DNA of 33,705 nucleotides from Pseudonocardia sp. (lineage in GTDB: Bacteria; Actinomycetota; Actinomycetes; Mycobacteriales; Pseudonocardiaceae): contig JAODNO010000545.1 in NCBI GenBank assembly GCA_025465235.1, forward strand, positions 1 to 33,705, given 5' to 3'. Below are positions 1-33,705 of this stretch, piece by piece. Numbering within the stretch: position 1 is the first letter of the stretch; each line of letters starts with the position of its first letter. The translations under genes and the position numbers were made by a program. The notes below the pieces were generated by a model, which had not been told where the DNA came from, searched no databases, and saw nothing but the letters and a program-made list of their open reading frames with translations.

Positions 1-585
1 TGCGAGCGGCGCGACCCGGTGACCGGTCGCCACCTGCCGTCCCGCTGCGCGACCGACGAACGCTGTCGCCACGCTGAAGATGAAGAATGCCGGAATAAGG
101 AGCAGGACCCCCCACAGGTCGAGTGACTGGCCCGGTGGTCCGCGGGTCTCGATCATGTACCGCAGCGTGCAGGCGATGATCAGCAGGGAGGCCGTCACAT
201 CTGTCCAGAACAGCCATCGCCACAGCGGAACGACCAGGGCGGCACCGACTCCCTGGAGCAACCGGCCCCCGATCAGCACACCTGCACTGGGAGCGAGCGC
301 GCAGGCGAGCGAGGCCAGCCCGTAGAGGATCATTCCTGCCAGGAAGAGTCGGCGCCGACCGAATAGGTCGCCGATGCGGCCGCTCACGGTGACGAAGGCG
401 GCGATCGGCAACAGCGCTCCGATGATCACCCAATTGACGGTGTCGCGCGGTACGTGGAACTCGTTCTGGAGGTGCGGCAAAAGGACCGCGATACTGGTCA
501 CTCCAGAAAATATCAGCGCATTGGCCGAGATCGTCGCAACGATGACCATTCGTTGCGAACGGGTCAAGTTCTGTGTCGCGGCCAT
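1..585 (-). CDS. MFS transporter (DHA2-like), cut by window edge and internally shortened
   Basis: The frame is open from an ATG at 585 to the window edge (195 codons) and begins MAATQNLTRSQRMVIVATIS. It shows the N-terminal half of a 14-TMS drug:H+ antiporter: a first hydrophobic helix, a helix ending GALLPIAAFV, the loop motif GRIGDLFGRRRLF (motif A), then LLQGVGAALVVP. In this family about 45-50 residues (helices 4-5) normally separate that GAALxxP segment from the W-R-W-x-F motif. Here P120-L121 is followed directly by WRWLFWTDV, so the protein seems to have an in-frame internal deletion near 220-225 and is probably non-functional. The deletion is inferred from family knowledge. The 3' part lies outside the window. 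Gene identity is fairly secure; functional status is doubtful. Confidence 0.72.
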   Translation of the reverse strand, partial: MAATQNLTRSQRMVIVATISANALIFSGVTSIAVLLPHLQNEFHVPRDTVNWVIIGALLPIAAFVTVSGRIGDLFGRRRLFLAGMILYGLASLACALAPSAGVLIGGRLLQGVGAALVVPLWRWLFWTDVTASLLIIACTLRYMIETRGPPGQSLDLWGVLLLIPAFFIFSVATAFVGRAAGRQVATGHRVAPLA

Positions 586-756
586 GCGCAAGAGTAGGCG
601 ACGGAGTAGAACGGGAACCGGGTTGTGCCCACCAGCACCATGGTCCGGGGCCGTGATCTCCGACCACAGCTGCGTCCTGACCCATGGTCGACCGACGCGC
701 GCCGAGGAAGCTGGGGGAGAGGCGCTGTTCTCTGCGCTGGAGCCGAGGAGCTGGAC
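586..756. other. Divergent intergenic region, MFS / esterase
   Basis: This 171-bp spacer lies between the leftward MFS gene and the rightward esterase. It has no credible ORF. It carries two copies of CCATGGTC (638-645 and 682-689) 44 bp apart, about four helical turns, which could be a repeated regulator site. GAGGAG at 745-750 serves as ribosome-binding site for the ATG at 757. I see no convincing -35/-10 pair. Confidence 0.4.
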
Positions 757-1728
757 ATGACGAAGGTGCACCCCCCGTTCGATCCCGACGTGGCCGCGGC
801 GCTGGTCGCGGTCAACGAGGCACTCCCGTCGTCCATCACCCCGGATCTCATCGGCCGACTGCGCCAGATGACCGAAGCCGGCTACACGATGGACCTCGAT
901 GAGATCCGGCGGCACGTACATATCGAAGAGTTGATGGTTCCCGGAGGGGGAGGAGACCCGGACGTGGCGCTGCTCGTCATGCGTCCGAAGCGCAGCGACG
1001 CCGCTACCCCCTTGCCCGGCCTGTACTTCATCCACGGCGGCGGGATGATCGCCGGCAACAACCGCAGCGGCATCGACTGGGTGCTGGAGTGGATGGCGGC
1101 GATCCCGATGGTGGCGGTCAGCGTCGATTACCGGCTCGCCCCTGAGCACCCTCACCCGGCACCCGTCGAGGACTGCTACTCCGGGCTCGAATGGGTCGGC
1201 AACCACGTCGTCGAGCTCGGGATCGACCCCCACCGGCTGGTGATCGCCGGGGGCAGCGCCGGAGGTGGCCTTGCCGCCGCCACCGCCCTGGTCGCCCGGG
1301 ACCGCGGAAGCCCCGATGTGAGAGGGCAGATGCTGGTCTGCCCGATGATCGACGACCGCGCCATCACGCCGTCGAGCACCGAGCTCATCGGCGAGGGCGT
1401 CTGGGACAGCATCTCGAACGCCACCGGGTGGTCGTCTCTGCTCGGCCTCGCGGCTGGAGGACCCGGCGTCTCCCCGTATGCCGCACCGGCGCGCGCCACC
1501 GATCTCTCCGGGTTGCCATCGGCCTTCATCGAAGCCGGATCCGTCGAGACCTTCCGCGACGAGTCCGTCGAATACGCTTCCCGCATCTGGCAGGCAGGCG
1601 GGCAGGCCGAGGTCCACATCTGGCCCGGCGGCTGCCACGGCTTCGACGAGCTCATTCCTGACGCTCCATTGTCGCGCGAGGCTCGCATTGCCAGGATCAA
1701 TTGGCTACGTCGCATTCTCGCCGGATGA
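757..1728 (+). CDS. Alpha/beta hydrolase, hormone-sensitive-lipase-type esterase
   Basis: This 323-aa protein matches bacterial HSL-family (family IV) carboxylesterases, which hydrolyse short-chain esters in the cytoplasm. The oxyanion motif HGGG is at residues 93-96, the strand motif VDYRLAPEHPHPAP at about 123-136, the nucleophile elbow GGSAGG places the serine at 167, and the catalytic histidine is H294 in GGCHGF. The usual catalytic aspartate of the DxLxDE motif is replaced by glutamate (E264 in VETFRDE); D268 is the next acid. The ATG at 757 is preferred over upstream codons because GAGGAG lies just before it and the family's N-terminal helices start there. It stands alone, divergent from the MFS gene. 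The substrate cannot be read from sequence. Confidence 0.88.
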   Translation: MTKVHPPFDPDVAAALVAVNEALPSSITPDLIGRLRQMTEAGYTMDLDEIRRHVHIEELMVPGGGGDPDVALLVMRPKRSDAATPLPGLYFIHGGGMIAGNNRSGIDWVLEWMAAIPMVAVSVDYRLAPEHPHPAPVEDCYSGLEWVGNHVVELGIDPHRLVIAGGSAGGGLAAATALVARDRGSPDVRGQMLVCPMIDDRAITPSSTELIGEGVWDSISNATGWSSLLGLAAGGPGVSPYAAPARATDLSGLPSAFIEAGSVETFRDESVEYASRIWQAGGQAEVHIWPGGCHGFDELIPDAPLSREARIARINWLRRILAG

Positions 1729-1731
1729 ATA

Positions 1732-2101
1732 CACCGTCTTGGACGTGCTCGTACAGGCACGTCGTGTCGCTGAACGCCTGCCGGCGTGGTTCTGTCGGTG
1801 GTCGCGGGGCTGGTGCGGGACGGGGTGTTCGCGGCCCGCGGCTACCGCAGCCCGGCCCAGGCGTTAGCGGATCTGTTGGGCTGCGACACGTTGGTGCGAG
1901 GTGCACCACATCATGTCGTGGGAAGACGGTGGGGAGACCTCCGAGCACAACTGTGTGATGTTGTGCCGGTTCCACCACCGCCTGCTCCATCGTGACTTCG
2001 GGTGGCTGGTCCGGATCCGCAACGGGTTGCCGGAGTTCTCCACCGAGATGGATCGACCAGACCGTCCCAAACCCCCACCACTCACGACACTCCGCGGCTA
2101 G
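1732..2101 (+). pseudogene. Decayed DUF222 / HNH endonuclease (13E12 family) remnant
   Basis: Fragments of one DUF222-HNH protein lie in different frames. LDVLVQARRVAERLPA (about 1738-1785) is in one frame. VVAGLVRDGVFAARGYRSP, followed by an alanine/leucine-rich stretch ending LLGCD (about 1790-1887), is typical of the DUF222 N-terminal half. From about 1892 another frame gives CEVHHIMSWEDGGET...CRFHHRLLH, the HNH core with its CxxHH and CxxHH-H residues, ending at the TAG at 2101. Intact members are about 400-500 aa, so some 300 codons are missing between LLGCD and CEVHH in addition to the frameshifts. These multicopy genes are common in actinobacteria and often decay. It follows the esterase by only a few bases, suggesting an insertion or recombination scar. 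Confidence 0.75.
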
Positions 2102-2119
2102 CGCCAGTGTGAGGGGCGG

Positions 2120-2785
2120 CTACCTGCCGCGCTCGTCGGGTCTTGCTGCGAAAGCGTGCAGGAAGGTTCGCACCGCGGCTCGCGCAACGGCCCGCAGTTC
2201 GTCGTCCGGAACACGGCGGGTGCCCAGGCGGGCGCGTGCCTCCACCGGGCCGGTGAGCAGCGCGATGAGCTGTTCGGCGGCTTCGTCCGGATCGAGTTTG
2301 CCCAGCCGTCCGGCCAGGGAAAGCCGCGCGAGTTTGTCGGCAAGTGCGTCGGTGACGCGATCCGCCGCGCGTCCCCGGACGATGTCGATCAGGTCGGGGA
2401 ACTGGGCGAGCTCGGCGTAGACCAGGCGGCGCAGCGCGCACGAACGATCGTCGCAATAGCACACGAGTAGGCGGTGCGCCACGTCCTCGAGCATCGTGGG
2501 GACGTCGCCGTCCCGGTCCTGCAGCCGCTCGACCACGGCCAGGTTCTCGGCCAGTTCCCGGTCGGAGTCGGCTGTTATCGCCTGGCGGAACAGGGTCTCC
2601 TTGTCGCCGAAGTGGTTGTAGACGGTGGGTTGGGCCACGCCGGCTTCCGCCGCGATCACGTCCACCCCGGCCTGGGCGTATCCCTCGCGGGCGAACACGG
2701 CGATCGCGGCGCGCAGGATCGCCTCCCGCTTGTCGATGCGTCCACGTGCGCCGTTGCGCTCGGCCGTGCCTACGGTCCCGCTCAC
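2120..2785 (-). CDS. TetR/AcrR family transcriptional regulator
   Basis: This 221-aa protein has a classical TetR N-terminal helix-turn-helix, DKREAILRAAIAVFAREGY followed by DVIAAEAGVAQPTVYNHFGDK (about residues 18-58), and a helical C-terminal ligand and dimer domain with CYCDDRSCALRRLVYAE. I use the GTG at 2785. A longer frame opens at the GTG at 2824, but that codon lies inside a perfect GTGAAC/GTTCAC inverted repeat that looks like the gene's own operator, and the extra 13 residues are not family-like. On the mRNA strand TACGCT lies 4 nt before the 2785 GTG, consistent with a weak -10 and a leaderless message. The regulated partner is unclear because the DNA upstream is degenerate. Confidence 0.85.
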   Translation of the reverse strand: MSGTVGTAERNGARGRIDKREAILRAAIAVFAREGYAQAGVDVIAAEAGVAQPTVYNHFGDKETLFRQAITADSDRELAENLAVVERLQDRDGDVPTMLEDVAHRLLVCYCDDRSCALRRLVYAELAQFPDLIDIVRGRAADRVTDALADKLARLSLAGRLGKLDPDEAAEQLIALLTGPVEARARLGTRRVPDDELRAVARAAVRTFLHAFAARPDERGR

Positions 2786-2806
2786 GCGCGCAGCGTACCG
2801 GCCTGC

Positions 2807-2824
2807 GTGAACGCTGGAGTTCAC
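2807..2824. promoter_or_regulatory. Probable TetR operator
   Basis: GTGAAC (2807-2812) and GTTCAC (2819-2824) form a perfect inverted repeat with a 6-bp centre, the size and shape of many TetR-family operators. It sits 22 bp upstream of the preferred GTG start of the tetR gene, where binding would block transcription. Two further 10-bp palindromes, CTCAGCTGAG and CGAAGCTTCG, follow within the next 20 bp. Autoregulation is inferred from position. Confidence 0.45.
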
Positions 2825-2825
2825 T

Positions 2826-3130
2826 CAGCTGAGCGAAGCTTCGTGATCACGGGTGGCGCGGACGGCATGGGACGGGCGGTTGCCCTTGCGTGTCTCCGCC
2901 GACGTGGGCCGGACGCCGCCGGCACGACCTCGGTCGCGAACACGACTACCACGGCGTGGACGCGCAACTGCAGGGCCGCCTGCTCAATGACCCCGGCGTC
3001 GGGTTCGCCCAGAACCGGCCGTCGCGGAAGGTGCGGTACGTGCTGTTCAACGCGGGCACGGTGAACGCCGGCTTCTCCGGCGAGTACGACGCCGAGACCG
3101 AGGCCAGATCGAGTCGCTGCGCCTGGCGGC
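2826..3130 (+). pseudogene. Short-chain dehydrogenase-like remnant
   Basis: At 2840 one frame reads VITGGADGMGRAVALAC, the TGxxxGxG nucleotide-binding start of a short-chain dehydrogenase, then loses family resemblance after about 22 codons and hits a stop near 3060. A neighbouring frame then gives KVRYVLFNAGTVNAGFSGEY (about 3028-3087), in which NAG could correspond to the SDR NNAG motif. No intact catalytic YxxxK segment follows. Codon quality is poor and no start with ribosome-binding site exists. I read it as a heavily decayed SDR next to the tetR gene, perhaps its former target. The second fragment is not securely recognised. Confidence 0.4.
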
Positions 3131-3158
3131 AAGCCGGTCGAGGAGGGAGCGAGCCCGT

Positions 3159-3201
3159 CCGCGTCACGCCCGACAAGGCTGCCGGGCGGGGTGTGACGCG
3201 G
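3159..3201 (-). terminator. Hairpin terminator after the VOC gene
   Basis: CCGCGTCAC (3159-3167) and GTGACGCGG (3193-3201) are perfect 9-bp inverted arms, with inner GCCC/GGGC able to extend the stem. The hairpin begins 8 nt beyond the VOC stop codon in its direction of transcription. There is no U-run, which is usual for actinomycete terminators. Confidence 0.55.
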
Positions 3202-3209
3202 GTCGGCGC

Positions 3210-3599
3210 TCAGTTCTCGCCGGCGATCTGGATGAGGTTGCCGCAGGTGTCGTCGAAGACGGCGGTGGTCACCGGCCCCATGTTCACCGGCTCCTGCACG
3301 AAGTGGACGCCCGCCGACCGGAGGCGTTCGAACTCCGCGTTCGCGTCTTCCACCGCGAATGAGGTGAACGGGATGCCGTCGGCCACCAGTGCCTTCTTGA
3401 ACGGGCCGACGGCCGGGTGGCTGTCCGGCTCGAGCAGCAGCTCCGTGCCGTTCGGCTCCGTGGCCGAGACGACCGTCAGCCACCGGGCCTCACCCAGCGG
3501 GATGTCGTTCTTCTTCACGAAGCCGAGCACCTCGGTGTAGAACGTCTCTGCCTTCGCCTGGTCGTCGACGAAGACGCTGGCGAGGTGGATCTTGAGCAT
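3210..3599 (-). CDS. VOC family protein (glyoxalase/bleomycin-resistance fold)
   Basis: This 129-aa single-domain protein has the paired beta-alpha-beta-beta-beta modules of the vicinal oxygen chelate superfamily: HLASVFVDDQAKAETFYTEV at the start and FAVEDANAEFERLRSAGVHF in the second module, ending VFDDTCGNLIQIAGEN. The final NLIQI segment carries the usual conserved hydrophobic strand, and the E/H metal ligands of lactoylglutathione lyases are only partly evident. It could be a lyase, dioxygenase-like enzyme or binding protein. It lies 10 nt downstream of the arsR gene, with GGAGAG before its ATG, so the two form an operon. ArsR-VOC pairs of this kind are frequent in actinobacteria, but the substrate is unknown. 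Confidence 0.9.
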   Translation of the reverse strand: MLKIHLASVFVDDQAKAETFYTEVLGFVKKNDIPLGEARWLTVVSATEPNGTELLLEPDSHPAVGPFKKALVADGIPFTSFAVEDANAEFERLRSAGVHFVQEPVNMGPVTTAVFDDTCGNLIQIAGEN

Positions 3600-3609
3600 G
3601 GGTCTCTCC

Positions 3610-3882
3610 TCATGGGTTGATCGGCCACCGTTCGATGATCGAGCGCAGCGGGCCCGTGTCGAGGTGGTGGAACTTGTAGCGGCCTTCTCGCCTGGTGGTG
3701 ACCAAGCCTGCTTCCTCGAGCACCGCGAGGTGCTGGGAGATCGCCTGTCGCGACGAGCCCAGTCCGTGCTTCATCGTCAGGCGGCTGCAGATCTCGAACA
3801 GAGTCTGGCCGTCCTTGTCCGTGAGCTCGTCGAGGATCGCCCTTCTCGTCGGATCGACAAGAGCCTTGAACAAGGCGCTCAC
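3610..3882 (-). CDS. ArsR/SmtB-type winged-helix repressor
   Basis: This 90-aa protein starts VSALFKALVDPTRRAILDEL, the standard opening of the ArsR group often paired with VOC or SRPBCC proteins. The recognition helix is in SRQAISQHLAVLEEAGLV (about residues 42-59), followed by the wing TTRREGRYKFHHL. The frame stays open to a TTG at 3918, but that TTG is the -35 hexamer of an excellent promoter. The GTG at 3882 lies 6 nt after the -10, so the message is probably leaderless and starts at this GTG. It overlies a 20-bp palindrome, so autorepression is likely. It heads an operon with the VOC gene. No cysteine metal site is evident. Confidence 0.9.
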   Translation of the reverse strand: MSALFKALVDPTRRAILDELTDKDGQTLFEICSRLTMKHGLGSSRQAISQHLAVLEEAGLVTTRREGRYKFHHLDTGPLRSIIERWPINP

Positions 3883-3888
3883 GGAAGA

Positions 3889-3918
3889 TTTATAGGCAAG
3901 TGGCGACTTGCCTGTCAA
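3889..3918 (-). promoter_or_regulatory. arsR promoter with embedded operator
   Basis: On the minus strand TTGACA (3918-3913), an 18-bp spacer and TATAAA (3894-3889) form a near-consensus housekeeping promoter. The palindrome AGGCAAGT-CGCC-ACTTGCCT (3894-3913) fills the spacer exactly, so a bound repressor would exclude RNA polymerase. The -10 ends 6 nt before the GTG at 3882, predicting a leaderless transcript. The site also lies about 45 bp upstream of the rightward glycosidase gene and might influence it. Confidence 0.65.
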
Positions 3919-3959
3919 GGCAGTAGGTTCGGCCGACGGGCGGAGCAGCAGGAGGCACG

Positions 3960-5309
3960 GTGCTCGACTGGACGAAGCACGTCATCTGGTGGCACGTCTA
4001 CCCGCTCGGCTTCACGGGCGCCGAGGGCTCCGCTGCCGACGCACCCCACCCGGTACCGCGGTTGCGCGCGCTGGAACCGTGGCTGGGCTATCTGCTCGAC
4101 CTAGGCTGCAACGGCCTCGCGCTCGGCCCCGTGTTCGCCTCCGGTACCCACGGCTACGACACGACCGACCACTTCCGCGTCGACCCGCGCCTCGGCACCT
4201 CCGACGACCTCCGGTGGTTGCTCGACACGTGCCGCGAGCGGGGTGTGCACGTCCTGCTCGACGGGGTGTTCAACCACGTCGGCCGGGATTTCCCCCAGTT
4301 CCGGGACGTGCTGGAGCACCGAGGTGCGTCACGTTGGGCCAACTGGTTCGACCTGGATCTCGAGGCGGGCGGACCCGACGGGTTCGGCTACCGCGACTTC
4401 GAGGGTCACCACGAGCTGGTGGCGCTCAACCACGCCGAACCGGAGGTGATCGACCACATCACGACCGTGATGAACCACTGGCTGGACGTGGGCGCGAGCG
4501 GGTGGCGACTCGACGCGGCCTATGCCATCCCGCAGGATGCGCTCCGGGCGATCAGCGACGCCGTTCACGCGGAACACCCCGACGCCTGGCTCGTCGGTGA
4601 GGTGATCCACGGTGACTACCCCTCGTTCGTCCGCACGGGTGGGCTGGACTCGGTGACCCAGTACGAGCTGTGGAAGGCGATCTGGAGCTCGCTGAACGAC
4701 CGCAATCTGTTCGAGCTGGCCTGGGCGCTGCAGCGGCACGACGCACTGCTGCACGATCTCGTGCCGTTGACCTTCGTGGGCAACCATGACGTCACACGGC
4801 TCGCGAGCAGGCTGGCCGATCCAGAGTTACTGGGGCATGCGCTGGCCGTGCTCTTCGGCGTGGCCGGGGTACCGGCCGTGTACTACGGGGACGAGCAGGC
4901 GTTCCGGGGAGTGAAGGAGGATCGGGCTGGGGGCGACGACGCGGTGCGGCCCGCGTTCCCGGAGACGACGGAGGGGCTCGCGCCCCACGGTTGGCCGGTG
5001 TACCGGACGCACCAGGAGCTGATCGGGATGCGCCGGCGGAACGCGTGGCTGACAGGGGCACGCACCGCGGTCGACCACGTGGCGAACGAGCAGCTCGCGT
5101 TCACCAGCCGAAGCGGCGACGGGGAGGTGTCGGTGCTGCTCAACCTCGCGGACCGGGAGCACCGCTTCGACCCGCGTGGCGATGCTCAGGTGCTCGCGTC
5201 GAGCGGGTCGGGTGGCGATCCCTGGCTGCTGGCGCCGCGCTCATGGGCGGTCCTCGCAGGCAGTGACAAGTCGGGCGGCACGGTCTCGACGGCCACCGAT
5301 CAGTTCTGA
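3960..5309 (+). CDS. GH13 alpha-amylase family glycosidase
   Basis: This 449-aa protein has the GH13 (beta/alpha)8 barrel with all conserved regions: DGVFNH at 101-106, GWRLDAAY with nucleophile D185, LVGEV with acid/base E214, and FVGNHD with transition-state stabiliser D277. An all-beta C-terminal domain follows (about 375-449). It lacks a signal peptide and should act in the cytoplasm on short alpha-glucosides or malto-oligosaccharides. It is near the short end for the family because the B domain between residues 106 and 180 is small. The GTG start at 3960 has AGGAGG 5-10 nt upstream. It is divergent from arsR and has no obvious carbohydrate transporter beside it. Exact subfamily and substrate are not determined. 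Confidence 0.92.
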   Translation: MLDWTKHVIWWHVYPLGFTGAEGSAADAPHPVPRLRALEPWLGYLLDLGCNGLALGPVFASGTHGYDTTDHFRVDPRLGTSDDLRWLLDTCRERGVHVLLDGVFNHVGRDFPQFRDVLEHRGASRWANWFDLDLEAGGPDGFGYRDFEGHHELVALNHAEPEVIDHITTVMNHWLDVGASGWRLDAAYAIPQDALRAISDAVHAEHPDAWLVGEVIHGDYPSFVRTGGLDSVTQYELWKAIWSSLNDRNLFELAWALQRHDALLHDLVPLTFVGNHDVTRLASRLADPELLGHALAVLFGVAGVPAVYYGDEQAFRGVKEDRAGGDDAVRPAFPETTEGLAPHGWPVYRTHQELIGMRRRNAWLTGARTAVDHVANEQLAFTSRSGDGEVSVLLNLADREHRFDPRGDAQVLASSGSGGDPWLLAPRSWAVLAGSDKSGGTVSTATDQF

Positions 5310-5360
5310 CCCGCCGGGCGGTCTCCTCTCCGCATGCCCGGACGACGGAGGGACCCCCCA

Positions 5361-6053
5361 GTGGACGCGAGCCCGACCTTTGTGCTGATCCCCGGTGCCG
5401 GGGGCAGCGCGTTCTACTGGCACCGGCTGGTCGAGGAGCTGCACCGGCGTGGTCGTGGGGTCATCGCCGTCGACCTGCCCGCCGCCGACGACTCCGCGGG
5501 GCTCGCGGAGTACACGGATGCGGTGGTCGCTGCCATCGGTGACCGTTCGCGGATCGTCCTGGTGGCTCAGTCGCTCGCCGGGTTCACCGGGCCGCTCGTG
5601 TGCGAGCGGGTACCGGTCGAACTGCTCGTGCTGCTCAACGCGATGGTGCCGACGCCGGGGGAGGCGCCGGGCGACTGGTGGGAGAACATCGGGCAGGCGC
5701 AGGCGGCCGCCCAGCTCGCTGAGCGCGAGGGACGGTCGTCCGGGGACGGGTTCGACCCGGCCGTCGAGTTCTTCCACGACGTGCCGCCCGAGGTGACGGC
5801 CGCGGTCTTCGCGCAGCCGGAGCCGGTTCAGGCCGGCACGCCGTTCGAGAAGCCGTGGCCGCTGGAGAGGTGGCCGGACGCTCCCACGCGGTTCCTGCAG
5901 GGCCGCGACGACCGCTTCTTTCCGCTGGAGTTCCAGAGGCGGGTGGTGCGGGAACGACTGGGCATCCCTGTCGACGAGATGCCGGGAGGTCACCTCGTCG
6001 CGCTCAGCAGGCCCCGGGAGCTGGCGGACCGGCTGGAGGCGTACCTGTCCTGA
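5361..6053 (+). CDS. Alpha/beta hydrolase (AB-hydrolase-1 / methylesterase-like)
   Basis: This 230-aa protein begins VDASPTFVLIPGAGGSAFYW, with the oxyanion-hole loop PGAGGSAFYW. A nucleophile elbow VAQSLAGF uses Ala in place of the first Gly of GxSxG. The acid lies in LQGRDDRFFP and the catalytic His in PGGHLVALSRP. The layout matches small esterases of the salicylate/methyl-jasmonate esterase-like group, including actinobacterial alkyl-salicylate esterases. The GTG at 5361 has GGAGGGA just upstream; an ATG at 5334 in frame has none, so the shorter form is preferred. It follows the glycosidase by 51 bp on the same strand and may be cotranscribed. The natural ester is unknown. Confidence 0.86.
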   Translation: MDASPTFVLIPGAGGSAFYWHRLVEELHRRGRGVIAVDLPAADDSAGLAEYTDAVVAAIGDRSRIVLVAQSLAGFTGPLVCERVPVELLVLLNAMVPTPGEAPGDWWENIGQAQAAAQLAEREGRSSGDGFDPAVEFFHDVPPEVTAAVFAQPEPVQAGTPFEKPWPLERWPDAPTRFLQGRDDRFFPLEFQRRVVRERLGIPVDEMPGGHLVALSRPRELADRLEAYLS

Positions 6054-6070
6054 CACTTTCTCGGTCGAAC

Positions 6071-6076
6071 TGTCGA
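6071..6076 (+). promoter_or_regulatory. TGTCGA box upstream of the DGPF gene (possible ECF42 -35)
   Basis: TGTCGA lies 54 bp upstream of the DGPF start. From memory, published work on ECF42 sigma factors describes TGTCGA as the -35 element of their DGPF-gene promoters. I do not find a clear partner -10 at 16-17 bp, so this is only a candidate for autoregulation. Confidence 0.3.
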
Positions 6077-6129
6077 TCCTGGCGTTTCCCGATTGTCGTT
6101 GTAGCGACCGGACGAACGAAGGAGGATCC

Positions 6130-6465
6130 GTGCAGTACCTGCTGATGATCTGCGGAGTCGAGGACGCCGAGCCCGTGCCCGGTGTGGACATGGCCGCCGC
6201 CGGTGAGGCGTGGGCCAAGGAGATGGACGGACGCGGCGTCCGCCTACAGGGCAACCGGCTGCGCCCGATCGCGGACGCCACGACGGTGCGGGTGCGCGAG
6301 CCCGAGGTGCTGGTCTCCGACGGCCCGTTCGCGGAGACCAAGGAGCAGATTCTCGGCTACGACCTGCTCGACTGCCAGGATCTGGACGAGGCGATCGAGG
6401 TGGCGTCGAAGCACCCGGTGGCGCGGTACGGGTCGATCGAGGTGAGGCCGTTCTGGACCGGGTGA
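6130..6465 (+). CDS. DGPF-domain (YciI family) protein
   Basis: This 111-aa protein has the YCII/DGPF fold: [12 protein letters not shown] at the start, the signature [15 protein letters not shown] at about residues 63-77, and the C-terminal ferredoxin-like segment ending IEVRPFWTG. Family members are small dimeric alpha+beta proteins of uncertain biochemistry, regularly encoded beside ECF42 sigma factors. The GTG start is preceded by AAGGAGG at 6118-6124. Its stop overlaps the start of the sigma factor gene (GTGA), so the two proteins are made together. In studied examples the DGPF genes are the main target of the adjacent sigma factor. Confidence 0.93.
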
Positions 6466-7757
6466 CGGGCGTCGAGGCGGCGGCCGTCGAAGCCGCCGTC
6501 GTCGCGGCGTTCCGCGCGGAGTGGGGCCGGGTCGTCGCGACGCTGATCCGGATGACGGGCGACTGGGATCTCGCGGAGGAGTGCGCCCAGGAGGCGCTGG
6601 CGCAGGCGGTGGCGCGCTGGCCCCGGGACGGTGTCCCGCGCAGCCCCGGCGCGTGGCTCACCACGACGGCGCGCAACCACGCGCTGAACCGCCTCCGGCG
6701 CACGGCGCTGGAGGCCGCGAAGCTGCGGGAGGCCGCAACGGAGCCCGTCCAGGGGGACCAGGACGACGGGAGCGCCGTGCAGGACGACCGGCTCCGGCTG
6801 ATCTTCACCTGCTGCCATCCTGCGCTCCCGCTGGAGGGCCGGGTGGCCCTCACCCTGCGCTCCCTCGCCGGCCTCACCACCGCGGAGATCGCCAGGGCGT
6901 TCCTCGTGTCGGAGTCGACGATGGCGCAGCGGCTGGTGCGCACCAAGCGGAAGATCCGCGAGGCCGGGATCCCGTTCCGCGTACCGCCCGACCACCTCCT
7001 GCCCGACCGGACGGCCGCCGTGCTCGGTGTGATCTACCTGCTGTTCAACGAGGGGTATGCCGCTGCCGCCGGTTCCGAGCTGCTGCGCCACGACCTGTGC
7101 GCGGAGGCGATCCGGCTCGCCCGCACGTTGGCCCGGCTCATGCCCGACGAACCCGAGGTCCTCGGCCTGGCCGCCCTCCTGCTCCTGCAGGACTCGCGCC
7201 GCGGCGCGCGGCTGGACGACACGGGCGAGCCGGTCACGCTGGAGGACCAGGACCGGTCCCGGTGGGACGCCGCCGCGGTCGCCGAGGGGCTCGAGCTGCT
7301 CGACGCCGCACTCCGGCGCGGGGGTCCGGGCCGGCGGCCGGCGGGTCCCTACCAGGTGCAGGCGGCCATCGCGGCGTGCCACGCGAGGGCAGGGCGGGCG
7401 GTGGACACCGACTGGCCGCAGATCGCGGCGCTCTACGGCAGGCTCGTCGAGATGACGCCCTCGCCGGTCGTCCGGCTCAACCGTGCTGTGGCCGTCGCCA
7501 TGGCCGACGGACCGGCAGCCGGGCTGGAGCTGGTGGACGCCCTCGGCGGGGAGCCGGCGGGCTACCACCTGCTCCCCGCAACCCGGGCCGACCTGCTCCG
7601 GCGGCTCGGCAGGTACGGCGATGCGGCCGACGCCTACCGCGATGCACTGCGGCTCACCGGCACCGACGCCGAGCGCCGGTTCCTCACCCGCCGCCTCGCC
7701 GAGGTCAGCCCGCCGCCACCGCTCGCCTCTACTGGTACGCCTGCCGGTCGCCTGTAA
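6462..7757 (+). CDS. ECF RNA polymerase sigma factor, ECF42-type with C-terminal extension
   Basis: This 431-aa protein has sigma region 2 in [20 protein letters not shown] to [10 protein letters not shown] (about residues 12-85) and region 4 in [20 protein letters not shown] to [10 protein letters not shown] (about 125-170). A further 260 residues of helical repeat-like sequence follow ([33 protein letters not shown]). This TPR-like extension and the adjacent DGPF gene define the ECF42 group, which works without a classical anti-sigma factor; the extension is thought to control activity. The GTG at 6462 overlaps the preceding stop, and a much longer upstream frame is an artefact. The last 29 bp overlap the convergent SCP2-like gene. 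Confidence 0.92.
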
Positions 7758-8241
7758 GGCGCCCGACCTCATCGAGGCGAGCCGGGACGCGGCCGAGCGC
7801 GGCGAGCGCCTCGACGACGAAGTAGACCCCGCGGAAGAACTGCAGCACGTCGCCGCGCTCGAGCCGGACCCGCCGGTAGATGAGCATGCGACCCGCGTCG
7901 GCCCCGTCGAGCAGCTCGCGCCACGCCTCGTGGGTGGCGCGAAGGACATAGGTCGCCCCCGCGGCCTCCTCCGGCCCCACGATCGCGGCTCGCGTGCACC
8001 GTCCCCGCTCCCACTGCAGCAGCAGGTGGGCCGGCCCACCGCCGAACTCCGCGGGAAGGTCGGGGTCGACGAGCGCCCACGAGTCGTCGTAGCCGGCCCG
8101 GACCTCGTCGATCCACTCCCAGTACGTCGGGAGCTTCTCGGCCCGCAGCTCGTCGCTCGGACCGCGGTCCACCGCATCCCGCACGGCTTCGGCCCACTCA
8201 GGGCTGAACAGTGCAGGCGCGCTGGTCGTCGTCGTGGGCAT
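7729..8241 (-). CDS. SCP2-like sterol-carrier domain protein
   Basis: This 170-aa protein resembles the SCP2 sterol-transfer domain: an N-terminal helix [13 protein letters not shown], central strands around [12 protein letters not shown], then [18 protein letters not shown] (about 95-112), where the substrate-like ligand pocket closes, and [20 protein letters not shown] near the end. Such proteins bind lipids or other hydrophobic ligands. The ATG follows the stop of the diiron gene by 2 nt, with GGGAGG overlapping that gene's end, so the pair is coupled. The match is by pattern and moderately weak. The 3' end overlaps the sigma factor gene by 29 bp, tail to tail. Confidence 0.7.
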
Positions 8242-8243
8242 TG

Positions 8244-9206
8244 TCAGCCTCCCGCCAGCTCGGGCTGGAGGCGATCGATCTGCTCCCTGAGGTCGGGAGG
8301 GAGGTCGATGCCGACGTCGGAGAGCTTCATCGTCAGCTGCCGGATCATCAGCCTGCGCACCTCCTCGGGGGTCCAGCCGAGCGACTCCAGAGCGAGCCGA
8401 CGGCTCACAGCCCCGTTCATCCGCAGGATCGTGCGCAGCGTCTCGTGGATCTCGTGGAGCATGGCCGGGTCGGACTGGACGGCGTCCCGCAGGATCCGCA
8501 TGCCCCCCTGCACATGGCGCGCCTCGTCCCGACAGGTCGCGGTGAACCCCGAGTAGTACGCGGGGAGGAGCTTGCGGGTGCGGCAGTAGGACAGCGTGAT
8601 CTTCATGACCGACAGCGCGAGCACGCCCTCGATCCACAGGAAGTAGGTGGTGCCGTAGCGGACGCGCGCCGCAGGGTCCTCCGGGTCCCGGCGCAGCTCG
8701 TCGGCCTGATGGGCGAGCAGCCCGAACGGCCCCACGAACGTCTCGGAGACGTGCGGGTAGGAGGCGTCGAGCACGTCCTGGATGCTCGTGCCGGGGAGCG
8801 CCACGACCTCGCGGTAGAAGCGGTCGAAGAAGATCGTGTGCCGGGCCTCGTCCTCGATCTGGCTCGACATGTAGATCTTGGACTCCTCGCTGCCGCCGAG
8901 CATGAACACCGGCAGCTCGACCTCAACCTGGCGTTCGCCGTGGTGGAAGCCTGAAGAGATCGCGACGAACGCGGTGCGTTCCTCGGCGCTCATCCGGGTG
9001 CGCCAGTCGATGGCGTCCTGGCCGAAGTCGAGCTCATAGACATCCCAGCGCTGCCGGAGGTAGCGCCGGTACAGATCGAGGTAGTCAGGGAGCTTCTTGA
9101 GGTCCGCGTGCAGGTAGTCGAGCACGTCGTCGATGTCGACGTCCCGGATCTGGGCGAGGGTGGAGTTCGCCACCCTCTCCTGCACCGTCTCTTGCCGTGT
9201 GACCAT
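8244..9206 (-). CDS. Ferritin-like diiron/Mn-Fe protein, R2lox-like
   Basis: This 320-aa four-helix-bundle protein carries a complete six-ligand carboxylate site: E91 (HHGERQVE), E120 and H123 (IEDEARH), E193 (YFLWIEG) and E228 and H231 (CRDEARH). The spacing from E193 to E228 is 35, as in R2-like ligand-binding oxidases. The two residues that form the ether crosslink in that family also seem present: V94 at ligand+3 and Y188 at ligand-5. R2lox proteins hold a Mn/Fe cofactor and a bound fatty-acid-like ligand. An NrdB role is unlikely without NrdA nearby. The ATG at 9206 is preferred; a GTG at 9275 lies within a candidate promoter. It is coupled to the SCP2-like gene downstream, which may supply or receive a lipid ligand. 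Confidence 0.78.
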   Translation of the reverse strand: MVTRQETVQERVANSTLAQIRDVDIDDVLDYLHADLKKLPDYLDLYRRYLRQRWDVYELDFGQDAIDWRTRMSAEERTAFVAISSGFHHGERQVEVELPVFMLGGSEESKIYMSSQIEDEARHTIFFDRFYREVVALPGTSIQDVLDASYPHVSETFVGPFGLLAHQADELRRDPEDPAARVRYGTTYFLWIEGVLALSVMKITLSYCRTRKLLPAYYSGFTATCRDEARHVQGGMRILRDAVQSDPAMLHEIHETLRTILRMNGAVSRRLALESLGWTPEEVRRLMIRQLTMKLSDVGIDLPPDLREQIDRLQPELAGG

Positions 9207-9256
9207 GCCGTCGCCCCCCGTCAGCGCGGCGTGCGGCCGCCCTTCGACCGTCCCGC

Positions 9257-9285
9257 GCTCTAGAACCGCCTTCACCGTAGGTCAA
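9257..9285 (-). promoter_or_regulatory. Candidate promoter for the R2lox-SCP2 operon
   Basis: On the minus strand TTGACC (9285-9280), a 17-bp spacer and TAGAGC (9262-9257) resemble a housekeeping promoter with a good -35 and a weak -10. It overlaps the end of the glpD-like gene and lies about 50 bp upstream of the ATG at 9206. It would allow expression separate from the polyol operon, which runs in the same direction. Confidence 0.35.
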
Positions 9286-10993
9286 TCGGCGCCGGTCCGG
9301 CACTGCCGAGCGCCGTCCGGTCGCGCTCCACCTCGGCGCGGTGCTCCGCGACCTCCCGTGCCTGCCGGGTCTCGTCCCAGCCGAGCAGCGGCGCGAGGAG
9401 ACCGGCCACGGCCGGGGCGGCCGCCGTGCCGCCGTCCGTGCGTTCGATGACCAGGTGCGTCCGGCGGGTGAGGACATCGGACAGGGTCGCGGCGCCCTCG
9501 TGGGTGACCGCGTGGCGGAACTCCACGGGCAGGTAGCCCTCCGCGCCGGGCAACGGGCGGCCGAGCGCCGGGTCGTCGCGGACGGGTGCCAGCACCGCGG
9601 GCAGCTCGGCGCCGTAGCGGTGCAGCATGCGGTGCAGATGGTCAGCGGGAACGCCGTGCTCCACGGCCAGCCGCGGCACCTGGTTGCCGACCGCGCGCCA
9701 GCCGGTGGCGCCGAGGAGTGGCATCTCGGCGGTCGGCGACGGCGGAAGCGCCCGGCCCAGCGCGCGCCCGGCAGCGTCCACCGCATCGCGGGCCATCCGC
9801 CGGTAGGTCGTGTACTTCCCGCCGACGACCGTGACCATCCCGGCCGGCTCCGCGACGACGGTGTGGTCGCGGGAGAGCGCAGACGTCGTGGTGGCGTCGC
9901 GGGCCACCGGCGCGAGCAACGGGCGCAGCCCCGCGAACGCACCGAGCACATCCGAGCGGGAGAGTGGGCGGCCGAGGTAGCGGTTGACGTTGCGCAGCAG
10001 GTAGTCGACGTCGGCCTGCTCCACCGTGGGAGCCCGGCGATCGCCGGTGTAGGCGGTGTCGGTGGTGCCGAGCAGCCAGTGGCCGAACCACCTGCGCAGG
10101 ATGATCACGGAGTCCTCGGCGCGGGCGAGCAAGCCGGTGCGGGAGTCGAACGCGCCCTGCTCCACCAGCAGGTGGACGCCCTTGGCGGGGCGAACGGCGA
10201 ACGAGGCCGATCCGGCCATCGCCTGCACGTCCGCCGCCCACACGCCGGCCGCGTTGATCACCACGGACGCCGTGACGTCGAACCGGTCGCCGGTGAGTGC
10301 GTCCTCGACGACGACGCCTGCGACCCGTGGGCCCTCGCGGAGCACGCCGACCACCCGCGCGTGGCTCAGTACGTGCGCCCCGAGCGCTGCCGCGGTGCGG
10401 GCGACGGCGAGGGTGTGCCGCGCGTCGTCCATCCGGCCGTCGTAGTACTGCACGGCGCCGGTGACGACGTCGGCGGCCAGGCCGGGGGCCTCCCGCAGCG
10501 CGCCGCGGCGCGTCAGGTGCCGGTGGTGCGGTACGCCACCGCGCCCGCCGGTGCGCCCTGCCGCCGCCATCAGGTCGTACAACAGCACGCCCGCGCCGAT
10601 GTAGGGCCGCTCCCACGGCGTGGTGAACGGGACGAGGAAGGGCTCGGGCGTCACGAGGTGTGGTGCGGTGGTGCGGACCATGAGGTCGCGCTCGCGCAAC
10701 GCCTCGGCGACGAGCGAGAAGTTCAGCTGCTCCAGGTAGCGCAGCCCGCCGTGCACCGTCTTGCCCGACCGCGACGACGTGCCCGAGGCCAGGTCGCCCG
10801 CCTCGACGAGCACCACCGACAGGCCCCGGCTCGCGGCGTCGAGCGCGACCCCGGCCCCGGTCACCCCGCCGCCGACGACCACGACGTCGAACCTCCCGGT
10901 GCGGGCGGCCGCGACCGCGGCGCGTCGGCCGGCGGGGGACAGCCGCCCGGGCTCCGACGTCCGGTCGGACGGATCGGCTCCGGCACCGCTCAC
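9272..10993 (-). CDS. glpD: GlpD-family FAD-dependent glycerol-3-phosphate (polyol-phosphate) dehydrogenase
   Basis: This 573-aa flavoprotein is of normal GlpD length. After a short tail, the FAD-binding motif DVVVVGGGVTGAGVALDAAS lies at about residues 36-55. GlpD signatures follow: TSSRSGKTVHGGLRYLE (72-88) and VVGGKYTTYRRMARDAV towards the C-terminal DAO domain. GlpD oxidises sn-glycerol-3-phosphate to DHAP at the membrane, passing electrons to quinone. EryB of erythritol catabolism is a close relative acting on erythritol-4-phosphate. The GTG at 10993 overlaps the stop of the FGGY kinase (GTGA), so it is translationally coupled; a longer frame to 11263 is spurious. Last gene of the leftward arm. 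Substrate may be a polyol phosphate other than G3P. Confidence 0.88.
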   Translation of the reverse strand: MSGAGADPSDRTSEPGRLSPAGRRAAVAAARTGRFDVVVVGGGVTGAGVALDAASRGLSVVLVEAGDLASGTSSRSGKTVHGGLRYLEQLNFSLVAEALRERDLMVRTTAPHLVTPEPFLVPFTTPWERPYIGAGVLLYDLMAAAGRTGGRGGVPHHRHLTRRGALREAPGLAADVVTGAVQYYDGRMDDARHTLAVARTAAALGAHVLSHARVVGVLREGPRVAGVVVEDALTGDRFDVTASVVINAAGVWAADVQAMAGSASFAVRPAKGVHLLVEQGAFDSRTGLLARAEDSVIILRRWFGHWLLGTTDTAYTGDRRAPTVEQADVDYLLRNVNRYLGRPLSRSDVLGAFAGLRPLLAPVARDATTTSALSRDHTVVAEPAGMVTVVGGKYTTYRRMARDAVDAAGRALGRALPPSPTAEMPLLGATGWRAVGNQVPRLAVEHGVPADHLHRMLHRYGAELPAVLAPVRDDPALGRPLPGAEGYLPVEFRHAVTHEGAATLSDVLTRRTHLVIERTDGGTAAAPAVAGLLAPLLGWDETRQAREVAEHRAEVERDRTALGSAGPAPIDLR

Positions 10994-12474
10994 CGGGAGA
11001 CCGTCGCCAGGGACGCCTGCCTGGTGGCCCAGAACGGCTGCGCGGCCCGGACATGGTCGAGGTAGCGCCCGTATCCGTCGTCGTAGTGGGCCTGCACTGC
11101 GCCGTCGGGCTCCACGATCCCCTGCGCCGCCGTCCACGTGCCGACGTCGAGCGCCTCGCCACGCGCGGCCGCCGCGGCGAGCACGGCGCCTCGAGCGCCC
11201 ACCTCCGGTGTGCGGGCCAGCTCCAGCGGCACGCCGAGAACGTCGGCGAAGACCTGGAGCCACGGCCGTGACCGGCCGCCGCCGCCGCAGGCCACGAGCC
11301 GCGCCACGCCACCCGCCGCCTCGAAGCAGTGCCGTGCCGCGTACGCCAGGCCCTCACACATCGCCCGCACCAGATCGTCGCGGGTGGTGGTCAGTCGTAC
11401 GCCGGTGACCTGCCCGCAAGCCTCCGGGTCGACGAACGGCGCCCGCTCCCCGGACGTCGCGAAGTAGGGCAGCACCTCCACACCACCCGCGCCAGGCGGG
11501 CTCGTCGCCAGCGCGGCGTCGATCGCCTCGACGCCGAGTCCCAGTGTGGTGAGCATCCAGTCCATCGACGCCGTACCGACCATCGCGGGCATGGCCCGCA
11601 GCCAGCGGCCGGGCTCCCCGGTGGCGACGGAGAACCCGGCGGGGTCGCCGTCGGTGGCGAGCCGGTCGACGTGGACGAGGCAGCCGAGCGTGGTGCCCAC
11701 GATCAGCAGGGCGTCGCCGATGCCCCGCACGCCGCCGCCCAATGCGCAGGCCGGGAAGTCGAACGGACCGGAGCTCACCGGAACGCCAACGGGGAGCCCG
11801 AGCAGGGCGGCCCCGGCCGCGGAGAGCTGGGCCTGGGGCACGGGCGTGGAGATCGGCGCGAGCAGGTCGCTGCGGTGGGCCAGCCCCATCGCGTCGAGGA
11901 CCGCGTGACTGTAGCCGGTGCCCGTGCCGTCGCCGAAAGGTAGCGAGCTGTCGCTGGGGTCGGTGGCCCGCACGCCGGTGAGCCGCATGAACAGGGCGTC
12001 CTTGCAGGTGCCTGCCGTGGCGGCCGCGTCGAGCGACTCGGGTTCGTGCGCGTCGAGCCAGCCGAGCAGGGCCCCGGGCGCGCCGGGGAACATAGTGGTG
12101 CCGTTGGTCCGGAACACCCGCTCGGTGACGCCGTCGGCGGTCCAGCCGCCGAGCAGCTCCGACGCCCGGCCGTCCAGCCAGGACATCGCCGGCCGCACGG
12201 GTGCGCCTGCCGCGTCGGTGAGCCAGAGGCCGTCGCCCTGGCCGGTCAGGGCCACCACGCCCGGCGTGCGGCCTGCCGTCGCGACGACCTCCTGCACGAC
12301 CTCGCCGAGATGGGCGAGCACGTGCTCGAGGTCCTGCTCGACGGCGCCGTCCGCGCCGTGCACGAGGTCGAGGGGCCGGCCCGCAACGGCGAGCGCCCCG
12401 CCGTCATCGTCGAAGAGGGCGGCCTTGACCACCGATGTCCCGGCGTCGATGCCGAGCCAGGTCCGGGGGCTCAT
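10990..12474 (-). CDS. FGGY-family carbohydrate kinase, erythritol/tetrulose kinase-like
   Basis: This 494-aa protein has both FGGY actin-like domains. The phosphate motif GIDAGTSVVKAALFD is at 8-22, TGQGDGLWLTD at 77-87, CKDALFMRLTGVRATDPSD at 157-175, and the catalytic aspartate is probably D239 in SGPFDFPACALGGG. Those middle motifs remind me most of EryA-type erythritol kinases, more than xylulokinase or glycerol kinase. The kinase would trap an imported polyol or ketose as its phosphate. The ATG overlaps the stop of the aldolase gene (ATGA), and its own stop overlaps the dehydrogenase start (GTGA). The EryA assignment rests on remembered motifs, not alignment. Confidence 0.85.
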   Translation of the reverse strand: MSPRTWLGIDAGTSVVKAALFDDDGGALAVAGRPLDLVHGADGAVEQDLEHVLAHLGEVVQEVVATAGRTPGVVALTGQGDGLWLTDAAGAPVRPAMSWLDGRASELLGGWTADGVTERVFRTNGTTMFPGAPGALLGWLDAHEPESLDAAATAGTCKDALFMRLTGVRATDPSDSSLPFGDGTGTGYSHAVLDAMGLAHRSDLLAPISTPVPQAQLSAAGAALLGLPVGVPVSSGPFDFPACALGGGVRGIGDALLIVGTTLGCLVHVDRLATDGDPAGFSVATGEPGRWLRAMPAMVGTASMDWMLTTLGLGVEAIDAALATSPPGAGGVEVLPYFATSGERAPFVDPEACGQVTGVRLTTTRDDLVRAMCEGLAYAARHCFEAAGGVARLVACGGGGRSRPWLQVFADVLGVPLELARTPEVGARGAVLAAAAARGEALDVGTWTAAQGIVEPDGAVQAHYDDGYGRYLDHVRAAQPFWATRQASLATVSR

Positions 12475-13118
12475 GACCGCGCGGGCACCGACTGCCCGTA
12501 GCTGCCGAGTTTCTCCGCCACCCTGGCGATCTCGTCGAGCTGCAGCAGGTTCGGCTCCCCGAGCAACCGGGCCTGGTAGTACATCTGGCAGACCCATTCC
12601 AGGTAGACGCTGCGGGTGTAGGCCTTCGCGAGGCTGTCGCCGTAGGTGGTGGCGCCGTGGTTCTGGAGGATCGCGCCGAACCTGCCTTCCATCGCGCGCA
12701 CGCTGTTCTCGGCCAGCTCGGGGCTGCCGTACGTGGCGTACGGAGCAACCCGTACCGGCCCGCCGAGCAGCGCCACCATGTAGTGCACCGGCGGCAGCTC
12801 GTCGACCACGGCGGAGAGCGTGCTCGCGTAGAGCGGGTGGGTGTGCACCACGGCCTGCGCCGAGGTGTGCCGGTAGACCGAGGTGTGCATCGGCACCTCG
12901 GACGAGGGCTCGAGCCCGTCCTCGACCGGCGTCCCGTCCAGGTCGATGACGCAAATGGACTCGGGAGTGAGGTCCTCGTAGGCGGCGCCGCTCGGCGTGA
13001 TCGCGATGTGGTCGCCGGACCGGACGGAGAGGTTGCCGGAGGTTCCGACGGTGAGCTGGTCGGCCTGCATCCGAAGGCAGTACTGCACCAGCTGGACGCG
13101 TTCGTCGTGGAGGAGCAT
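12471..13118 (-). CDS. Class II aldolase/adducin family protein (FucA-like)
   Basis: This 215-aa protein aligns in layout with L-fuculose-1-phosphate aldolase. The N-terminus is MLLHDERVQLVQYCLRMQAD, the substrate-phosphate loop is TSGNLSVR (26-33), the catalytic acid E74 is in SSEVPMH, and the zinc ligands are H92 and H94 (VHTHP) and H154 (LQNHGA), at almost the same positions as in FucA. It should cleave a ketose-1-phosphate to DHAP and an aldehyde, or act as an epimerase or decarboxylase relative. The ATG at 13118 is chosen for family fit, with GGAAGGAA upstream. An in-frame ATG at 13166 overlaps the deoR stop (ATGA) and is a real alternative. Second gene of the leftward operon. Confidence 0.88.
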   Translation of the reverse strand: MLLHDERVQLVQYCLRMQADQLTVGTSGNLSVRSGDHIAITPSGAAYEDLTPESICVIDLDGTPVEDGLEPSSEVPMHTSVYRHTSAQAVVHTHPLYASTLSAVVDELPPVHYMVALLGGPVRVAPYATYGSPELAENSVRAMEGRFGAILQNHGATTYGDSLAKAYTRSVYLEWVCQMYYQARLLGEPNLLQLDEIARVAEKLGSYGQSVPARS

Positions 13119-13162
13119 GTCGGGCGGGTTCCTTCCCGGTGGGCGACGAGTGCGGTCCGGGC

Positions 13163-14029
13163 TCATTCGGCCCGGCCGGCCACCTCCACACGCACGTCGT
13201 TCTCCCGCAGCGCGGCGAGGTCGCGGGCGGGAACGTCGGCGTCGACGATGACGGAGGCGAACCGGTGCAGGGGCAGCAGGCGGTGCAGGGCGCTGCGCGT
13301 GAGCTTGCTGTGGTCGATGAGCAGGTGAGTGCGTGCGGTGACCTCGACCATCGCGCGCTTCACCGCGACGATCTTGTCCTCCTGGTGGAAGGCGTAGCCC
13401 TCGCTCACCGCGGATGTGCTGACGAAGGCGACGTCGAACCGCATCGAACGCACGGCGTCGATACAGCCGGAGCCCAGGAACGAGTCGTGCTGCACGTCGT
13501 AGTGCCCGCCAAGGGCCATGACCTGGACGTCGCGGAGCCGAGCCAGCTCGACGAGCGCGGCGAGGTAGTTGGTGGCCACCGTGAGCGGCGCGAGCGCGGC
13601 GAGGTGGGGGAGCATCTGCGCCGCGGTGGTGGAGTCGTCGATCAGCACCGACATGCCCGGTTCGACGTGCCGGCAGGCGTGCTGCGCGATCAGTCGCTTG
13701 GCCTCGACGCTGGCCTTCGCGCGGAACTCCACATTGGACTCGAAGGTGCCGCTGGGCCGCGCCGTGGCGACCCCGCGAGCCTTGCGCAGCACGCCCTGGT
13801 GCTGCAGCTCATCGAGATCGCGGTGGATGGTCATCACCGAGACGCCGAACGCCTCGGCAAGCTCCTGTGCGGAGACCGTTCCACGGCGCAGCACCAGGTC
13901 GGTGATGCGGGCCTGCCTGCCCTCGGGACGGAGCGCGCGTGCCGGAGGAGTGTCCTCGGACGGCTCGTCCGAGTGCCCGGCCGCCTCCGCCACTGTCTTC
14001 TCCTTCGCTCGAACTGCTGCGTCTGGCAT
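13163..14029 (-). CDS. DeoR/GlpR-type sugar-metabolism repressor
   Basis: This 288-aa regulator has a 40-residue disordered lead, then the DeoR winged HTH: ITDLVLRRGTVSAQELAEAF and GVSVMTIHRDLDELQHQGVL (about 42-81). A ribose-5-phosphate-isomerase-like sensor domain follows, with MSVLIDDSTTAAQMLPHLA, LGGHYDVQHDSFLGSGCIDA and ISTS-like VSTSAVSEGYAF. DeoR proteins usually sense a phosphorylated intermediate of the pathway they control. The ATG at 14029 has GAGGGG upstream, and an open frame to 14221 is not supported. It heads the leftward operon and is divergent from the transporter arm, so it probably represses both. Its stop overlaps an ATG that could start the aldolase. Confidence 0.9.
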   Translation of the reverse strand: MPDAAVRAKEKTVAEAAGHSDEPSEDTPPARALRPEGRQARITDLVLRRGTVSAQELAEAFGVSVMTIHRDLDELQHQGVLRKARGVATARPSGTFESNVEFRAKASVEAKRLIAQHACRHVEPGMSVLIDDSTTAAQMLPHLAALAPLTVATNYLAALVELARLRDVQVMALGGHYDVQHDSFLGSGCIDAVRSMRFDVAFVSTSAVSEGYAFHQEDKIVAVKRAMVEVTARTHLLIDHSKLTRSALHRLLPLHRFASVIVDADVPARDLAALRENDVRVEVAGRAE

Positions 14030-14063
14030 CACAGCCCCTCGCGCCCGATCCGTCAAGCAGAGA

Positions 14064-14188
14064 TGTGATAGCGACAGAAATCGGTGTGATTGTTGGAGGC
14101 CGGCCACAGCCGGCGCGAGTCTCCCCGGGCTGTGGCCTGCACAAACGCTCCGGCTCGGCAGAACAGACATCACACACAGGTCTGTGAC
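14064..14188. promoter_or_regulatory. Repeated TGTGA(T/C) half-sites, probable DeoR operators
   Basis: TGTGAT occurs at 14064-14069 and again 21 bp later at 14085-14090, two helical turns apart. Its reverse complement ATCACA is at 14169-14174 and TGTGAC at 14183-14188. The last two are part of an inverted repeat ACAGAC-N11-GTCTGT (14163-14185). The first pair lies just ahead of deoR and the second pair just ahead of the rightward -35 box. Multiple spaced half-sites controlling both arms fit DeoR-family repression. Binding is inferred. Confidence 0.5.
14102..14137. repeat. 10-bp-arm inverted repeat in the divergent promoter region
   Basis: GGCCACAGCC (14102-14111) and GGCTGTGGCC (14128-14137) are perfect inverted arms separated by 16 bp, midway between deoR and the second FGGY kinase. 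It has no T-run and lies upstream of both coding arms, so it is more likely a protein-binding or insulating element than a terminator. Confidence 0.5.
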
Positions 14189-14197
14189 AACCACGTA

Positions 14198-14226
14198 TTG
14201 ACGTGAGATGTGCTCCGCCATAATGT
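14198..14226 (+). promoter_or_regulatory. Promoter of the rightward transporter/kinase operon
   Basis: TTGACG (14198-14203), a 17-bp spacer and TAATGT (14221-14226) form a good sigma70-type promoter, the best in the window apart from that of arsR. Transcription would start near 14233, leaving a leader of about 55 nt before the GTG at 14288. TGTGA half-sites immediately upstream suggest repression by DeoR. Confidence 0.6.
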
Positions 14227-14287
14227 GGCGCCTCGCGGCTGGTCCTCGTGAAGCGGGTCACACGCCGTGTCCGAGGAAGGAGCAACG

Positions 14288-15778
14288 GTGCCCGGTCCGG
14301 AGCCTGCTGACGGCCCTGCAGCCGACGTGCTGTGGCTGGGCGTCGATATCGGCACGCAGGGAGTCCGGGCCGTCCTCGTCGACGGCGCTGGGGCCGTGCT
14401 CGGTACCGGCTCCGCGCCCCTTCATCGCGATGTGCGCGACGGCGACAGGCACGAGCAGGACCCCGCGGAGTGGTGGAGTGCCACCTGCACCGCCACCCGT
14501 GCCGCGCTCGCCGGCCCCATCGGTCGCCAGGTGGGCGCGGTGAGCATCGACTCGACCTCGGGCACGCTGGTCGTGCAGGCCCCGAGCGGGCTCCCGGCCG
14601 GGCCGGGCCTCATGTACGACGACCGGCGTGCCGCCCTCGAAGCCGCCCGGGTGCAGGAGGTGGGCGGTGCGCTGTGGAACGCGCTCGGCTACCGGATGCA
14701 GGCGAGCTGGGCGCTCCCGAAGGTCGTCCAGCTGGCGGGGCGAGGCTCGGTGCCCGCCGCGCACCGGTTCGCCCACCAGGCCGACCACGTCGCCGCGCGG
14801 CTGGCCGGGCACCCCGTTCCCACCGACTGGAGCCACGCCCTCAAGACCGGCTACGACCTGCTCGGCGACACCTGGCCCATCGCGGTGCTCGACGCCCTCG
14901 GCGTCGACCCGGCGTTGCTGCCGCCGGTGGTGACCCCGGGGCAGCGGGTGGCCGTCGTGTCGGCCGCGGGTGCCGAGGCGTCCGGAATCCCGGCCGGCAC
15001 GCCGATCGCCGCAGGCATGACCGACGGCTGCGCGGCCCAGGTGGCGACCGCGGCGCTCGCGCCCGGTGAGTGGTGTTCGGCCCTGGGTACCACGCTCGTG
15101 CTCAAGGGCTCCACGCGCGAGCTCCTGCATGATCCCACCGGCGCGGTGTACTGCCACCGCAACCCCGACGGCGGCTGGCTTCCGGGTGGCGCGTCGAGCA
15201 CCGGGGCCGGCGTCCTCTCCCGCGACCTCGCCGGGCAGGACCTCGACGCGGTCACGGAGCGCGCGCGGGATCGGGGAGTCCCTACGGGCGCAACGTATCC
15301 ACTGGCGGGCACGGGGGAGCGGTTCCCGTTCGTCGCCCACGACGCGGCGGGCTTCGACGTCGGCGGCCCCGTGGACGGCGACGCGGCCACCCGGCTCCAG
15401 CGGGTGGCCCACGGGGTCGCCTACGTCGAGCGGCTGGCGTTCGACCTGCTCGCGGGCCTCGGCGCCGACGCCACCGGCCCGGTCGTCACCACCGGCGGCG
15501 CCAGCGGCAACGACTGGTGGACCCAGCTGCGAGCAGACGTGCTGCAGCGCCCGGTGGCGGTCCCCGAGCAGTCCGGCTCGGCGTTCGGCTCGGCCGTCCT
15601 CGCCGCCGCGCCCGTCGGGCGGCTCGCGGAGACGGCCCGCGCCATGGTGGGGATCCGGCGCCGGTTCGATCCCGAGCCCGGCCGGGCGGGGGAGCTGACC
15701 GAGGGCTACCACCGGTTGGTCGGTGCGCTGCGCGAGCGCGGCTGGCTGGATACGGACCTCCCGGCGGTGACGTCGTGA
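14288..15778 (+). CDS. FGGY-family carbohydrate kinase (pentulose kinase-like)
   Basis: This 496-aa sugar kinase has LGVDIGTQGVRAVLVDGAG (17-35) as phosphate-binding motif, SIDSTSGTLVVQ (86-97), GLMYDDRRA (107-115), and catalytic D246 in AAGMTDGCAAQ. The C-terminal domain has TTGGASGNDWWTQLRADVL. The SxDSTSGT motif and MYDDRR resemble D-ribulokinase- and xylulokinase-like proteins more than the EryA-like kinase on the other arm, so the locus has two kinases of different specificity. The GTG at 14288 is chosen because GGAAGGAG lies at 14275-14282; an in-frame GTG at 14267 has no such site. It is the first gene of the rightward operon and its stop overlaps the phosphatase start. Confidence 0.87.
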   Translation: MPGPEPADGPAADVLWLGVDIGTQGVRAVLVDGAGAVLGTGSAPLHRDVRDGDRHEQDPAEWWSATCTATRAALAGPIGRQVGAVSIDSTSGTLVVQAPSGLPAGPGLMYDDRRAALEAARVQEVGGALWNALGYRMQASWALPKVVQLAGRGSVPAAHRFAHQADHVAARLAGHPVPTDWSHALKTGYDLLGDTWPIAVLDALGVDPALLPPVVTPGQRVAVVSAAGAEASGIPAGTPIAAGMTDGCAAQVATAALAPGEWCSALGTTLVLKGSTRELLHDPTGAVYCHRNPDGGWLPGGASSTGAGVLSRDLAGQDLDAVTERARDRGVPTGATYPLAGTGERFPFVAHDAAGFDVGGPVDGDAATRLQRVAHGVAYVERLAFDLLAGLGADATGPVVTTGGASGNDWWTQLRADVLQRPVAVPEQSGSAFGSAVLAAAPVGRLAETARAMVGIRRRFDPEPGRAGELTEGYHRLVGALRERGWLDTDLPAVTS

Positions 15779-16521
15779 CGGCCGCGACCGAGCTCACGCT
15801 CGTCCGCCACGGGCAGACGATCTGGCACGCCGAGAACCGCTACGCCGGCGTCAGCGACGTCCCGCTCGACGCCACCGGTCGCGCCCAGGCCCTCGCACTC
15901 GCGGAATGGGCCCGCGCCCACCCGCACGACGCGCTCGTCTGCTCCCCGGTCTCGCGCGCACGGGAGACGGCGGCCCCGGTGGCCGCTGTCCTCGGCGTGG
16001 ACGTCGAGGTGGTGCCGGAGCTGGCCGAGGTCGATTTCGGTGTGGCGGAGGGGCGGACGCTCGCCGAGCTGCGCGAGCGCGACCGGGCCGCCGCCTATGC
16101 GTTCGTCGCTGATCCGGTGCGCCACCCGTTCCCCGGCGCCGAGCCGCCGGCCGAAGCTGCGCAACGGGTGCTCCACGCGCTGCGCGCCGTGGCCGAGCGG
16201 CACCGCGGCAGGTCCGTCCTGGTCGTCGGGCACAACACCGCGCTGCGCCTGGCCCTGTGCGCCTGGCTTGGCATCCCCGTTTCGCGCTACCGCGACGTGC
16301 TGCCGAGGCTGGACAACGCCAGCATCACGCAGTTGCGCGTGCCATCCGAGCCGTCGCGGCGCCCCACGCTGCTGAGCCTCAACGTTCCGGCGGTCCCCGT
16401 CCCGGCCGCCGGCATCCCGACCGCCCCGGTGCCCACCCACGCAGCCCCCACCGCCGCAGTCCCCACTGTCCCGGCCGACACCGCCGTCGCACCGGACCCC
16501 ATCGCAGGGAGGACCCCATGA
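15775..16521 (+). CDS. Histidine phosphatase family protein with Pro/Ala-rich tail
   Basis: This 248-aa member of the phosphoglycerate-mutase-like superfamily has VRHGQTIWHAENRY with phospho-acceptor H12, SPVSRARETAAPVA, the acid in ELAEVDFGVAEGRTLAE, and the second histidine in VVGHNTALRLAL. These enzymes remove phosphate from small metabolites. Residues from about 203 onward form a low-complexity tail rich in Val, Pro, Ala and Thr (VPAVPVPAAGIPTAPVPTHA), which is not part of the fold. The GTG overlaps the kinase stop (GTGA). Inside an import/kinase operon it could relieve sugar-phosphate stress or hydrolyse a pathway intermediate; neither is shown. Confidence 0.87.
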   Translation: MTAATELTLVRHGQTIWHAENRYAGVSDVPLDATGRAQALALAEWARAHPHDALVCSPVSRARETAAPVAAVLGVDVEVVPELAEVDFGVAEGRTLAELRERDRAAAYAFVADPVRHPFPGAEPPAEAAQRVLHALRAVAERHRGRSVLVVGHNTALRLALCAWLGIPVSRYRDVLPRLDNASITQLRVPSEPSRRPTLLSLNVPAVPVPAAGIPTAPVPTHAAPTAAVPTVPADTAVAPDPIAGRTP

Positions 16522-16568
16522 CCCGCCGCGAGCTCTGGATCCCGAGCCCGACCCCGTCCCCACGGTGA
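16518..16568 (+). CDS. Short ORF at the expected start of the sugar-binding protein
   Basis: ATG 16518 overlaps the previous stop (ATGA), has GGGAGG at 16507-16512, and encodes 16 residues, MTRRELWIPSPTPSPR, before TGA. It is in the same frame as the downstream binding protein and 24 nt separate its stop from ATG 16593. It is most simply the severed N-terminus of that protein. Alternatively it is an upstream ORF allowing reinitiation. Confidence 0.5.
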   Translation: MTRRELWIPSPTPSPR

Positions 16569-16592
16569 ATCGGGCGAAGCGTCGTAATCCGC

Positions 16593-17978
16593 ATGCTCGT
16601 CCTCGGCGGCGCCGCCGCCGCATCGAGCGGCCTGCTGGCCGCGTGCGGTGTCGGCACCGGCGGCGGCCCGGCGGCAGCGAACGGGGCCGCCGAGGTCACC
16701 GGCTCGTTCGACTGGCGCAAGGCCGCAGGCACCGAGATCTCCGTCCTGCAGACGCCGCACCCGTACCAGGTGGCGTTCCAGCCATTGCTCGCCGAGTTCA
16801 CCCAGCTCACCGGCATCACGGTGAAGGCGGACCTGGTCGCCGAGGCCGACTACTTCACCCGCCTCAACACCGAGCTCGCGAGCGGTGCCGGCAACTACGA
16901 CGCGTTCATGACCGGTGCCTACTTCATCTGGACCTACGGGCCCCCCGGGTGGATGGAGGACCTGCGGCCCTGGATCTCCAACTCTGCCGCGACCAAGGGC
17001 GACTACGACTTCGAGGACATCTACGAGGGGCTGCGCCGCTCCACCTCGTGGGACTTCAAGGTGGGCAGCCCGCTGGGCTCCGGCGGCCAGTGGGCGATCC
17101 CGTGGGGCTTCGAGACCAACGTCATCGCCTACAACAAGGCCGAGTTCGACCGGCGCGGCATCCGGCCCGCCGAGACGTTCGACGAGCTCATCCAACTGGC
17201 GACCGACCTCACCGACCGCGCGAACAACAAATACGGAATCGCGTTCCGCGGCTCGCGGTCCTGGGCGACGATCCACCCCGGCTTCATGACCCAGTTCACC
17301 CGCGAGGGCTGCAAGGACTACACGCTGCAGGGCGACCAGCTGACCGCGACCATGAACTCGCCGGAGGCGGTGAACTTCACGCGGAAGTGGGTCGACCTCG
17401 CCCGGACGGCGGGCCCCACGTCCTGGACCACCTACGACTATCCCGACTGCACCGCCGACCTCGGCGCGGGCACGGCGATGATGGTCTACGACGCCGACTC
17501 GGCCACCTACCCGCAGAACATCGCCGGCAACAGCGCGCAGGCCGGCAACCTCGCCTGGCACCCGGGCCCCGCCGGCCCGGACGGCAACTACGCCACGAAC
17601 CTGTGGACCTGGTCGCTCGCCATGAACTCGGCCTCGAAGAAGAAGCTGGCCGCGTGGCTGTTCATCCAGTGGGCCACGGGCAAGGAGGCCCAGACCAAGG
17701 CCGTGCAGACCGGCAAGCTCGGCTTCGCCGACCCCACCCGGGCCTCCGTGTTCGACGGCGCCTTCAAGCAGACGCTCGGGAAGTTCCCCGGCTACCAGGA
17801 GACGTTCGAGCGCGTCATCGGTTCCACCGACATCAAGTTCACACCGCAGAAGCAGTTCTTCCAGACCACGGAGGACTGGGCCGTCGCGCTGCAGGACATC
17901 TACTCCGGTCAGGACGCCAAGACCCGCCTCGACGCGCTGGCCGCCGCCAACACCGCCGCCGTCAACCGGGCGAGCTGA
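16593..17978 (+). CDS. Sugar/polyol ABC transporter substrate-binding lipoprotein, N-terminus interrupted
   Basis: The 461-aa frame from ATG 16593 starts MLVLGGAAAASSGLLAACGV, a lipoprotein h-region and lipobox (LAAC), followed by a family 1 solute-binding fold: EISVLQTPHPYQVAFQPLL, WAIPWGFETNVIAYNKAEF, ATGKEAQTKAVQ. It should capture the substrate outside the membrane. The chosen start has no ribosome-binding site and lacks the basic n-region. In the same frame an ATG at 16518 overlaps the phosphatase stop (ATGA), has GGGAGG upstream and reads MTRRELWIPSPTPSPR, but meets TGA at 16566-16568. One base change would give a continuous, Arg-rich leader. This suggests a nonsense mutation, sequence error or reinitiation. 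Confidence 0.88.
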   Translation: MLVLGGAAAASSGLLAACGVGTGGGPAAANGAAEVTGSFDWRKAAGTEISVLQTPHPYQVAFQPLLAEFTQLTGITVKADLVAEADYFTRLNTELASGAGNYDAFMTGAYFIWTYGPPGWMEDLRPWISNSAATKGDYDFEDIYEGLRRSTSWDFKVGSPLGSGGQWAIPWGFETNVIAYNKAEFDRRGIRPAETFDELIQLATDLTDRANNKYGIAFRGSRSWATIHPGFMTQFTREGCKDYTLQGDQLTATMNSPEAVNFTRKWVDLARTAGPTSWTTYDYPDCTADLGAGTAMMVYDADSATYPQNIAGNSAQAGNLAWHPGPAGPDGNYATNLWTWSLAMNSASKKKLAAWLFIQWATGKEAQTKAVQTGKLGFADPTRASVFDGAFKQTLGKFPGYQETFERVIGSTDIKFTPQKQFFQTTEDWAVALQDIYSGQDAKTRLDALAAANTAAVNRAS

Positions 17979-17996
17979 CCGGGAGGGAGACCGACG

Positions 17997-18938
17997 TTGA
18001 CGACCACCGCCCCGCCGCGCCCGAGCGGCACCGGCACCCCGCCCCGCGCCCCGCGCCCGGTGCCGGGATGGCGCCGCGGCCTGCGGCCCTACCTGTTGTC
18101 CATCCCCGCGGTGCTGATCATCGTCGGGATCCTCTATCCGTTCGTCCTCGGCGCGTACTACGCCTTCCTCAACTACGCCGCGGTCGTGCCACGGCCGGTG
18201 TTCGTCGGGCTCACCAACTTCGTCGAGGTGCTCAGCGACCCGGTGTTCTGGGCGAGCGTGCGGGTCACCGCCATCTACGCGGTGACGGCCACCGTCGTCG
18301 AGACTGTGCTGGGCGTGGGCATCGCACTGCTGCTCAACCGGTCCAGCCTGGTCGGACGGATCTTCGAGCGGGTGCTCATCCTGCCGCTGATGATCGCGCC
18401 GGTGATCGCGGGCGTGATCTGGGGGCTGATGTTCAACCCGCAGTTCGGCGTCCTGAACCACGTACTCGGCCTGGGGTCGACCTTCGACTGGCTCGGGGAG
18501 GGCCGCGCGCTCTGGTCGGTGGTGCTCGTGGACGTCTGGATCTTCACGCCGTTCGTCGCGATCCTCGTGCTGGCCGGGATCCGGTCACTGCCGAAGGAGC
18601 CGTTCGAGGCCTCCGCGGTCGACGGCGCGAGCTGGTTCTACATGTTCAGAAGACTCATGCTGCCGATGATGTGGCCCTACATCCTGGTCGCGGTGATCTT
18701 CCGCTTCATGGACTCGCTGAAGGTCTTCGACCACGTGTACGTGCTGACCGCGGGCGGGCCCGGCGACGCCACGCGCACGCTGCAGATCGGCGCCTACCAG
18801 AACTCGATCGTCAACCTGAACTACTCGCAGGGCAGCACCTACATGTTCCTGCTCTGGGCGATCGTCTTCCTCACCGCCCGCTACCTGGTGAGCGTGCTGG
18901 GCAAGGCCCAGCGGCGCGCCGCCGGATCGGAGGAGTAG
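17997..18938 (+). CDS. Sugar/polyol ABC transporter permease (MalF/UgpA-like)
   Basis: This 313-aa protein has a Pro-rich cytoplasmic N-terminus (about 25 residues) followed by six membrane helices: the first is LLSIPAVLIIVGILYPFVLG and the last FLLWAIVFLTARYLV. The cytoplasmic EAA loop that contacts the ATPase is FEASAVDGASWFYMFRRLML. Length and topology match the first permease of carbohydrate-uptake (CUT1) importers. It starts at a TTG (17997) with GGGAGGGA 9 nt upstream, 18 nt after the binding-protein gene. It pairs with the next gene to form the channel. Confidence 0.93.
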   Translation: MTTTAPPRPSGTGTPPRAPRPVPGWRRGLRPYLLSIPAVLIIVGILYPFVLGAYYAFLNYAAVVPRPVFVGLTNFVEVLSDPVFWASVRVTAIYAVTATVVETVLGVGIALLLNRSSLVGRIFERVLILPLMIAPVIAGVIWGLMFNPQFGVLNHVLGLGSTFDWLGEGRALWSVVLVDVWIFTPFVAILVLAGIRSLPKEPFEASAVDGASWFYMFRRLMLPMMWPYILVAVIFRFMDSLKVFDHVYVLTAGGPGDATRTLQIGAYQNSIVNLNYSQGSTYMFLLWAIVFLTARYLVSVLGKAQRRAAGSEE

Positions 18939-18941
18939 AGC

Positions 18942-19811
18942 GTGGCCGCGAAAGAGCTCACGCCCGGGCAGCGACGGTTCTCGCCCGCGTCACTCGGAGC
19001 CGATCTCGTACTGCTCGGCTGGTTCGTCTTCTCCCTGTTCCCGCTGGTCTGGATGGTGCTGCTGGCGCTCAAGACCAACGCCGACCAGATCACCACCTTC
19101 TTCGCCTTCACGCCGACGCTCAAGAACTTCGGCATCGTGCTGAGCGACGAGGGCACGCGCCTCACCAGCGTCAACTTCACCGACGCGCTGTTCAACAGCG
19201 TGATCAACTGCGTCGGGGCAGTGCTGGTCTCGCTGGTGATCGGCATTCCCGCCGCCTACGCCGCGGGGCGCTGGCAGTATCGCGGCTCGAACGACGTGAT
19301 GTTCACGATCCTGTCGTTCCGGTTCGCGCCGGAGCTGATGGTGATCGTGCCGCTGTTCGTCATCTACAACCAGCTCGGCCTGTTCGACACCAACGTCGGC
19401 ATGATCTGGGTGCTCCAGCTGGTGACGATGCCGCTGATCGTCTGGATCCTGCGCTCCTACTTCCAGGACCTGCCGGCCGAGTTGGAGCAGGCGGCACTGC
19501 TCGACGGGTACACCCGCCGCCGCGCATTCATGATGGTGGCGCTACCGCTCGTGCGGCCGGGGATCGCCGCGTCGGCGCTGCTCGCGTTCGTCTTCGCGTG
19601 GAACAACTATGTGTTCCCGCTGATCCTCACCGGGAGCCGGCACACGCCGGTGACGGTGGCCGTCACCCGCTTCCTCGGCGGCGGCGGCCAGGCCTACTAC
19701 AACCTGACGGCGGCCGCGGCGCTGATCGCCGCCCTCCCGCCGCTGATCGTCGCGCTGTCGATCCAGCGCTACCTGGTGCGGGGCCTGTCCTTCGGGGCGG
19801 TGAAGGCGTAG
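18942..19811 (+). CDS. Sugar/polyol ABC transporter permease (MalG/UgpE-like)
   Basis: This 289-aa protein begins after 3 nt with a GTG. It has six predicted helices, starting LVLLGWFVFSLFPLVWMVLL, a periplasmic loop that includes LKTNADQITTFFAF and LKNFGIVLSD, and the EAA loop LEQAALLDGYTRRRAFMMVA preceding LPLVRPGI. This is the standard second permease of CUT1 importers. Its stop overlaps the first ATPase start by one base (TAGTG), so stoichiometric translation is expected. Confidence 0.93.
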   Translation: MAAKELTPGQRRFSPASLGADLVLLGWFVFSLFPLVWMVLLALKTNADQITTFFAFTPTLKNFGIVLSDEGTRLTSVNFTDALFNSVINCVGAVLVSLVIGIPAAYAAGRWQYRGSNDVMFTILSFRFAPELMVIVPLFVIYNQLGLFDTNVGMIWVLQLVTMPLIVWILRSYFQDLPAELEQAALLDGYTRRRAFMMVALPLVRPGIAASALLAFVFAWNNYVFPLILTGSRHTPVTVAVTRFLGGGGQAYYNLTAAAALIAALPPLIVALSIQRYLVRGLSFGAVKA

Positions 19812-20938
19812 TGGGTTCGCTCGCCATCCGGGGGCTCACGGCGCGCTACGGGAAGACCGTCGCCCTGCACGGGATCGACCTCGAGCTCACCGACCGGGAG
19901 TTCTTCGTGGTCCTCGGTCCGTCCGGGGCGGGGAAGACCACCACGCTCAAGAGCGTGGCCGGCCTCGTCGACGGAGCAGCGGGGGAGGTACGCATCGCCG
20001 GGCGCGACATGACCGGCGTCGAGCCCTACGACCGCGGCGTCGCGATGGCGTTCGAGAGCTACGCGCTCTACCCACAGCGCACGGTGGAACAGAACCTCGC
20101 CTCGCCGCTGCGGTCGGGCCGCAACGGAACGTGGACGCCGGCGCAGCAGGCCGAGCGGATCCGGCAGGTCACCACGACGCTGGGCATCGACCACCTGCTG
20201 GGGCGGTATCCGCGTGAGCTGTCCAACGGGCAGCGACAGCGCACGGCGCTCGGCCGGGTGCTGGTGCGGCCCGCCGAGGTGTACCTGCTCGACGAGCCGT
20301 TGTCACACCTCGACGCCAAGCTGAGGGCCGCGATGCGGGCGGAGCTGAAGCAGCTTGGCGACCTCTCGGGCACGACGACGCTGTACGTCACGCACGACTA
20401 CCAGGAGGCGCTCGCACTGGGCGACCGGATCGGGGTGCTGCGCGAGGGCAGGCTGGTACAGGTCGGGACGCCCACGCAGGTATGGACCGAGCCGGTCGAC
20501 ACCTTCGTGGCGCGCACGATCGGCCAGCCGGAGATGAACCTCCTCGACGCGGTGGTCGACGGCGGGGCAGCCCGCACCCCCGGCGGTGGTGTCGTGCTGG
20601 GGGTGGGGCCCGAGGTGCCGGCGGGCGACGCCGTCCGGCTCGGGATCCGGCCCCGCGACCTGGAGATCGTCGACAGGCAGGCCCCGGACGACCGGCTGGT
20701 GCTGCGCGGGCGGGTGGTGCTGGCCGAGCGACTGGGCCGGTCCGTGGAGCTCAGTATCGACGTCGCGGGGGTGCAGGTCATCGCCGTCACGGCCGACCAC
20801 CGGACGCGGGAGGGTGACTCCGTCACTCTCGTGGCCGAATGGGCGAACGTGCACGTCTTCGGTGCGGGGGAGCCTGCCCCGCGGCTCGGCGCCGCCTGCA
20901 GGCCCGAGCCCGCCCAGCTCGCAGGAGGAGCCCGATGA
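19811..20938 (+). CDS. ABC transporter ATP-binding protein 1 (MalK/UgpC-like, FES Q-loop)
   Basis: This 375-aa ATPase has Walker A GPSGAGKT (36-43), signature LSNGQ (137-141), Walker B VYLLDEP (157-163), the D-loop LSHLDAK and the switch histidine in TLYVTHDYQEAL. A regulatory OB-type C-terminal domain (about 230-355) includes LGIRPRDLEIVD. In the Q-loop the usual FQSYALYP is FESYALYP, with Glu at 82, and the signature's third residue is Asn rather than Gly. GTG 19811 overlaps the permease stop by one base; a giant upstream frame is spurious. It is clearly different from the second ATPase, so the importer probably uses a heterodimer, as in the GlpS/GlpT glycerol importer of rhizobia. Confidence 0.92.
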   Translation: MGSLAIRGLTARYGKTVALHGIDLELTDREFFVVLGPSGAGKTTTLKSVAGLVDGAAGEVRIAGRDMTGVEPYDRGVAMAFESYALYPQRTVEQNLASPLRSGRNGTWTPAQQAERIRQVTTTLGIDHLLGRYPRELSNGQRQRTALGRVLVRPAEVYLLDEPLSHLDAKLRAAMRAELKQLGDLSGTTTLYVTHDYQEALALGDRIGVLREGRLVQVGTPTQVWTEPVDTFVARTIGQPEMNLLDAVVDGGAARTPGGGVVLGVGPEVPAGDAVRLGIRPRDLEIVDRQAPDDRLVLRGRVVLAERLGRSVELSIDVAGVQVIAVTADHRTREGDSVTLVAEWANVHVFGAGEPAPRLGAACRPEPAQLAGGAR

Positions 20939-22047
20939 CCGCCACCGTGGAGGCCCCCCCGCAGGCACAGCGGCTGCGGCTGGAGGCCCTGCGCAAGACG
21001 TACACCGCCCGCGGCCGAGAGCCGTTCGAGGCCGTGAAGGGGATCGACCTGGACATCGAGCCGGGTGAGCTCGTGGCGCTGCTCGGCCCGTCCGGTTGCG
21101 GCAAGACCACCACCCTGCGGATGATCGCCGGGCTGGAGACGGTGACGTCCGGGCGCATAGTGATCGGCGACCGTTCGGTGGGCGACCTCGCGCCGGGCAA
21201 GCGCAATGTCGGCGTCGGGTTCGAGAGCTATGCGCTCTATCCGCCGCTCACCGTCCGGGAGAACCTCGCCTACGGGCTGCGGGCCCGGCGTGCGCGCGAC
21301 GCGCGGGCCCGGGTGGACGCGATCGCCGAGCGGCTGGAGATGACCGACCTGCTCGGCCTGCGCCCGGCCAACCTCTCCAGCGGGCAGAAGCAGCGCGTTG
21401 CGCTCGCCCGCGCGCTGGTGCGCAACCCCCCGGTGCTGCTGCTCGACGAGCCGCTGTCACACCTCGACGCCACACAGCGCCAGCGGGTGCGCCGCGAGCT
21501 CAAGGTGCTGCAGCGCGAGTTCGGCTACACGACGATCGTCGTCACCCACGACCAGCTCGAGGCGCTCAGCCTCGCCGACCGCATGGCCGTCATGGACGCC
21601 GGCGTGATCAAGCAGTTCGGTACGCCGGACGAGGTCTTCGACGCGCCCGCCGACCGGTTCGTCGCCGACTTCGTGGGTGAGCCGTCGATCAACCTCCTCG
21701 ACGGGGTGGTGGTCGAGGGCGGTCGGGCCGTGCGCCTCGGCCGCGCGGGCACCCTTCCGGTCGCGGTGCGGGTGGAGGAGGGCCGTGAGGTGCTGGTCGG
21801 CCTCCGGCCGCAGGACTGCCGTGCGCTGCCCGAGCGACAGGGGCACGCCCTCACCGGCACGGTGCGCGTCTTCGAGGACCTGCTGGAGTTCGGGCTCGCC
21901 ACCCTGGACCTGCCCGGGGTGGACGCCCGAGTGGTGGCGCAGGTCGACGACGGGCGGGCGCACGTGCCCGGCGACGGCGTCACGATCACGGCGGCGCCCG
22001 AGCGCGTCCATCTGTTCGACCCGGCGTCAGGGCAGCGGCTGCGGTGA
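20935..22047 (+). CDS. ABC transporter ATP-binding protein 2 (MalK/UgpC-like, FES Q-loop)
   Basis: This 370-aa ATPase has Walker A GPSGCGKTT (51-59), signature LSSGQ (147-151), Walker B VLLLDEP, LSHLDATQRQR, and switch histidine in TIVVTHDQLEAL. The Q-loop again has Glu (VGFESYALYP, E97). The C-terminal domain ends RVHLFDPASGQRL. The ATG at 20935 overlaps the stop of the first ATPase (ATGA) and has AGGAGG upstream, so the in-frame codons back to 20839 are not used. Two ATPases, two permeases and one binding protein form one CUT1-type importer; presence of two different ATPases points to a glycerol/polyol-type transporter. Confidence 0.92.
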   Translation: MTATVEAPPQAQRLRLEALRKTYTARGREPFEAVKGIDLDIEPGELVALLGPSGCGKTTTLRMIAGLETVTSGRIVIGDRSVGDLAPGKRNVGVGFESYALYPPLTVRENLAYGLRARRARDARARVDAIAERLEMTDLLGLRPANLSSGQKQRVALARALVRNPPVLLLDEPLSHLDATQRQRVRRELKVLQREFGYTTIVVTHDQLEALSLADRMAVMDAGVIKQFGTPDEVFDAPADRFVADFVGEPSINLLDGVVVEGGRAVRLGRAGTLPVAVRVEEGREVLVGLRPQDCRALPERQGHALTGTVRVFEDLLEFGLATLDLPGVDARVVAQVDDGRAHVPGDGVTITAAPERVHLFDPASGQRLR

Positions 22048-23102
22048 CGGGGAGCATGCACATCCTCTGTGCAGGTGACGAGTTCATCTCCGCCGACCTG
22101 CTCGCCCGCGCGCTCGAACCCGCGCTGGAGCGGGTGGGGCTCGCGGGGGATTTCATCCGGGTCGACACCCCGTGGCCGACGGAGCCGTTCACGGCGGTCG
22201 ACGGCGTGCGGGAGGCCGCAGGTGACCCGCGAAAGATCGCGGGGCTGGTCCGCGGTGCCGACGCGCTGGTCACCCACCTCGCTCCGGTGACGGCGGAGGT
22301 GCTCGACGCGGGTCGGGGCAGCCTCCGCGTGGTCGGCGTCACCCGCGGTGGCCCGGTGAACGTCGACGTCCCCGCCGCCACGGCGTCCGGGATCCCCGTC
22401 GTCCACCTCCCGGGGCGCAATCTCGGCGCGGTCGCCGAGTTCTGCGTCGGCACGATGATCTGTGCCATGCGGGGGCTGCCGGCCGCCTCGGCCGAGCTGT
22501 CCGCCGGGCGCTGGGACGGCGCCGGGTTCCGCTACGACCGCGTGGGCCTGGAGCTGCGCGCGGCGACCGTCGGCCTGGTCGGGCTGGGGGCGGTCGGGCT
22601 GCGGGTGGCCGAGCTGCTGCGCGGCTTCGGCTCCCGCCTGCTCGCGCACGACCCGTACGCCGAACCGGCCGCGGCCGACCGCGTGGGCGTCCGGCTGGTG
22701 GACCTGCCCGAGCTGCTGCGGGAGAGCGACGTCGTCAGCCTGCACGCCCGGCTCACCGGCGAGACGACACGGATGATCGACGAGGCCGCACTCGCCGCGA
22801 TGCGACCGGGATCGGTGCTCGTCAACACCGCCCGCGGCGAGCTCGTGGACACCCGCGCCCTGGACGCGGCACTGGCCTCCGGGCACCTGCGGGCAGCGGT
22901 GCTCGACGTGTTCGACCCTGAGCCGCCCAGCCCGGACGACCCGCTACCCCGGCGGCCGGGCGTGCTCGCCACACCCCACCTGGCCGGTGCCTCCCGGCAG
23001 GTGGCGGAGGAGTCGGCGGATCGCATAGCCGCCGAGGTAGCACGGGTACTGACAGGGGCGCGACCAACGGCCTGCATCAACCCGGAAACGCTGACGGCCT
23101 AG
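22044..23102 (+). CDS. D-isomer-specific 2-hydroxyacid dehydrogenase (SerA/GyaR-like)
   Basis: This 352-aa NAD(P)-dependent oxidoreductase has the split catalytic domain (residues 1-125 and about 310-352) around a Rossmann domain with VGLVGLGAVGLRVAELL. The catalytic arginine is in NTARGELVD, the acid in VFDPEPPSPDDPL and the histidine in ATPHLAGAS. It lacks the ACT domain of true SerA. It could interconvert a 2-keto acid such as glyoxylate or hydroxypyruvate with its D-hydroxyacid, or handle a sugar acid of this pathway. GTG 22044 overlaps the ATPase stop (GTGA); ATG 22056 is an alternative. Last gene of the rightward operon. Confidence 0.88.
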   Translation: MTGSMHILCAGDEFISADLLARALEPALERVGLAGDFIRVDTPWPTEPFTAVDGVREAAGDPRKIAGLVRGADALVTHLAPVTAEVLDAGRGSLRVVGVTRGGPVNVDVPAATASGIPVVHLPGRNLGAVAEFCVGTMICAMRGLPAASAELSAGRWDGAGFRYDRVGLELRAATVGLVGLGAVGLRVAELLRGFGSRLLAHDPYAEPAAADRVGVRLVDLPELLRESDVVSLHARLTGETTRMIDEAALAAMRPGSVLVNTARGELVDTRALDAALASGHLRAAVLDVFDPEPPSPDDPLPRRPGVLATPHLAGASRQVAEESADRIAAEVARVLTGARPTACINPETLTA

Positions 23103-23179
23103 GCGTCCTCGCAGAGGTGGTGTGTTCCTCGCAGCGGCTGCGGACCCTGCGATGACGACAGCGTCTCTGCGACGACGCC
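23102..23179. terminator. Long inverted repeat between convergent genes
   Basis: GGCGTCCTCGCAGAG (23102-23116) and CTCTGCGACGACGCC (23165-23179) are 15-bp inverted arms with one mismatch. Between them lies a 13-bp palindrome, CGCAGCGGCTGCG (23130-23142), and a direct repeat of TCCTCGCAG. The element fills the gap between the dehydrogenase and the convergent DAHP synthase gene, the place for a two-way terminator. There is no U-run. Confidence 0.5.
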
Positions 23180-23186
23180 TCGGCGC

Positions 23187-24245
23187 TCAGCGGCGCGCCG
23201 CTACCGACTCTGCCAGCTCGTCCAGCAGGGTCGCTGTCGTCTGCCAGTCCATGCAGGCGTCGGTGATGCTCTGGCCACGCGTCATCGACGGCCCGAGGTC
23301 CTGCCGACCGGCCACGAGGAAGCTCTCCATCATCACGCCGGCGACGCCCGGCTCGCGCGTCGCGATCCGGCCGGCGATCTCCCGCACGACCTCGGCCTGC
23401 CGGACGTGGTCCTTGCCGCTGTTGCCGTGACTCGCGTCGACGATCACCCGGGCCGGCAGGTCGACCGCCCGCAACCGGTCCAGAGCGGCACCGACCGATG
23501 CGGCGTCGTGGTTCGGACCGGACGAGCCGCCGCGCAGGATGACGTGGCAGTCCGGGTTGCCCGCCGTCGTGATGAGCGCGGCGAGGCCGTCGGGGTTGAT
23601 CCCCATGAACACGTGGCTCGCCGCGGCCGCGCGGACGCCGTCCACCGCGACCTGGACGTCGCCGTCGGTCGAGTTCTTGATCCCGACGGGCATCGACAGC
23701 GCGCTGCACAGCTGCCGGTGCACCTGGCTGGCCGCGGTCCGCGCGCCGATCGCGCCCCAGCTCACGACGTCGGCGAGGAACTGCGGGGTGATCGGGTCGA
23801 GGAACTCGCACCCGACGGGGAGCCCGAGCGCCGAGACGTCGAGAAGCAGCCGCCGTGCCGTCCGGAGCCCGGTGTTGACGTCGAAGGTCCCGTCCAGGCC
23901 GGGGTCGTTGATCAGGCCCTTCCAGCCGACCGTCGAGCGCGGCTTCTCGAAGTAGGCCCGCATGACGATGCGGAGCTCGCCGGCGACCCGGGAGGCGTGC
24001 TCCGCAAGTCGGTCGGCGTAGTCGAGCGCGGCTTCCGGGTCGTGGATCGAGCACGGGCCGACGACGACGATCAGCCTGTCGTCACGGCCGTCGAGGATGT
24101 CCACGACCTCGGCGCGAGCCTGGGTGACGGTCTCGGCCACCGTCTCGTCGATCGGGAGCTCGTGGCGCAGCAGGGCAGGGGACAGCAAAGGGCTGATCCG
24201 GGCGGTACGGTGCTCGTCCAGCGCGGGGACGGCGGTGCGGGTCAT
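23187..24245 (-). CDS. aroG: Class I 3-deoxy-7-phosphoheptulonate (DAHP) synthase
   Basis: This 352-aa enzyme condenses phosphoenolpyruvate with erythrose-4-phosphate, the first step of the shikimate pathway. It has the AroFGH-type (type I-alpha) signatures VVVGPCSIHD, FEKPRSTVGWKGLINDP, GCEFLDPITPQF, GARTAASQVHRQL, VGIKNSTDG and DASHGNSGKDH, with normal family length. The ATG at 24245 follows a GA-rich site (GAGAGAG at 24260-24254). The 150-bp leader encodes a short peptide with consecutive Tyr-Trp-Phe codons and can fold in alternative ways, so expression is probably tuned by aromatic amino acid supply. Many actinobacteria also hold a plant-type (class II) enzyme; whether this strain does cannot be seen. 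Confidence 0.96.
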   Translation of the reverse strand: MTRTAVPALDEHRTARISPLLSPALLRHELPIDETVAETVTQARAEVVDILDGRDDRLIVVVGPCSIHDPEAALDYADRLAEHASRVAGELRIVMRAYFEKPRSTVGWKGLINDPGLDGTFDVNTGLRTARRLLLDVSALGLPVGCEFLDPITPQFLADVVSWGAIGARTAASQVHRQLCSALSMPVGIKNSTDGDVQVAVDGVRAAAASHVFMGINPDGLAALITTAGNPDCHVILRGGSSGPNHDAASVGAALDRLRAVDLPARVIVDASHGNSGKDHVRQAEVVREIAGRIATREPGVAGVMMESFLVAGRQDLGPSMTRGQSITDACMDWQTTATLLDELAESVAARR

Positions 24246-24326
24246 GACGTCGGCTCTCTCTCAGGCGAGCCGGACCCGTCGACGATCCCACCGAGCCGGC
24301 TCGTGATCCGGCTCGTGGGGGGAAGG
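24246..24326 (-). promoter_or_regulatory. Alternative hairpins in the aroG leader (candidate attenuator)
   Basis: On the transcript a strong hairpin pairs CCCACGAGCCGG (24319-24308) with CCGGCTCG-G-TGGG (24299-24287), 12 bp with one bulge. A smaller hairpin pairs CGGCTC (24272-24267) with GAGCCG (24256-24251), which touches the GA-rich ribosome-binding region of aroG. CGAGCCGG at 24303-24296 can instead pair with CCGGCTCG at 24273-24266, releasing that region. The structures are mutually exclusive. There is no U-run, so control would be translational or Rho-linked. Folding was done by eye. Confidence 0.5.
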
Positions 24327-24392
24327 TCAGCGCAGCGGTTCGCCCGCCGACCCGTCACGGGCCGGAGCGGTAAACCAGTACTGGCGCTGCAC
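24327..24392 (-). CDS. YWF leader peptide upstream of aroG
   Basis: GTG 24392 opens a 21-codon frame ending at TGA 24327. It begins MQRQYWFTAPAR: three consecutive aromatic codons TAC-TGG-TTT (24380-24372), the three end products of the pathway whose first enzyme is encoded 80 nt downstream. TTT is a rare codon in DNA this rich in GC. TAGAGT lies 7 nt before the GTG and may be a -10 giving a leaderless message; no Shine-Dalgarno is seen. A short hairpin (24366-24347) follows the Phe codon directly. Such arrangement is that of a ribosome-sensing attenuator. Too short for usual gene finders. Confidence 0.65.
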   Translation of the reverse strand: MQRQYWFTAPARDGSAGEPLR

Positions 24393-24402
24393 GAGATCGA
24401 CT

Positions 24403-25092
24403 CTAGCCGATGGGCTCCGGCATGCGCTCCACCGCGTAGGAGAGCTCGAGCAGCGCGCCGGTGACCGGGTCGGCGAGCTCCACCCGCCAGCGGTCGGCGA
24501 ACTGGTCGACGCCCGGCAGCATCGCTACGGTGCCGGACAGCAGCACGGTGCCGGGCACCAGGAGCTCACCCAGCTCATCGAGCCAGAACCGGGGCGGCAG
24601 CAGGGCTGCCAGCGGGGCGTCCTGGATCAGCTGCTCCGGGCCGCCGTCCTGCGCCACCCACGCACGCAGCCGCAGATCGTCGAGATGGTCCTCGACGTCC
24701 ACGAGCCGCCACGCGCCGCGCCCCAGCACGTCGAGGCCTGCGTTCTTGCTCCACGCGACGCCGTGCACCTCAAGTTCCCGGTCGGTGTGGTCGCAGGCGA
24801 CGGTGAGCAGCAGGTCCCCCGGCGCCTCGCCCGCGACGACGAGCGCCCACTCGGCCTCGCCGGACGTACGCCCGTGCTGCACGGGCACGCCGTCGACCTG
24901 TGCGGCCAGGTAGGGCGCCACGGGGTAGAGGGCGGGCGTCACCGCGGGCGCGGGGATCCCGAGCTCGGCCAGCTCGGCGACGTGCGCCGCGACTTCCTCC
25001 TGCTCACGGCCCGCGTAGCCGCCGTTCAGCAGCCGGATGACAGTGACGGCGGCGGTGGTGCCGTCGGGCAGATCGAAGATCAGTTCGCTCAT
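24403..25092 (-). CDS. DUF2848 family protein
   Basis: This 229-aa protein matches the DUF2848 family by its central pattern TSGEAEWALV (about 77-86), CDHTDRELEVHGVAWSKNAG (about 100-119) and VEDHLDDLRLRAWV. The family is distantly like fumarylacetoacetate-hydrolase-fold proteins and has no settled activity. The ATG at 25092 is preferred because GGGAGAG lies upstream and the protein then begins MSELIFDLPDGT; an in-frame extension repeats MSEL and appears spurious. It is divergent from the MHS transporter and close to an amidase and GntR gene, suggesting a small catabolic locus. Its end lies only 10 nt before the aroG leader peptide. Confidence 0.85.
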   Translation of the reverse strand: MSELIFDLPDGTTAAVTVIRLLNGGYAGREQEEVAAHVAELAELGIPAPAVTPALYPVAPYLAAQVDGVPVQHGRTSGEAEWALVVAGEAPGDLLLTVACDHTDRELEVHGVAWSKNAGLDVLGRGAWRLVDVEDHLDDLRLRAWVAQDGGPEQLIQDAPLAALLPPRFWLDELGELLVPGTVLLSGTVAMLPGVDQFADRWRVELADPVTGALLELSYAVERMPEPIG

Positions 25093-25264
25093 CGCTCTCC
25101 CTCGCTGCGCTCGGTCCGCGCTTCGCGGACGGCGCTGTGTCAATGGTTCGCTCGCAAGCTCGCTCACTGCCGATCATCCCAGGGCTTGCGCATGCCGCTT
25201 GTATACCGAAAGTATGACGGCGCGCGCCACCCAAGGTGTGGCAAGCCACCTACAGGAGGACCTG
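25093..25264. other. Divergent spacer DUF2848 / MHS transporter
   Basis: This 172-bp gap holds a perfect 7-bp-stem hairpin GTCCGCG-CTT-CGCGGAC (25114-25130), a GCTCGC direct repeat around 25150-25163, and TTGTATACC (25199-25207), whose core matches a palindrome before the GntR and amidase genes. TATGAC (25213-25218) might be a -10. CAGGAGGA (25253-25260) is the ribosome-binding site of the transporter. Confidence 0.45.
25200..25206. promoter_or_regulatory. TGTATAC motif, possible GntR site
   Basis: TGTATAC sits about 60 bp upstream of the MHS transporter. The same 7-mer forms the core of the perfect palindrome ATGTATACAT at 27263-27272 in the GntR/amidase promoter region. GntR/FCD regulators commonly bind TGTATAC-centred or similar T/A palindromes. 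Shared control of the three genes is inferred. Confidence 0.4.
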
Positions 25265-26626
25265 ATGGCCGACCCGACGTCCGGCCCACCGACACCGGAG
25301 ATCAACCGGCGTTCCCTGACGAAGGCCTTCGTTGCGAGCCTCACCGGCACGTCCCTCGAGTGGTACGACTTCGCCGTCTACTCGGCCGCCGCAGCGCTGG
25401 TGTTCCCGCACCTGTTCTTCCCCGGCTCCGACCCGCTGACCGGCACGCTCCTGGCGTTCTCGACGTACGCCGTGGGCTACGTCTCGCGCCCGCTCGGCGG
25501 CTTCGTGTTCGGGCGGCTCGGCGACGTCATCGGCCGCAAGCAGGTGCTCGTGCTGACGCTGCTGCTGATCGGCGCGGCCACGTTCCTGATCGGCCTCCTG
25601 CCGACCTACGCCACGATCGGTGCGGCCGCGCCGATCATCCTGGTGCTGCTGCGCTTCGCCCAAGGTGTCGGCGTGGGTGGGGAGTGGGGCGGCGCGGTGC
25701 TGCTCTCCAGCGAGTTCGGCGACCCGCGTCGGCGGGGGTTCTGGTCCTCCGCCGCGCAGATCGGGCCACCGGCGGGCAATCTGCTCTCGAACGGTGCCCT
25801 CGCCGTCCTCACCCTCTCGATGTCGGACGAGGCATTCCTGGCATGGGGCTGGCGGATCGCGTTCCTGCTGTCCGCGGTGCTGGTCGGCTTCGGGCTGTGG
25901 ATCCGGTTGAAGCTGGAGGACACACCCGTATTCCGTGCGATCAAGGAGCGGGGCGACCAGCCGGCGGCGCCGGTCCGCGACGTCTTCCGCACCCAGCGCC
26001 GCGCGCTGCTCGCCGGCGTACTCAGCCGCATCGGGCCGGACGTCACCTACGCGCTCCTCACCGTCTTCGTGCTCACCTACGCCACCACCGTCGTGGGCAT
26101 GAGCCGCGGCCAGGTGCTCGCCGCGATCCTCGTTGGCTCGGCGTTCCAGCTCGCGCTGATCCCGCTGGCCGGGGCCGTGTCCGACCGCGTCAACCGGCGC
26201 CTCGTCTACGCCGTCGCCGCCGCTGGCGCAGCCGTCTGGCCGTTCGTCTTCTTCCCGATGATCGCCGGCGGCTCGCAGCCACTGCTGATCCTCGGCGTGG
26301 TCGTCGGGCTGGTGCTGCACTCGTTCATGTACGGACCGCAGGCCGCGTTCGTCACCGAGCAGTTCTCCACCCGGCTGCGTTACACGGGCAGCTCGCTCGC
26401 GTACACGATCGCGGGCGTCTTCGGCGGGGCGGTGGCGCCGCTCGTGTTCACCGCCCTGCTCAGCAGCTGGGGGAGCTGGGTCCCGGTGGCGCTCTATCTC
26501 CTCGTGGCAGGGCTGGTGACGCTGGCCGGGCTGGCGTTGGGTCGCAATCCCGACCCGGCCGAGGACGAGGCCTACCTCGTCCAATACGCGGCTTCGGTCA
26601 CGCCTCCAGGAACAGCTGCAAGGTGA
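25265..26626 (+). CDS. MFS transporter, metabolite:H+ symporter (MHS) type
   Basis: This 453-aa permease has 12 predicted helices. It begins with FVASLTGTSLEWYDFAVYSAAAALVF, the MHS-type opening in which ExYDF is conserved. The loop motif GRLGDVIGRKQVL follows helix 2, and RFAQGVGVGGEWGGAVLLSSE is the family signature in helix 4. MHS carriers bring in organic acids such as shikimate, alpha-ketoglutarate or proline/betaine with protons. The ATG at 25265 has AGGAGG 5-10 nt upstream. The last 29 bp overlap the convergent gntR gene. The neighbouring amidase, DUF2848 and GntR genes suggest the substrate is an amide or organic acid that they degrade. Confidence 0.92.
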   Translation: MADPTSGPPTPEINRRSLTKAFVASLTGTSLEWYDFAVYSAAAALVFPHLFFPGSDPLTGTLLAFSTYAVGYVSRPLGGFVFGRLGDVIGRKQVLVLTLLLIGAATFLIGLLPTYATIGAAAPIILVLLRFAQGVGVGGEWGGAVLLSSEFGDPRRRGFWSSAAQIGPPAGNLLSNGALAVLTLSMSDEAFLAWGWRIAFLLSAVLVGFGLWIRLKLEDTPVFRAIKERGDQPAAPVRDVFRTQRRALLAGVLSRIGPDVTYALLTVFVLTYATTVVGMSRGQVLAAILVGSAFQLALIPLAGAVSDRVNRRLVYAVAAAGAAVWPFVFFPMIAGGSQPLLILGVVVGLVLHSFMYGPQAAFVTEQFSTRLRYTGSSLAYTIAGVFGGAVAPLVFTALLSSWGSWVPVALYLLVAGLVTLAGLALGRNPDPAEDEAYLVQYAASVTPPGTAAR

Positions 26627-27257
26627 TCCGCAGGTGGTCCTCGATCGCCGCATGGGCCGCGGCCTCGTCGCCGGAATCCAGTGCCTCGAGGATGGACCGG
26701 TGCTCCAGACACACGGCGTGCTGACGGTCGGTGGCCCGGAACAGGGCTGCGACCCCGACCCGTACCTGACGGGTCCGCAGGCCGGCGTACGTGCGGGCGA
26801 TCAGCTCGTTGCGTGCGGCGTCGACCAGGCACTGGTGGAAGCGCCGGTCCCACTCGATGAACACATTTGCGGTCTCGGCCTCGGAGCCGGCGTCGACGAG
26901 TCGCTCCTGCTCGGCCAGCGCCTCGCGCATGAGCGCCAGCGGCACCGCGCCTGCGGCGAGAGTGACGGAGGCGGCGTGCCGTTCCAGCAGCCCCCGCAGT
27001 TCCATCAGCTCCTTGATCTGCCGCCCGGACAGCGGCGGCACGTACGCTCCGCGCTTGGGCACCATCTCGACCAGGCCGTCGGCTACCAGCAGCAACAGCG
27101 CCTCTCGCACCGGTGTGCGCGACACGCCGATGTCCTGCGCGAGCTCGATCTCGTTGAGGAAGGTTCCTTGCACCGCCGGATCGACCAGTACGGTCTCCCG
27201 CAGGTGGCGGTAGGCGCGGTCGCGCCCCGACTCTCGGGACGCGGTCGATACCTGCAT
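26598..27257 (-). CDS. GntR family regulator, FCD (FadR-like) subfamily
   Basis: This 219-aa regulator has an N-terminal winged helix: FLNEIELAQDIGVSRTPVRE and ALLLLVADGLVEMVPKRGAYV (about 31-71). A helical FCD effector domain follows, with ELRGLLERHAASV and metal-site residues in FIEWDRRFHQCLV, LEHRSILEAL and AIEDHLRI. FCD regulators usually release DNA on binding an organic acid. The ATG at 27257 lies 6 nt beyond the palindrome ATGTATACAT, so the message may be leaderless and autorepressed. It is divergent from the amidase and convergent with the transporter, which has the same TGTATAC core upstream; all three probably form one regulon. Confidence 0.91.
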   Translation of the reverse strand: MQVSTASRESGRDRAYRHLRETVLVDPAVQGTFLNEIELAQDIGVSRTPVREALLLLVADGLVEMVPKRGAYVPPLSGRQIKELMELRGLLERHAASVTLAAGAVPLALMREALAEQERLVDAGSEAETANVFIEWDRRFHQCLVDAARNELIARTYAGLRTRQVRVGVAALFRATDRQHAVCLEHRSILEALDSGDEAAAHAAIEDHLRITLQLFLEA

Positions 27258-27262
27258 GCACC

Positions 27263-27272
27263 ATGTATACAT
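27263..27272. promoter_or_regulatory. Palindromic operator ATGTATACAT between gntR and the amidase
   Basis: A perfect 10-bp palindrome lies between the two divergent starts, 6 nt from the gntR ATG and 17 nt from the amidase GTG. It overlaps AT-rich -10-like sequence in both directions. TGCATGCA (27253-27260) is a second palindrome beside it. A bound GntR dimer here would silence both genes. Confidence 0.55.
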
Positions 27273-27288
27273 TAACTGGAGGTTTCCT

Positions 27289-28077
27289 GTGCGGATCGCA
27301 CTCGCCCAGGTCGTGTCGACACCCGACCCGGCCCACAACCTCGGCCTGATCGAGGACGGCGCACGCCGGGCCGCGGCGGCGGGGGCACGGGTCGTGGTGT
27401 TCCCGGAGGCGGCCATGTGCTGCTTCGGGGTACCGCTCGGTCCGGTGGCCGAGCCGCTGGACGGGCCGTGGGCGGGGCGGGTCCGGGCGATCGCCGACGC
27501 CGCAGGCCTCACCGTCGTCGCCGGCATGTTCACCCCGGCCGAGGACGGCCGTGTGCACAACACGTTGTTGGTGACCGGCGGTGGCGTGGAGGCGACCTAC
27601 GACAAGATCCACCTGTTCGACGCGTTCGGGTTCGCCGAGTCGCGCACTGTCGCCCCAGGGTCGAAGCCGGTGAGCATCGTCGTCGACGAGGTCACGGTCG
27701 GCCTCGCCACCTGCTACGACCTGCGCTTCCCGGGGCTCTTCCAGGAGCTTGCGGGCAACGGTGCCACCATCGTGCTGGTGCCGGCGTCATGGGGCGCCGG
27801 CCCGGGCAAGCGCGAGCAGTGGGACCTGCTGGTCCGGGCCAGGGCCCTCGACAGCACGGCGTTCGTGGTGGCGTGCGACCAGGCCGACCCGACGACCGTC
27901 GGCCGGGATGCGGGCAGCGCGCCGACGGGGATCGGGGCGAGCCTCGCCGTCGGGCCGCTGGGCGTCGTGCTCGACCAGCTCGGCGCCGAGCCCGGCCTGT
28001 TGCTCGTCGACCTGGCCCTGGACGAGGTGGAGCAGGCGCGCCGCGCGGTACCGGTGCTGGCCAACCGCCGGTTCTGA
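27289..28077 (+). CDS. Carbon-nitrogen hydrolase (nitrilase superfamily amidase)
   Basis: This 262-aa protein has the nitrilase-superfamily triad: E40 in VVVFPEAAM, K106 in ATYDKIHLFD and nucleophile C142 in GLATCYDLRFPGLF. The KIHLFDAFGFAES segment and length resemble omega-amidase/Nit-type and general aliphatic amidases, which hydrolyse a C-N amide bond in the cytoplasm. The GTG at 27289 has TGGAGG 7-12 nt upstream; the in-frame ATG at 27256 lies within the operator side and is rejected. It is divergent from gntR. The substrate is not evident, but a transporter and DUF2848 protein under the same putative operator suggest a linked amide-degradation route. Confidence 0.9.
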   Translation: MRIALAQVVSTPDPAHNLGLIEDGARRAAAAGARVVVFPEAAMCCFGVPLGPVAEPLDGPWAGRVRAIADAAGLTVVAGMFTPAEDGRVHNTLLVTGGGVEATYDKIHLFDAFGFAESRTVAPGSKPVSIVVDEVTVGLATCYDLRFPGLFQELAGNGATIVLVPASWGAGPGKREQWDLLVRARALDSTAFVVACDQADPTTVGRDAGSAPTGIGASLAVGPLGVVLDQLGAEPGLLLVDLALDEVEQARRAVPVLANRRF

Positions 28078-28116
28078 GCGCCTCTGCCACGGCCGGCCGA
28101 GACAGCACGGTGGTCG

Positions 28117-28911
28117 TCAGCTCATGAGCGTGGCCGCGTGGTCGGGCACCTCATTGAAGCGATCGCGTGGCGGTCGCTGGTAGCCGCGCTGCGGTGGCCG
28201 TTGCGGGAGCTCCAGGTCGCGCGATGGCACCGGCTGCCACGGGACGGTCGCGAGCAGGTGCGCGATCATGTTGATCCGGGCGCGCCGCTTGTCCTCGGCC
28301 TCCACCACGAACCACGGGGCGACGGCGGTGTCGGTGTGGACGAACATCTCGTCCTTCGCCCGGGAGTAGTCCTCCCACCGCGTGATCGACTCGAGGTCCA
28401 TCGGGGAGAGCTTCCATTGACGCATCGGATCGCTCATGCGTCCGCGGAAGCGGCGCTCCTGCTCGGCATCGCTGACCGAGAACCAGTACTTGCGTAGCAG
28501 GATCCCGTCCTCGACGAGCAGCTCCTCGAACACCGGGCACTGGCGCAGGAAGCGGGCGTACTCGTCGGGAGTGCAGAACCCCATCACCCGCTCGACGCCG
28601 GCGCGGTTGTACCAGCTGCGGTCCAGCAGCACGATCTCCCCCGCCCCGGGGAGGTGCTCGGCGTAGCGCTGGAAGTACCACTGCGAGCGTTCCCGCTCCG
28701 ACGGTGCGGGCAAGGCGACGATGCGGCAGATCCGCGGGTTCAGGAACTCCGACACGCGCTTGATCGCCCCGCCCTTGCCTGCGGCGTCGCGGCCCTCGAA
28801 CACCACCACCAGCCGTGCGCCACTGGTGCGGACCCACTCCTGCATCTGTACCAGCTCACTCTGGAGGCGCAACAGCTCCTTCTCGTACGGCTTGCGGGGG
28901 AGGCGGCTCAT
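28117..28911 (-). CDS. ppk2: Polyphosphate kinase 2
   Basis: This 264-aa PPK2 is of single-domain (class I) size and transfers phosphate between polyphosphate and nucleoside diphosphates. Walker A is EGRDAAGKGG (39-48), the lid includes PSERERSQWYFQRYAEHLP, and Walker B is IVLLDRSWYNRAGVERVMGF (93-112). The C-terminal Arg/Pro-rich tail (QRPPQRGYQRPPRDRF) is variable in the family. The ATG is the plausible start and the gene lies alone, tail to tail with the amidase and 47 bp downstream of the arsR-type gene on the same strand. It supports nucleotide and phosphate storage balance. Regulation is not evident. Confidence 0.95.
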   Translation of the reverse strand: MSRLPRKPYEKELLRLQSELVQMQEWVRTSGARLVVVFEGRDAAGKGGAIKRVSEFLNPRICRIVALPAPSERERSQWYFQRYAEHLPGAGEIVLLDRSWYNRAGVERVMGFCTPDEYARFLRQCPVFEELLVEDGILLRKYWFSVSDAEQERRFRGRMSDPMRQWKLSPMDLESITRWEDYSRAKDEMFVHTDTAVAPWFVVEAEDKRRARINMIAHLLATVPWQPVPSRDLELPQRPPQRGYQRPPRDRFNEVPDHAATLMS

Positions 28912-28958
28912 GCCGGCATCGTCCCTGGTGCACGGTTCCGCGACCAGGGGTGAATGAG

Positions 28959-29279
28959 TCAGCGGGGCGCGGCCAACACGCCGTCGAGCAGGCCGGGGTA
29001 CAGCGCGTCGAGGTCGTCACGGCGCAGTGTGCTCATCCGCCGCGTGCCCTCGGTGCGCATCGAGATCACACCCGCCTCGCGCAGGGTGCGCAGATGGTGG
29101 GTGCGTGTGGACTTGGTGACGGGTAGCGGTATGACCCCGCAGGCCACTCCCTCGGGTGCGGCGGCGAGCGCCTGCACGATCATGAGGCGCACCGGGTCGC
29201 CGAGGGCGTGCAGTACCTGCTCGACACGCATCTCCTCGCGGGTGGGCTGCTGGAGGATGGCCTGGTCGGCGGTGGACAC
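28959..29279 (-). CDS. ArsR-type winged-helix regulator
   Basis: This 106-aa regulator has MRVEQVLHALGDPVRLMIVQAL and the recognition segment KSTRTHHLRTLREAGVISMR followed by the wing TEGTRRMSTLRRDDL. It carries a single cysteine (VACGV) and no metal-site motif, so it likely senses an organic effector. The GTG start at 29279 is immediately followed upstream by a 50-bp region packed with palindromes, shared with the divergent MFS efflux gene. The usual reading is that it represses both itself and the transporter. The family is clear; the inducer is unknown. Confidence 0.9.
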   Translation of the reverse strand: MSTADQAILQQPTREEMRVEQVLHALGDPVRLMIVQALAAAPEGVACGVIPLPVTKSTRTHHLRTLREAGVISMRTEGTRRMSTLRRDDLDALYPGLLDGVLAAPR

Positions 29280-29289
29280 GAGACCGATT

Positions 29290-29341
29290 GTACGACATCT
29301 GTCGAAGTTCGACTAACGTCGTAGTACGATGCATGTCGTAC
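29290..29341. promoter_or_regulatory. Nested palindromes between arsR and MFS efflux genes
   Basis: GTACGACAT (29290-29298) and its exact reverse complement ATGTCGTAC (29333-29341) flank GTCGAAGTTCGAC (29301-29313, a 13-bp palindrome) and TCGTAGTACGA (29319-29329, an 11-bp palindrome). The last overlaps GTACGA-N6-TCGTAC (29324-29341). TAACGT (29314-29319) could be the efflux gene's -10. Several dimers of the repressor could bind here cooperatively. Confidence 0.6.
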
Positions 29342-29376
29342 CAGTCCTCGTCCAGCACTGCCCGAGAGGCCCATCG

Positions 29377-30573
29377 ATGTCCGCACGCACCTACCTGCTC
29401 GCCGCCGGCGCCTTCGCCGTCGGCACGAGCGCCTACGTGGTGTCGGGCGTGCTGCCCGCCGTCAGCTCCGAACTGGGCGTCTCGCTGACGGCCGCGGGCC
29501 AGCTCGCCACCGCTTTCGCGCTCGCCTACGCCGTCGGTGCCCCGCTGATCGCCACGCTGGCCGGGCGCTGGGATCGCCGCACCTTGCTGCTCGTCGCGCT
29601 CGTCGCGGCCGCGGTCGGGAACGGGCTCTCCGCCGTGGCCACCACCTATCCGCTGCTGATCGTCGGCCGGATCATCGCCGCGATCGGGGCGGCCGCCTAC
29701 ACGCCGGCCGCCACGCTCGTCGCCACCGCGCTTCTGCCGCCGGCTCAGCGCGCACGTGCTGTCGCCATCGTGTTCGGCGGGCTGACGCTGGCACTCGCCA
29801 TCGGCGTTCCCGCAGGCGACCTGCTCGGCAGCAGCATCGGCTACGGCGGCGTCTTCGCGGCGGTGGCAGTGGTCTCGGCGCTGGTCGCGGCCGCCGTTCC
29901 GATCTGCCTGCCTCGAATGGCGGCGCCCCCGGCGGTGCCGCTGCGCGAGCGCTTCGCCGTCGCCGCTGACCGGCGCGTGCTGACGGTGCTCGCGATGACC
30001 GTGGTCGGCGTTCTCGCCGCCATGGTCGTGTTCATCTACGTGACACCCCTGCTGAACGCCACGGCCGGCATCCACGGCGCCACCATCGCGCTGCTGCTGG
30101 TCGTCTACGGCGTCGGGGCGATGGTCGGCAACACGTGGGGCGGTCGCGCGGCCGACCGGTTCGGCACCGTGCCCACGCTCTACGCCGTGCTCGCCGGGAT
30201 CGCCGTCACGGTCGTGACGCTGTCGCTCACCGCCGGCACCCTCGTGGGAGCAGCCGTGACCCTCGTCCTCTGGGGCGTCTTCAGCTGGGCGTTCAACCCC
30301 CCGTTGCAGTCGCTGCTGCTGGAGCTGGCCCCCACCGGCGGCCTGGTGCTATCTCTCAACGCCTCGGCGATCTACCTCGGCACCGCCCTCGCCGGGGTGG
30401 TCGGCGGCGTCGTGATCGACATGGGCGGCCTGCTGGTGCTGCCGCTGGTCGGTGGAGGCCTCGTCCTCGTGGTGATCGCCCTGCTGCTGACGCTTCAGGT
30501 CGGCCGCACGCGCGTCGCGGAGGCGGAGAAGGTGTCCGTGCCCGCCTGCGCGGGGCTGGCCACCGCCGAGTAG
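29377..30573 (+). CDS. MFS efflux transporter (AraJ/DHA1-like)
   Basis: This 398-aa transporter has 12 predicted helices. The first is TYLLAAGAFAVGTSAYVVSGVLP, followed by LGVSLTAAGQLATAFALAYAVGAPL and the motif-A loop LAGRWDRRTLLL; helix 5 has GxxxGxxxG-like ALAIGVPAGDLLGSSIGY. This pattern is that of the arabinose-efflux/chloramphenicol-resistance-like DHA1 group of exporters. The ATG at 29377 has GAGAGG upstream, while the in-frame ATG at 29329 lies inside the operator cluster. It is divergent from an ArsR-type repressor that most likely controls it. The exported compound is unknown. Ends 6 bp from the convergent dehydratase gene. Confidence 0.9.
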   Translation: MSARTYLLAAGAFAVGTSAYVVSGVLPAVSSELGVSLTAAGQLATAFALAYAVGAPLIATLAGRWDRRTLLLVALVAAAVGNGLSAVATTYPLLIVGRIIAAIGAAAYTPAATLVATALLPPAQRARAVAIVFGGLTLALAIGVPAGDLLGSSIGYGGVFAAVAVVSALVAAAVPICLPRMAAPPAVPLRERFAVAADRRVLTVLAMTVVGVLAAMVVFIYVTPLLNATAGIHGATIALLLVVYGVGAMVGNTWGGRAADRFGTVPTLYAVLAGIAVTVVTLSLTAGTLVGAAVTLVLWGVFSWAFNPPLQSLLLELAPTGGLVLSLNASAIYLGTALAGVVGGVVIDMGGLLVLPLVGGGLVLVVIALLLTLQVGRTRVAEAEKVSVPACAGLATAE

Positions 30574-30579
30574 TGGGGC

Positions 30580-30876
30580 TCAGCCGCCGGCCGCGTCGAT
30601 CTGCTCCGAGATCGACGCGGCCAGGGCCGTGTCCTTCTCCGTGATCCCGCCCGCGGAGTGCGTCGAGCAGCGGAACGTGAGCGTCCGCCAGCGGATGTCG
30701 ATGTCGGGGTGATGATCACGGTCCTCCGCGATCTCGGCCACCCGGTCCACCACCGACACGGCGGCAGGGAACGAGGGCAGCTTTGCGGTTCGCACGATCG
30801 CGTCGCCGTGGCGCTCCCATCCGGGCAGGTCGGCCAGGGCGGCGGTGACCGCCGCGTCGTCCAGCAGTTCCGTCAT
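30580..30876 (-). CDS. 4a-hydroxytetrahydrobiopterin (pterin-4a-carbinolamine) dehydratase
   Basis: This 98-aa protein matches the PCD/DCoH family: residues DRDHHPDIDIRW carry the catalytic H55-H56-P57, and CSTHSAGGIT carries H73. It dehydrates 4a-hydroxytetrahydropterin formed by aromatic amino acid hydroxylases; in actinobacteria without those it may have a pterin-recycling or repair role. The ATG at 30876 begins MTELLDDAAVTAAL; two in-frame upstream ATGs (30885, 30897) are less family-like, and GCAGGATG lies just upstream. It stands alone, convergent with the efflux gene. Confidence 0.93.
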   Translation of the reverse strand: MTELLDDAAVTAALADLPGWERHGDAIVRTAKLPSFPAAVSVVDRVAEIAEDRDHHPDIDIRWRTLTFRCSTHSAGGITEKDTALAASISEQIDAAGG

Positions 30877-30934
30877 GGCGTGCATCCTGCCCGGCACCCC
30901 TCGAGTGGGGCCGGAACTGCGCGGGCATTCGGAT

Positions 30935-30983
30935 GACTCGCGTGGGGTTCCGGGCGACTCGTGGGCGGATTTGGGGCGACTCG
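30935..30983. repeat. Three tandem GACTCG-containing units
   Basis: GACTCG recurs at 30935-30940, 30956-30961 and 30978-30983, each followed by CGCG, TGGG or CGCA, and the last two are preceded by GGGC. Units are 21 and 22 bp long with G-rich spacers. On the other strand the unit reads CGAGTCGCCC. It fills most of the 123-bp gap after the dehydratase promoter side and downstream of the ABC-2 permease gene. Function is unknown; it resembles short intergenic repeat families. Confidence 0.5.
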
Positions 30984-30999
30984 CGCAGGTGTGGGTGTG

Positions 31000-31860
31000 T
31001 CAGGCGTCGCGGCGGAGCATGCGGTGGATCGTCAGGCCGGCCCCGATGGCGACGTAGCAGAGGGCGCGCAGCGAGCTCGCGGCCATGTTGTCGAGCGGGA
31101 GGGGGTCGCGCAGGGCGTCGGCGCCCGCCGTCCAGCCGCTGGTGAGGAGGTAGGGCTGCAGCCACTCCAGGGCCGGGATCGCGCTGAGCACGCCGAACAC
31201 GATCAGCCCGCCCAGCACCGACGCCAGCACGACGAGCGGATGCTCGGTGAACGACGAGATCGCGAGTGCGATCGCGCCCACCGCCGCGAGCTGCCACACC
31301 GTCCAGATGACGACGAGCGCCACCCTGGCGAGCGCGTCCCCGAGGCTGACGGCCGTGCCGGAGAGTGTGACGAGCTGGCCGTCGGCGCCGCCGACCACGA
31401 CGAGCCCAGCGAGCACGCCCATCACCGCGAGGGCGAGTGTCGCCAGCGTCGCGACGACGAGCACGCCGAACGCCTTCATCGCGACGAGCCGCAGCCGCCC
31501 CACCGGCGCGATCAGCAGCCCGCGCAGTGTCCCGTGCGCTGCCTCGCCCGCGATCGCGTCAGCTGCTGCCATCGACACGGCGAGCGGCAGCAGGAGGGCG
31601 AGGGCCAGCGTCATCGCAGCGACCGGCAGCACGAGTCCGTTCCCGGCCACTGCCCCGATCAGGCCGGCCCCGGGTCCGGGCGTGCGGTTCGCGACGGCCA
31701 CCCCGATCGAGATCAGCACGGGTACGAGCGCGAACAGCCCCAGCATCACCAGCGTGCGTGGGCGGCGCAGCACCCAACGCAGCTCGGCGGCGAGCAGCCG
31801 GCCCAGCGGTGCGTTGTGCGGCGCGGAGAGCGACTCGCCGGTGAGCACTGCGGAGGTCAT
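31000..31860 (-). CDS. ABC-2 type exporter permease
   Basis: This 286-aa membrane protein has about six hydrophobic segments: LVMLGLFALVPVLISIGVAV, LPVAAMTLALALLLPLAVSM, FGVLVVATLATLALAVMGVL, VALVVIWTVWQLAAVGAIAL, LVVLASVLGGLIVFGVLSA and a short C-terminal one. The AGEAAHGTLRGLLIAPVGR loop is typical of ABC-2 permeases that work with CcmA/NatA-type ATPases. The ATG overlaps the ATPase stop (ATGA). Together they form an exporter of unknown substrate; lipids, peptides or drugs are possible. The GACTCG repeats lie just downstream. Confidence 0.9.
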   Translation of the reverse strand: MTSAVLTGESLSAPHNAPLGRLLAAELRWVLRRPRTLVMLGLFALVPVLISIGVAVANRTPGPGAGLIGAVAGNGLVLPVAAMTLALALLLPLAVSMAAADAIAGEAAHGTLRGLLIAPVGRLRLVAMKAFGVLVVATLATLALAVMGVLAGLVVVGGADGQLVTLSGTAVSLGDALARVALVVIWTVWQLAAVGAIALAISSFTEHPLVVLASVLGGLIVFGVLSAIPALEWLQPYLLTSGWTAGADALRDPLPLDNMAASSLRALCYVAIGAGLTIHRMLRRDA

Positions 31861-32846
31861 GACGGCTCCTCGGTCAGCCGGGCGAACAGGTCGTCGAGGT
31901 TGGTCCGGCTGCGTCGCGCCTCGTGCACTGCGACCCCTGCACGCACCAACAGCGCGATCACCTCCGGCGCAGCCGGGCCGTCATCGCCCACGACGACAGC
32001 CTGCTCCTCTGCGGGCGACCGCTCCGCCCGGTAGGCCGTGGCGCCCGCGCCCCGCAGGGTCCGCAGCGCGAGCTCGACGTCGGGAGTGGTGATCTCCAGT
32101 CCGCCGGTGCCGGTGGCCAGCAGCGCGTTCAGCTCGCCCGCCGCCACGAGCGAGCCCGCCTGCAGGACGGCCACGTGCGTGCACGTGGCCTCCACCTCGG
32201 CGAGCAGGTGCGAGGAGACGATGACCGTCGCGCCGCCTGCGTGCAGCTCGGCGATGATCTGCCGGACGTCGCGGGTGCCGGCGGGGTCGAGACCGTTGGT
32301 CGGCTCGTCGAGCACGACGAGCGACCGGGGGAGCAGCAGCGCCGCAGCCAGGCCGAGGCGCTGCTTCATCCCGAGTGAGTAGCCACGGAACCGTCGGTCC
32401 GCCGCGTCCCCGAGCCCGACGCGGTGCAGCGCCGCATCGACCGCCTCGCGTATCTCCCCGGTACCGAGCAGCGGCTCGGTGGCCGCGGCCCGGCGCAGGT
32501 TCTCCCGTCCGGACAGGAACGGGTGGAACCCTGGCCCCTCGACGAGTGCGCCGACCTGCGGCAACGCCCTGGCCGACTCCTCGGGTATCGGGTGGCCGAG
32601 CAGCTCGGCGGCTCCCGCGGTGGGCCGTGTCAGCCCGAGGAGCATGCGGATGAGCGTGGTCTTGCCCGAGCCGTTCGGTCCGAGCATGCCGAGCACCGAG
32701 CCCGCCGGGACGTCGAGATCGATGCCGTCGACCGCGACGGTGCGGCCGAAGGTCTTGCGCAGCCCGACGGCCCGCGCGGCCATGGGACGGACCGAGGCGG
32801 CGCCGGCCGGAGCAGGCGCCGCGTCGACCCGGGGGCTGCTCGTCAC
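31857..32846 (-). CDS. ABC exporter ATP-binding protein (CcmA/NatA-type)
   Basis: This 329-aa ATPase has an approximately 20-residue Ala/Pro-rich lead, then Walker A GPNGSGKTT (56-64), the Q-loop around QVGALVEGPGFHPFLSGREN, the degenerate signature YSLGMKQRLGLA, Walker B LVVLDEPTNGLDP, and switch histidine in VSSHLLAEVE. An alpha/beta tail (about 245-329) resembles C-terminal domains of drug/antibiotic exporter ATPases. The GTG at 32846 overlaps the stop of the LolA/RseB-like gene (GTGA); ATG at residue 22 is a possible alternative. A longer upstream frame is spurious. Middle gene of a three-gene coupled operon. Confidence 0.92.
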   Translation of the reverse strand: MTSSPRVDAAPAPAGAASVRPMAARAVGLRKTFGRTVAVDGIDLDVPAGSVLGMLGPNGSGKTTLIRMLLGLTRPTAGAAELLGHPIPEESARALPQVGALVEGPGFHPFLSGRENLRRAAATEPLLGTGEIREAVDAALHRVGLGDAADRRFRGYSLGMKQRLGLAAALLLPRSLVVLDEPTNGLDPAGTRDVRQIIAELHAGGATVIVSSHLLAEVEATCTHVAVLQAGSLVAAGELNALLATGTGGLEITTPDVELALRTLRGAGATAYRAERSPAEEQAVVVGDDGPAAPEVIALLVRAGVAVHEARRSRTNLDDLFARLTEEPS

Positions 32847-33705
32847 TGGGAGAGGGCCTCGGCGAGGACCTGCTCGGGCACGGCGCCGGCAGCGATCCGG
32901 CCGTCGTCGGTGACGATGGCGCCCGCCACGGTCGTGGTGATCAGCCGCCCGCTGCCCCACGGTCCGCTGACTGGCGTGCCCAGTGCGGACAGGTCGGCGC
33001 TGCCGCCGGACCGGTCGCCCTCCGCTCCGCGGGCGGGGGCCTGCGCCGGTTTCTTCGTGACGATCACCGTGTCCCAGCCCTTGCCGACGACCGTCGGCCC
33101 TGCAGCCTCGTGCTTCCCGGCCTGCCCGCCCTGGGGACGTTGCTCGTCCTGGACCGTGGCGCCGGGCGGCGGCGTGAACGTGAACAGCGACGGGTCCTGC
33201 GCACCGAACGTGAGATTCGTGAACCCGAGCTGCAGCGCGGGGTCGGACGAGCCGTTGGCCAGCACCGTCAGCCGCAGCGGCACGCGCTTGTCGGCGTCGA
33301 CGGCGATCCGGACCTCGCGCAGCAGTGTGCGTTCCGACGGAACCGGGGCGAGCACGAGCTCGTACGCCGGGCGGCCCGCGACCTCGGCCGTGCCGTCGAC
33401 GCTGATCTCGCTGGTGGGCTGGAGCGCGGCGAGCGCCTGGGTGGCCGCGGCCGTGGGGTCGGTGGTGGCGTCCGGGGCGGCGGGCTTGCGCTCCGCGTCC
33501 TCGGCGGCCTTCGTCACCGTCTTGTCGGAGGAGTCCCACGACCAGAACGTGGTGCCGTCGGCGACGAACGTGCGCTCACCCGACGCCGACGGCACCTGCG
33601 CGCGGGCCTTGCCCGTGCCGTCGGACCAGATCCGGGCGGTGCTCGTGCCGTTCGCGGCCTGCGGGAGGCCGGGCAGCGCGGGCAGCCCCAGGTTGTTGTC
33701 GAGCT
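32843..33705 (-). CDS. LolA/RseB-like (DUF2092-type) secreted or anchored protein, 5' end outside window
   Basis: At least 287 residues remain; the start lies beyond 33705. Readable segments are ARIWSDGTGKARAQV, RTFVADGTTFWSWDSSDKTV, TSEISVDGTAEVAGRPAYEL and PLRLTVLANGSSDPALQLGF, then SLFTFTPPPGATV. This is the half-barrel fold of LolA-like outer-membrane lipoprotein-sorting proteins and MucB/RseB. In Gram-positives these are usually anchored by an N-terminal signal or membrane helix and may read envelope lipid or stress. The C-terminal part contains TVVGKGWDTVIVTKK and AGAIVTDDGRIAAGAVP. It is coupled to an ABC exporter, so it may act as its lipid-binding partner. This link is inference. Confidence 0.82.
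   Translation of the reverse strand, partial: LDNNLGLPALPGLPQAANGTSTARIWSDGTGKARAQVPSASGERTFVADGTTFWSWDSSDKTVTKAAEDAERKPAAPDATTDPTAAATQALAALQPTSEISVDGTAEVAGRPAYELVLAPVPSERTLLREVRIAVDADKRVPLRLTVLANGSSDPALQLGFTNLTFGAQDPSLFTFTPPPGATVQDEQRPQGGQAGKHEAAGPTVVGKGWDTVIVTKKPAQAPARGAEGDRSGGSADLSALGTPVSGPWGSGRLITTTVAGAIVTDDGRIAAGAVPEQVLAEALSQ

Follow-up and report, generated by a model that had tools for sequence, protein, structure and literature searches.

Conserved Tyr-Trp-Phe leader frames upstream of actinobacterial class I DAHP synthase genes suggest a ribosome-sensing attenuator

Can a single short leader peptide report the supply of tyrosine, tryptophan and phenylalanine together to the gene for DAHP synthase? 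The question is raised by a stretch of 33,705 nt from a Pseudonocardia species (contig JAODNO010000545.1), referred to here as the window, in which an earlier note had recognized a 21-codon frame with the consecutive codons TAC-TGG-TTT on the same strand as a DAHP synthase gene. That reading of the locus is correct. The leader peptide frame, VQRQYWFTAPARDGSAGEPLR, occupies positions 24327..24392 of the minus strand, with a GTG start at 24392, 21 codons and a TGA ending at 24327. Its proposed control codons TAC-TGG-TTT (Tyr-Trp-Phe), the last of which is a rare Phe codon, lie at 24372..24380 on the minus strand and are read from 24380 to 24372. Among ATG- or GTG-initiated frames with 8-35 codons, it alone in the window brings Y, W and F together inside a span of five residues.

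The gene that would be controlled encodes a class I DAHP synthase of 352 amino acids (23187..24245, minus strand). The protein matches TIGR00034 (aroFGH) with 489.7 bits, compared with a cut-off of 173.2, and also matches Pfam PF00793. Its ATG at 24245 is separated from the leader stop codon by 81 nt. A -10 promoter hexamer of the leaderless type, TAGAGT, was likewise found where the earlier note had placed it, 7 nt 5' of the leader GTG (24400..24405, minus strand, read from 24405 to 24400). As judged from the sequence, this gap is the spacing to be expected of leaderless transcripts, and the frame probably lies on a leaderless mRNA. The TAG of the hexamer (24403-24405, minus strand) also serves as the stop codon of an upstream DUF2848 gene.

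Existing family collections offered no match. A search of the leader peptide against NCBIfam returned no family up to an E-value of 1, and the leader region matched nothing in Rfam at the gathering score. One Rfam match, to mir-278 at an E-value of 0.85, was dismissed as chance.

Distribution of the leader frame

Within Pseudonocardia, the leader is present in all 33 examined genomes that hold the class I gene (32 gene-holding genomes among 36 that comprise the window's own genome and others of the genus, plus locus L117). The pattern TGGTTTN6CCGGCCC, which joins the end of the aromatic codons to the RNA segment that follows them, was found at 33 sites, which are distributed over 32 of 60 genomes. 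All but one of these sites (32) are located directly upstream of DAHP synthase, and the reversed version of the pattern has 4 sites in the same 60 genomes. No site occurs in the four genomes of the genus that do not have a class I gene, and one genus leader (L017) differs from the pattern by a single base. Class II DAHP synthase genes are carried by 58 of the 60 genomes; in the window's own genome and five relatives, no such leader was found in the 0.7-0.85 kb upstream of them.

For the wider survey, a class I gene (E-value of 1e-60 or better) was identified in 254 of the 397 genomes in a sample of the order, and 110 genes were picked by hand for spread among the matches listed for this sample. 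A total of 173 actinobacterial upstream regions, drawn from loci in a scan of genome contigs and from regions fetched by hand, was compared with 828 control windows representing both strands of adjacent DNA, which is mostly coding. The 173 regions include at least two duplicates (L040/L133 and L047/L171). Left out were L037 and L038, which duplicate L011 and L025, and L034, which lacks a leader and whose gene is 46 percent identical. A frame with Y, W and F was present in 147 of the 173 regions vs 6 of the 828 control windows. By this comparison of sequences, the leader frame occurs beyond chance. Conservation of the frame, of the aromatic codons within it and of the leaderless -10 spacing reaches far past close relatives, and conservation was the test that the earlier note had proposed.

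A second rule, which called for a frame of 10-40 codons with at least three of Y, W and F residues in six, picked leaders in 150 of the 173 regions, and all three amino acids are represented in 145 of these 150. Five of the picks are spurious (L091, L156, L186, L216 and L217), and in L178 and L183 the wrong frame was picked where a true leader is present. Conversely, the rule passed over three leaders that have two of the three aromatic amino acids, those of L181 and L186 (YQRF, without Trp) and of L201 (SWRF, without Tyr). Reading by eye gave a count of 148 leaders in the 173 regions. The sequence TANNNT is located 6-7 nt 5' of the start codon in 117 of the 150 picked leaders.

The form of the aromatic core changes considerably among these bacteria. 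Representatives in Pseudonocardiaceae carry YWF, YYWF, YFWF, YWWF or WYRF, and elsewhere the core reads YFWF in Rhodococcus, YWRF in Mycobacterium, Williamsia, Dietzia and Kribbella, SYRWF in Micromonospora and WYAYF in Arthrobacter. Two genomes of the order that are only 2.4-2.7 Mb in size (L203 and L209) carry WRFYF. Because the core keeps its aromatic residues while its form varies, we count this pattern in favor of an attenuator that senses the ribosome. We are close to certain that the leader is real and functional, and consider it very probable that it acts as a ribosome-sensing attenuator of DAHP synthase.

Regions without a leader mostly precede genes that are no more than 60 percent identical to the DAHP synthase of the window. 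Further leaderless regions belong to Nocardiopsis (L046 and L053), to Bifidobacterium-type loci (L065 and L091) and to extra gene copies (L156 and L189). The latter two are second class I copies in two genomes of the same family, about 61 percent identical and lacking an aromatic leader, and have perhaps been freed for other uses. Two loci from one genus of the same family (L149 and L150, with genes 71 and 69 percent identical) keep the region of RNA segment 3, described below, and the part with the Shine-Dalgarno sequence. No aromatic frame could be read in either, and they are perhaps decayed leaders.

The most constant feature of the core is its end. The core's final Phe residue is encoded by TTT in 142 of 149 picked leaders. 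In comparison, the DAHP synthase genes of 26 loci from the genus use TTT once and TTC 142 times (n = 143), and the gene in the window uses TTC for all 6 of its Phe codons and TTT for none. The gap between TTT and RNA segment 1 is 6 nt in 93 of the 95 loci whose segments could be placed. A fixed codon at a fixed distance would be understandable as ribosome geometry, given the footprint of a ribosome.

RNA segments between the leader and the Shine-Dalgarno region

Reading of the sequences yielded six RNA segments, all on the minus strand, that could form competing helices. Segment 1 (CCGGCCC, 24359..24365) begins 6 nt 3' of TTT inside the frame and would pair with segment 2 (GGGTCGG, 24347..24353), which is also inside the frame. 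Segment 3 (24308..24326), which follows the leader stop codon and ends in GAGCCGG, could pair either with leader RNA, namely segment 1 plus the loop, or with segment 4 (GAGCCGGCTC, 24293..24302). Segment 4, in turn, could pair with segment 3 or with segment 5 (CCGGCTC, 24267..24273), and the partner of segment 5 is segment 4 or segment 6. This last segment (GAGAGAGAGCCG, 24251..24262) is the Shine-Dalgarno region, which is predicted to be sequestered by segment 5. These helices are an addition to what the first reading of the sequence had offered.

If such pairings matter, each segment should fit its own partner better than partners from other species. Own partners were therefore compared with partners dealt among species, using 47 non-redundant loci and 2000 permutations. 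Own partners fit better for 4:5 (z -6.0), for 5:6 (z -6.9) and for leader:3 (z -5.2), each with 0 of 2000 permutations doing as well, although the 47 sequences share kinship and these counts are thus not probabilities. Four pairings that were not predicted gave z-scores of -2.4 (4:leader), -0.2, -1.1 and -0.5. Covariation is uninformative for helices 1:2 and 3:4, both of which are close to invariant.

The 4:5 pairing was also examined in a fixed register, which places segment 5 without using complementarity and could be anchored in all but 6 of the 47 loci. All three variable pairs are formed in 17 of 41 loci, compared with a permutation mean of 7.2 and a maximum of 14 (5000 permutations). Examples of these variable pairs include GAG/CTC, AAG/CTT, GAA/TTC, CAG/CTG, GGG/TCC and AGA/TCT. 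RNAalifold, applied to a MAFFT alignment of 30 loci, recovered helices 1:2 and 3:4, and did not recover the alternative helices.

The architecture thus includes mutually exclusive helices, one of which is built from leader-coding RNA, and 4:5 and 5:6 exclude each other by sharing segment 5. It also includes a helix that would close the Shine-Dalgarno sequence and an alternative that would free it, as in a translational attenuator, and these two helices (5:6 and 4:5) co-evolve. Sequence comparison establishes the frame, its codons, its position and the co-evolution of leader:3, 4:5 and 5:6; competing helices of this kind connect the leader with the Shine-Dalgarno region, and the three of them that vary have co-evolved.

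These elements can be assembled into a mechanism. The 5' end of the mRNA would lie at the GTG or close to it, and the 21-codon leader would be translated by a ribosome. When charged Tyr-, Trp- or Phe-tRNA is scarce, this ribosome would wait at TAC, TGG or TTT beside segment 1. The waiting ribosome would weaken hairpin 1:2, and segment 3 would pair with leader RNA. With segment 3 so engaged, segment 4 would be free for segment 5, the Shine-Dalgarno sequence in segment 6 would open and DAHP synthase would be made. When aromatic amino acids are plentiful, a ribosome at the stop codon would cover the first half of segment 3. Because that half would then be unavailable for pairing with the leader, helices 3:4 and 5:6 would form and the Shine-Dalgarno sequence would be closed. 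The transcription start, the translation of the leader, the geometry of the ribosome and the direction of the switch enter this scheme as presumed steps. We assign a probability of roughly 0.6 to the full model, in which stalling at three aromatic codons acts through the chain of helices to open the Shine-Dalgarno sequence of DAHP synthase.

Folding, output and the amino acids sensed

Predicted folding gives this model mixed support. Free of a ribosome, the 158-nt RNA of the window is predicted to fold with -81.3 kcal/mol (z -3.3) into hairpins 1:2, 3:4 and 5:6, which corresponds to the closed state. The modeled ribosome masked the RNA as far as 12 nt from the A-site codon, counted from the first base of that codon. 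Masking everything upstream of the ribosome is a simplification, and the resulting values are equilibrium estimates of what in reality would be a kinetic switch. Across the 47 loci, the mean predicted cost of opening the Shine-Dalgarno sequence is 6.44 kcal/mol for a ribosome with the stop codon in its A site, 5.78 for one at TTT, 4.86 for one at the preceding codon (codon -1) and 4.59 for one a further codon back (codon -2). Codon -1 encodes Trp in all but one of the 47 loci, and codon -2 encodes Tyr in 24 and Phe in 23.

Compared with dinucleotide-shuffled leaders, the real leaders are predicted to open more cheaply for stalls at codon -2 (4.59 vs 5.50 kcal/mol, p 0.003) and codon -1 (4.86 vs 5.33, p 0.01). 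For a stall at TTT, real leaders are worse than shuffled ones (5.78 vs 5.38 kcal/mol, p 0.009). With a footprint of 8 nt, computed for real leaders only, the TTT stall costs 4.62 vs 6.32 kcal/mol on the stop codon, which is near the values for the other stalls. RNA free of ribosomes is predicted to open its Shine-Dalgarno sequence more cheaply (5.33 kcal/mol) than RNA in the stop-codon state. For the window itself, the cost is 9.5 kcal/mol on the stop codon, 5.7 on the Tyr codon, 6.0 on the Trp codon, 6.5 on the Phe codon and 6.5 without a ribosome. The Shine-Dalgarno sequence is paired in the minimum-energy fold of the window for every stall state.

The output of the proposed switch could be translation or transcription, and the loci differ in what they offer. 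In the main set, which includes Pseudonocardia, Amycolatopsis, Rhodococcus and relatives, fewer than five T residues occur in the 12 nt after helix 3:4 in 82 of 84 loci. A scan of positions 24150-24550 found no intrinsic terminator, and the locus in the window does not present the terminator hairpin and U-tract before the gene that typify a transcription attenuator. Elsewhere, segments 3 and 4 are separated by an intrinsic terminator in 11 loci of the Micromonospora, Kribbella and Actinoplanes types. Among the 59 leaders that do not belong to the main set, 51 are followed by a terminator-like hairpin under a loose rule (a stem of at least 6 and 3 T in 6 nt). In 26 of these 51, the end of the best leader duplex is no more than 5 nt away from the hairpin (between 5 shared and 4 free nt); the remaining 25 have their best duplex elsewhere, often entering the hairpin.

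In L047, L078, L198 and similar loci from Mycobacterium, Arthrobacter and related bacteria, a long helix between the leader and RNA after its stop codon ends a few nucleotides from the terminator stem. Such helices barely overlap the stem, and classical antitermination is therefore not an obvious explanation for the Mycobacterium and Arthrobacter types. Two loci from one genus of the same family as the window (L151 and L152) have YWWF leaders and a small terminator-like hairpin after segment 3, and are possible intermediates between the two outputs. Given the terminators elsewhere and the Shine-Dalgarno hairpin in the main set, related leaders seem to be wired to different outputs.

These patterns bear on the rival explanations, some of which accept the leader and dispute only its output or its signal. 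The same leader, sensing the same amino acids, might end transcription prematurely in the main set as well, through Rho or through an unusual terminator. The 11 related loci with an intrinsic terminator after segment 3 speak for this proposal, as do the terminator-like hairpins after 51 of the 59 other leaders, L151 and L152 of the same family included. We nevertheless judge it improbable, at about one chance in four, because T residues are so scarce after helix 3:4 in 82 of 84 main-set loci, no terminator was found between 24150 and 24550, and the helix that would close the Shine-Dalgarno sequence co-evolves. Translation is the probable output in the main-set clade. A slightly stronger competitor, though still an unlikely one, holds that phenylalanine alone is sensed, with TTT placed where a stall would be meaningful and with Tyr and Trp as passengers. 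TTT and the 6-nt gap are indeed the most fixed features of the leader, L181 and L186 do without Trp and L201 without Tyr, and according to a review, aroR of Corynebacterium glutamicum reacts to Phe limitation and not to Tyr availability (PMC11802643). Against this proposal, all three residues persist in 145 of 150 picks (a few of them spurious) despite a changing core, and predicted folding favors stalls at the two codons before TTT.

The earlier note had claimed that a ribosome slowing at any of the three codons would sense Tyr, Trp and Phe together. This claim stands in part. The core mostly retains Y, W and F, with the exception of the three leaders that have two of the three, and folding agrees at the two codons before TTT and at TTT itself only with some footprints. 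On balance, we lean toward the sensing of all three amino acids. Two more radical explanations would dispense with sensing by the ribosome. If a structured RNA, such as one that binds a ligand, were the conserved unit and the frame incidental, one would expect the peptide tail to track the RNA segments, which it does (codons CCG 29/30, GCC 30/30 and GGG 30/30), and the strong fold of the window (z -3.3) and the segment-3 region retained without a frame in L149 and L150 would fit as well. However, the aromatic residues persist where the RNA sequence is wholly different, as in Mycobacterium and Arthrobacter, the tails after TTT are made of whole codons (42 nt in 30 leaders and 45 nt in 2, in a frame chosen beforehand), and no Rfam family is matched at the gathering score; we regard this explanation as very improbable. 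Hardly any more credit is due, and perhaps a shade less, to the idea that the leader boosts DAHP synthase translation through reinitiation and senses nothing. Such an effect on translation has been suggested for leader genes (PMC4833913), but here 81 nt separate stop from start, the aromatic codons are fixed and alternative helices are present.

Relation to known leaders and significance

The closest precedent is aroR of C. glutamicum. There, a Phe-Tyr-Phe leader precedes aroF and, according to a review, Phe limitation enhances transcription and Tyr availability has no effect (PMC11802643); the leader was reported in a survey of small RNAs (PMC4046766) and was replaced in an engineering study (PMC7356990). 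The window shares with aroR a short aromatic leader before an actinobacterial class I DAHP synthase gene, and stalling is proposed for both. A further likeness is the WRFYF core of L203 and L209. The window differs in having Tyr-Trp-Phe in place of Phe-Tyr-Phe and, in contrast to the enhanced transcription of aroF (PMC11802643), it has a Shine-Dalgarno hairpin and no terminator that could be found. Accordingly, aroR is the precedent for a multi-aromatic leader, and the present leader is a variant with Tyr-Trp-Phe.

Attenuators of the trp type in Streptomyces and Corynebacterium (PMC1262725) are similar in combining a leader with regulatory codons, a biosynthetic gene and alternative helices, and trpL1 of Streptomyces lividans is likewise leaderless (PMC8079986). 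These attenuators respond to Trp only and use terminators as their output (PMC1262725; PMC8079986). A 2005 survey of actinobacterial amino acid genes states that none of the phenylalanine and tyrosine operons had conserved RNA structures upstream (PMC1262725), and a reannotation of S. lividans gives eight leaders, none of them aromatic save that for Trp (PMC8079986). A literature search found no report of such a leader in Pseudonocardia or Amycolatopsis.

Sequestration of a Shine-Dalgarno sequence is the output of the translational attenuator of ermB. The signal in that system is a drug (PMC8274638), whereas a wait at aromatic codons is proposed here. The ileS T-boxes of Actinobacteria also sequester the Shine-Dalgarno sequence, and unlike the present leader they take tRNA as their signal (PMC1262725). 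Farther afield, the uORFC-13-1 motif of Acholeplasma resembles the present leader in placing a uORF with a Phe codon before the DAHP synthase gene aroF, but it belongs to an unrelated lineage, has Phe only and carries an intrinsic terminator (PMC8632094). Regulatory RNAs have also been predicted upstream of aroF and aroH in Shewanella (PMC2659441).

Outside Actinobacteria, frames with Y, W and F were found at 19 of 50 class I loci vs 19 of 1368 control windows, although L076 among them is unconvincing. Examples include FYFYFFWY in Burkholderia-type loci and FYFWYY in Xanthomonas-type loci. Proteobacterial class I DAHP synthases (L073, L075, L077, L081, L085-L088, L090, L093, L095, L099, L101, L103, L106, L107, L109 and L115) likewise have short upstream frames rich in Phe, Tyr and Trp, such as SAKFYFYFFWYLRPLADREG, and many of these frames have another tail (PLAEEG or PLADREG).

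A broader reading can be offered tentatively, at somewhat less than even odds. One old leader may read all three aromatic amino acids at the same time and gate the first step of the shikimate pathway throughout Actinobacteria, with a fixed geometry of ribosome and helix (UUU and 6 nt). In the group of Pseudonocardia, Amycolatopsis and Rhodococcus, it may have no terminator and may open or close the Shine-Dalgarno sequence by way of successive, mutually exclusive helices. If this reading is true, the proteobacterial leaders with three aromatic amino acids would be either as old as the actinobacterial one or convergent with it.

DAHP synthase sets the flow of carbon into tyrosine, tryptophan and phenylalanine, and into aromatic antibiotics. 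If the proposed mechanism is true, actinobacteria that make antibiotics, together with their relatives, would possess in this single sensor for three end products a basic regulator that the 2005 survey of these bacteria did not report (PMC1262725), and one that would provide a lever for strain improvement. The loci also make up a natural series, with different outputs attached to one leader, and would allow one to test why a rare Phe codon stays at one fixed place.
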